A stretch of DNA of 64,000 bases from Spinacia oleracea (taxonomy: Eukaryota > Streptophyta > Magnoliopsida > Caryophyllales > Amaranthaceae): NCBI RefSeq assembly GCF_020520425.1, contig NC_079491.1:6931143-6995142 (forward strand), read 5' to 3'. How positions within the stretch are numbered: the first letter of the stretch is position 1; the number at the start of each line of letters is the position of its first letter. The notes below the pieces were generated by a model, which saw only the letters and a list, made by a program, of their open reading frames with translations, made no database searches and was not told the origin of the DNA. This document shows, piece after piece, positions 1 to 64,000 of the stretch. The translations under genes and the position numbers were made by a program.

Positions 1-1042
1 TTGCTTACCTAACAAATTTCCATACCTAGAACTCAAGGAAAAGTTTAAAGACATGCATTCTGATAATGGAACTCCAAACTTGACTAAGTATGGGACTTGG
101 GATGGTAGATGGAAATATGATTCAGAAATTCTGACCACCATTATTGAGGCGGCAGAAAGTGGGTTTAGAGACGGTAAAATCGTAGGGAGTCATGTTGGAG
201 ATGCCGTTACAGAAGAACCTATGGGAATAAGTGTAAATAATGACCTAGAAGAAAATGATGTAGCTGTGGAGAATGAGAATGTAGGTGTTGAGGCAGAGAA
301 TCCTAACCTAGTGGCCCATGAGCCAACCATTGAATTTCTAGTGATTCAGATGCATAGCTCGAAAGTGAACAGGAGGTGGCAAGTGAGCCTAATCAAGATA
401 AAGATATGGAAGAAGATGAAGACCCTGGAGAAGAGTTTGATGATTTTGAGATCTAAATTTCACTCCGCAAGTTTCAGGAGCAATGGATAGGCAAGAGGCC
501 ACAAATATTTTGAAGTCATAAATAGTTAATTAGCTCTTTTATGTTTTAAAGAATAAGTAGCGAAGCTACAACAGTTTAAAGTTAAAGTTTATTGAAGTTT
601 GAAATGTTCTTTATTATTTTCAAGGATGTAATAAACCTTTATAGAGTTAGCAATAGAAGTTAAAGTATTCATTTCCAGTTTGAGAATTCCATTATTCGCC
701 AACAATAGTTTATGTTTGTGTCATAGAACTTTTATGTTAATTTGAGGACAAGTGCGTTATTATGGTTTAGAAATTGTTATTAACATTCTTTTGAGGAATA
801 GAGTTAGATTATTGATAATCCAAATGATCATGAGTTTATTTTGGGCACCCGAATGGGAATATTATTACTTATTTGTTGTGATTGAACTTCCATTCATTGG
901 TTTTCAAATTGTATGTCCTTGATGGGGATATTTTCTTGAATGAGTGACGATGATTGCTCTATTATTGGTGTACATTCTTGAATAAGTGTTTGTTGATGCG
1001 ATTTCTATGATCAAATCTAAATTTCTTTCGTAGAGGGGACAT
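1..1042. other. Unassigned AT-rich stretch, probably leader of the Ty3/gypsy fossil
   Basis: This stretch lies upstream of the gag-like segment. It holds one open frame at 53-490 (145 codons, acidic in the middle) that I do not recognise, then AT-rich DNA without coding signal. It may be part of the retroelement leader or unrelated flanking DNA. No LTR end could be located here, so the 5' limit of the element is unknown. Confidence 0.4.
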
Positions 1043-3608
1043 ATGAGTTATTTTAGGTCGCACACTAGAATGTCAAGCAATAGTGAGTTAGTTGCTACTA
1101 TTCGCCTTTTGGCGGGAAGACTGGCTGAAGAGAGAACTGAGCGTCCTGATTCTACTGGGGACATGTTTGAGAGACTAACCAAAGTTAAGCCACCATACTT
1201 TAAGAAGCAAGCTGATCCTACCTTTTTAGAGAACTGGGTTAGAGAGTTTGAGAAACTGTTTGGGGATGTGAACTGTCTTGAGAACAGGAGAGTGGGTCAA
1301 GTTGTACTGTACTTGGAAGATGAGGCTGATTTGTGGTGGAGAGAAAATGGGGTTAGACTTAGCGCTGTTGAGAGATTCAATTGGGCTTCGTTGTTACTGC
1401 CTTAAGGAAACTCCTTTAATGAGAAAGCAAAAGGCACAATAATTGATAAACCTCGTGATGGGATTGGCTAAATTTGTACAAGGCTAAGATAGACGTACTG
1501 TGAAATTCAGAAAGTAAATTTAAGGAACCATATTGGAAGATTGACCTCGTATAGATGTTTTGAGAAGTCCAAAAACCTTTAGTTTTTTCTGTAATGCAAG
1601 TGAGGACTTGATGAATAAGGAGTGTGAACTATTTTTCTGCAGTGTGTTAGAAGTGGGTAAAGAAGTTGGAGTGGAAATCAAGGATGTTGCCATTGTGAGT
1701 GGATTCATTGATGTGTTTCCGAGTGAAATTGCAAGTATGTTACCTGTTGGAGCCTTTGAGTTCACTATAAACTTAGTTCCTGGAACGACACCTATAACTA
1801 AAGCACCATATAGAATGACACCTCTCAAAATGAGCAAATTAAGACACAATTGCAAGAGTTGTTTTGTTAAGGGGCATATTAGGCCTAGTGCATCACCGTG
1901 GGGAGATCCTGTGTTGTTTGTTAAGGAGAAAGATAAGAGTATGGAATTATGCATCGATTTTAGGCAGCTAAACACCATCAAGAACAAGTACCCTTTGCCT
2001 AGGATAGATGACATATTGGATCAATTGAATTAGGCGAGTGTGTTCTCGAAGACTGAGTTGTGTTTGAAGTATCACCAATTAAGGATAGCTGATAAGGGCC
2101 TAAGACCTCATTAGGACTCGTTATTGTCATTATGGGTTTAGAATAATGTCTTTTGGGTTAAGCAATGCACCTGCCATAATTATGGATTTGATGAATAAGA
2201 TTTTCCACGAATTCCGAATTAAGTTCGTTATTATATTGATGATATCCTGATTTATCCAAGGAATGAGAAAGAGCATGACAAACACTTGAGGATTGTTTTG
2301 GAGACTCTTAGAAAGAATCTAGTGTTATGTGAATGAAGTATACAAATCTTGAAGTCACGTGTGTATAAGTGACACCGACGGAAAAGTGAAGACTAAATTG
2401 ATTAAAAACTACGTTACTTAAGGGAATAAAATTAAGAGAAGATTCGAGTGGTCCAGGATCGTTAGAAATCATTTGTTGTCTTGAAAAGATGGGAAATATA
2501 CGAATTGGTGAAAGAGCTAAGAGTTAATCCCAAGAGTTATACATCCATGAAAGACGTGATGAGGTTCGGTAAAAAAAAAAAAAAAAAAAAAGTGAGCAGA
2601 AAGCGTTTCTGTAGATCCTACTAAGATTCAAGTTGTGACTGAGTGACCTACTCCAAAGAACGTGTCCGATATTTGAAGTTCTCTAAGCCTAGACGACTAT
2701 TATAGGAAGTTGTGAAAGACTTTTCGAAGAAAGCAAAACCAATGACCAACTTGTTGAAAAAAGAATTGAAATTCAAGTGAAGTGAGAAATGTGAAAAAGC
2801 TTTCTAGGTTTTAAAGGAGCGTGTAACCTTCGCACCTGTTGTCGCATCAATTGAAACCTTATAAGGCTAATTACCCTACCCATGACCTAAAGCTAACTGC
2901 TATTGTGTTATCTGTGAATATTTGGAGACATTACCTTTATAGGGAAACATGTAAGATCCTTGCCGAGCACAAAAGTTTGAAATTTTGGCAGTAAGGTCCA
3001 GTTGAATCTTGGGGACGACATTGAAAATGAGTATTGCTTTCCACCCTGCAACCGATGGTCAGCCTGAGAGGACTAACCAAACCATGGAAGATATGTTGAG
3101 AGCCTGTGCTATTGACTTTAAAGGGCAGTTGCTAAACCATCTAGATTTGATTGAATTTTCGCGCAACAATAGTTACCATGCGAGAATTAAGATTACACCT
3201 TTTAAGGCGTTGTATGGAAAGAATTGTAGGAGTCCTACTTGCTGGAATGATTTTAGGGGAAATATTGTATTGGGGATAGAATTCCCTGAAATGAGTTACG
3301 GGGGCGTAACTCGTTTTCTTTAAGAGGGGTAGAATGCGATAGAAATTCGCGCTTTTTACCTATTTTTATAGCAATTTTATGCATTTTACGCTCATTTTTA
3401 GCAACTTATACATGTTGATGCAAAGTAAATAGATTCTCCGCATAAGAAAAAGGTGTTCATGAATAACACAAGCAACTTTAAGTTGGCAAAAGAGTGCACA
3501 AGAGTGGCACAAAGTACTTCTACAATAAGAATAAGTTGAAAAGTTTGGAAAGATATGTGAATTTTCGTGTCAAGTTTCGGGACGAAACTTCTTTTAAGAG
3601 GGGTAGAT

Positions 3609-6568
3609 TGTAATCCCCCGTAATTTTATACATTTCATTTATATATTTTAACGTATATTTAATATATTTAAATAAGAATTTACGAATTTTGGAAATAAAT
3701 AATATAATTAACGTATATTTATTTATTACATTTTAATATTTTCAACGATTTACGAAATTGAAAATGATTTTAGAATTTTAAGTTAAAACGAATTCGAATT
3801 ATGAAATTCCGTTCGATTGAAATTAGGAAGCAATCCTAACCATTTTGGATTCAACAAACTAAATCTTAATCCTAGCCCAAGTAGTAAAGCCCAAGTTAAA
3901 TAAACTACCAAGTAAACCCATAACCCTCTCCTTGTTTTTACTTCACGTAAAACTCAAATCCCAAACCCTCCTAATTCCTCCTCCTTCACGTGAAACCAAC
4001 CTCCTCCCTCTCCTCCTTGCAGCCCCCTCTCCGCCTGCGTCAACCACCATCAACAGCCGCCGCCGCGACCACCCTTCCACCTGCACGCCGCCGTCGGTAA
4101 CTTCCTCTCCCCTCTGTTTCTTCTTCGATCTCCCTTTCCGTTTATCACTCCTCCTCTCCCCTTAATTGTGGCTTTCATTTTTCGCACAACCACCACCGAG
4201 GACCACCAGCATTCGTCACTACGCCCAACCACGCACCACCGTGTGCGGCTCTGCCACCAGCCGTCCTCCGTCGATACCTCTTCCTCTTCCCTTTCGTTTT
4301 CTTTTGTTCCCTTTCGTTCCCCTTTCCCTTGTTGTTTATTCATCCTCCTCACTCGTGTTATGTTGTTGCGGCAGCCACCACCGCGCGCACCACCGCCCCA
4401 TTGCCGCGCGCACCACCGCCCCATTGCCGCCGCGCCGCCGCGCCGCTGAACCACCTCCGGCCAGCCTTCTTTCCTTCTCTCTTTTGGTTATTTCTTAAAC
4501 CCTAAGTAATTAAATGTTTTAATTATATTTTATCAATTTAATTTATGTTTTGATTGAATAAATTTATGGTTTTTATGATTTAATTACTAATTTTTAGATT
4601 ATATGTTGTCGAAATTAATTTAATTATTTTCAGATTTGTTAATTACGTTTAAATTAGGGTTTTAATGAAGTTTTATTAACTTAATTCATGTTTCGTGAAT
4701 ATAAATTATAAGTTTTTATGATTAAGTTAGATTTTCAGATTTTACATTATGCTTAATTGATAATTTAATTTTCAGATTACATAGTTGAATTGAAATAAGG
4801 AATTTAATTATTAAAGCATGGATTTTTAAGGTTTTAATGTTCTAAAATCATAATAGAATGATTATACATTATTAAAGCTATTATTTTTATGATCTTAAGA
4901 ATGTTAATTATGTTTTGGAATAGTTGAAATTAGTTATGTTTCTGAAAATTTAAAGTACGATGTTTGCAAAGAGTTTTCAACGAATTTCAATCACTAATTT
5001 AATAATTATGATGATAGGAAATCAAAGGTTTAAGTTTTGATATTGGGAAATGTTCTAAATATGTTTAGGATGCATTTAGAATGCTTTGTTATGGTTTCCA
5101 ATGATTAGGAATTGATTTAGGTACGTTTCTTGATTGTTTTAGGCGGAGAATTCTTTGTGGGCGACTTTTGAAAGTGTTAAAGTGGCCTATCAGTTTGTTT
5201 ACACAAGGTACGTACATACCTGTGTGCTTGGAACGTGTGCTAATTGTTGAAACCATGTTGAATCTTGTTGTTGAACTTGGTTATGTTGATATTGTTGTTG
5301 AACTTGGTGATGTTGATATTATGGACGAACTGGGTTATATTGAATGTGCATGTTTAATACTGTTGGACAAACTTATTGAACTTATTTTGCACTATAAGAA
5401 CTGTAACATGTTAGTATGGATGTTTGATACAAACATGTTGGTTGGGAACACTAGATTATTCTATATGATTGGGTTGGATCAATTGGTTGTTGTTCCCTTT
5501 CTATCTTTTCACTACTTTATAAGGGCGGAGGACCTTGTTTAGTAAGTTGAAACTTTATGCCCATATACAGGGTTGCTCATGGTTAAAGGAAAGGTTGGTT
5601 AAGTTGGAATGAGTCTTGATTGATGCTTTTATGATCACTTACTTAATTCCAAGATAAAAACAGTTGTGAACAAATGTGAATTGTCTGTCTTATGTAATGG
5701 TTGAGTCATAACGGAATCTCAATTTGTAAGTCATGTAAAGTGAAACTGAATAGCAATAGCTTTAGACTTTGCACGTCTGAAGTGACGGACAAACAGGAGT
5801 TGGGGTTCATGGTGGTAGCCCATGGCCTTTTCTGGGACCGGATTGATCACCGTGTCCTATTTTTATTTAAACGTTCCTCGATATCGCAGGTCACTGAGGT
5901 TACGGAGTCGCGCCCGTACCTCGTCTTCCTTAGTGAAGACTTCTGGATGGTCAACTCGGTCCATTGTCTATTTCAACTAAAATAATATTATGGTTATTAA
6001 GCCTAGCTTAGTCTAGTCAAGTATAATCGTCAATTTATTATGTTTTGTCTGTCTTTCCTTATATTTATTAGTATCATGTTAGGGTTGTTGGTTTGATAGT
6101 ATCATGCTAGGATTGTTGTTGTTTTAGTATGTAGTACTCAGCTTTGCTGATTACGTGCTTTGTTTGTGTGTGTTGATCATGGCTATGCCTTATTGATCCT
6201 GTGATGACCCATCTTTGGTGAGCAGTCTCTAAGGACCAATAAGCGTTGCCCATCTACAGGTTTGAAGATGATGCATCATTGGGATCGGGATTAGAGAGCT
6301 TGTAGTTCTATTCGTTTAATTAAGTGATTTAATTTGTTAACTTGGATTTGAAATTTGTCGTACTATTCGTATTTCCTTAATTCAGTTAATTGGTTTGGAC
6401 CTAATATGTAATAGATTATTTATGAACCTAAAAGTTAGTTTTATGTTTTCCGCTGCAAAATTCTGAATAAGCCGTAACGTTTTCACACGGGCGATAATGC
6501 CTTGATAATTCTCTATGTTTTATATTAAAAGGTTATTTTAGAAAAGAGAGAATTGTCGGGGTGTTACA
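3609..6568 (+). repeat. 3' LTR of the Ty3/gypsy fossil (2960 bp)
   Basis: The LTR runs from TGTAATCCCCCG to GGGGTGTTACA and follows a purine-rich tract directly, as expected for a 3' LTR. About 3980-4490 is strikingly GC- and C-rich, while the rest is AT-rich. The open frames read there (4050-4498) are composition artefacts. A related copy in opposite orientation lies at 13656-16616 and shares both ends, the GC-rich block and the block around 5165-5240. Confidence 0.9.
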
Positions 6569-7958
6569 TGATTAACAAATAGTTACGATGTCATTAGTGA
6601 CTAATTGGCCGAAGAGAGGGAAAAGTAGCAATTGACAACAATAGCTAAAAAACTATGTGAGTAATTGTACTTTAAAAAACCTAGGTAGTAATTCACAAAA
6701 TTTTCTATTCCTTACCCAGAAAAGTAAAAGAATAAAAATGTAAATTAGTAAATTTAGCAATTTATTGTAATAATTCAACATAACATTACTCACTCCTCCC
6801 GTTATTTAAAAAAAAAAGGAAATTAACTCTATCCCTTTTTGTTTGACTCATTTTTTCATTGTGGTAGGTCCTCAAATATTGCCCTAGTGCTATAAATGAC
6901 ATGAGTCTGACTGCTACTAAGTATTCAATGTATTAGTGCTTGTTTCGTTGCATGTAAAAAAATGGTATAATTTTCTATAAAATTTTAATGCCCATAAATA
7001 TCTAATTTTTTTATTTATGAATATCAAGTTTGTTACTAGAACATACAACCCATCAAAAAAAAAAAGTTGGACATACAAGAATTTCTAATGCTCATCAGAC
7101 TTTTCACTCAGATTGTAGGGGGAGAGCTAGAGAGGTAAGCTAATTCCTCCGCCTCGTTGAGTAGGATTAAGAGATTCGCTATTGTCAACCCAACAATGGA
7201 ACATACATCTACTTTCTAGGAAATAAAATTCTCGTATGTCAACCAAACAACCATTTAGAGAACAAAAGGAAGTAGGTTGTATAATCAAATATCACATGAG
7301 TCGATATGACGCTAAAAATTAACCGACTGAATTCTTGCAAAATGATAAATTGAAAAAGAAAGATTTGAAATCGATCGATATATTTCTTCTTTCTCAAAAC
7401 AAATGGGTCAACCAAGCCCTTCTAGGAACTCGTTTAAGAGAAGAAAAAAAAAAAAAAGAGATCTTATGTAAATACCGTGTTGTTCATGGAGATTCTGTAA
7501 TATTCCATTTCAAAAACAGAAATACTAACTGGTAATTTTTGGAGATTAGATGCAGTTGATAGTTCACCATCTGGCATGTACAGAATGAAATCCTCGATTC
7601 TACAAGAAATTTTGTGAAATGCACACATACGAGTATACACTAATTACTCCTTGATATTGGTTACATCAGCAAAAATTGTATACGGAGCATCATTTTTTCT
7701 CATTTAAGCAGTAGAAACTGAATAATGTGTGTTTTCTGGATTCTGGATTCTTGATTACTAATTAGTAATTACTATTATGTTGCAATAGTTAAAGTACATA
7801 AAACATAGGCCCAAAAGAACTTAAAGAGTGTTAATAATGGATAAAATATCAACTAATCCCTACACAAACCAAAATTTTCAAAACAACTACGCGACAAAAC
7901 CCTCCAACACTTGACAAACAGCTTCCCCAACACAGCACAACCGCTTTCAACATTATAA
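6569..7958. other. Intergenic, no gene seen
   Basis: AT-rich DNA between the LTR and the end of CCT7. A 66-codon open frame at 7335-7535 is lysine-rich with an A-run and resembles nothing I know. The CCT7 transcript, read on the minus strand, must end somewhere near the right side of this interval. Confidence 0.5.
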
Positions 7959-8441
7959 TCAAAATGTGATTGGGAAGCACAATACACAGCTTGATTAAAA
8001 CAGTTTTGTCTAGAGCACCAATTTGTTGAGCCTACATGCGATTGGTCTTCCATTCAGCAGGATTACGCTTGAAACATTGCCTTTTCCTCGACATAGCACA
8101 AACAGGTCAAAACTTCAGCTAATAATTCAGGGGATTGCGTTCATCGCCTTCTCATTCCCCGCCCGCGGCCACCTGCTCCTCGTCCTCTACCTCCCATACC
8201 TCAAAATGTAATTGGGAAGCACAATACACAGCTTGATTAAAACAGTTTTGTCTAGAGCACCAATTTGTTGAGCCTACATGCGATTGGTCTTCCATTCAGC
8301 AGGATTACGCTTGAAACATTGCCTTTTCCTCGACATAGCACAAACAGGTCAAAACTTCAGCTAATAATTCAGGGGATTGCGTTCATCGCCTTCTCATTCC
8401 CCGCCCGCGGCCACCTGCTCCTCGTCCTCTACCTCCCATAG
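7959..8441. repeat. Direct tandem duplication of the CCT7 3' end, 242-bp period
   Basis: About 7959-8199 and 8201-8441 are nearly identical direct copies; matching words such as GGGAAGCACAATACACAGC recur 242 bp apart. Each copy contains the last codons of CCT7, its stop codon and the beginning of the 3' UTR. The transcript runs on the minus strand, so the right copy ends the reading frame and the left copy lies in the 3' UTR or just beyond it. The near identity suggests a recent event. Confidence 0.9.
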
Positions 8442-11400
8442 CAGCAGCATCTCCTTGAGCACTCTCTGACTGCAGTACACCACAAGTTCATTTAAATATC
8501 TCTCCAAGTTCTCTGCTTACTGGAGTTGCACATTTCCCTCTATTAACAGACAGCCCATTTTAATGTGAAATTTAATCTCCACCCATTATTTTATACAATC
8601 ATTTGTACCTAACTTTATGACAAAAAATCACTCTAGTTTCTTCTTGGCAGTACAGGATAAACTCAAGTGGAATACTTTTTTTTTATTGAACAAGTTATGA
8701 CAATACAACACTACTTTTTTTAACTCAACGAGTAATCAATAATCATTCAAAATATCAAACAGCTAACCAGTAGACAATCAACAATATCATATACTTCGTA
8801 TTTTTTTTACCTTGGGATTCTTCACTGTTTCATCAACGCTCAAGACAAGACAGGCTGCTTCTGAAGCTGCATTTATTGCATTTATCTGGAACAATATAAT
8901 AGTTGCCCGGTGAAATAAATGCCATATGCTACAACAATCTAGCACAAACAGAAATAATACATACTTTGACAACTGCTGGCTCCCAAACAAAATTGGCAAA
9001 GGAATCAGTTATTCCTCCAGTGTTGATGTCCACCCCATAATTAGCACCCTCACCTACAAATAAAAATGTTAAGCTACCATTAAACGTCTTTTCCAGCCCC
9101 TAATCTTTAACATATAACAGGGTCGGGTCAAATCATTGGACACATGAATAGAAGCAACAGTACCAGAGGGAAGCGCATGCTTCTGTCTCAATTTGTTCAG
9201 CACATCCGTCGCATCAAATCCAGCATTGTCACAAAGCTGTCTTGGGATTACCTGATATACGACGGAGTATTTTTAAGCAAGCGGAGAAGTATTATCAAAG
9301 AAATGTGCAACCAATTGAAAAAACGAAGGATAGTCAGCTACAGCGTTAGATGGTAAAAAATCGCAACTTCATATCTTTTACTCTCTCCGTTGCAAACTTG
9401 CTATTTTGGGGTGTTTCAAAAAAATTGCAACACTTAGCTTTCTGGCAACTTTCTCATTCACTTTTTTAATACCTGGCCCACCCTTTCTCTCCCCCCTTCT
9501 CTATATATTCATTAAGATATGCTTTTTACTTATTGTATGATTACATGGGTTAGCAACCCACTTGTTGCCTCTCTCCTCTTGCCCAATATATTGTGTCGTT
9601 TACAAGTGTCAATTTCAGTGCAACGGAAAAAGTACTACATAGATAAAGGCTTAAATTAATTGCACGTTGCAGAACTTGATGTCAAGCAATAACAGAACTA
9701 TAACGGAAGGCTGAAGACCAAGGCACAAATGGGGCTGTAACATCTCCACACCAGGTCATGGCCTCCATGGAAAGAACATATTTCTTGGAAAGAGAATTTG
9801 AAAGCAATGATAACAAAGGCATAAATCAGGACCAACCTCCAAAGCTTTGGCATAAGAGTTTATAAACAGCTGAGATTTTCCAGCTATTGTTCTGGCATGC
9901 TGTCTTAGGTGTCGGCTTATTTCCATCTGAAAAACATAACCACATCAGCACAGAAAATACCATTATAAAGTGACCACGGCAGAGTTAATTTTGTTATTAT
10001 ATCACATACATCTATGGCCCCACCACCAGCAACAACGGTAGAGTTCTTAACAGCTCTTCTAACTATCATAATAGCGTCGTGCAGGCTGCGCTCTGCTTCT
10101 TCAATGAACTGAAATGATACAAAAAATGCATATCAAGAAAAATATAAATAACAAAGCATAGTTAACATACTAGGAAGTCCACTCACCTGATCAGCTCCAC
10201 CACGAAGAACAATGGTGGCTGTATGACCAGAAGGACATCCACTGAAAATATTGAACCTCTCATTTCCAACTTGCTTCTCCTCAAATATCTCACATGTTCC
10301 AAGAACCTTCCAAATCCAAGATTACTCAGAATAAAAAAAAATATTAAATCCCATCTCATATCAGCAGCAATCAAACTAACCATACCTCATCAATTATGTT
10401 GTTGACTGATGTTTGGACAGTCCCACCAGTTGCAGCAGCAACACGCTGTAGATCTTCTTCAGCAACACGGCCAGCACAGAAAATATCTCTATCACAAAAT
10501 ACTGCAGATAAGGAGAATTCATCATGGCTGTGAACTAATATCAGAATTAATCTGTAAATCATAAGACTACAAGATTACCAAAAGGAACAATTGACCATAA
10601 ACCATCACCCGCATACAATTATTACGAACATTTTACAAAATAAAAAATGTATGTTTTAAAAGGATAAACAAATTTGAAAGTGATTAAAATATTGAAGTAT
10701 CGAACTATAATAAGCAATTGATGAAATAAGTAGATTAGTAAATAATGGTTAGAAGTGAAAAGATAACACAGACAGCAATAGCAAATTATAATACGGAAAC
10801 TTACAAAACTAAAGCATTAAATTCCTAAATTTTAAGGTATACAAGATATCAGTGCAGTAGCAATCACAACATAGACAAATGAGTTGAGGAAAGGTAAGAT
10901 AGGGGGAAAATCATATTGCCCACAAACCTATCTTAAAAGGAAGACACCTTATGATCCACCACATAAAACCTAGCACAACACTACAACCCACTCAAAAAGC
11001 CATATCTTCCATTAACTCTTAGCGGGACAAGTCTTGCCACAACCACATCATCAAATATTCTTAGGCCTGCCTCTACTCGGCAACTAAGTGCCTACTTCAT
11101 ATAAGTTTTGACTCACACGTCACTGTTAAGTGTTAACATACGTTGCCTCCCAACTTATTTCTTCTCATTTCATTTTTTATATTATCTACCCTACTCCCTT
11201 CGTCCCCAATTGAACTTCCAAATTGAGTTGGGCAGAAGTATAAAGGAGAGAAATTGTGGTGGGTTAAAACACATAAGTGGATATTTTTCTAATGTTTTTT
11301 GGGGGGAGGTGATAGCAAGTGGGGCCACAAAGTATGGAGGTAACTCGGTAAGAGATTCAAAAACAATATTTCCTCCGTTTTTTTTCTTTTTTTGAAAGTT

Positions 11401-14400
11401 GCATATTACTTGTATCATTTTCTCTAATGGTATGTATGCATTCACATGCCTTTTTGTGTGTTCACCCACACCAAATACCCATTTTACTCTTATACATATT
11501 TTATACTTCCTCTGTTCGTTTTTACTCGCAACGTTATTCACTTTACGCATGCCAATGCATAACTTTGATCATTAATATCTTTAATTCTCTTTAAGCAAAA
11601 ATTATAAAAAGTTGATATTTTGAAAATACACATTGAGACTAAGCTAACAAGATCTCACATGTCTATGTTTTATGTTACATATAAATCACTAACAAGAGTC
11701 GAAGTAGAATATGTGAATAGTGTAAAAAATCCAAACGCTGCGTTATTGAAAATCGGAGGAAGTATTTATCATTAATACCTAACATTTTCTACTTAATTTG
11801 TTTGTTATCACATGGGCATATTCTTGATATTTACTTCCTTTCTTAATGTTTGTGCTCAGCCCAAATGGTATTTATTATGAGGACCCAACCCAAGGCGAGA
11901 AATGCGAAAGTTACGGAACTGTATAGTTGCAATCTAAGAAACAATCACATCCTCGCCAGCATAAGCTTCTAGATTTAGCTCTCTCGGCTGTCTAAGACTC
12001 TATCTACCCCATAAATAATAGATAATTTGATAGCTACACTACAAAATATACTCTAAAATTTATAAAATATTTTCTTACGACAAAGAAATCCTTAGACAAG
12101 ACACATTCAACTAGAGCAAAAAACATTAAGGTTGACTAACTCACTCAAACAAGTACAGAACAAAATACACAGCAATGTAAAGGATGACTAGATAAGACAC
12201 ATTCAACTAGAGGAAAAAACATTAAGGTTGACAATCAACAATAACCTTCCTTCCCTGAGACATGCGAATTGAATATTTATGAATTCAGAATGCAAACATG
12301 GCCTAAAAAATGACATATCGCACGTCTATCATTTTGTGTTATATAATTTTTAGGAACCAACACATGTTTACAGAATAGCCTATCGTCCATTTAACAAGAA
12401 CAAAAAGAAATAAAAGAAGATCTGATCTCATCAAGATAAAACCATCAAAGAAGAAGACACTGCACAGTCACAACTGTTGAGCAGTTCCATTACGAACATC
12501 ACTAATTTTGAGTCCCTCTTATTTAACCTACACATGAAGTATGTAAATAAACCCATAGCTCATCTTAACATATATCGAATATATCAATAAAGAGAATCTA
12601 TATTTTTGAATAACGAACTATCTTAATTATGAAAAAAAACAAACTAGCATGAGTAGCATCCCTCTAATGCGAAGTTCTGTTCTTCTAGAGTTGATTTAAA
12701 CAAAATTTCCCATACCACTGTCTCACCCAATTGAACCACTTCAGTGATCTTCATCAGACAAGGTAAATGCAATACAAGCAAAATATAAGTATAAACATAA
12801 AGCACACAAAGGTCAATCACAGGAAGGTTCAAAAGTCATTACCTGTGTTGCCAGGTCTCCAATTGCCAACCGTGAAAGAACAATTTTAGCACCAGTCTGC
12901 ACACATTTGTCTAATTTGTCATAAATGATATTCCATTCAGCATCAACAATTGACTGATATTGGGATGGATCTGAAAGCCTGCAGCAGAGAGGAGTTAACG
13001 TAAGACAACCAAATGCATACAATATGTCAGTAAACAAATCATCAACTAAGTTTACCTTATCTCTGCATTTTCTTTCTCAGATTTCAGTTCCAACTCAATG
13101 TTCAACAGTAGTATCTTAGGTGACAAAAATTTCTTAGGCTGCTGTTCAAAACCAGCATAAGAAAATGTCTTCTTAAACGCTACACCGTTGACAAGAAATG
13201 AATCCCGCATGTTGCCTCCTGGTACCTACATGAAACGCCAACTATATTATTCCTGTCTCACTATCAAGGATTCCATAAAATATCAAAAGAAAATCTTTTG
13301 AGCATATACATGTTTACAAAAGCATTTGGGTTTGATATATAAAAAAAAGAACATACAACCCTAAGTAGCACCCTAACAAGTGATTGCTGAAGTTAGCGCG
13401 GGTTCTTCAAGAGATAGGATAGGATAGGGAGAGTAAACATCAACTGAAGGTCTGAAGTTGCTCACCTCTTTCTGAGTATCCTGTAATTGAAACCCCTTCT
13501 ACAATCGCGGGGACATCTTGCTGTATTCCTACAACATGGTCCTGAAAACCCTTATTTTTCACCCCCTTTTCCACACCACTGATTGCATTCATTCCTAGCC
13601 TTATATTAACGAGTCAGTGGAAACTGGAAGAGTTAAGGGGGGGAGCGACTACTTATGTAACACCCCGACAATTCTCTCTTTTCTAAAACAACATTTTAAT
13701 ATAAAACGTAGAGAATTATCAAGGCATTATCGCCCGTGTGAAAACGTAACGGCTTATTCAGAATTTTGCAGCGGAAAACATAAGGCTAACTCTAGGTTTA
13801 TAAATAATCGATTATAGGTTTAATCCCAAAATCATCCAACGAAAATAAGGAAATATAAATAGTACGACAAGTTTAAAGTCCCAATTAACAAAACCAAGTT
13901 AACTTAGCAAATCAAAACTAAATACAAGCTCTGTATTCCCGATCCCAATGATGCAACATCTTCAAACCTGCAGATGGACAATGCTTATTGATCCTTAGAG
14001 ACTGCTCACCAAAGATTGGGTCATCACAGGATCAATAAGGCATAGCCATGATCAACATGCACAAGCAAAAGCACGTAATCTGCAAAGCTGAGTACTACAT
14101 ACTAAAACAATAATAATCCTAACATGATACTATTGAACGAACAAACCTAACATGGTACTAATAAAACACGAGTAAGGACAGACAAAACATGTTAATTTGA
14201 CGACAACACTTTACTAGGCTAGGCTACACTGGACTAGACTTTTACAACAATAACATTATTTTAATTGAAATAGTCAATGGACCGAGTTGCTACTAGAAAC
14301 TTCTTCTTCTTCACTAAGGAAGACGAGGTACGGGCGCGACTCCGTAAACCCCAATGACCTGCGATATCGAGGGACTTTTAAATAAAAATAGAACCGGGGA

Positions 14401-17400
14401 TCAATCCGGCCCCAGAAAAAGTCATAGGCTACCCATGACCTCAACTCCTGATTGTCCGTCACTTTAGACGTGCACAGTCTAAAGCTATTGCTACTCATTT
14501 TCACTTTACATGACTTAACTTTTAATACTTGGTTATGACTCATCAAACATAAATATTATATTCAACAAGTAAACACAACTTCTTTTATCTTTGAATTAAA
14601 CAAGTGATCACAACGTTCAACCAAGAGCCAATTCCAACTATTTTAATCCTTCCTTTATCCATATTTAAAAACCTTTATTAGGTATAAGGTTCAACTACCA
14701 AACAAGGTCCTCGGCCCTTATAACGTAGTGAAAATCTAAAGAGGAACAACGATCAATAAAGATCTAAACCAATATTAAATACTATAAAGTTCCTCAAAAC
14801 AACATGCTTGCATCAATATTCCATGCTAACATGATTCAATTCTTATAAATAAAGTTCTATGCTCAGCGCATTAATTCAACGACATTGAACATGAAATTCC
14901 AACATAAACAAGTTCATAAATATATTCATCATATTCTCAATACAACACACATCCAAGCACACAGGTATGTATGTACCTTGTGTAAACAAACTGATAGGCC
15001 ACTTTAACGAATTCAAAAGTCGCCTACAAAGAATTCTTCGCCTAAAAACAACCAATAAAATTCCCCAATCAATATCCAACCATTTACAGCAATACTAAAG
15101 TACTCTAAATACACCCTAAACATATTTTGAACCATCCCAAATATCGTAACTTAACTAAATAACCTCCAAGCATAATAACTATTAAACTAATGATCCCAAA
15201 ACGTTCTAAACTCCAATAAAACATCCATTTTAAAATTTCCAGCAATATAAAATAATTTCAAACGTCTACAAAACATAATCAACGTTCTTAAAATCATAAA
15301 AATAATAGCTTTAATAATATATAATCATTCTATTTTGATTTTAGAATATTAAAACCTTAAAAATTCATGCTTTAATAGTTTAAAATACTTATTTAACCAA
15401 ATTAATAAATCTGGAAATTAAATTTGTTACTTAAACTTAATATAAATTCTGAAAATATACTTTAATCATAATAACTTGTAATTTATATTCAATAAACACG
15501 AATTAAATCACTAAACTAATTTAAAAGCCTAACTTACATATTAATCAACCAAAGCTGAATTTAATTAATTTACAATCTCAATATCAAATCTGAAAATTAT
15601 AATTTAACTATAAAGATTAATAATTTAATTCAAGAAACATAAATTAAAATCAATAACCTTAAATCAAAATATTTAAATAACTTAGGGTTTAAGAAATAAC
15701 CAAAACAAGAAGGGGAGAAGAAGAGGTTGGCCGACGACAAGGGGCGGCGGCAGCAGGAACAAATGGTCGCGAAGGTTGGTGGCGCGACGGCGGTTCAGGT
15801 GGCAGGGAGGTCGTTGCACGACGTGAAGAAGGGAAGACGAACGCGTGGAGAAGAAAGAGGAGTGCTGCTGTGCGTGGAGGGTGCGGCAGCAGCAGGGCGA
15901 CGCGGTGGTCGCGCGGCTGTTGGTGGTGGTGTCTGGTTGATGGTGGTGGTCGCTGGCGCAAAACAGAAACGGAGGTTAAGGGGAGAGCAAGAAGCGAAAC
16001 AAAGAGAGAAGGAAGAAATACAAGGAAAGAGAAGAGGGAGTTACCGGACGGCGGAGGTGATGGCTCGACGGCGGTGGTCACTACGGTGGTGCGACAGGCG
16101 GCTGAAGTGAGGAGGAGAACACGAAGTGCTGAAGCAGGGTTTGGAAGTTTGTTTTTCACGTGAAGTCTAAAGCAAGAAGGAGGTTTGTTGGTTTCACGTG
16201 AAAAAGAAAAGAGGAAGGAGGATTATTTTGGGTTTATTGATTTGGGCTTTACCCAATTGGGCCTAGAATTAGGATTTGGGTTTTAGTGTTTGAGTGTTTG
16301 AGTCAAACCGAATAGGATTGTTTTTCCGAATTCAACGAGTTTTCCTAATTCAAATTCTTTTCAACATAAAATTCTAAAATTATTCTTGATTGCACAAACG
16401 TTAAAATATTTAGAATATATTTAAATAAAATTAAATATGCATTAAATATATAAATATAATGAATTTCAAAAATCGTTAAATATATAGAACGTACTTAAAT
16501 TAAAATAAATATACGTTAATTATATATTTATTACTAAAATTCATAAATTATATTTAAATATAAATAATATACGTTAAAATATATTAATAAAATTTATAAA
16601 TTTACGGGGGATTACAACTTATGCCCTAAAAATTTCTTCCTTAAGGCTGCTAAGGCAAGAAGAAACCTGTAGGGTGTTCCCAGAAATATGCAGGATCTGC
16701 AAGATAGCATAGTAGGCACTCCTAGACCAGATCAATTACTACCATTCATATCTCTTTCCTCTATAATTTCTTTGTGTCTCTTTTGAAAGAGACAGTTACC
16801 AATCTCAAACAAAGAGGACCATTTCTATTTAAAGCGGGACCAGACCCCAGATCAGCAAGATCTAGATTGAAAAGTAGTCAGCATTTACAGTCATTTACTC
16901 TTAAAGAACTCCATAGACCATAATATAAAAGATTGCCAAGTTTGCCACAAGAAGCAGACTGATGATGGGTAAACTACTTTACTTCACCCAAAAAAAAATC
17001 CCATAATATAGCCAGCTGCTGAGAGTGACAAAAAGTTAGAACCTGCTTCCACAGTAGTGCCAAGACTGCCAACTGACTAAAGATGGCCTTGTGCTCTAAG
17101 ATTCATCAGTAGAATTAAGACAGAATCACATGCATAATGGCCATTTCTAGAACTAATTGTATCTACGTGTTTCCATACAAACTCGTAGGTAAAGAATTTC
17201 CATAACCAAAAAAGATTTAGCTTGTTTGCATAAACCTTGACTAATTACTGGTAAAGGAAAGAGATTAGTATAGATAGGATGGTGTATAAAGAATTAAAGA
17301 CAACTCAACCGAAACATAGCTGAAGATGGAAAATCCTAAACCTGATTTACCAATGCCCTGCTGATGAATTCTCCGAAAATGCTTAGAACAGTTTAAACCT

Positions 17401-20129
17401 CAAATACATATAACTCAGTTTACACATTCAAACTTAATAATATACTTAGTTGCATGACTTCATTCCAACTACCATTGCTTGTGCGACTTACCATAAATTC
17501 ATTATCATTTCATGACTATGTAAAAGAAAAGCATGTTGATAGTTTAAAAACTCTTGGAATCGTTAATAGAATAAAACATGACATAAAATAATTTAGAGCA
17601 TGTTTCAAGGCACGAGCCCACCTGTAGCTAAAATTCATCCTCATACCAGAAAAATCTATCAACTTCACATAAAGTGCCTCTAGATATCTTGTAGAATTCT
17701 AGTCTGCCAGACCTTAGCCCTTCTTGCCAACAATCCTCCAACAAAGACACCGATTAAACTGGCAGCCTAGTGCAATAAGAACATCATACAATTTCGGTAA
17801 AGGAATTAATGGTCAGTACCAGCAATTTTTGGATGTAAATTCTATGACCCAATTCGACTAAATCCTTTCACAAATATAACGGCTAGCGTTCTAGGACGGG
17901 CCATCAAAAAAACAACCAATGAAAGGGGTAAGAACAGTGAAATTGAATATTTTCCTGAATAACTCAGCAGATATATATTATAGGATGTGCACGGGTCAAG
18001 AGTTGCGTAAAATCAGATGGCTCGTGTTAATATAATCTAAAGCTCCACCAATAGAGACAGCTACCTTTTTAATTCCAATCATGCTCAGTCTGTCATCAAC
18101 TCCAACAGCAAGAACCGCATCAACAACCATCTGTGCGAAGAATTCTTTTTCTCCCCCAATAAGCTTCGAGCTGAGTGTCGTCGCTGCGCACTTACCTAGT
18201 AAGCTTTTCTTCTCTTCCAAACTCTTTCCCTCAATACTGATAGCCAAGTCTTTAACCTTCTGAATAGCCTGCACAAAAATTTAATTTCCGGAACAACATT
18301 GATAAGAATAAGAGTTATCCTGTAACAATACAAAGAAGACTAACTAAAAATAACAATAATGACAAACTACGCAGCAATACCAATTGGGATGCATTTCGGT
18401 AACTTCGAATCAAATTTTGCGGATGGACTCCATCTTCAATAAATGGCTTTGCCTCCTTCAAAAATTCACCAGCTAGTAGTACAACTGTTGTGGTACCATC
18501 TCCAACCTGCATATAACACATTACATATGTAAATACATCCAACCAAATTCAAAAACTTAAGGAGCAATCCAATCATTTGGTTGATTTATCAAAACAACTA
18601 ACACATTCTAAGTGTTTGGTAACAGCAAGTATCAAATACTTCTTCTATAAAAGATATTGCGATGACCAAAACAATGGAAATATATACTTCAAATGCACTA
18701 AGTATTTCACATAGTTTCGCTCACACATGGAAGTGAACTATGAGCATGTTTGGCATAGTGTTTTTTAGGTGTTGGAAATGGAATCAATGAACTGTTTCAT
18801 TACCTATTGTTTGGTATGATAGGTAGGTAATATACTCTATTTCCTAAGGGTAACCATTAGGACCTAATTCTAACTTCTTACCTTTCCCAACCCTATGGTA
18901 ACAAAATCATTACCCTTGATACAAGGGGTTTATTTCCTTGGTTATACCAAAGGACTAATAATTTCAGCACTTGACATTATCATTTCCCCTTCTTATTTGT
19001 TTCTTTTCAATTCCATTTCTTAAATTTATACCAAACATGCACTACAAGTAATATAAAGAGACGTGTATGATAAATAAAATTCCACTTGAAGTTGTTACAT
19101 CTGTGCAATTGGATGGTTCAAACCAATACCCAACTCAAGTGAATAGAACACCACGGCAGAAGGGGAAAAAATTCCAAATCAAACCCTATCCCTCATGCAA
19201 CTACAGAAACAAAATGCAATATCTATAACAATGTAAATCCAATTCACCAAGAAAAAAATACATAAAAACCAAAAATAGTAAATATTCTAGCCATCCCCTA
19301 ACATTCAAAATATAAACTCCGTATTCATCAAACTTAAATCTTGTTTGCAAAGTCCTTTCCATCAAGTACTACGAGTTAAGAAACCTAGGAGTACAACCCA
19401 GCCACTAAATATAACTCGGTTCAAGTTGAATTAGTAAAAATGTGGCATATTTCAACAAGGGCATTTCAAAAACCGTCCCAAAAAATCAAAGAAATTGCCA
19501 ACAATAGCCTAACATTCTAACATTATAAAAAAATAATCAAATATACGCAGAAGCAATATAGAAAAAGCAAAAAAAAAAAAAAAAAAGTAAATATCCCACC
19601 AAAACACTAACCTTCAAACATTAATAAAAAAGTACACAATAATTCATCAAACTAAATCCAGTAAAATGTTGCATATTGCATTCTATCCAATTCTATCAAT
19701 CAAACAGACCTAGAATTAAAACCCAAATACCAAATCTAGCTCAAATCAACTTAAAATGCGACACATTTCAAACAAGGGCATAAAGAAAACCGTCGAAAAA
19801 AGCGAAAAAGCTACCAAACAAACAAGCAAAACTTCCCAAATTAAATGGAATACCTCAGAATCTTGGGAGCGAGCGATATCGACGAGGATCTTAGAAGCAG
19901 GATGAATAATATCAAGGAGCTTCATAATAGTCGCGCCGTCATTAGAAATGGTGGTGTTACCTTTATCGTCATGGATAAGCTTGTCCATACCTCTGGGGCC
20001 TAGAGTAGTGCGAACAACATCGGCGATACCAGTGCAAGCATTGATGTTGCTGATTAGCTGCGCCTTGCCCTGCGATGTGTCTGTGCCTTCCTTGAGGAGT
20101 ATGATCTGTGGCTGCATCATCGCCGCCAT
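8383..20129 (-). CDS. CCT7: T-complex protein 1 subunit eta (CCT7), 13 exons, with one apparent 1-nt deletion
   Basis: Subunit of the cytosolic TRiC/CCT chaperonin, which folds actin, tubulin and other proteins with ATP. Exons on the minus strand: 20129-19854, 18506-18381, 18268-18065, 13225-13056, 12978-12843, 10501-10386, 10306-10187, 10108-10010, 9926-9837, 9251-9164, 9053-8965, 8885-8811, 8469-8383. The protein starts [20 protein letters not shown], then shows the ATP-site motifs [24 protein letters not shown] and AGGGAID, and ends in the eta-type Gly/Arg tail RGRGMRRR. Expected length is about 558 residues, as in Arabidopsis CCT7. All splice phases agree except in exon 6, which is 116 nt instead of 117: the expected YFADRD reads TATTTTGTGATAGAGAT, one base short near 10495, which leads to an early stop. 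Either the locus is damaged or the assembly is wrong. Intron 3 (4.8 kb) carries a solo LTR. Confidence 0.93.
9381..9632. mobile_element. Stowaway-like MITE in a CCT7 intron
   Basis: A 252-bp element with inverted ends CTCTCTCCGTTGCAAACTTG and a right end reading CAACGGAAAAAG, flanked by TA on both sides. It lies in intron 9 of CCT7 (9252-9836). It has no coding capacity. Confidence 0.75.
11194..11762. mobile_element. Cluster of Stowaway-like MITE pieces in CCT7 intron 5
   Basis: The right part, 11506-11762, is a whole MITE flanked by TA with ends CTTCCTCTGTTCG and CGGAGGAAG and an inner inverted match (TTATTCAC / GTGAATAG). The left part begins at 11194 with CTCCCTTCGTCCCC but has no matching right end; another terminus-like TTTCCTCCG occurs near 11369. 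The left side therefore looks truncated or nested. A relative of the right MITE is at 61735-61971. Confidence 0.65.
13656..16616 (-). mobile_element. Solo LTR of the Ty3/gypsy family in CCT7 intron 3
   Basis: A 2961-bp LTR in reverse orientation, beginning TGTAACACCCCG and ending GGGGGATTACA on the plus strand. It is flanked by a perfect 5-bp target duplication, ACTTA (13651-13655 and 16617-16621). No internal region lies beside it, so it is a solo LTR left by LTR-LTR recombination. It is related to the LTR at 3609-6568 but clearly diverged, so it is not a recent sister. Its GC-rich block is at about 15700-16160. It points the same way as CCT7 transcription. Confidence 0.92.
18744..19040. mobile_element. 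hAT-like MITE in CCT7 intron 1
   Basis: About 297 bp bounded by the inverted ends GCATGTTTGGCATA and TATACCAAACATGC. Ends of the TGTTTGG type are typical of hAT-derived MITEs. The target duplication is unclear (ACTATGA / ACTACAA). Confidence 0.6.
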
Positions 20130-20364
20130 TGGTGTAGAGGAGAGAGAAAATGAGGGGACTAGGTTTTAGCAGAGAGTGCGAGAGTATGATACATTTTCTT
20201 AGGCAAAAATAACAAAGAGATTTTCACAAACTTCCTCATACTCTATTTTCCACACTTTTCCATTTTAATAACCAAACAAAATAAAATTAATTACCGAGTA
20301 TGATACATTTTCTTTACACAATTTTACTCACCTTTCCTTATTAAACCCATTTTACCAAACACTA
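20130..20364 (-). promoter_or_regulatory. CCT7 5' UTR and proximal upstream DNA
   Basis: Read on the minus strand, this is the leader of CCT7 followed by AT-rich upstream sequence. The core promoter elements could not be fixed with confidence. The next thing upstream is the MITE/MULE nest beginning at 20365, so only about 235 bp of non-transposon DNA separate the CCT7 start codon from it. Confidence 0.45.
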
Positions 20365-20502
20365 CTCCCTTCGTTTCTTGTTGTTCTTTACGTCAATTCC
20401 ACTTGCATGGACCCGGTCCACGCCATAATTAACGTGGACCAGGGTACTTTCTTAAATTACAGTGATGGATCTGAATGATTTCACGTGACCTAATCTACCT
20501 CC

Positions 20503-20811
20503 TTCCCCTTCTTTCTCTCCCTTCCCACCACACCACCCCTTTCCATTTTCTCTCTCCTCCCTTTCCCCATGGCTTCTGAAGAGGACCACCCTATCTACAA
20601 CAACGACGATTTCGACAATGATGATGATGACAGTGAGCCTCTCGATGGTGGTGTTCATGGCGATGATCTTGCCGTTGATTCTGATTCTTCTTCCGGCGAA
20701 GATTCTACCATCGCCAGAGATTCCAGCGTTGTTATTGTTGCATCCCGGCATCCTCTGCTACTATCTCCGTTGTTGTTCCACCACCAACGCCGAACTCTTC
20801 GAGTGTTGTGA
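20503..20811 (+). pseudogene. Possible captured host gene start inside the MULE (Pack-MULE-like)
   Basis: A C/T-rich leader typical of plant 5' UTRs leads to an ATG at 20569 in good context and an 80-codon frame beginning MASEEDHPIYNNDDFDNDDD, very acidic with Asp and Ser runs. The composition differs sharply from the AT-rich array that follows. A second frame over 20618-20947 overlaps it. I do not recognise the parent; acidic N-termini of this kind occur for example in GeBP-type proteins, but this is only a resemblance. It is likely a transduplicated first exon, not a working gene. Confidence 0.45.
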
Positions 20812-21129
20812 CAATCGCACCGCCGGATCCAAAACGAGTAATCTTGAAAGGCGGAAAGGCAATGTGGTTGCGGCTAATCTGTACATCATCCTCGTGTTAT
20901 TTATTATTGTAAGAAGCATATGCAGCTGTCGTAGAAAGATCAAGTAGATGGTTCTGAAAGAAGAACATCAAGATCTAGCTTTTGAAAGATGATTTAGCTC
21001 TCCTAAAGTCCCACATAAGCCTTCTTATTTACCTTATTACGCATAAAAATACTTGATACTCACACCTATTAGCAACTTAGAATCACCTTTCTTTTGGGTA
21101 GAAATTTGTATGGGTTCTAAGTCTATATA

Positions 21130-24100
21130 TATGATGGTAAGATACTCGTAGATTTGCATATATAGTTATTGTTATGATCATATAGTTACTATCATAATAG
21201 CATAGTCACTCTTATTACTAATAACACAGAGTACAAAAAAAAACATAAAAAAAACATAATGAAAATATATTAACTATTAAAACATATTGTTACCATTATA
21301 CATGATATAGTATCTCTTGTTGTTCAAGTCATATAGTAACTTCCGTCATAATATAGTAAATTTTATTACTAATAATGTAGAGTAGAAAAAAGAACATATA
21401 AGAACCTAATACTACACATAGTAACTATTTCAAACATATAGTTACTATTATACATGATATAGTTACTATTACTATTATTCATGGTTATATAGTCACAGAG
21501 TTGCAGACATAGTTAGTGTTATAATCATTTAGTTACTGTCTTCGTTATATTGTTACTCTTATTACTAATAATATAGAGTAGAAAAAATAACAAACAAATG
21601 AAGAATATTACGCATAGTAACTATTTCAAACATATAGTTGCTATTATGCATGATATAGTCACTATTAATAACTCTTTTTATTCTATAGTTACTATTATAA
21701 TCATATAATTAATGTTATCAAAATTAAAAGAGTAACTATTTCAAAAATAAGATTAATTATATATTCATTCTTGTTGACAAAAAGAGTAAATTATAGAAAC
21801 TATATGTTCTGTAAAGTAATTATATCTTCATAATAGTAACTATATAAAAATATATAGTCATTTCGATAAAAATAACTATTATATCCAAAGAGTAACTATA
21901 TGTTCAGTAAAGTAACTATATCCTCATAATAGTAACTATGAATAAATAATAATAAAGTCATTTCAATAAGAATAACTATTCTTTCCAAAGAGTAACTACA
22001 TCATATAGAAAAGTATTTTAACTGTAGAACAATTACTACGAATTATATTTTAAAATAAACAATATAATATAAAAAATTAGAAACTATATGTTATGTGAAG
22101 TAACTATATCTTCATAATAGTAACTATGAAAAAATATAGTCATTTCGATAAGAATAACTATTTTATCCAAAGAGTAACTATATGTTCTGTAAAGTAACTA
22201 TATCTTCATAATAGTAACTATGAAAAAATAATAATATAGCCATTTCGATAAGAATAACTATTTTATATAAAGAGTAACTAAATCATATAGAAAAGTAATT
22301 TTAACTGTAGAACAATTACTATAAAGTATATTTTAAAATAAACAATATAATATAGATGCTTTAGAGGTCATATAGTAACTTTTTCGATTATAGTTACTAT
22401 TATTTCATATAATTACTGAAATAAAAACAGAGTGACTATATCAAAAGTAAGAGTAATTATAACTCTTGAACAATAATTAAGAAAACATTAACTACATGAT
22501 TAGTTGTTTTGAACTACGACAACCTAATTATTTACATCTATTCAATAAGACATATTAAACTCAAATGTTTTTGAACTAAAAAGTACTAATCGCCACATCC
22601 ACGTCCCTTGTTTACACACACACGTCCTCTCCTTCGACGCCCGCGTCCTCTCTTTTCTCTACCACGTCCTTGGTTTTCATTGTGGTCAAATTTTTCTTCT
22701 TCTTCTCCTGCTTTTGTTTTCCTTGCAGAAGTTATTCTTTGCACGACTTCAATTATGGATGCATCATCTTTGTATTTCTGAATCAATAGCATATAAACTA
22801 AGTTAATAATTTAACATTTAAATATGAATAAGTAACATAGTAACTATTTTAAACATATAGTTTATATTATACATCATATAGTAACTCTTACATTTAATGA
22901 TGGTAAGATACTCGCAAAACTGCAGATATAGTCATGTTTATAGTCATATAGTTACTGTCATAATAACATAGTCACTCTTATTATTAATAACACAAAGAAC
23001 AACAAATTATGAATGTAAAAATAACATAATGATAACAAATCATGACAAAATAAGCATAGTACATATTTCAAATATATAGTAACTATATAAACCATATAGT
23101 AACTATATAAACGTATAGTGACTATTATTATAATATAGTAACTATTGTAAACATATAGTAACTATTATAATCATATAGTCACTATCTAAGAAGCGGATAA
23201 AAACATACTCTAAATAACATAGTACATAATGTAATCGTATAGTAACTATTATTTATCAAAAAGTCACTATAAACTGTTCATAACATAATAACTATCTTAA
23301 ACACATAGTTACTGTTTTAAACTTATAATAACTTTCTAAAAAATAAAGTAACTATTTTTAACACAGATATAGTTACTGTTTTAAAGTTATAGTAACTTTT
23401 AAAAAAATATAGTTACTCTAAAAACTAATACTAACATAAATATAACGAGGATTCCAATGACTATTAAAAACACTAAATTAAAGGTGACTATATCATTTAT
23501 ATACTAACTATGTGAAACACTAACCCTAATTTCAACAAAACAACAAACATCTCAAATCACTCAACAAAATAATAACTATTGTACACATATAGTAACTATT
23601 GAACACATATAGTAACCATTAAAATAATATAGTAACTATTGTACACATATAGTAACCATTAAAATTACATCGTACCTCTTTAAACCATATAGTTACTGTA
23701 TTACTCATATAGTTACTATTTAAAATCGTGAAATCACTGATCGAATTCGCGAAGTGAAAACGATATTTCGGTAAAACACAAACATTAATTTTTCAAAACA
23801 ACAAATATTTTCAATTTTAAATAAAAATAGACTTAATTTTTTTTTAAAAACAACAAACCGAGATGTGATCTCTAAAAATTCTTGCGAAGATTTGTAGGCG
23901 AGCGCAAATTCTTCGATTCGATTTCGGCAACGACGAACCTCCTTCTTGATCTACTACTTCCTCCAATTTTTCCTCATCTAATAGATCCAGTTGTAAAAAT
24001 TATAAGATAATTACGAATAAAATCGAACAAAACCTAGAAATTTGGGCTAAATTTTGAAAAGCATAGAGAGAAAATGAAGAGAGAGAAAATGAAAGAGAAT

Positions 24101-24250
24101 GAACAGAATGTAGATCTGAAATTTTGAAAAATAAAAAAGTTTAAAACGTATATAAAGTGGGCTAGCCACAAATCGCATTGAAACTTTACAAAACACATAG
24201 TAACTCTTTAAAACACATAGTTACTGTAATACACATATAGTTACTATTTA
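21130..24250. repeat. Dense array of ATAGTAACTAT / ATAGTTACTAT motifs
   Basis: For about 3 kb the motif AGTAAC or its complement GTTACT recurs in both orientations, commonly as CATATAGTTACTAT or CATATAGTAACTAT, often only 10-40 bp apart. Spacers are AT-rich and variable, so it is not a simple satellite. At about 21795-22352 there is also a direct duplication with a period of roughly 286 bp. The array lies wholly inside the MULE-like element. Confidence 0.85.
22586..22792 (-). other. Basic open frame inside the MULE-like element
   Basis: A 68-codon frame ending in a strongly basic Arg/Gly tail (GREKRGRGRRRRGR). It stands out from the surrounding AT-rich array by its higher GC content. It may be the end of a captured or transposase-linked exon, but nothing recognisable supports a function. 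Confidence 0.25.
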
Positions 24251-24730
24251 AAATCACAAAATAATTGTCACGTGACATTTACATATGTTACCCATACAAA
24301 TTATTCCGTTGCCGTGGTCCATACTAAGTTAGCATGGACCAGGTTTATATTAGTGTAAATATCTTTACGTTGTCCTTTTTGGGTGTTTCAAAATGTTATT
24401 TACATTTTCTTTTATATTAACACAAAATACTTTAATATCTATCGGAATTTGTGTCCAATGATTATTTTAACTAATTAAATTCATTGGGTCATTTAATCTC
24501 TCATACTTTTTTTTATTGGGACATTAAAATTTTCTCATTTTTCCAACATCATAATTTTGATAAGAGTGAAAACATTATAAATAAATGTAATTTTCCTTGT
24601 TTAAATAAAAAATAGAGGAATCTCAATGCATATTAATTAGTCGTTATTAAACGTGCAAAAGACCAACCGTAAAGAACAAAAAGAAACGGAGAAAGTAAGA
24701 TTTTAACTCGGCCAAGACTATGTGTTTGAC

Positions 24731-26086
24731 CAGCGCGTCTCCCGTGAGACCAGTCACACCATAAACTTGATGGTGTGACGAGCGAGAAACCAATAGCGTT
24801 AAATTATTGGTTTCTTCTTCGTATCTTTCTTCTTATTCTTCTTCAATGGTTGGCTCTCCTGAACATTATTAATGTTGTTGTTGTCGAAGTTGTCACCATG
24901 TGTAGCAGCAATGTGTTCATCAACAACGGAAGCTTCCATATGCATGATTTCATTTTGGTGATAAGGGTTGCTAATTAAACTAGGAACTCGATCTACTTCC
25001 ATTTCCTGCAGGCATCGAGTATGTACGTACATAAGTAAAAATTAAGAGACAAGGGATATTATACTAACCTTGACATGGATGATGAAGGAACGTATGAGTT
25101 GTTTGATGACAGGGATGATGAAGGAACCCCTAAAACTACAAAAGTAACATATCTAAACAATAAAAGTAACAAGTCTAAACTATAGAAAAAATACCTTGAC
25201 TAAAACTATAAAACTACTTTCCCTAAAACTATAAAAGTAACGGGCTGGAAATTTAAAAGTATCTCCCATAAAACTATGAAAGTAATGCCTAAACTATAAA
25301 AAAACACAAGTCTAAATTATAGAAGTACCTTGACTAAACTTTAAAGGTAACAAGCCTAAACTATAAAAGTAACAAGCCTAAAAATATTAAAATTAAGAGG
25401 CCTAAACTATAAAAGTACTCCCTCTAAAACTATAAAAGTAACATGCTTAAACTATAAAAGTACTCCCTCTATAACTATAAAGTACTCCGTAACGTTTAAA
25501 CTATAAGCATACTTCCCCTAAAAAAAAAAAAAAAGTAACAGATTTAAACTATAGAAGTAACATACCTAAACTAAAAAAGTATCTCCTCTAAAATTATATA
25601 TATAAAAAAGTAACATGTTTAAACTATAGAAGTAACATACCTAAACTAAAAATGTACCTCCCCTAAAACTATTCCGTATAAAAAAAAATAACATGTCAAA
25701 ACTATAGAAGTAACATACATAAACTAAAAAAATACCTCATCTAAAATTATAAAAAAAAGTAACATGTCTAAACTATAGAAGTAATACGTAAACTAAAAAG
25801 GTACATCCCCTAAAACTAATCCGTATAAAAAAAGTAACATGTCTAAACTATAGAAGTAACATACATAAACTAAAAAGGTACCTCCCCTAAAACTACTCCG
25901 TATATAAAAAAAAAGTAACATGTCTAAACTATAGAAGTAACATACCTAAACTAAAAAAAGTACCTCCTCTAAAATTATAAAAAAAAGTAATATGTCTAAA
26001 CTATAGAAATAACATACCTAAATTCACAAGTGTGAACTGGTCTCATCATCAGTTGATGGTGAGGACAGTCTCATATAAGAATTTGG
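24731..26086. mobile_element. Second MULE-like element with hairpin ends
   Basis: The left end contains GAGACCAGTCACACCAT followed by AACTTGATGGTGTGACGAG; the right end, read in reverse complement, contains TGAGACTGTCCTCACCATC followed by AACTGATGATGAGACCAG. The two ends are therefore imperfect inverted repeats, and each folds on itself. The target duplication could not be fixed. The interior holds a small frame (24799-25032, minus, Lys-rich end) and a repeat array. It begins only about 35 bp after the MITE at 24695. Confidence 0.6.
25125..26030. repeat. Array of AAACTATAGAAGTAACAT-type repeats
   Basis: About 900 bp of imperfect repeats alternating between a CTAAACTATAGAAGTAACAT block and a CTAAACTAAAAAAGTACCTCC block, with a combined unit of roughly 70-80 bp on the right side and shorter units on the left. 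The shared core AGTAAC is the same as in the array at 21130-24250, although the flanking words differ. Confidence 0.8.
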
Positions 26087-26397
26087 GATGCTTGACAAGG
26101 TGTCAAGGTTTAGGATGTGTGAGGGACTACATATGATCATAAAAATACCCTTAGATATACGATGCAACCGGTAAATTTTCCGGCAAGGTCAACTTTGACT
26201 TCACATTTGCAAAATTTTGGACAACATATAGGCACGTGTCCACACCGCCAAATTCTCACCCTAAACAACCGACTTAACAAATATCTCATCCCTGCCTACG
26301 GAGTATAAGGTCTATAACCACCCAAAACCCCCAAATATCTCTCCTCCTTCAATCATTTTCAATTAAACAAAACCCTAATTCAAAACAAAAAATAAAA

Positions 26398-29300
26398 ATG
26401 TTGCGTCAAAGCTGTAAGAAGATCCTAGCGCACGCCCAATTGCAACCCCAGTTGCGCGCGACACCTTTGGTGCTGGCGCGCCACTACCATGAGAGGGTGG
26501 TGGATCACTACAACAACCCTAGAAATGTTGGGTCCTTCGATAATAACGACCCAGATGTGGGGACGGGTCTTGTGGGTGCTCCTGCTTGTGGGGATGTTAT
26601 GAAGCTTCAAATTAGGGTTGATGATAAAACTGGCTAGATTGTTGATGCCCCTTTTAAGACTTTTGGTTGCGGTTCTGCTATCGCTTCTTCTTCTGTTGGT
26701 ATGTTTTTTTTATTTTTTTATTTTTATTTTTTTATTCTTCTTTTTTGAATTTGATAATTTGGGTGTTAATTTTTCGATTTTAACTGGCCTGGGTTTGAAT
26801 TTCTTGGGACTTTTGTTTAATTTGCTTGATCAATTCGCGTGCTTAGTTTTTGGTGAAGCTTTATATTCGATTGTTTATGTTCTTGTAACTGCATTAATTT
26901 GATTTCTGCTAGTTATTGGAAAAATTAATTGTAATGAAGTAGCATATTTGAGATTCAACTAGACTTATGGTTGCTTCTTTCATAATTATCTTGGGAGTTA
27001 TATGTAATGGATTGATGTCATTTTCAATTGAGACTCGGCACCTAATTGAAGTTCATAGCCGAGCCTGCAGCTGAATGTGTGAGGTGCTAGGGTTTTTTAA
27101 ATGGAGAAGACAAGTAGAATTTAACCTTTGAAGTCCAAGTAACCCACAGAGGTTAAGATGATCGGTTTCTGTTGGGTGAATTCGTTAGCAGTGTTTGATT
27201 TTCTATCAAGACACATCTGTTTTTTGGGTGATGAATTTTATTTGGTTTAGGTCTTTAGGGGAAACTCGATTCGATAATTGGCCCATCTCTGAATAGCAAA
27301 GCTTTGCATTCTAGACTTCAAAGTCGACAACCTATTATCGCACCTTCTTAAGCTATGTACTTGGGTAAAGATTTTACTTGCAATTCTATGAGAAAAAAGT
27401 TTGATGATGGAGAGTATTCATGCATGAATACTTAGATCATAAATTCATAATTGCAGGTTATAAGATGTTTGGATATTGCAACCTTTTGTTCTTCGTTTGT
27501 TAATGATTACTATGAAACATAGGGTTTGACTAGGCTCTTTTTATCCGTTGGATCTCTGTATCATATTCATTGAGCCAGTTGCTTTCGTTGCCAAGCACAT
27601 AACACAATTTGCTTTGATGCCACTCCCAGATTCTAATGTGGCTTTAAAATTTTAAAGTAATTCTAAGCAGCCTATATAGACCTAGAAGTTTGTCACTCGG
27701 GTTGTTGTTTGTAGCTATGTTGGCTTGTCATTGAAAAAGGGATACATAGCTGTATTAATGGAAGCCTGTGGCGTAATCATTGCTCCTTGCTTGGCATCTC
27801 AGCTAACAGAGGCACTACCACACTATTTTATTGTGTTAGGTCCAGTATCTTCTGGTCATATATGTTACGAGTTGTCAGGGGCAATACATTGAATTTTTTC
27901 AGAAGATTCACTCTCCTGTAGATCAGGCTCTGGTGTGTTGAACTTCACGTGGATAGAAAAGCAAGAAAGTCTTTGTAATAAACTCACTGCTTAGCACAGA
28001 AAACAATAGAGAATGACAGGAATATTTTAGGGAAAATAGAGGAATGGATTGATTGATTTGCTCAAAAAGGACAGCTTACAAAATAAAGGGGTGACTTGAG
28101 GCCACTACTCTCAATAGACAGCTTTAGGCTGTTACTCTCCTAAGGAATAATCACTCACAAAATGCCTGCATAATCTGATTACCCCCTTTCCCTTTTATTT
28201 ACATCCCGTTGGTATTTCTTGTCCTATTCCTCTTTATTCCCTTGCTGACCTGGCAGCACTGCTTGTTTCTCAGAAGCTTCCTGGTGCACCTTCCTATTTT
28301 GTCTTCTTCTGGAATACGTAAACTGCAGAGTTGGCCTGGCCTTCATCTGATTTGGGTTTGTTGCAGTCTTTTAAAGGTCATAATTGATCTTATTGAGAGC
28401 ATTTCTTCTTCTAATGTTGTGTTATCTTGATGATGCTGGTTCTTGTAATTATTAAAGTTAATCTGTGTGCAGAAGTTGTCGTCTATTAGCCTATCTGCTA
28501 TATTGAATGCTGTTGTTTATTTGGAGCTCTATAAATGCATCTGTGTGAAAATTCTTACTGGAATATCGTTTTGTTTCTTTTTCTTCAGCTACTGAGTGGG
28601 TCAAAGGGAGACAAATGGAGGATGTGGTGACAATAAAAAACACGTAAGTTGCTAAACTCCTGGTCTGATATAGTTTTTTCAATTCTCACTTAAGTAATTT
28701 TTATCATGATCGTATGACGACTTATCTTATCTAGAGAATTACGGAGTATTTTCTTATCAAGTTATTGTATTCAGCGAGGCGAAACCCTTCAGTTTAAGTG
28801 TGGCTTTGGGATGAGAGTGGTATATCTGGACCCGGCTGTTTTTTTTCTTCAAATTCTTCTATCACCATATCCAACCAGTACCACAAATCCCTTGTTTATG
28901 TGTTATAACCATTATGACTGTCCTAAATGTTATGGATTAGGTCCTTTGAAGGTTATCGATGGTGAAAGTATAAAAGCATCCATGATTAAGAATTTTCAAT
29001 TTTGGCTAAAGATGTGGCTAACCAAATGTTTCATTAAATCACTTATTCGTTTCCGTCTGAAGTAGTTAGCTAATAGACCACGTTACAATTTAAATGCATG
29101 ATCGGAAAATCCTCTGGCAAGTCCTGTTTACATAGGTGTGTGGTGGTGATATCGCTGTGATGGTATATCACGTAAATTATTGTTTTGTGGTGTTGTAACA
29201 CTCAATCTTGTGGCATATGTATGCTGTATTTCTGCGGAGTCATACCACAGAAGATATTTGATGCTTTTATTTTTATCACATTAACATCTACGTAACTTTG

Positions 29301-29661
29301 CATTGTAGAAGATATCTTTGATGAATCACGGATGATCTTTATTAACCAACTATCTGGTTTATCATAGACTAACCACGACAAGACTAGAGTGTGTGAACTT
29401 ACATGTGGTTGAACAGCTGCCTAATTTCCCAACTGTATTGTATGAGAAATTAGTTTGATATATTATAACCGATTGATGATGGAAATTTGTGTAATGATTT
29501 TCAGGGAAATTGCAAAACATTTGTCACTCCCACCTGTGAAACTACATTGCAGTATGCTTGCTGAGGATGCAATCAAAGCTGCTGTTAAGGACTACGAAGC
29601 AAAGCGTGCAAAGCAAAGTGGTAGCAGCTCTGAGGCTGCATCGACCGAGAAGGCTGTCTGA
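26398..29661 (+). CDS. ISU1: Mitochondrial iron-sulfur cluster assembly scaffold (ISU type), 3 exons, premature stop
   Basis: U-type scaffold on which Fe-S clusters are built in the mitochondrial matrix before transfer by HSC20/HSP70. Exons 26398-26698, 28589-28643 and 29505-29661 join in frame to 171 codons including the stop, close to Arabidopsis ISU1. Visible are a basic mitochondrial presequence, HYHERVVDHYNNPRNVGSFD, the first cluster Cys in GAPACGDVMK, the second in TFGCGSAIASSS, and the chaperone-binding LPPVK with the third Cys in KLHCSMLAEDAI. Codon 80 (26635-26637), which is Lys or Glu in relatives, reads TAG. Everything else is conserved, including all splice sites. The stop would remove two of the three cluster Cys, so this copy is a fresh pseudogene, one allele of a heterozygote, or a sequence error. 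Confidence 0.92.
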
Positions 29662-31043
29662 GGCTTGAAGTGGATTCTTTCATTCATCTCAGAGGTGGAA
29701 GACTGAGATTAGTGATAAGCTACTGTTAGAATATGATCGCCGTTTTGTATAATAAATGTTGTACCAGCATCACTTGGGTATAATTTTGGCAAAGTTGTCT
29801 TGAACTAGGTTTACCTTATATCGATCATTATGTACATTAATTTTGCTATTGTGGATTGTCTTGTCCAAATATACCTTCTTTCAGATGATAATGAAGAAAA
29901 ATACGTTTGGAACTGCATATTTGTTTTATTTGGAGATCTGCACATATGTGATATTTGATTAAACCTGCTGCATGCAAGTTTGCCAAGAACTTGTAAACTG
30001 TTGTTAAGATTGATTTTAAGCAAGATTAAGGAAAAATATTAAGAGTTCTGTTTAGGTTGTAATTGCTACTAGTACTACATTACAAAGAGTGAAAGACTAT
30101 CAGATTTCACCATTTTCTGTCACAATCATTTGTTGTAAAGAGCTAAAAATCGCGCTTACCATGCGTCTTACCTGCTTTTATCAAGTTACCTTTTACATTC
30201 CAAATCGATCTCTCTGTATTCTTCTCTTCCCATACAACCAAACCACCGCCACCACCATAAGAGTAACTCCGGTCACTGCCACAAGAACCTTCGACCAACA
30301 CCAAGCCCCACTCGCACCTTAGGCATGGAACATCAGCACACAACCACAATTCACCCTTTGGCAATTGGTCACCCTTAGTTCCCACAAAATCGCCCCTACA
30401 AGCCAAATTTTGCGACCATCAACTAACTTTTCGGTGTTCGGATGTACGTGCCACCATGGGATGCATACCCGATATTATATACGGAGTACTACTTCAATTA
30501 AAATTTTGAAAAGTGAACGGAAAAGGCAAAGAAAGTGCGCTAGATTACATGATTGAGTATTTGAGTAAGCACTACTGTTTCATATTCTTAGATCGTTCGT
30601 GGAACATCAAAACACACCAATGACTCAATGAGATCTTGGTTTAGCGGCTAAACGAATACCAAACATGACCCTAACAAATTGAAATAAACTTTTTTTATTG
30701 TTATTTTTTTTAAATGATCTGAAAAAACTCATTGACCTCCACAGTCAAAATTGGAGTCTTTCTCAAAAACTCTCATTTACCCCAATTTCCTAATCCGGAA
30801 AAACGAAAAATACAGAGAAATTTACGGATATTCCATGATTAATCATGCGCACATTCATAATCAATACCTAAATCAAAATCAATCTTTTAAACTTTGACCC
30901 AGAAAACAAAATCTTGGGTGTGGTTGAAACAGGACAAAGTTCCCAAGTTTTGACCCCAGAAGAAAAATTATTGGTGGGGGTTAGGAAGGTTGGGGTTGGT
31001 AAGTGAACAAGTTTTGTGGGGAAGTTAAAAAAATCCAGAAATT
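29662..31043. other. Intergenic: ISU 3' UTR and PANK2 upstream region
   Basis: An AATAAA-like signal (ATAATAAATG) at about 29749 suits the end of the ISU transcript. The remainder is AT-rich. At 30140-30480 is a segment of higher GC content with an 87-codon minus-strand frame that I do not recognise. The PANK2 leader must lie towards the right side. Confidence 0.5.
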
Positions 31044-34000
31044 ATGGCTGATTTACTCCAAAACCCAGTTCTTGGAACTGACGATATAAAACCAGAATTG
31101 GAAGGTAGAAGATTGGAGGGTACATCAGCAACACCCAAAACAGAGGAGAGAGAAAAAGAAATGGCTCCTCCGGTTGCCGGAAATTCAATTCACCGGTCAG
31201 GTTCACGGCCGCAACTCGATGTCAGTGGTGCTGCTATTCAGGGCAATTTTGAGGAGAGAGACCCTACCATCTTGCTCCCTAATCAGTCTGATGATATATC
31301 TCATTTGGCTTTGGACATTGGAGGTGAATTCTATTTTCCTCATTTTTGGAGAATATGGTTGAATTTTGATTGATTTTAGGTAGGATTTGATTTTGTGTGC
31401 TAGGATGCCACATTGCTCATTCTTTGTGTGCTAGTTTTGTAGCATTTTAGTAGTCAATGGCTGCTAATTGCTCAAGTTGATTGTGGAGGTCTTCTTATAT
31501 TTTTAATTGTCTTTTGGTGTCCTAATACTGGAAGTCTTTATAGTGCAAGTAGTGCGAAGTTTGGTTGATCCAAAGTTTGATCAGAATATCAGATTATAGA
31601 ACTGAAGTTGTCTGCTTGTCTGTGGATTAGGTTGTTTAGTATGGAAAGGTAAGAGGGATTACTGTATTCGGAAATGGTAATCTTGCAATTCCCTTCCCCA
31701 GAGCACAGATATGTTGTAAGGGCCTTAATTGAGAACTAGATGATTTTTGTACAAATGGCCAAGAGCTTCTGTTAGAGTGCAAATTCGGCAAGAGATTTTG
31801 TATTCATTTCTATTGTTTAGATTACAACAACAACAAAGCCTTAGTCCCAAAATGATAATTGTTTAGATTGGTTGTAAAAAAATTAGTGTTTTTGCTCATT
31901 TTTATCAATTAAATGTCTTTCGATACACAATTGCTTCCCATTTAAATCTGGCACACCTGAAATCTAGAATTGGTTACATAGTTAAATGCATGGTTTATGT
32001 TTATTTGAGGAACATGATCCTCTTTTGGTACATTACAGTGAGCTTGCACTTTCATCACTGCTTTTACAATGATTTGCTTTTGGTTGCAACAACACAAAAG
32101 AGACCTTGGTGCAAGCTTTCTTATGTCAACTTGAACCTGCTCCTTTGCATTCATAGTTTTCATATGTTTTTGATGCTTAATAAAGGATGTGAATCCAGCC
32201 TCAATAAAATGTCACAATTGGTAACTTTTTTTTTTATTGGTCTGCCAGGGTCCCTTATCAAGCTTGTATATTTTTCAAGACATGAGGATAAATCAGCTGA
32301 AGATAAGCGTAAGAGGTCAATGAAGCAGATATTTGGAATTTCTAACGGTAATAGGAGAAGTTATCCTATACTTGGTGGCAGACTTCATTTTGTAAAGTTT
32401 GAGACTGCCAAAATAAATGAGTGTTTGGACTTCATCAAGTCAAAGCAGCTTCACCGTGGAGGTATTTCATTTTATCAAATGTCTCATTACTATAGCAATG
32501 CATGTCTGACTGCTATAAGTCTTAACTGAAGATTTTGTTGGAGCTGTCATAAAATTTCTTCTTAATGCACTTGCAGAAGACTAATTACTATATAAATTTG
32601 TCCCTTATGATGCAGGGATGGTTGCTCGTTGTTGGCCTACTGATGCCTTGTCGAATGAAAATGTTGTAGTCAAGGTACACGTGGTTTTCGATATGTCTTC
32701 ATAATTATTAGAAGAACTAGACTCATGAACTAAGCTAGCAACTCCTTAAGAAGGAAAGACAGACTTTGCCTAGCCTGAAAGAGAGTAACTTCACTGACTT
32801 AATGTCAGAGATATCATTAGAATGGGAAGTGGTTCCAAATTCACACTAACTTATTGAGGACGTTGCACCCGGTTCTCTTGTTTTTTTGAGGGTATAAGGG
32901 GTTGAGTTGTAATTTATTCACAATTAAATCTCAAATATGTTTCTTTAGTCTTTTTTAGACAAATAACAAGATAATTGGACTCTCGACAAGACATATCATG
33001 TGCATATATTTACCACAAATTTAAATTCCTTTGGCTCTTCATTCATTCGTAATAGTCTCATCTTTGATTGCATCTGGTGAAGGCCACAGGAGGTGGAGCA
33101 TACAAATTTACGGATCTGTTTAAAGAAAGACTTGGTGTTAGTCTTGACAAGGAGGATGAAATGGATTGTCTTGTAGCTGGAGCAAATTTTTTAATGAAGG
33201 TGAACATGTTGCTTCTATTTCTGTTCATACTATACTCATACGTCGCCAATAATTTTAATGTAAATCTAATCCAGAATAAATGGGATGATGCAAGGGATGA
33301 TGTTTGTCTTGGCATATTCTAATTAGTTTAAGTAGGTGGCTTACTGAAATGGCCTCTTGTTCTGTATTAGTGTAAACTTTATGGTATTGGGCCAATGGAA
33401 GGACATTGGGTTCATACTTTAGATTGCTTGATTATGTACCAATTGAAGGTATACTCTCTATAAGCATTTTTCTGTGAATTAACATAGCTAGACGTCGTTA
33501 ATGACAAGAAAATAAAGGAAGAAGAAGAGGATTTGATTAATAAACTGAAATTACAGCAAAATGTAAGATGTTCAAGCTTTCAAGAGGCTTGATTGAGTTG
33601 ATTCTCTCCCAATTAACACTCTAAATGCCAATTAAAACTCTCACCAATCTTCAATATGATTTCCCTCTCCCTGATTACCACTATATATAGTGCTTATCAG
33701 TTAATTGCGCATTTGCGTAGACAACTTGTTGAAGTAGAGGGGTAGGAACAAAACTAAGAAAAGGAAAGCATTCACATGGTTTTATGTAAATTTTGTGTGA
33801 TGGTGGCCAAAACAATAGCTGAAGATGCTCAAACAGAATAGCCTTGTTTTTAAAAATTTAAAAATTTAAAATTGAATCCATTAAACATGACTACAGGAGT
33901 AAGACACCAATCACACCAATCACACCATGATATACAGAATACAATACATAGCTAGTAGTCTCAATATCTCATGTAGTTTAAAGTGTAATTTTGTAGTTTC

Positions 34001-37000
34001 ATATTTTTACATAATAAACTATTGACTTAGATTTATAATTTGTTGTGCGAAGAGTGCGTTATGACCCGTGGCCGCCTGCCCGTTGTGGGCTAGAGAGTTG
34101 CATACTTTAGTAAGTTTAGTTCCTGTTTATTCGAATAAAGAAAGGGCCACTTGGCGTGCACGTGGAAGGCCAATAGTCCATGTTAGGTGCATGATATCTC
34201 CTTTATATGTGTAAAATTAGATTCTGACTTTGGTTTTAGTTTTATGAAGCCGGTGCTTTTCATATCGAGATAGTTTTATTAAAATAGCTGTGAGCTTGTC
34301 ATTATTCAGAACCTTAAAGTTTTCCTTTGTTTTTCCTCTTATTATATAAGCCATAATATTGAAATGAGTTGTGTCTTTCATGTTAATGAACGTGGCCTAA
34401 ATTGAGATGCCCAAATATTCAAAATGAGTTATGTGAAGTCTATTTATGGTGTAAGAATGTAAGATGAAACTACATAAATGCTGATTTTCCGTAAGCTTAA
34501 GACTCTATAGTTGTCTGTTTTAAACATGGTTCTTTCAAGATTCAAGGTAAATGCTCATAGTGCCTTTTGGTTTTCTGTGTAGACAATTCGTCATGAGGCC
34601 TTCACGCATATGGAGGGCCAGAAAGAGTTTGTGCAGATAGATCAAAATGAATTGTACCCTTACCTTCTTGTAAACGTTGGATCTGGTGTTAGTATGATAA
34701 AGGTAAAGCCACTTTACACCTCCCTCTCCCACATTAATCATATATTGGGTTAAGATACAGACTAAACTCAAATTATAAAGTCAATGTCTCACAACTATAG
34801 ATATGCTCTGACCTGGATTTGATGTAGGTGGATGGTGAAGGGAAGTTTGAACGTGTAAGTGGTACAAATGTTGGAGGTGGTACATACTGGGGTTTAGGGA
34901 AGCTGTTGACCAAGTGCAAGACGTAATATTCGGTGTATTCATAAGTCACTTCTTAAGTTTCTTCTCTTCTTCTGAGAATTCATCTAACCTTTCAAAATTT
35001 ACTTCTTACTGCAGTTTCGATGAGCTTCTGGAGTTGAGTCAACGCGGAGATAATAGAACCATAGACATGCTTGTTGGAGATATTTATGGTGGTATGGATT
35101 ATTCCAAGGTACTATTACATGTTAAATATCACATCATTCTAGTATTTGTACTTACACACAGTTGTAGTTACAGTTAACACTAATTATATTACTTCTAATC
35201 TCCGCAGATTGGTCTATCTGCGTCAACCATTGCTTCTAGTTTTGGCAAGACCATTTCTGAAAATAAGGAGCTTGAAGACTATAGACCTGAAGATATTTCT
35301 CTTTCACTCTTGCGAATGATTTCATATAATATTGGGCAGGTAAGTTGGCGAGGAGATTGAATATATGGAAGTGTCTCCAGAGTCCATAACTTAGAATGAT
35401 GTGATGGCAAGAAAGTAATTACTCAGGATTTTCCTTTTCTCATAAATCAATGAAGGAACGGTTAAATTGTGGCACTTAGGAGGTGAACTGTCTAAGGGTA
35501 ATTAGCATATATCTTTACCAAATATCTGATTAGACGTGGTATTCTTCGCTTTAATTATGGCGTTAGTTTTCATTCTTTTCCACCTTAGGCAATATATGGT
35601 GTCCTGAAATTGCTCTTGGAGCTTGCTTGACTATGATTCTGGTGCATAATCTTCTAATGTTGGTGAACGAACTCCATCAGTTAGAATCTATTACATTATA
35701 CTAAAACAGACACATGTCATTTCCTAGTGCAAAATTTTCCCGCCAAAAAACCCTTTCCTAAAAAACATATCTATTTTCTTTATTATTTTACTTTCTCTCA
35801 TTTTGTATAAATTGCTACGTATGGAAATAAAAATAAGATTATAGAATATTACAGTATTAGACGATTTTGTTAATATTTTAGTCAAATCGACATATCAATT
35901 ATAGAAAATATATTTACTCAATATTTTTGTCAAAGTAACATTATTAAGCATGTCAAATATTGTGGTCAAATTATCATATTCAACATATAAAAATATAATA
36001 CGTAGTAGGGAGAAAATTTCATATTAGATGATTAAATGAGCACGTTCAAGATTTATTAATTATTCATTAGCTTTAAGGGATAAATATTTCGGTTAAATAT
36101 TTTATAAAAAAGATGGTCAATAATAATTATCGAATATCCGTGCGTGCACGGGACCTAATCTAGTCTATAATAATTTTGACACCCACTTCATTGGACGTCA
36201 ATCATGGAACTTTGGAGTTCGGCTCCAACTTTAGACAGCTACATACTGTAGATATGCTGAATTTTTGCTTTCCGTAGTAGGCCAGTAACTGAATATTTGT
36301 ATAATTGCCACGTGTTGTAATTTTCAGATAGCTTACTTGAACGCTCTTCGCTTCGGCCTCAAACGCATATTCTTTGGAGGGTTTTTCATCAGAGGCCATG
36401 CATACACAATGGATACTATCTCCTTTGCTGTTCAGTTCTGGTGAGGAAGTTAATAATGCTTTATTAGTTCAGATTTCAGAGTGAGAGCAGCCTACATAGG
36501 CCATGTTTTCTTGCCTAGCCCAAGGCAGGATCCTCGCGAGAGGCATGAGAATGATGTTTCATCTTTCATATATGGTATGGTCATTTCGTTTATTGTTCTA
36601 TGTGATCTCATCTAGGTCAAAAGGTGATGCAAAAGCGATGTTCTTGAGGCACGAAGGATTCCTTGGAGCTTTGGGTGCATTTATGAGTTATGAAAAACAC
36701 GGTCTTGATGATGTGATGGTTCATCAGCTGGTGGAACGGTTTCCAATGGGTGCACCATATGTTGGGGGAAAGATTCATGGCCCACCTTTGGGAGATCTAA
36801 ATGAAAAGGTAAATTTACAGTAAACATTTGCAGTGAACAATTAGGCAACTACAATGTTTATAAATGAGAAATCTGTGGAGTTCTCCATGTGTTGTACTAG
36901 TGCCTACCAACTCCTCATGTCAAATCATGTAAGCCAATAACATATTAACATCTTACGCTTGGTCACGCCAACCCCCTCCCCTGCGCTGAAGCAGTCGCAG

Positions 37001-40000
37001 ACTCGCAGGTACTGCAAGATAGTCCATCACGTGAAGTTGTGAACTGCCATATGTTCCTACACCTCTAATTCTGCCACATTAATTGCCATTATTTGTAACA
37101 AAAATAATTGGCAAAATTGTGAGAAATACCTTGTTTTTGCTCGACTTTGTTAGAAAGTTACCTTATTGGATTTTTTTTGGTGAAACCCCTATAAAAAAGA
37201 CAAGACCTTAACTCAATTTTCCGGCGAAAAGTTAAGATTTTAACTGTTGGCTTCAATTTATCCCACCAAAATTATGATTGTGCTCTAAACTTACAATTAT
37301 ATCTCATGCGCTTTCTCTCTTCTATAGTCCTAGTATCGTAATTCCAAAAATCCAATCTCGCTTCCCCAATTCAAAAGTCAAAACCCTATTTGATGTCTTC
37401 GTAAATCGTTTAACATATAAACAAAAGGAAAATTACAACTAAAAGTACGATATGATTTCACATTTCTACTTCAATTAACCATTTCACAAAAGGGAATGAT
37501 TTAGTAGAATATGATTACAAAATAACCATATTTCCTGCATTTCATAATAGTTTTGAGAAATTCCTTCAAAAAATTATAATAATTAGGAAATGTAGGTACC
37601 TAGGTAATCATATCCTATAGTTTTTGTTTGAAAATGTAAAAGTAAGATGAATTGATTTCCATGTAAAGGTTACGGGTCCTATATTTCAAAACCACCTGAA
37701 AGCAGAATATATTTTCCATCGAGATGCTGATGATATATATTTTGCACTTTCTACACTCCTTGGCTTAAAAGTAGATGAGACTAGAAGGGATATTGCTATC
37801 TTAATTTATGTATTTTGTATAAAACAAAAATAAAAAAAATGGAATATGCTTCATATGTTTGTCATAGCCTGTAGCTGTCAATGCTCTGGATTGTAAGATT
37901 ATGTAAATTGTTGCTCCATACCATGTGGGCGGCCGCGTTTCTATGTCTTTTGGGCTCTTTTGTTATATTGTTCATGAACATCGTTGTCTATTGGCTAAAA
38001 CCCTTCTAGTGTTTCTCCTCTTTTCCCACGTCACCACCCATTCTTCTCTCTTACAAAAATGTACAAAAGTAGACCTGAACTTATATACTAAATTTTTCTC
38101 CTTTTAGCTTCTAAGACTAGTTTTGGGCTTCAAAATTGCAGATATCATGGATGGAAAAATTTGTACAGAAAGGAACTGAAATAATTGCTCCTGTTCCGAT
38201 GACTCCTCCAGGAACAACTGGACTTGGGGGCTTTGAGGTTCCTTTATCAAGGGGAGATACTCTGCGTTCTGATGCAAGTAGCTTGAATGTTGGAGTTCTG
38301 CACCTTGTTCCTACTCTGGAAGTGTTTCCTTTGTTGGCAGACTCAAAAGTGTAGGGTCTTTTGAGTCATCTTTGCTGCTACTGTGTTAATATAGATCCCA
38401 TGCTTCTTTAAATAATTAGAACCTAACACTATGGAAGTTGGTTTTGACTGGCATGATTTAGGTCACCAACCCTTGCTTTTCTTTTAACATCAAAGATAAT
38501 CCCTTTTTTCTTTCCGTTGAGGAATTAAAGATAATCCTTAGAAACCCCCTTTTGATACTAATTTTGAGCTTTGGTAATTAGAACTTACTCAAGGCTCTTA
38601 TTAGGGAGAGAACATGTGCTTCTTGCCAAAAGTGTTTTGTCTATAAACTTGCACTGAATATACATTTAATATTTGTGCAGGTATGAACCCAACACCATAG
38701 ATCTCTCGGACCATGGTGAGCTAGAGTAAGTAATGAGATGTTGAGCCCTTATATTCATAAACTTTAAATAATGTTGCTTTTTCTTTGTTGAGCCCTGTAT
38801 ATTAATGTCGTTTTTTATTGTTTTGTCTTTGTAGGTATTGGCTTACAGTGCTCTCTGAGCATTTACCAGATCTTGTTGACAAGGTAATGGATACAGTTAT
38901 TAAAAGATTCCCTCTAAGTTTTACGTATCCTTAATATGTCTAATGTCTAAGCTGCATTAGGGTTGAGTACTAATAACTTTCCTTCTTCCTCAAGATTGAC
39001 AGATTTTTTTTCTTTTCTGATCACTCTTAATGGTTCTTTCATAGGCTGTCGCAAGTGAAGGGGGAACTGATGATGCTAAAAGAAGGGGAGATGCATTTGC
39101 TCGTGCATTTTCTGCCCACTTGGCCAGGTAAAATAACTGAATGCGCGCTGGTATATAAGTGGAGTGAACTGTATATTTCTACGTTGCTCCCAATTACTAG
39201 TGCCTAAAACAAAATGCATGTAGTCAAATAATGTTGTAAGATAGTGTGTTGGATTTATCTCTTATAGAGTGCTTCTTTGATTAAGCTTATGTTAGAGAGC
39301 CTAGTTTCGTGTGCCAATTGTCTTTAGTTTCTGTTGATACTAATGTCAGTGTTTATCCCTTTTATTGGCTGAAAAACTTCTCATTTAAATGAATGTCACG
39401 AGGAAAGAAAAATTATAGTGGAGAAATGCTTCAGCCTGTTAAAAACTGATGGCTTATGGTCTTGTAGATGGAAACACTATTTTTAGCTCTGATTTTGAAC
39501 CTTTCATATCGAAGTGCACGGAATTGAGTTGCTTTCGGATCTTTAAGCTTCTCCATTTCCAGTCATCTTTTTCTGAATGATTAGAATGTCAATTGCTCTC
39601 CCATGTTGTTCTTGAACACCTTCTAATGACTGAAATTTTTGTCTCCAAACACCTAGTAGGTATGGACAATGATTGGTACTCTTGAAGTATTCACCCGCCA
39701 TAATCATAAAAAGTCTTTTTTTTTCTTTTTTTTTTTGCGCTGAGCTTGAAATATTAAATTTTTTATTTCACAGGTTGATGGAAGAGCCTGCTGCATATGG
39801 GAAGCTAGGACTGGCCAACCTTCTGGAACTGAGGGAAGAGTGCTTGAGGGAATTCCAGTTTACTGATGCGTATAGAAGCATAAAGCAAAGGTACCTGCTT
39901 TCATACTTTAATTACTCTCCCCCTTTATATTTGTGGTGTACTCTCCCCGTTCTGAAACAAGTGCAACACTTCCCATGGTTGGATGTTTTATTATATGCAA

Positions 40001-43000
40001 CATACCTATTTGGTTTGTGGTTTCTCTCTTTCTCTCTCCTCATGGTAACTTTCTCCCATCTCGATCACATGGGTCTTCTTAATATGCGCACGAATCTCCT
40101 ATGGTGGCTATGATACACTTATTTAAGGGAGGAATCAGTAAGTTGTGGATGAGTCCCCATTTATTTATTTAAACGTGTCTCTTCAAAAATACTATCCTTA
40201 TTTTCTGGTTTCATGTTTATCAACAGTTCTGACTTCGGAGGAAGGATAAATGGTAGTAGAGGGGTGGACATAACATAGTAAGGTTGCTTTATGGAAATTA
40301 GGGGAATTGGATTATCTAAATCAATTGTCGTCATCAATCTAATTGCAATAGTTCTCACGCAGATGTCAAAAGTACTCTTTTTATCCAACTTTAAACTCTT
40401 GTGCATTTATGTTCTGCAGGGAAAATGAAGCTTCCCTTGCTGTTTTACCAGACCTTCTAATGGAGCTTGACGGCATGTCTGAGGTATGTGTGATCCTTTG
40501 TTCTTTTCATGATCAAATGTCATAGAAAAAAAGCTATTTTCTGGTTTTCAAATATACCATGGTAATTCCAATGAGCATTTACCTTTGCTCTAGATTTTTT
40601 CTCTATGTAATTTCATTTCTTTTGCAGGAGGATAGACTGTTTACCTTGATCGAGGGTGTCCTTGCAGCAAACATTTTTGATTGGGGATCTCGTGCATGTG
40701 TTGATCTGTATCACAAAGGGACCATAATTGAGATCTATAGAATGAGCCGCAAAAAGATGCGAAGACCATGGCGGGTAAGTGTACCGTTAGTTTTGCAATA
40801 ATAAAATAATTACACACCATTTGGTCATATTAGTTTTCCGTGGCAAAATTCAACAACAAATTGTGTCATTCCTCATTTTATATCTTATTCCTTATGGATC
40901 TTATGTAGAGTTAAAATAAAAATATTATGAATTTAGTAACAGTTAATGATTTGATCTTGTGTATCAGGTGGATGATTTTGATATGTTCAAGGAAAGAATG
41001 CTTGGATCAAGTGGCAAAAGGCCACCACCTCACAAACGAGCATTGCTTTTTGTGGATAATTCTGGTGCTGATGTTGTCTTGGGGATGCTTCCCCTTGCCA
41101 GAGAGCTTCTTCGACGCGGAACTGAAGTAAGTGTCGTTTTAGACTCTAGTGATAATATCTACAATAATTAGAGATGATGATAAGTCAACTTAGTTAACTG
41201 CTCGTCTTGCATTTTTATTATTATTATTTTCTTCCAATTCTGTTAATAAGAAGCTCTTCGTTCTTATGCCAAATTTTATTTTAAAAAAGATGCTATGTCT
41301 ATTCTTTTGACTGTCATATTTACCTCACTTTTCTTTGACATTTCAATGTGATTTCAGTAGCAGTGGTTTTTGTTTTGGGGTAAATTTGAGTAGATGAAAC
41401 TTTGCAACTTTGCAAGTGTTGCTAATATGGGTTTTCGCCCTTTTTGAAGACGGGTGTGGAAATTTCATTTTTTTTTTTTGAAAAAAGGAATTTATCACCG
41501 TTATGACATTTACATCAAATGTCATCTCGCATCAATGCTCCGTTTGATAGGGTGTAAAATGTTTTCATGGAAAACGATTTTCCCTTTTCAATCATTTTAC
41601 GTTGTTTGATTTGGCAAGGGATGAAAAACAATTTTCCATAACTCCCTCAAAGGTGGAAACCTTTTCCATTTGAAAGGGAGAAAACCACCTTTTCTCCTTT
41701 CCTCCTTAACTCCCTCTCCCATTTTCTTTTAAGGAACCAAACAAAATAAAACTAGTTTGGAATTGTGCTTTCCCTAGGAAAATGTTTTTCGTGGAAAACC
41801 ATTTTGCACTGAAAACGTTTTTCACGGAAAACCATTTTGCACTGAAAACAAACCAAACGGAGCCCAAGTAGAAAACCATTGTATCAAACAATATTAACTT
41901 CGGCCGGACTCAGACCTAACAAAATCTCACCTAATTGTTGATCGGTGCGGTAATTGTTTTGCAGGTGGTTTTGGTTGCAAACTCGCTCCCTGCTCTTAAT
42001 GATGTGACTGCCATGGAGCTTCCGGACATTGTTGCAGAGGCAGCAAAGGTGTGTTTCTAATCTCATGTTCACTTCTACTATGTTTATTGTGTTTGTCATA
42101 AATTTTTATTCATAATTCAATTTTATCTTCCTAGAATTGTGATATTCTCCGAAGAGCCGCTGAAGCTGGTGGGCTTCTTGTGGATGCAATGATAAACATC
42201 CAAGACGGTTCTAAAGAAGATCTGCCTTCAGTGCCCCTTATGGTTGTTGAAAATGGATGTGGAAGTCCATGCATCGACTTACGACAAGTGAGCTCTGAGG
42301 TTGCTGCAGCTGCCAAAGATGCTGATTTGGTACGTTACTGCACTTTTCTTACAAGTTTCCTGTTATAACCAAACGTGTCCCACGAACAATTAGGAACAAA
42401 CCCAACAAATATAATGTAGAACGAATAGCAAAAACAATAATTAAAGATACAATTGTTTATGAGGAAATTTAGATTTGTTCCCCTCAAATATTATCGTATT
42501 ATTAAGTTCCTACAAAATAATACAATAATCCCTCAATTGTTGATTCCTCTCACCAATGTATTTTCCCTTTTCTTTTCTAGGTAGGCCTAAACCCCCTTTT
42601 ATAGGCTAAATTAGAAACCCTCGTCTACTAGAATTATACTTGCTCCCCAAGTCAAAATAATTCTAGAGATTAGTTTCCTTATTACAATTCTACATAAACT
42701 AGGAAACTAATAATTCATACGGGGTATATGAATCTTGCGGAGCTTTCCCACATGCGTGCAATATTATTAATTCCATTCTATTGCAAACAATGAATAGATC
42801 CCACAAGACCTTAGTTGGCAACAGCTAGTACTTTGATGTAACTAACAATCTGATGTTGACTCCGATCTCCGATACAAGTACTCGTCGGTTAAATTAAGTT
42901 GCGTTTAATTCCTAACATTTCTAGTTAATTCACCATATTTGTCTACCCTAATGCCTTATGTTTTTCACAAATTCTTATTTTGCGGTGTACAATAAATATT

Positions 43001-43821
43001 GTACACCGGAGTAAAAGGTAATTCAAAATGCTTAAAATTTACCCTTATATAATGTAAAAGTTAACTACTTTTTAGTGATAAAAGTTTATATTTTAATATT
43101 TTTTTTTTTTTAAAATCATTAATAATGTATAAAATTACTAATATAAAAGTTAATCAAAACCAGGTTAAAGTTGCAAAAAAATGGGTAAAGGGTATCTTGG
43201 TGTACAATAAATTTATTGCACACCTTGTGCGCGCAAGACCTTTTGTTTATTTTTTCCTTTGTACTTGGCTTTAAAATCTTATAACTAAAAAATCCGGGTT
43301 TCTTTGAGTAGAGTGTGTTCGACTTAACTTGTTAATATGCCGGCTTCTCGAGTTTATCTCACTCAAGTCGAGTTTTAATTGAGTGGACTCGAGTATCTTG
43401 TGAGTTGATGATTCATCTTGTTTACACTCTTGGGCTCTTGTTTTAAAAATAAATAACATGAAAGAAGAATAAACAGAAACATATTATTCAATACGAGCAC
43501 GAATCTGTTGTATGATGTACGTTTGTGGCGTGCAGATCATTTTGGAAGGCATGGGCAGAGCTATCCACACCAATTTCAATGCTAAGTTCGAATGCGATGC
43601 TCTGAAGGTTAGCACTGTTACCCTGCAATGTCGATTTGCATACCCGTTTTTAACTTTTGCAGCCATTGATGTCCTTGTTAAGGTATTTTAAGCCTATGTT
43701 TAACATACTCCGTACCAAATATGTTTTGCAGCTTGCAATGGTGAAGAACCAGAGATTGGCCGAGAAATTACTCAAGGGGAACATTTATGACTGTGTCTGC
43801 AGATTTGAACCAGCAAATTGA
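31044..43821 (+). CDS. PANK2: Pantothenate kinase 2, bifunctional with C-terminal DUF89 phosphatase, 22 exons
   Basis: First step of CoA synthesis (pantothenate to 4'-phosphopantothenate), with an appended DUF89 phosphatase thought to act on 4'-phosphopantetheine or damaged forms. Exons: 31044-31323, 32249-32461, 32616-32674, 33083-33199, 34583-34702, 34828-34922, 35015-35108, 35208-35339, 36328-36440, 36616-36808, 38142-38350, 38681-38725, 38835-38883, 39045-39127, 39774-39890, 40420-40483, 40628-40774, 40968-41126, 41965-42048, 42135-42329, 43536-43607, 43732-43821. They sum to 910 codons with every phase agreeing. The N-terminal kinase shows [36 protein letters not shown] and [12 protein letters not shown]. 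The DUF89 half shows [25 protein letters not shown] and [14 protein letters not shown]. The length matches Arabidopsis PANK2 (about 900). No lesion was seen. Confidence 0.96.
35687..36163 (+). mobile_element. Short non-autonomous Helitron in PANK2 intron 8
   Basis: It begins TCTATTACATTATAC after an A and ends CTAG before a T, matching the Helitron rule of 5' TC, 3' CTRR and insertion between A and T without target duplication. A perfect 14-bp hairpin, CCGTGCGTGCACGG, lies 8 bases before the CTAG. Total length is 477 bp with no coding capacity. Confidence 0.8.
41537..41864. mobile_element. hAT-like MITE in PANK2 intron 18
   Basis: About 328 bp with inverted ends GCTCCGTTTGATAGGG and CCAAACGGAGC, plus inner inverted words around CATTTTGCACTGAAAAC. 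The right part repeats a block (ACGGAAAACCATTTTGC) twice. Ends of the GCTCCGTTTGG type are common among plant hAT MITEs. Confidence 0.65.
42361..42917 (+). mobile_element. Candidate solo LTR (557 bp) in PANK2 intron 20
   Basis: It begins TGTTATAACC and ends TTCCTAACA, giving the TGTTA...TAACA ends usual for Copia-type LTRs, with near-matching 5-bp flanks TTTCC and TTTCT. No internal region is present. The family is inferred from the ends and length only. One flank mismatch suggests moderate age. Confidence 0.55.
42984..43224. repeat. Small element with palindromic ends in PANK2 intron 20
   Basis: Both ends are hairpins: GGTGTACAAT then ATTGTACACC at 42984-43007 (perfect), and GGTGTACAATAAATTTATTG then CACACC at 43199-43224 (nearly perfect). 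A diverged relative of the right side, including the following GTGCG..AAGACCTTTT, lies at 44814-45010. Confidence 0.6.
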
Positions 43822-44713
43822 AAGGAAACTTCTGCTTTCTAAAGATTACATCTTTTTATGTTGATATTTTCACTGAATAGATCTTTAATTCTGTTATTTT
43901 GTCGCATGTGAAAAGGGATGGTAATTTTGTTGCCAGTCACCTTGCTAAGCTGAACAAGTTTGGGAGAATCATTGTCCTACAAAGCATAAGCCTGGCGGGA
44001 ATAATTTTATATGGCATTTAGATGTAGAACAATAGATGTATTTTCTTTTTATTTTGGAAATTACTATATAGATGTACTTGTATATATTTTGATGGATGTA
44101 AATTCGATATTGCTTATACCGTTATACGTAGTACATAATAATAAGAGGGACTTGATTTTTGGACGCGCTATTACAAGTGATTTGTAGTTTGTTTGAATGA
44201 GCTTTTGCATATCAGAATTCTAATCAATAAAAGTTACTATGAACATTCTTATACAAAGCTACCATTATTATGAGATTGGTTTTGTATTAGCAATTTAGCA
44301 TTGTATTAGTAAATCGCATTAACATCGAGCAGGTATGTTTAGCAATTTACAATTTTGTAATACAACACTCCCTCCCAAACAAGATTCCGGAAAAGTCACA
44401 AACTACTATGGAGAAGGTTATAAGATTTATCTAAACTTAAATGAATTTATCTTATGCCAAATAATTTAGTATTAATTGAGGATATCGCATCCAATGGAAC
44501 ACGTGACAAATATTTATGCAGAGCGGAGATGGAGTGTGTTCCTATACCCCTCAAAAGTCTTAATCCCATTTCATTTTAAGGATGTTTGTTAATGTTTCGT
44601 TTGAATTTTTTTATTTTACTGTCAAAAACCTGTAGCCTTATTTAGTCAAATAATCTCTTCGTTTCCTTCTTCAATATTTTAAATACAAAACATCCGCTAA
44701 AATTAACAAATCC
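43822..44713. other. PANK2 3' UTR and intergenic DNA
   Basis: AT-rich DNA downstream of the PANK2 stop, with several AATAAA-like signals such as that near 44226. No gene was seen before the tRNA. Confidence 0.5.
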
Positions 44714-44785
44714 GGCCGTTTGGTCTAGTGGTATGATTCTTGCTTTGGGTGCAAGAGGTCCCGAGTTCGATTCTCGGAACGGCCC
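44714..44785 (+). tRNA. tRNA-Pro (UGG)
   Basis: A 72-nt cloverleaf. The acceptor stem GGCCGTT pairs with AACGGCC and the discriminator base is C. The D-arm carries box A-like TGGTCTAGTGG, the anticodon loop reads TTTGGGT with anticodon TGG, and the T-arm carries box B-like GAGTTCGATTC. No intron. It matches the well-conserved plant tRNA-Pro. The gene stands alone between PANK2 and the bL12m gene. Confidence 0.96.
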
Positions 44786-44787
44786 CC

Positions 44788-44795
44788 TTTTTTTT
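44788..44795 (+). terminator. Pol III T-run terminator
   Basis: Eight T residues begin two bases after the tRNA-Pro end, as expected for RNA polymerase III termination. Confidence 0.9.
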
Positions 44796-44813
44796 AATCA
44801 TTCTATTCGAAAT

Positions 44814-45010
44814 CCATTTTTTCATTTTGATAAAAACTTTCTTCAAAATCACTAATAATGTATACATTTAATTTAACCGTTTCAATATTTATAACGAAAA
44901 CGTATTAAAAGTTACAAAAATTAGGGTAAAAGTTGTAAAAAAAAACAGGTAAAAATTATGTTGGTGTACGATAAATTTATATACACGTTGTGCGTGAAGA
45001 CCTTTTGCTT
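44814..45010. repeat. Diverged copy of the palindrome-ended element
   Basis: The stretch from CACTAATAATGTATAC through GGTGTACGATAAATTTATA to GTGTGCGTGAAGACC-like sequence parallels 43110-43250 in order. It lacks the clean hairpin of that copy, so it is an older or partial member. Confidence 0.5.
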
Positions 45011-45357
45011 TCTTTTATATCTATTGGTAAGTGGTAACTAGAAAATGACAGAGATAATCTGTTATTTTGCACAAATTCCAAATTCAGTGGCCTTAAAAAC
45101 AAGACAAGTGAGGCATTTTTTTGTTCTTTATTGATAAAGTCGCTGCTTGTTGGACCAAAAAATTCCAATGAGATTCAGAAGTTACATGAAAATCCCAACT
45201 ACAAGCACATTCCAAACTACAGAACACAACTAACCAACATTATAAAAGTGCCATTGAAAAATATGCAAAAGCATTGATCTTTGCAGTCTGAAAAACAGTT
45301 TAAACTCCTGAAATCTACCCATACATAATGGAATTCGCTTTCTTTCTTCGTTCTGTT

Positions 45358-45921
45358 TCACTCCATTACTGCAGATCCACCAGCAGCCTTAATCTTCTCA
45401 ATCATACCTTCTGCCTCTTCTTTTGTGAGTCCCTGTTTAAGTACAACTGGTGCTTTTTCAACTAGCTCTTTGGCTTCCTTCAGTCCTAGACTGGTCAAAG
45501 CTCTTACTTCCTTGATCACCTTGAGCTTCGAAGTAGCATCAAACTTCTCCAACTTCACATCGAAAGCGGTTTTTTCTGCCACCTTCTCCTCTGCCGCGGT
45601 GGTGGCTCCACCAGCTGCACCACCCAAGTCTAAGCCTTCTGTTGAAATCTTTTCCAACTTGGGATGTTTGAGTAGTTCTCTGAGTGCTGGACCGATTTGA
45701 GCTCGTTCTTCAGAAGTTAGGGTTATGATTTGTTCAGCTAGTTGAGTGACTTTTTCTGAGGGTGGTGGCCTTGGCCCATATGGGTCGTAGGCCGTGGGGT
45801 ACTTGTACCTCTTAGGCTTGCTGGATACGTCAGTTTGCAGACAACGGGCTTGAAACAGGACATGTTTTTCTTGGAATATGGACTTTATATGTATATTTCT
45901 TAAATGCTTAATGAAATGCAT
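45358..45921 (-). CDS. MRPL12: Mitochondrial large-subunit ribosomal protein bL12m (L7/L12 family)
   Basis: Stalk protein that recruits translation factors to the mitochondrial ribosome. It is 187 residues in one uninterrupted frame. Residues 1-35 ([20 protein letters not shown]...) are basic and amphipathic, fitting a mitochondrial presequence. About 55-90 is the dimerising N-terminal part ([20 protein letters not shown]). An Ala/Gly hinge ([14 protein letters not shown]) follows, then the C-terminal domain at about 117-187 with [34 protein letters not shown] and [18 protein letters not shown], matching bacterial L7/L12. The proline-rich [13 protein letters not shown] stretch is typical of the plant mitochondrial form, not the plastid one. 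An acceptor (TTTCCAG at about 45979) suggests a 5' UTR intron. Confidence 0.94.
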
Positions 45922-48560
45922 ATTTCACCAGATAATTAGGGAAAGCAAGATATTCTTCTCAACAACAAAAGTTGCTTGCTGGAAATTACAAACTCAGTTG
46001 ATCTTGATTAATGTTCTCTAACCTGAACATGTTTAGAACACAATAACACAAAGCCAACAAAAGAAAGTCAAGACAAATATTTAATGCAACAAATTTAAGC
46101 GGTACTATACAACATCGAATTCCAGCAAGATGAGGGAAAGATGTCAAAGAAACCAAACAATTACATACTTTGTACTAAAGTAGTATGCTTAGATTCATCT
46201 ATTTTCAATCTAAGAACAGGAAGAAATTGGCAACCAAAAAGGAAGATAGGTATTGGGCAATCAATTACTCGCCATGGCCCGGTGTGTGTGTGTGGTGTTG
46301 GGGGGGGGGGGGGGGTTTGGGGGGGGGGAGCAACAGATGGAAGCCAACAGCTACCCTTCAGTTTTTAAAGAAGTTTGACTCCTCTTTTTTACCATGTTTT
46401 GCGAGGGAGGGGGCAGATGAGCAACAATGTTTTATTTAGTTAACTTATGAGTTATGAGAGTACATGTACATGTACATTGTACATATATGAAGTATTATAT
46501 ACATAGAGATTAACATTTACCAACAAACTTCAAAAAATACAGAGTAAAAGTTCAAGATTATTTCATTTAAAAATATTATACGTTAAACATTGAGCCTACT
46601 CATGAGCTTTATAAACTTAATTTAGGTAGGGTCATCCCATAAGAACTCGAATCAAGCCAAATTTTGACCAGGCCAAGCTCAAGTAGCACGCTATTCGAGT
46701 CACTTCATTAAAGCCCTAACAACAACCAACGACAAAAAAAATCCACAATGGTTGAAAACAATGAAAGACCTCGTGCAGACAACGGGAATGGAGAACTCTT
46801 TACCCTTGATATTCGTTAAAACTAATCCACACTGTATTACTAAGGCTGTAAAGAGGATTAGCTAATTTATCTAATTTTTAATATTAGCTGGAGTCTTGAG
46901 ACTATAAACACCTTCATGACCTCAACAAGTCAACAACACAACCCCATCTTCTTTACCTATAAGCTCGGCATAATTTGCAATGTGGAAGGCACATTCTTCA
47001 CAAGTTAACATAATAGCATATTTGCATAGATCTATTACAACGAACCTTGTAAGTCAACTGGTTTAGACTAGAAGGCAACCTTTAAAAAGAAAACTTCACC
47101 TTTACTGTTGCTAGTGACCAGATACTATCATACTACCACAACCTACAACACGAAGCTCGCATATTTTTCTATGTTAATGAAAAGAACTGTTTGTCTGTGA
47201 ACCCCAAATGAAATAATTTTGACCTATTTCACAGCGAATAAAGAGTGATAGACAGTTGTTATTGAGTTGCTTATACTACTTCTAATGCTATACAGAGTAT
47301 TATACAATAACAAAGACCAAGAAAAATAATCAACTGAACTAATTAATCGAAAGAGAATGAGATGTCCACATTTACCTACACCATCTAATCAAAAGACTAA
47401 CCAACATAGCCAAAATCATACCACACTGAGTCACTGACACCAAACAATGATAGTAGTAATGAAGAACCTAATTAAAGGGATCAAAGAAAGTATGTGTTCT
47501 TAAACATGAAAAAATGAAGGGAAGGAAGGCAGAATAGTATTGCCAGAAAGCCTCCAATCTTCTCCCCTACAAACCCATATCCTTACAATGATATCAAAAG
47601 CGTAATATCTTCATCATACTCAAGCACAAATAATTAAGCTTAAGCTCAGCTCTTTGAGAAAGAATTCAAGGTGTCCCCGGGTCCGGGAAGGAGAGGGCAA
47701 GGGGAGAAAAGACCCATTTTCATAGTTTTCCATCCTAACATAAAAAAGGTATATAAACAAGAGCCTGCAAAATTAGGCTGAATGGTTGAAGTGGTTCAAT
47801 GGTATTGAGGCCAGTTGCTAGCCATCTAACTTCTTAAGGCATCAGTGTTCTAATAATCTAATCTAATCTAATCTAACCTAATACACTATCTTCTCTTGAA
47901 CAAAACCATCACCACCTACATTTCCTCAAGCCCCCAGAATTTGCATTAAAGTTGCCAAATTCTTATTCAATCAAACTCAAAAATTACATGTAAAATTAAT
48001 TCAACCCAACTAAACTCTACTATTCCTTTAAATTGTTGCTCTTTTCTACTCTACTCCCACCTTAAAAGAACCAAATCGACCCCCAAACCATACTACTCAG
48101 AAAAGAATAATATGATTTTCAACTACAATTATGAAGTGGTATAAACCAATTAGACATAAAACAACACCAATACAAACCCAACCAATATATTTAACATGAT
48201 TTCCAACATCATATCAGCAGCAGAATGTATACAAACATTTTTTGGATCTATAAAATCACTAATAAAATCAACATAAAAATCCAAAAAAACTGGTGCAAAA
48301 TAGAAAAATGAGAAAACAGATGAGGAAAGATGCTATACACTGTCGTGAACGCCGAGAACAACAGCGGCAGAGAAGGAGAGGTAGTTGGGAGTCCCCCAAA
48401 TCGAAAATCGAAAAATCGACAATGGAAGCGGCGCCGCCGATTAGAGGTGGGATACAACTAAACACGGTGGTTTTGTTGGAGGGTTTTAAGTGGAAGAATC
48501 AGAACGAGGGCGGAAATGAAGAACAGCTGCGACTGTGGGAGTTGGAGTTTGAGAGAAAAA
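45922..48560 (-). other. Probable 5' UTR intron(s) and first exon of the bL12m gene
   Basis: On the minus strand a GC-richer block at about 48330-48540 resembles a plant leader exon (TCGGCGGCGCCGCTTCC at about 48430). From there to 45980 no coding signal is seen. An acceptor-like TTTCCAG precedes the start codon by about 58 bases. I infer a long leader intron, as plant genes of this family often have introns upstream of the ATG. The donor was not fixed with confidence. Confidence 0.45.
46281..46330 (+). repeat. (GT)n followed by two long G-runs
   Basis: A short TG repeat runs into 16 consecutive G, then TTT, then 10 consecutive G. This can form G-quadruplex structures on the plus strand, and C-rich RNA in the presumed bL12m leader intron. 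Such tracts are also prone to assembly length error. Confidence 0.9.
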
Positions 48561-51105
48561 ATTCATTTGGGGTTTTCTTATTTTACAAAAAAAAAAAATT
48601 AAAAAAATAATAATAATAATAATTACCAAATTATGTTAATTTTTCCCCTCAATTTAGAAAATTCCTACATAATCTTCAAGATTAACGAAATATGCATATC
48701 GGATAGTATTTTTGTAAATATGTTGAAAATAATATACAACCTAATATATATAATTGCTATTTTAAAATAAATAAAAATAAAATAATTGTATTATAAAAGA
48801 GATTATATTTTCATTTAATATTCAGACTGTATAATTTGACAATTTAGTTAAGAAAATGTCACCTGATATATTTTACTCGTTAATCTCGAAGATTAAATGA
48901 ACAACCCTCCTCAAATTAATACGAAGTACTACCAAGTACCAACAAAATAAGCTCTTTTATTTTATTTTTTATTAGGCAACAAAATAAGCCCTTGTATTTG
49001 ATGTACAGAGTATTAGATTATTCACCACTCGAATCCCAAAAAACAAAGAAAAAAAATTGAAGACAAGTGTATGGTTTGTCTCAATACTTTATCTTTAATA
49101 GTATGTGTCTCAATACCCCTATTAATTTGTTAAGTACCGATCCAACACTTTTTAATATGATAATTAATTTTTGGGTCCGAGTTATTTCCCGAGTTATTAC
49201 ATGTATTACGGTTATGACTTTATATGAAAGTTGTGAGCGAATACTTCTTTGATTAAATTTTCTTATGTATATATAATCTCGTTCGAAAAGATAAAATGTA
49301 AGTTTAAACTTGAGGTCGTGGATTTGATTCCTACGCTAACCATATTTCAATTTTTAATATGAAGTACATTCCTTCCTCCTAGCCGAGTTTTTTCATAGTC
49401 TTAATAATTTATTGTGCAATCATTTTTAGTTACTCTTTTTTATGTTTTTACTAGACATTTTGTTTGATCATGTTAGTTACCCCTTTATTGCCTTTAATGA
49501 GAAATGTGAGTAATGACTGAGCTAAGCTCCTTACTTTTTACTTTGTTAAGAGTAGAATAATTAAATTAGAAGATAATACAAAAAAGACAGTCTTTAAAAG
49601 ACGAAGGAGAGTAGAGGAAGTCTAAAACAATACAGAGCAATAGAGTTGGTTTATTTTGGACGCAAACGACTTGTGTTGGTACATTTGTTGTTATTGGTAC
49701 TTCCAGATACACAACTAATCACTACTAATAAGACTTTTGTTTTATTGGTACTAATAAAATATAATTTGTGCTAATAAAGCTTGTTAGCCTCTAATATGGA
49801 TTTAGCCAACTCTAGGGGAGTAGTATGGAAGGGTTGTCAAAAACTGATCAACCTGATCCAACCGACATCCGACAAAAATCGATGTGACCCAGGAAAAAAA
49901 AATCACACTTTAAATCCGCATTATCACAATGACCCCGCTTAAAACATTATCCAATTATAATCTAACTGACTATACCCGATCTATAATCGACCGATAACCC
50001 GATTTGATAGCTCCCTTAATCAAAACTCAAAAGAGAACATGGAGTAACTTCCTAGTTCCTAAATGATTTAAAGCGGATCTAGGTTCGCTTGTCTTTTGAC
50101 CCTTTGGCTCAATTTAATCACTTTTTGTCATTATCTTCTAGCATGCTAGAAAGAGGCCAAGAAATTCATGGTTAACAAAACCCAAGATATACGAACTACG
50201 ATCTGATCAAACCGTACAGGACCATTTAACAAAATTTAATTTGCGCAAATATTGATCTGATCTAGATTTTAAAGTGTTTTTGTTAATCACATGTCTATCA
50301 CTATGCTTTTGTACTACTCATGAGAATTTACTTTAATGTTTCGTTTGTAACTTTCTCATATTCTTGCTTTCTCTTTTTAATTCCAAGGTTTCAAACTCTA
50401 ACCACATTTGGGTCAAGAAACTTTATGAAATTTAATTAATTAATTATGTTTAGTAGTAGTTCACATCATTATCATGTTCACTTGTTCATGGATAAAGAAG
50501 GCTGCATATTTAAATATAATTTTTCCAGGTAGGTAAGATAAATGGTCTTATGCGAATCCCTTCGCAGGTTTCCTAACACCAGTTAACGGACTATATATAC
50601 ATTTTAGAAGTGGGGAGGAGTAAAGGATTGATCATCTACCCCAATGTGTTCATCGTGGGATTAACTTACCTCCAAGCTTGAGATTGCATTGGAATTCCTA
50701 GAGCCGGGAGAGAGTGCGTTTAGTGGAGTATTTATGGAAACTGATTTTGACACATCACCTTATGAATAGAGCACAAAAAACTGTTCTCGGAATGAGTGTG
50801 CAAAATCAATATTTTGGTATACCAAAATTCCTTAGACGTATTACCACGTCCTCAAATATTACCCCACCCCCCTTTAACTTAATTTGCTCATTCTGATGAT
50901 CCCTTTTCTACTAGGTAAAACTTTTGTTCTTAAGACAACAAAGCTCGTAATGAAAGTTGTTCTTCAGACAACCCTCTTAGTCATTATTGCTCAAGATCTT
51001 ATCTACGAACAAATTATATACCATACAATTATGTATCAATTTATATTGATGCTTTATTACATTTATATTATGAGATTTTTCAAAAACTTACATGCTGGAA
51101 TCATA
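48561..51105. other. Intergenic, no gene seen
   Basis: AT-rich DNA. At about 49300-49345 is a weak box-B-like word (GGTCGTGGATTTGATTCC) that could be the worn end of a tRNA-derived SINE, but no box A or tail supports it. The open frames are short and unrecognised. Confidence 0.5.
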
Positions 51106-51334
51106 CTTCCTCCGTTCTTATTTACATGACACAATTGGGTTTATGACTCTATTCACACAAGCTCCTTTGATTTCACTTTGTGATTTATATTTAAGAAAAA
51201 ACATAGTCGTGTGGGGTTTGTTAGATTCGTCTCAATAAATATTTTTTAAATAACTTTTTATAATTTTTTCTTATCAATAATTATATTGACAAACGCGCCT
51301 AAATAATTGTGCCATCTAAAAAGAACAGATGAAG
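51106..51334. mobile_element. Stowaway-like MITE (229 bp)
   Basis: Inverted ends CTTCCTCCGTTCTTATTTAC and a right end reading AAGAACAGATGAAG, flanked by TA. Inner arms ACACAATT and AATTGTGC also pair. Confidence 0.75.
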
Positions 51335-52007
51335 TATATCTTTTCGCTGCATATTTACATTCCAAGAACAACAACATAACAAGAGTGGTGGGTATTAAAA
51401 AGCACTATTTTATACAAGTACGGAGTATATATGATATGCCCTCGTGTGAGGTGTGACAACAAATCTCAACAACCTAAGTTTGTCTTCGGATCCAACCAAT
51501 TTAAGCTAGACAACAAAATTGAATCAAAGCAAATTACATTTGAACGGAGTAATAATTAATATTGTATTACTAACTAAGGCATGCTATTTTGGTACTCCCT
51601 TTTTGACTTAATGAAGCTCTCATTCACACTCTGGTGACGTTTCTTTTAATTTGCTATTCAAATTGGACTACGTACATGACCCACCTTTCTTACAATCTAG
51701 CAACAATCTAGCCTTCGAAATAACTCGAGTTTACATTGGTAGACATATATAGATCGAGTCGATCTTACATTGTATCTGAAACAAAAAAAAATAAAAAAAT
51801 CCTAATATTTCATTTTAAAAACCACATCCTTAATTTGATCATATATAATATTCGATCTTGAAGTACATCAGAGTAAAGGTCACAATTAATAGCTATATCG
51901 TAGATCAAATCAACGGATTTAGAGAGTTTATAGAAGTTAAAAGTATTACTTAATCCCGTACTATGATACTCATAACATACGTACACACCCTTTTAATTGA
52001 GCTAAGC
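51335..52007. other. Downstream flank of the Dof gene
   Basis: AT-rich sequence that should include the 3' UTR of the minus-strand Dof gene. No other gene was seen. Confidence 0.5.
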
Positions 52008-52245
52008 TTAGACTAATGAATTGGTGGTAGGTGATTGAAACCCACCCATCAAGCCCGTCCACGAGCCAAGAGTCGCGCCACCTCCGTTCATATGGTAACC
52101 ATACGGCGAGTCCTTGCCGCCACCATTATGATCGGAAGAAGTATTAGTTGTAGTAGTAGTAGTTGTTGTTGTACCACCACCACAACCTTGGTCTTGCCAT
52201 TCAAGTGACAAAAGCTTAGGGTTAGGCTTCACATCATCCATTCCA

Positions 52246-52276
<31 letters not shown>

Positions 52277-54665
52277 TATGATTGTTCCCATCATATGGGA
52301 GCAACATTCTTTGATCCATGAAGCTAATCCCTAAACTCCCATCATGATGATGAATATCATTAGTAGTATTAAACACCCCAAAAGGTGAATTAAAATTACC
52401 ATTATAACCTCCTATTCCACCCATAATACCAAATTGTTCACTCCCATTAGTAGTACTATTATTATTATTACTATTACTCCCCATAAAATCATGCCCTCTA
52501 TTTCCTCCTCCTCCTCCTCCTCCTCCTCCAACCAAACCCTCATACTTACACTCCATAAAGTCAATAGGCCTAATCAAACCACCACCACTCTCCATGAAAC
52601 CACCACCACCACCACCGGCAAGGCTCATTTGCGCGTTGATCAAATGAGCAAGGTGAGGCGGGAATTGCACCTCGCCGTGAGGGAAAGAGAGGTGGTGGAG
52701 GTGATCAATAGCATTATTATGACTCAAATTTGATCCAATTAATCCACCACCACCACCACCACCACCTTGGACTACTAGATTCAAGGGTGATTGTTGTTGT
52801 TGATCATCATTAGACTTTTTAGAGGTGGATTTCTTGTTATTCTTTCTACACCCACCACCAACAGGGATGTTCCTAAGGGTTCCTCCCTTAGTCCAATACC
52901 TCCTACAAGTCTTGCAAAAGTACCTAGGTTGAGATAAGCTGTAGTTGTTGTAGTAGCAAAACTTGGTGTGAGTTGAGTCACACCTAGGGCATTTTAGGTG
53001 TTGGTCATGTGGTGGTCTTAGCCTCCTCTCCATTAATGGCGGCCCCGCCCGCGACGAGCATGCGGCCGCTAGCATACAGTCTGTTGGTGTTCCTCCTGAG
53101 GGTGGCGAAGATGAGTCTAGCCCTGTTGATAATTCCTCCGACATTGTGCCTCCCTGATACATACATTCATGTACCAATTTTTCATGTCAAAAAACTAAAA
53201 TATATGTTGGATATTGTGAAACTCCGTGAACTGGAGTGTTTTCATTCATCAAATATATATAATGTGTAATAATAACATCAGGCTTATTAGAAGAAAAAAA
53301 AACGCGATTAGAAGTATATTGTACATGGATATACTAAGGGATTTTATCTCTATCATAAAATTTATTAAGCATATAATTAGAACTCTTTATAAGTTTATAC
53401 ACTCGTTAAAGTTCATTACATCCATCAAATCAACATAAACTTTTAAAAATAAAAAATAAAAAATAAAAAAATTATAATGATTTCATGAGGTAATGATGAG
53501 TTGTTAAATTAGATAACCCATTTTAGAATATCAAGAAAAAATACAAATAACGAGATAAATACGGAGTAATGAACATTAATAGATCGAGGACACTAAATGT
53601 ATATTCTTAATTGTATTATTTGTACATCATATTATATACAGAGTCTCAGACACCCATATTAGAATAAGTTGTATCATTATATTCATGAACATAATTGTTA
53701 AGATGAAATTCGAAACCCTCCTCCCCCATTTCTTCCTTCACCTAAAAGAGAACTTGATTTAGCAACATTGTACTCCCTCCGTTTCTTTTTGTTGTATCCG
53801 TTTCCATTTTAAGCGTTTCATATTGTTGTATCCATTTAGAATCTATTCTATTTTTGGACATACATTTTATCTTAAAATACCCTTACATTTCTATCTAATT
53901 ACCAAAATACCTAAAGATTCTACCTATATTCCCACTTAATTTTCCCCACCCATAATATTTAATTCTTTTCCCTTCCCCATATACCCACTCTCTCACCTCC
54001 TTTATCATCCATCATTATCACTCCTCTCTCTTACCTTATTTCTTTATTATTTTCTCACTCCTTTATTTATTACAATCTCTTACACCCAATCATTTCTCTT
54101 ACACTCAATCATTACACTTATACCCATACAAACCAATATTCCAATTTTCTTAAAAACCACACCAGATTCCAAATGGATACATCAAAAAGAAATGGAGGGA
54201 GTACATAGTAGTAATTTGTATTATCCTTCTCACTCATTCACACACAAAATGCAAGATATGATCTTATTACTTTTGTTTTTTTGGTAAGGTTTATATCAAA
54301 GCTTAATTATATACACCCAACATAATATTAATTAAGCTGAATTTAAGACACAAATTAAAACCTTTTTTTTTTATGGGAGAAGGCAAAACAAATTAGAAAT
54401 GGGAGAAGATGAATTCAAACTCGTGTCATACATAGTTAACCAGGCGTGTAGGCCAATACATATTTGGTATTTGAGAGGCATATGTAATTAAGTGAAAATG
54501 TAGGTGATTAATTAATGAAATAAAATATGATAATTGCCAAATAATATTGTAAAATCCTTGGAAGAATGTGTATGATTATAAGAAATTAAGAAATAAAATG
54601 GATAAGAAATGTACCTGAAGCCAGTCAGATGAATCCATGCAAACTTGCAAAGAAGAATGCGCCAT
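52008..54665 (-). CDS. DOF5.6: Dof zinc-finger transcription factor, DOF5.6/HCA2 type, 2 exons
   Basis: Plant transcription factor that binds AAAG sites; DOF5.6 (HCA2) promotes cambial activity in Arabidopsis. Exon 1 is 54665-54615 ([17 protein letters not shown]), with donor CAG|GTACAT. Exon 2 is 53153-52008, with acceptor TATCAG|GGAGGC. Together they encode 398 residues. The short first exon matches Arabidopsis DOF5.6 (LQVCMDSDWLQ), and so does the end ([13 protein letters not shown] and TNSLV). The Dof finger has four Cys in [16 protein letters not shown] and [13 protein letters not shown], followed by [12 protein letters not shown]. Long runs of Gly, His, Asn and Thr fill the C-terminal half. 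A frame extending past 53153 exists but has no ATG in a sensible place, so the two-exon model is preferred. The intron (53154-54614) holds a MITE. Confidence 0.95.
53773..54201. mobile_element. Stowaway-like MITE in the Dof gene intron (429 bp)
   Basis: Ends CTCCCTCCGTTTCTTTTTG and AAAAAGAAATGGAGGGAG, flanked by TA. The next inner words (TTGTATCC / GGATACA) also pair. The middle is C/T-rich. Confidence 0.82.
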
Positions 54666-54738
54666 CATCAAATGATTTAATTAATTATTATACCTCAAAT
54701 CTCTTTTTAGCTAGATAAACTGTTGAAGCTTGATTGCT

Positions 54739-54746
54739 TATATATA
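54739..54746 (-). promoter_or_regulatory. Probable TATA box of the Dof gene
   Basis: Read on the minus strand as CTACTATATATAAGC, 74 bases upstream of the ATG at 54665. Transcription would begin at about 54705-54715, leaving a short leader of about 45 bases. Position and sequence fit a plant TATA box. Confidence 0.65.
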
Positions 54747-54837
54747 GTAGTAAGATTAAGAAATGGTGGGAGGAGAGAAAGGGAGAAGAAGAGGAAGTAA
54801 GTGAAGGAAATGTGTGACACGACAGAGAGGAAGAAGG

Positions 54838-54881
54838 AGAAGAAGAAGAAGAAGAAGAAGAAGAAGAAGAAGAAGAAGAAG

Positions 54882-54911
<30 letters not shown>
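54838..54911. repeat. (GAA)n / (TTC)n microsatellite, about 25 units
   Basis: An uninterrupted trinucleotide run, flanked by further GAA-rich sequence. It lies about 90-170 bases upstream of the Dof gene's TATA box and so sits in the promoter; on the coding strand it is a pyrimidine TTC tract. The Ser- or Phe-run frames there are artefacts. Confidence 0.95.
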
Positions 54912-54912
<1 letters not shown>

Positions 54913-55014
54913 GAAGAAAGGTGGGAAGTATTGTGTGGGTTTGGTCGTCAATAAGAAGGAACATAAAGCTGAGGGTTTGGGTTCACATCATTACATTGGC
55001 CCACTTATATTATA

Positions 55015-55270
55015 CTACCTCCGTTTCTGAAAGTTCTTTACGCTTTGGAAAATGTGTCCAAAGTATAAAAACTTTGACCGTAAATTCTCACTGTTATATA
55101 CATCAAAATGTTACATGTAAAATTTTGTCAGATTGGTCTCGGTATGTATTTTCAGAATATTAAATTTTTTTTAATTTTTTCACATACGAAATTAAATATA
55201 TTAGTAGTTAAATATTGCATTGGAGTTCGTGCAAATAGTAACTGTAAATATCTTTTTGAAACGGAGGAAG
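55015..55270. mobile_element. Stowaway-like MITE (256 bp)
   Basis: Ends CTACCTCCGTTTCTGAAAG and TTTTTGAAACGGAGGAAG, flanked by TA. Confidence 0.75.
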
Positions 55271-56188
55271 TAACTATCTTATATTAGCTGCTACGGACCA
55301 CCGAGTATAATTTATTTATGTTATGTTATGTTAATTACCACTATTATTCTGATAATATTATCCTTCTCTCACCGGTTAATTACGTACATGTTTCCAATGT
55401 CCGTAGTAGGGGTTAACTGGATAGGTTTATGGTTTGTTTGTTTCAATTTTAATAATTTTAATCCATTCAGTTTAGTGGAAATAAGTTTTTTTAGATAATT
55501 TGATTTACACAACGAATAAATTTTGCAAAATGATAAAAGGTCGTAACTTGCGACAAAATAGTATTAGATTGTAATTAATTTAATTCCTAATTTACAAAAT
55601 AAAAGGATATATGTTTTCATGGATTACCTGATAGTAAAAATAATTTGATGAGTCACTCACGGCCTCGGTCTATATGGCATATGTCATTGCGGTACCATTA
55701 AAAGAGTAACACATAGGATTGTCGCAACTTATAACCTTTATCATCACTCGTAGTTTTATCCGGTAAAAATAAGTTCAGATAAATTTCAATCAATTCAGTC
55801 TTAACAAAGCCTGGAGTGATATTCATTAATTATATGAGATTGAATCTTATATAGTCTAACTCTCGTAGCTCAGTGTTCTCACCCCGCATAGCTAGGATCG
55901 TTGTGAATTGAAGAGTGTGTGACTGTGTGTTAGTACATACTTCGATCTGATGCTTCAAAAGGGTCGAAGCTGGATCGTACACAAAGCAATTCATAAAGTA
56001 TACATTTACATACACATATATGTACTGCATGCAATGTATTAATTATCCTAATTTACTTGTTTAACTTGCACATATGCATTCTAGAGCATATGATACACTT
56101 GTCTTTTATATAGGAGAATATACAACATACACTACTCACTTTGCAATAGTGTACTACGTACATATAAATAATTCAAACGAAAAAAATA
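55271..56188. other. Intergenic, no gene seen
   Basis: AT-rich; only short unrecognised frames. Confidence 0.5.
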
Positions 56189-56440
56189 CTTCATCCGTTT
56201 CGGAAATATCGCACCATTTGTTTTTTACACTATTCACACTACGATTTTGACCATTTTTTGTGATTTGAACGTAATGAAGTTTTAGCCATGTGATGTCATG
56301 TTAGATTCGTATCGATATATATTTTCCAAATATTATTTTTTATAATTTTTAATTGCACACGATTTGATATATTAAGAGTCAAACTAATGGCTAAATAAGT
56401 AAAAGTCAACAATGGTGCGATATTTCCGAAACGGAGGAAG
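56189..56440. mobile_element. Stowaway-like MITE (252 bp), long inverted ends
   Basis: Ends CTTCATCCGTTTCGGAAATA and TATTTCCGAAACGGAGGAAG, flanked by TA. Pairing continues inwards (TCGCACCATT / AATGGTGCGA), about 30 bp in all with few mismatches, which suggests a fairly young copy. Confidence 0.82.
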
Positions 56441-56579
56441 TATATACTATTGGGCATTGTTAAGATCGACGGTTACATAAACTAAACTAACAAGATGTGC
56501 ATTACTTGCTTTTACAAATTAACCAAAACTTCAAAATTAAAACAAAAACAACATGTCTTCTTGTTAGCCCTTAATTGTT

Positions 56580-56927
56580 TTTTTTTTTTTTTTTTGACAT
56601 AAGCTAACTAAAACGACATTACGGAAACGTACAAAAGCAAATTAAATCGCGGGAAGCCGCATTTGCCAGATCATGAGCTTGAGTCACTCGTTGTCGCTCC
56701 ACCTTTTGAACACTGCACCAAGAGAATTGCTTACCTACGTCCTTGATTTCGTCAATAGTCCATCTTATATGCAGTTCCTGAAAATCGCCATCCAAAAGCA
56801 GATGTACCAACTGTTGAGAATCAGTAAGAATAGTGACGTTCGCCCACTTCATACCAGCAAGGCAAGCCAAAGCCTCCGCTTGTAGGGCACTTTCCGTAGT
56901 TCCCGAAGAAGATCCTCCTATAACTCT
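56580..56927 (-). mobile_element. 5'-truncated LINE 3' end with RNase H domain
   Basis: On the minus strand this encodes about 100 residues of an RNase H domain of the plant LINE type (ESALQAEALACLAGMKWAN, ILTDSQQLVHLL, LANAASRD). It is followed by an A-run, seen as T at about 56578-56596. A 17-bp target duplication with one mismatch (GTTAGCCCTTAATTGTT / GTTAGCACTTAATTGTT) flanks it at 56563-56579 and 56928-56944. The insertion is therefore a 5'-truncated retrotransposed LINE of about 350 bp. The apparent start codon lies in the flanking target site, so this is not a host gene. Confidence 0.85.
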
Positions 56928-57127
56928 GTTAGCACTTAATTGTTGGAATGACATAATTTACAGATCTAGCGTGTAATCAAATTATCATATGGTATACGAG
57001 ATTACGAGGTAATTAGGGATATAAGTAATCAAATGAAGAATAATCGAGTGCCAAATTGATTGCCATCCCCGTTTTCAAAAGACCCCACTAGATAGCTTAG
57101 CCTAATTAGTCATTACCTAATGATATA

Positions 57128-57454
57128 CTCCCTCCGTCCCGGAATACTCGACCCGATTTGACCGGCACAGAGTTTAAGGGACTTGAATTGACTTATTTAA
57201 TTTAATAGGTAGTAGTTGATAGTGGGGTATTATTTTAATGTAGTTAGTGAGAGGTGGGTTAAGAGGTGGGGTTGGGGGAGAGTAGGGGTTGAATTTTTAA
57301 TTATTTTTTGTATGGAGTAGGGGTGGGTGGGTTAATAGGGGTGGAGTGAGAAATAATATAATATTGTTAGAATATTTTCATTTTTAGAAACAGGTCAAGT
57401 ATTAAGGGACGGCCCGATAAAGAAAACAAGTCAAGTATTCCGGGACGAAGGGAG
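57128..57454 (-). mobile_element. Stowaway-like MITE, inverted partner of 61353-61680
   Basis: A 327-bp element flanked by TA with ends CTCCCTCCGTCCCGGAATAC and ATTCCGGGACGAAGGGAG. Over its whole length it is the reverse complement of the MITE at 61353-61680, including the C-rich middle and the GACGGCCCGATAA word. Confidence 0.85.
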
Positions 57455-58223
57455 TATAGATATACAATTATGCAGTATGCTGTCCCAGATATCCGTAGTC
57501 CCTAGGGGACCTAAAACTACGGTGTGCTACGAAGCGTCGGCGGTGTGACAACTTTAAATCGGGCCCCATTTTGTTGTCCCTGTCCCAAATAATTCTGGTC
57601 TATCTAAAATCTCTTGGGCCCCCCCTTTCTTACATCACCTTGACTCTACTTCCTTATTATTTTGACGGCCCCTCTATTTTGAGGCTAAACCTCATATTCG
57701 AACTATTGTTAACAACTTAATATCATGTCACTAATGTCACACCACAACCCAATACTCCTCCTACGAGTCTTTAAAAGATTGTCTAATATATCATACGAAA
57801 TAAATAATATTTATATTTGTTTATTCCTATCTTATTTGGTTTATAATTTTCATGTATTTCTCCTCACAAACAATTATTTAATTTAATTAAAAGAAAATAT
57901 TTACTTACTACTTTGCTTTTGAGTATACAAAACGTGAACAAAAGCATTTGGGATAATCTTTTAGGGACAGAGGAAATATAAAGTAACCCAATTAAAACTC
58001 AAATGATACAACAAAAAACTTATTCTATGGCTAAATTGAGTAAGGATCCTCTGTTTGAAATTCGTGTCTCATTTTATGTCTTAACTCAAATAAATTAGAT
58101 TAATTTCAATGAATACAAAATAAATTATTCATGTTTTAACTCATGCACGTCATATGCTACCTTAAGAAAAAAGCCATTTGTAATGTTATGAATTTTTATT
58201 TTTTATTTTTAAGATGAGGTATA
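57455..58223. other. Intergenic, no gene seen
   Basis: AT-rich with one GC-richer patch (57480-57680); no recognisable gene. Confidence 0.45.
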
Positions 58224-58720
58224 CTTCCTCTGTTCCTTAATACTCGTCCCGATTTCCTTATAAAATTGTTCTTTGATACTCGTCTCAAATTCCTTATAAA
58301 GTTGTCCCTTAATACTCGTCATATTTCTATAAATGTCATATTTGTACTAATTTTACATAATTTTTCTCACTTATCTTGGACCCACGTATATTCATATTTC
58401 CTTTAAAAAACATTAAAAAAATTCAACCTACCTCTACCCCCATTTCTTTATTTGACACATTTTCCACTAACTATATTAAAAAAAAAAAAAAAAAAACCAC
58501 ACTATCAACTACTCCGTAACACCTAATAAATTAATAAGTGAGAGTGATGGATAGCTCAGTTGGTTAGAGCTTCTATCTCGTTTTCAGGTGATCCTGTGAT
58601 CGATTCTCATATCTGCCCTTGTGGCTCATTCGCACCAAAATAAATAAATTAATAAGTCAAATATATTACCTAAAACTATATATCGGTCAAACTGAAACGA
58701 GTATTAAGTGACCGAAAGAG
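58224..58720. mobile_element. Stowaway-like MITE carrying a SINE
   Basis: Ends CTTCCTCTGTTCCTTAATAC and GTATTAAGTGACCGAAAGAG, flanked by TA. The interior resembles the MITE at 61353-61680 (CTATCAACTACT, AATAAATTAATAAGT, CGGTCAAA) apart from a 103-bp SINE insertion and its target duplication. Confidence 0.75.
58540..58642 (+). mobile_element. tRNA-derived SINE (103 bp) nested in a MITE
   Basis: The head reads GGATAGCTCAGTTGGTTAGA (box A) and, about 30 bases on, GTGATCGATTCTC (box B), as in tRNA genes, but it cannot close a proper cloverleaf. A short body (CTTGTGGCTCATTCGCACC) and A-rich tail follow. A perfect 15-bp duplication, AATAAATTAATAAGT, flanks it at 58525-58539 and 58643-58657. It is therefore a retroposed SINE, not a tRNA gene. 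Confidence 0.82.
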
Positions 58721-58952
58721 TAGTATCTATCGAGAATTTGAAAATAATTTTTCATAAATATCAATCATAAAATTTATTTTCGACGAGAAATTATTCACTA
58801 CTCATTGATATTTGATATTTGATATTTTATATCACCTTAACCAGCAACTACTACGGAGTAGAGTATCATCAATACCGCAATACCCAACTACGTCAACAAA
58901 AAGATTAGCAGAGAGCCGTATATTAATTACGATAAATATGAATTACTTGCTA

Positions 58953-59308
58953 CTCCCTCCGTCTCTTTTTGTTCTTTACGTTTTTCTTTTTTGGGTATTT
59001 CAAAATGTTCTTTACATTTCCTTTTATATTATCACATAAATGACTTAGTATTCTATCAAAATTTGTGTCCAATTATCATTTTAACCAATTAAATTCATTG
59101 GGTCATTAAATCTCTCACACTTTTCTATTGAGACATTACAATTTTCTCGTTTCCCAATATCAGAATTTTGATAAAAATGAAAACATTATAAATAAACATA
59201 ATTTATCTTGTTTAAATAAATAAAATTGAAGAATCTCGATACAAATTAATTAATTGTTAAAACGTGTAAAAAATATCAAACGTAAAGAAAAAAAAGAGAC
59301 GGAGGGAG
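58953..59308. mobile_element. Stowaway-like MITE (356 bp), uninterrupted relative of the split MITE
   Basis: Ends CTCCCTCCGTCTCTTTTTG and AAAAGAGACGGAGGGAG, flanked by TA. It matches 20365-20393 plus 24371-24695 throughout, and so shows what that site looked like before the MULE-like insertion. Confidence 0.87.
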
Positions 59309-61352
59309 TAGATTAAAAAAAAAAACAGCTACTTCCAAAATAAGGTTCCAAAATAGTACGAGTACACAATGCAAATATGGTCGTTGTCTGGCGTGACGGA
59401 AGCAAACGCATCCAAGAAGGGAGAGAATTTTATTCTGATGGGCTCCTCCTCGTTCTTCGATAAAGAAAGCTAGCCCCAAACGACCGACCCAGGAGGACAG
59501 GACAGGCGGGCCCAATCTTTGTGGGACCCTTTTAGTCGCCTCTTACAAGCAAAGGATATATTCTCTCTTGAATCACGTGCCTACCCACTTCACCCAAGAA
59601 TTCTTATATTAACACGTGATAGGTTCAGCTATTAATATCAAATTATGAAAATATGAAATCACCCCCTTATCAGAATTCAAATTAGGCAAAAGATGACCGG
59701 TAATTTTTGCCGAAGATCGTCTTATCGAAAAGATCAATTTGATTGCTTGAGTAATTTCGTTCTATTTTTTAACTAATTATTTATATTACTTAACTAATTG
59801 TTTTTATTTTTTAACTAATTGGTTTTAGTACTTAAGTAATTAGTTTTGTTGCTTAACTAATTGGTTTTATTGCTTAACTTATGACACCAACGTGGTTTTT
59901 TATGTAAGACCGTAAAAAATTGTAAAAGACGACGATGGCAAGGTAATAATCATAAGTTCATAGGCTCATAGCATTATCATTTATCAATAGAAAATACTTC
60001 TTGCTTTGGAAAAAGTATTAATCTGAAATAGAGCTGACAAAATCTGACACGAAATGATAACATACACTGTACACAAACATAATTTGACACGTTAGGTTCA
60101 CCAGCTCCAAGTATTAGGGACACTGTGGTTATAATAGGAACAACTTTATTAGACTGAGACGTTGACATGTAAATCAACTCAGTTACGCCCGTACGTACAC
60201 AGGTTATGCTCTTAAGAATAAGAGGGAGAGAAGGATATATAACCCGGTTCATACAAACTGATTTGATAATAAAGAGAAATTTGACCTGCCCTTATCAACC
60301 AGTGGCGGTTTTTAATTATGCCCTGTGTGGGCCCTCATCCTAGACGTAAAATTTCAAAGTGTATTTTTAATTCCGACCCCCTAAAAATTTGAATAAATTA
60401 TATATTTCATACTATATTGCTTAATTTTACTATTAACTTTCTTATAAAAGTGTTCAAGATCTGTTACTGCTATCAACTACAATTGCTACGCCAAATACTA
60501 CCGTTTATACTAGGCGCATATACTCGTATTTTATATAGGGAGTAGTTGGCAGTTTTGTTTTTTCTCATTAAGAAATGAAGTAAAGGAACACTAGTACTGT
60601 AGTACGTAATAACGTGATTTAATTAGATCGATCGACAAAAAGGCAACGGCACATTAAATTAGACCAACTGATTATAAAAGGCCAGTCAGATTATCGTTTT
60701 TGGTTATGATCAATATTCTTCTTTTATTTTTTTAATTAAAGCACACATTTTGAGATGGGAATAACTTAATTATGATAAAATAATTAGAAAAATCATTATC
60801 ACTAACAAGATTCCAAAACAACTTGAAAACGAATACACATCAATCATTAATCTAGCGTAACAAAGGTTAATGTAGGCCTGCTGTAAATAAGATTAGAAGG
60901 TTGGGTTCATTAATTACTTCAATTCATTATTAGATGATCCCATGTTCAAAGTTCTATCCTCTCCATTACGTAGTTTGTAAAAAGTGCTACGGGGATTAGT
61001 TAGCTACTCCGTAATATGTGTGGACTAAGGTTTCGTTCAGTATTATTTTTTGTTTTCAATTTTCCGTTTTCCAGAAAACTATAAACAAATGAAACTTAAT
61101 CTACAATTCTACAAAAACTAGTTTCAAGTTTTTTCTTGTTAGTTGTAAAAATTAACATGATTATCATTCCGTATAAAAATTAAGATGATAAATTTTGAGT
61201 TCGTAATTCAACATATATCATGCAGAGCGACTATGATGTTAAAAATCATAAAACCAACAACTAAAAATTGACAATGATACCGAACGGGACATAAAGTGTT
61301 TCAGTGATACATATACATACGTATTACTCCGTATAATTTTGTTTGGGATATA
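59309..61352. other. Intergenic, no gene seen
   Basis: No convincing frame. A GC-richer patch at 59380-59540 has a 79-codon minus frame without recognisable motifs. A minisatellite is at 59743-59882. Confidence 0.45.
59743..59882. repeat. Minisatellite, about 22-26 bp unit, five to six copies
   Basis: Imperfect tandem repeats built on TGCTTAACTAATTGGTTTTA, with units of varying length. Confidence 0.8.
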
Positions 61353-61680
61353 CTCCCTCCGTCCCGGAATACTTGACCTGTTTTCCTTATCGGGCCGTCC
61401 CTTAATACTTGACCTGTTTCTAAAAATGAAAATATTCTAACAATATTATATTATTTCTCACTCCACCCCTATTAACCCACCTATCACCTACTCCATACAA
61501 AAAATAATTAAAAATTCAACCCCTACTCTCCCCCAACCCCACCTCTTAACCCACCTACCACTAACTACATTAAAATAATACCCCACTATCAACTACTACC
61601 TATTAAATTAAATAAGTGAATTCAAGTTCCTTAAACTCTGTGCCGGTCAAACCGGGTCGAGTATTCTGGGACGGAGGGAG
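61353..61680 (+). mobile_element. Stowaway-like MITE (328 bp)
   Basis: Ends CTCCCTCCGTCCCGGAATAC and GTATTCTGGGACGGAGGGAG, flanked by TA. It is the inverted partner of 57128-57454 and appears well preserved. Confidence 0.85.
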
Positions 61681-61734
61681 TATATATAGTTGCACTGCTT
61701 GTGGTGGTTTAATTGTCAAACATATTAATACTTG

Positions 61735-61971
61735 CACCGTTTTGATTGGACACGATTGTCAATGCACAACTTTGATCACCAATATCTTTAACTACATATT
61801 ATAAAAACTTATAAAAATATTAATATTTTGAAAATACATATTAAGATGAAGCCAGCAATATAATATACACTAACATTTATTTGCATATACTATAAATAAA
61901 ATAGGTTCAAAATAAATTATGTAAATAGTGCAAAAAGTCAAGACGGTGTGAATATTAAGGGACAGAGAGAG
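61735..61971 (-). mobile_element. Truncated Stowaway-like MITE
   Basis: The right end ATTAAGGGACAGAGAGAG before TA, together with the interior (CAATGCACAACTTTGATCA, TATTTTGAAAATACA), matches the MITE at 11506-11762. The left terminus is missing, probably lost next to the MITE that ends at 61680. Confidence 0.6.
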
Positions 61972-62672
61972 TACAGTTTAAGCGGCATTTTGCGTATCGC
62001 TCAACCAATAATTAGGGAGTTACTCGTATAATCAGATTCACCTAAATAGTCGTATATACATACATAGTACGGAGTATATCCTAGCTTAAACACTTAAAGC
62101 GGCATTTTGCATATGATAAAGCGATCTTCTTTGCATGTATATATAGTTGCATTCCTTAGTTATTAATTATTTAATTAATTAACATAATATACCCCTAATT
62201 TTGTTTTTCTCTCTTTTTGTTACCCATCTTTTCAAGTTTGTAATTTGTTAAAAAGTGCGTCAAATTTTATGTAGATCATTAACAAAAGAAAAGATAAAAG
62301 TGAAATTGTAAAAGAGGTCCCGAATTGTAAAATTTTGAAAATAATTCTGTCTTATACTTCGTATATTATGCAAATGTAATTTACCAAAGATATTTTAAGT
62401 TAGTAAAAGACATCTATCGTCATGAGATCAAAAGAAGGAAAAGGACATTTGATGTAAAGAAAGTTAGATTATGATTTATGAGTAGCTTCTTAATGACATT
62501 ACATATATCCGTTTATAATCAGACTTATTTTCAATAAAAATTAACTTTTTACAGAGGTCTCTGCATTTTAGTCGGTAAAATATGCTCCTAGATTGCTTGT
62601 TGGGAAAGTAATATTCTTTCAAGCACAAATATACATGCAGTCAATATATGTCCTTATGATATCTAAACTATT

Positions 62673-62843
62673 GAGCCTGTTTTTTTCAACTTATTTTAGA
62701 TAATTTAATAAAAGTTTGATAAATTTAACAAAATAAGTTTTACAATTTTACACACTAAAATAAAATCATATAAATTCAAGTAAATTCGATTAAGTTCATA
62801 GTTAATTTTAGTCAACTCGATCAGTTGAACCAAACAAATGCTC
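62673..62843. mobile_element. hAT-like MITE (about 170 bp)
   Basis: Inverted ends GAGCCTGTTTTTTTCAAC and GTTGAACCAAACAAATGCTC, imperfect. The target duplication is not clear. Confidence 0.5.
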
Positions 62844-63133
62844 ACATCATAGTACTTACATGCATGTACGTTGGTGATGATAATGGATTTATTTAATTGA
62901 TCAGGCATTAGAAGATATTGTATCATAACACATTATGTCAGTATGCAAACAAATGAGTGATCTCTACCGTCTTACGCATAAATCTATACAAATGTATAAT
63001 TAGAGACATTTAAATAATACCGATGAGGTTTGAGGTTAGCGAGGCGGCTACCGGTTATGTATAGCAAAAATATAACACTCACTAAATGACAAAATAAAAA
63101 AGGGTGGTAGGAGGAAAAGACAAAAAAGATAAA

Positions 63134-63353
63134 AGTACATTTCAATACCATTTCAGTACCATTTTGTTAAAAAAAGTAACATTTTAATACCATTTTTCAG
63201 TACCATTTTGTTTAAAAAAGTATCATTTCGTTTAAAAAAATATCATTTCGTTAAAAAGAGTATCATTTCTTCAAAACAAAGAGTACAATTTCATTATATC
63301 ATTTCTTTTTAAAAAATACTATTTCTTTTTTAAAAAAAATACCATTGTTCCAT
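63134..63353. repeat. Minisatellite of TACCATTTCGTTTAAAAAAG-type units
   Basis: About ten imperfect units of roughly 20-24 bp, each holding TA(C/T)CATTT and an A-run. Confidence 0.8.
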
Positions 63354-63753
63354 TACTTGTCGTTTACCTCTTTTGTCGGCTAGCTCACTTATGTATTTGC
63401 TCATACGTCACCGTTAGCCGCACATACTTCCCCAATGAGGTCTTGACCTATTGAAAAAGAGTGAGGACATGTGTTGATACGTTTTAACTTTGAATCTTCC
63501 TCCCTCATTGTAATTTATATTACCCTTGGCCTTGTAGCTCATTTGCATAAACAAAAAAAAGACCCACTAAACCAACACCTAATACTAGTCACCTGTCCAT
63601 CTATTCAAATCTATGTTTGACAGTTTGAGCCACTTCCATTGGTGAACTGCAATTTCTTGTATGAATTAATACTCTGTAATTAGCTAAAACAAATTCAATG
63701 AGAACGAAAAGCAAATGACTGAAGTGAGCAACAATAATGTAATAATCTCTATG

Positions 63754-64000
63754 CAGTGCGTCTTTTGTGTGACCAACCACACCATCAATTTGATGATGTG
63801 ACGCGCATGCGCAACTCTCTCGCGCGGACGCATCTACTACGGAGAAGGTTATTGAATGGTGCAGTGTTACATGACTTTTTATGTTGATGTTACTTATACA
63901 TTGTATTCAATCGTTGTTACTTTTCTTGTTTTACTACGGTTTATTCAATTTCATGTTATAGATTCCTTGTATAGACTGGTGTTACTCGACTTTCTATAAT
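63754..64000 (+). mobile_element. Start of a third hairpin-ended MULE-like element, cut by the window edge
   Basis: GTGCGTCTTTTGTGTGACC followed by AACCACACCATCAATTTGAT and GATGTGACGCGC matches the left end at 24731-24790 in order and pairing. GTTACT words recur after it (near 63889, 63913 and 63982), as in the arrays of the other two elements. Its right end is outside the window. Confidence 0.55.

Follow-up and report, generated by a model that had tools for sequence, protein, structure and literature searches.

The question raised by this locus is why a short stretch of spinach DNA should carry dozens of copies of one six-base word, and what might bind them. The window, by which we mean the whole 64,000-nucleotide stretch that was analyzed (C5:6931143-6995142, in a genome searched over 894,210,420 bases), holds 86 copies of AGTAAC in total, and 46 of them lie within 3.1 kb, at positions 21130 to 24250; the next block is in a neighboring element at 25.1 to 26.0 kb. 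A sequence-only reading had described AGTAAC and its complement GTTACT as recurring over about 3 kb in both orientations, and this was confirmed at a density far above what composition would give, since 500 dinucleotide-preserving shuffles yielded 3.7 ± 1.9 copies with a maximum of 10. The word AGTAACTAT occurred 34 times in the same range, against a mean of 0.21 in the same number of such shuffles. Genome-wide, ATAGTTACTAT (word 1) was found 10,572 times (5,174 on the plus strand and 5,398 on the minus strand), compared with 702 times for the reversed word (349 and 353). Within the array, AGTAAC favors the plus strand by about 2:1 (31 copies against 15).

The same reading had called the spacers variable and the array unlike a satellite. 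The spacing proved not to be free, with 20 bp as the commonest step (10 times between plus-strand sites and 3 times between minus-strand sites), and TRF detected tandem periods of about 20, 40, 60, and 100 bp. Because of these steps and tandem arrays, the distinction from a satellite stands only in part: it is upheld by the mixed orientation and the several separate blocks with a coding remnant in between, which are not the uniform head-to-tail monomers of satellite DNA. The interval from about 22.40 to 22.83 kb is free of AGTAAC, and the coding remnant is located there. In appearance, the whole is that of a field of protein-binding sites, as had been proposed.

The array does lie within a MULE-like element, whose ends (20394 and 24361) are set wider than the range first reported. 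A 9-bp target-site duplication, the approximate size made by MULEs, was seen in 7 of the 7 copies that could be read at both ends, the window copy included (5 exact and 2 with one mismatch, by eye); nine copies were tried from printed flanks, and L029/L058 and L073 were not readable. Patterns made from the element ends (up to 2 mismatches) matched 295 places in the genome at the 5' end and 342 at the 3' end, while the reversed controls matched none. The 3' segment, from position 23860 to the end, was 94 to 100% alike in all 40 copies scored, out of 3,761 candidates. No long terminal inverted repeats were recognized by eye in the window element, and a GGTCCA..TGGACC hairpin is common to both of its ends. 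Two candidates for an autonomous copy, picked by a long end-to-end distance, were rejected: the one at C3:41.27 Mb (13.7 kb) appeared by eye to be a copy interrupted by a nested insertion that has long repeats on either side, and at C3:25.56 Mb a FAR1-type MULE gene lies outside the array element, at a distance of about 6.6 kb. The window element is itself inserted in an older repeat with matching inverted-repeat ends (TACTCCCTTCGTTTC..), from about 20365 to about 24695, which we take to be Stowaway-like. The positions of the features are collected in Table 1.

Table 1. Features of the array-bearing element, in window coordinates
Feature	Position	Strand	Evidence
Left target-site duplication TCTTTACGT	20385..20393	.	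Flank reading
Non-autonomous MULE-like element, 3,968 bp	20394..24361	.	Ends set by matches to genome copies
5' subterminal hairpin GGTCCACG..CGTGGACC	20411..20445	.	DNA fold z -4.8; similar in other copies (by eye)
Broken 5' part captured from a host GeBP-like gene	20488..20837	+	88% DNA match to L014; 81% over 58 aa
Site array, left block (AGTAAC/GTTACT, 20 bp commonest step)	21130..22460	.	TRF, motif counts, step counts
Last-exon remnant of a VANC-like transposon gene	22586..22792	-	50% over 38 aa to L074 exon 9, E 7e-9; tblastn E 1e-6
Site array, right block; probably part of an intron in a VANC-like gene	22830..23725	.	Match to L073 (presumed intron), motif positions
Three more sites close to the 3' end	24196..24250	.	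Motif positions
3' subterminal hairpin GGTCCAT..ATGGACC	24312..24343	.	DNA fold z -3.4
Right target-site duplication TCTTTACGT	24362..24370	.	Flank reading

From 5' to 3', the element consists of the broken GeBP-like part, the left site block, the last-exon remnant on the minus strand, the right site block, and the 3' segment. L014, which the first of these parts resembles, contains a 501-aa frame with GeBP-like_DBD (E 9e-33). The longest stop-to-stop frame in the element is 152 aa, and therefore no transposase is encoded in it; together with the captured gene fragment, this is the makeup of a Pack-MULE. Positions 23076 to 23725 matched L073:7848-8478, a presumed intron, at 71% (E 1e-93), a score inflated by shared repeats since both are arrays. 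Given the exon 9 remnant and this match, the window element has the look of a derivative formed by deletion, in which most coding exons would have been lost and the intron arrays kept. The sense of the sites agrees as well, with the gene remnant on the minus strand and the majority of AGTAAC copies on the plus strand, the same relation as in the gene-bearing relative L074.

The relatives that carry a gene are L073 and L074. L073 was found by reading a word-1 cluster on C1. A genome search with the protein encoded by the minus-strand frame 5126-5845 of L073 returned 982 candidate matches, of which the best 150 were scored. L074 (C1:17.17 Mb) offers the fullest view of the gene, with nine exons, one of them containing a frame break; the exons were placed by eye, with GT-AG within a few bases of the drawn borders, which are presumptive, and with phases unchecked. 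The start codon is reached about 285 bp inward from the end of a related element. Core motifs (GTTACT/AGTAAC) numbered 66 in 3,309 bases of presumed intron compared with 2 in 3,069 bases of exon. Six of the eight introns contain the motif, as does the sequence downstream of the gene, and there was no site in the 286 bases from the element end to the start codon. The motifs in the introns are mostly in gene sense (58 of 66), and sense sites follow one another most often at a 20-bp step (31 times). A gene of the L074 type is the likely source of the window array. An array found independently of the element ends had been named in the sequence-only reading as evidence against it, and this turned out to be half true: the array also occurs in the introns of L073 and L074, whose ends are related to those of the window element but have diverged.

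Pfam searches gave faint indications of what these genes encode. DUF1985 was the best match both for L074 exon 3 (E 0.0051) and for a frame of L076 (E 0.0012), in each case below the curated cut-off of 35.1 bits. Downstream of the DUF1985-like part, Peptidase_C48/Ulp1 matched L074 exon 7 (E 0.0094) and a later frame of L076 (E 0.0027), both below the cut-off of 20.7 bits. Neither domain was matched in the tested frames of L073 and L075. Searches of PDB sequences gave no match up to E 10 for L074 exon 3 and nothing useful for the L076 frame, with an ABC transporter as the best hit (E 0.043). Genes found by the DUF1985 Pfam model were rejected as the partner of the array, with 0 of the 6 listed lying at listed ATAGTTACTAT clusters (C1 up to 17.2 Mb, by eye; 150 scored of 893). 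Over the same range, also by eye, 4 of the 4 matches to the L073 protein lay at listed ATAGTTACTAT clusters, the query locus included.

Array and gene both differ in a sister family. The sister gene L075 (C1:103.3 Mb; L075:2367-7213), 38% identical over 325 aa, has a similar series of frames separated by arrays; these arrays between the coding frames consist of AGTTAAAGTT (word 2) at 21-bp steps. On the sense strand, GTTAAAGTT at 21-bp steps was counted 32 times in the three long gaps between presumed exons and once in those frames, and no AGTAAC occurs in L075. We compared the first 100 of 131 tandem word-1 pairs and the first 100 of 168 tandem word-2 pairs with the 150 scored matches of the L073 protein. 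Within 6 kb, 69 of the 100 word-1 places had a sister-A hit and none had a sister-B hit, while for word 2 the numbers were 56 with a sister-B hit and none with a sister-A hit; at most 5 and 6 were reached in 1,000 shifted controls. Word place and gene hit agreed in strand in 124 of 125 cases. Seen from the genes, and within the listed ranges, the family's own word pair lay within 6 kb of 17 of the 17 B hits and 35 of the 81 A hits, the other 46 A hits being without a perfect word-1 pair at that distance, and none of 52 A hits and none of 26 B hits had the other family's word pair nearby. At the listed places, neither word was near the 6 C hits or the 9 D hits. As the copies descend from one another, this association counts as two families and not as 200 independent events; the pattern is one of two related families that differ in word as they do in protein.

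The 31 word-1 places with no sister-A hit nearby comprised 23 on C1 to C3 and 8 on C4 and C5. Twelve of the 23 were within 6 kb of a perfect window-family 3' end and are therefore probably non-autonomous copies, and two of the remaining 11 were near a listed 5' end. The 8 places on C4 and C5 fall outside the range listed for 3' ends; one of them was near a listed 5' end. L076 is a more distant relative (40% identity over 358 aa) that has only 7 copies of AGTAAC, no strong array, and a few TATAGTAAC sites; its array is perhaps old or decaying. A 222-bp duplication in L076 contains some of the TATAGTAAC sites.

The sequence-only reading had known of no plant element on record whose internal sites are so dense, a claim that does not hold, as the VANDAL MULEs of Arabidopsis are described with dense arrays of YAGTATTAY or AGTTGTCC/AGTTGTAC in their introns and elsewhere in noncoding sequence (PMC5735166). 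According to the same source, VANC21 binds YAGTATTAY in vitro and in vivo, its localization goes with motif density, and its expression removes methylation along the element; its target motifs are mostly in gene sense and form arrays in the introns of VANC21 and VANB21 and upstream of VANA21, the words of VANC6 (AGTTGTCC/AGTTGTAC) differ from those of VANC21, and the VANC domains are DUF1985 and DUF287 (PMC5735166). VANDALs are characterized as having a 9-bp duplication and terminal inverted repeats that are absent or short and degenerate (PMC6446971), and RNA-directed methylation is reported to target the same parts of the element as the VANC system (PMC10398659).

The spinach elements share much of this anatomy. 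They are MULE-like with a 9-bp duplication (PMC6446971), and they have dense arrays of short words in noncoding parts and in introns (presumed ones in L074), words that are specific to the family, sites that are mostly in gene sense, and possibly a DUF1985-type protein, the last by a weak match (PMC5735166). They differ in the words themselves, which here are ATAGTTACTAT and AGTTAAAGTT and there YAGTATTAY and AGTTGTCC/AGTTGTAC (PMC5735166), in the additional Ulp1-like part of the gene, in that no transposase was found beside the gene, and in being known from sequence alone. The order of a DUF1985-like and then an Ulp1-like part in one transposon gene would match the KIU genes. These are described as VANC genes of eudicot MULEs that include an Ulp1 domain, with the Ulp1 capture reported to be conserved in eudicots and specific motifs to be recognized (PMC13317346); this likeness is drawn from sub-threshold Pfam matches and from the published description. 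A Pack-TYPE element of Arabidopsis Tsu-0, PAC, is regarded as a probable non-autonomous VANDAL with possible VANC6 sites (PMC12312487) and resembles the window element as a probable non-autonomous element that keeps anti-silencing sites. However, PAC is about 1 kb long with two direct repeats (PMC12312487), whereas 46 core sites are packed into 3.1 kb of the window element, to which some 300 ends in the genome are related.

It is this shared anatomy (the array, its placing in introns, the sense of the sites, and the family-specific words) that makes an anti-silencing reading the likeliest, and we consider it probable that the array is a binding-site field for a transposon-encoded, sequence-specific protein of the VANC kind, of the type with DUF1985 and an Ulp1-like part. 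Such a protein would be made by gene-bearing relatives such as L074 and would bind the many copies of ATAGTTACTAT, spaced by 20 bp, within the introns of its own gene and in the sequence flanking it. It would also act in trans by binding non-autonomous derivatives, the window element among them, and dense binding would remove or block DNA methylation, allowing the elements to be expressed and moved. We infer the VANC-like identity of the protein, its binding, its action in trans, and the demethylation by comparison with the Arabidopsis systems.

The sites could instead bind a transposase or an accessory transposition protein, so that the array would serve synapsis or mobility in place of, or besides, anti-silencing. 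En/Spm elements, which belong to the CACTA superfamily, have short TnpA-binding subterminal motifs near their ends. They resemble the present case in having many short sites inside a DNA transposon and a link to demethylation, which is here a proposed one. Both TnpA of Spm and MURA of MuDR (a maize transposase) are reported to be linked to DNA hypomethylation (PMC10398659), so one protein can do both jobs. The sites of the window element, which are in both orientations and are kept by other copies, would also suit such a function. Against it, the sites of L074 are spread through the introns of a gene about 6 kb long instead of lying at the element end, and there are none in the 286 bases before the start codon. 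Moreover, no transposase tracked the array among the matches scored. Pfam found no MULE transposase in 4 frames of L073 and 5 frames of L074. Within 15 kb of 90 sister-A hits there were 1 match to PF10551 (best 150 of 1,960) and 2 to PF03108 (best 150 of 655), with 0.45 expected for each, which is close to chance level, and there was no match to either model within 15 kb of 30 sister-B hits (best 150 each). In L071, about 6.6 kb separates the PF10551 gene from the array element. The suggestion that the mobilizing transposase binds the array thus found no support, and we regard this explanation as unlikely.

Neutral tandem expansion, by slippage and unequal crossing-over in AT-rich introns, would produce arrays that bind nothing in particular, and the multiples of 20 bp found by TRF are what it would leave behind. 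The motif cores are also only weakly conserved among copies: over the whole 1.5 kb compared, they deviated in 8.4% versus 8.0% elsewhere (101 of 218 shifts were as low), and in the array part they deviated in 7.6% versus 11.1% elsewhere (36 of 895 shifts were as low), where 2 of 3 control words were better kept than the motif. With these values and the better-kept controls, selection on the motifs among copies was rejected as weak or absent. However, expansion of this kind does not account well for a word that occupies most L074 introns and the downstream sequence and hardly occurs in the exons, for its presence on both strands and in separated blocks in the window, or for two sister families that have different words at nearly the same step (20 and 21 bp). 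We therefore hold it, too, to be improbable. That the array is an enhancer or silencer field for a host factor (MYB/MADS or other) is very unlikely, as a fixed host factor would not be expected to go with a word that differs between transposon protein families. In its favor, 265 bp separate the start of the element from the first ATG of a Cpn60/TCP1 frame on the opposite strand, so an effect on a host promoter is conceivable.

Returning to the VANC-like site field, we propose tentatively, and with more doubt than confidence, that at least two and perhaps three orthogonal VANC-like systems exist side by side, each pairing a protein family with a word of its own that recurs about every two helical turns (20, 21, and perhaps 22 bp), and that site-only derivatives would act as free-riding demethylation islands near genes or as decoys that titrate the protein. 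VANC-type anti-silencing in general is already published; what seems new here are the words, the contrast between two families, and the number of derivatives. No report of a VANC-type system in spinach came up in full-text searches, few of which named spinach, so this result weighs little. If the reading is correct, the arms race over VANC-type anti-silencing would extend to a crop of the Caryophyllales, the two families with nonoverlapping words would provide test pairs for changes in DNA specificity and for targeted demethylation tools, and thousands of otherwise odd repeats in the genome would be explained.

Several other features were observed in the window. A second element, at 24705-26060 beside the first, is bounded by ends that fold into hairpins (DNA fold z -3.3 and -2.2) and contains its own array at 25133-26022, of the form AAGTAACAT..TAAACTATAG with a 22-bp step. 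A 29-base pattern of this array was found at 2,648 places in the genome and its reversed control at none. No gene partner was seen for it: the first 100 of the 2,648 places, which all lie on C1, showed by eye no general proximity to matches of DUF1985 or the L073 protein, and one DUF1985 match was about 5 kb from this type of array at C1:70.89 Mb. At 26398-26637 there is the start of a NifU_N (IscU-like) gene whose frame runs into a TAG, and the IscU-like reading presumably continues past it; this is possibly a pseudogene or a sequence difference. A short tandem array of AAAAGTAACATTTCAATACC.. and AGTATCATTTCGTT.. units occupies 63131-63281, and at 7959-8440 a 242-bp unit is repeated twice with 99% identity.
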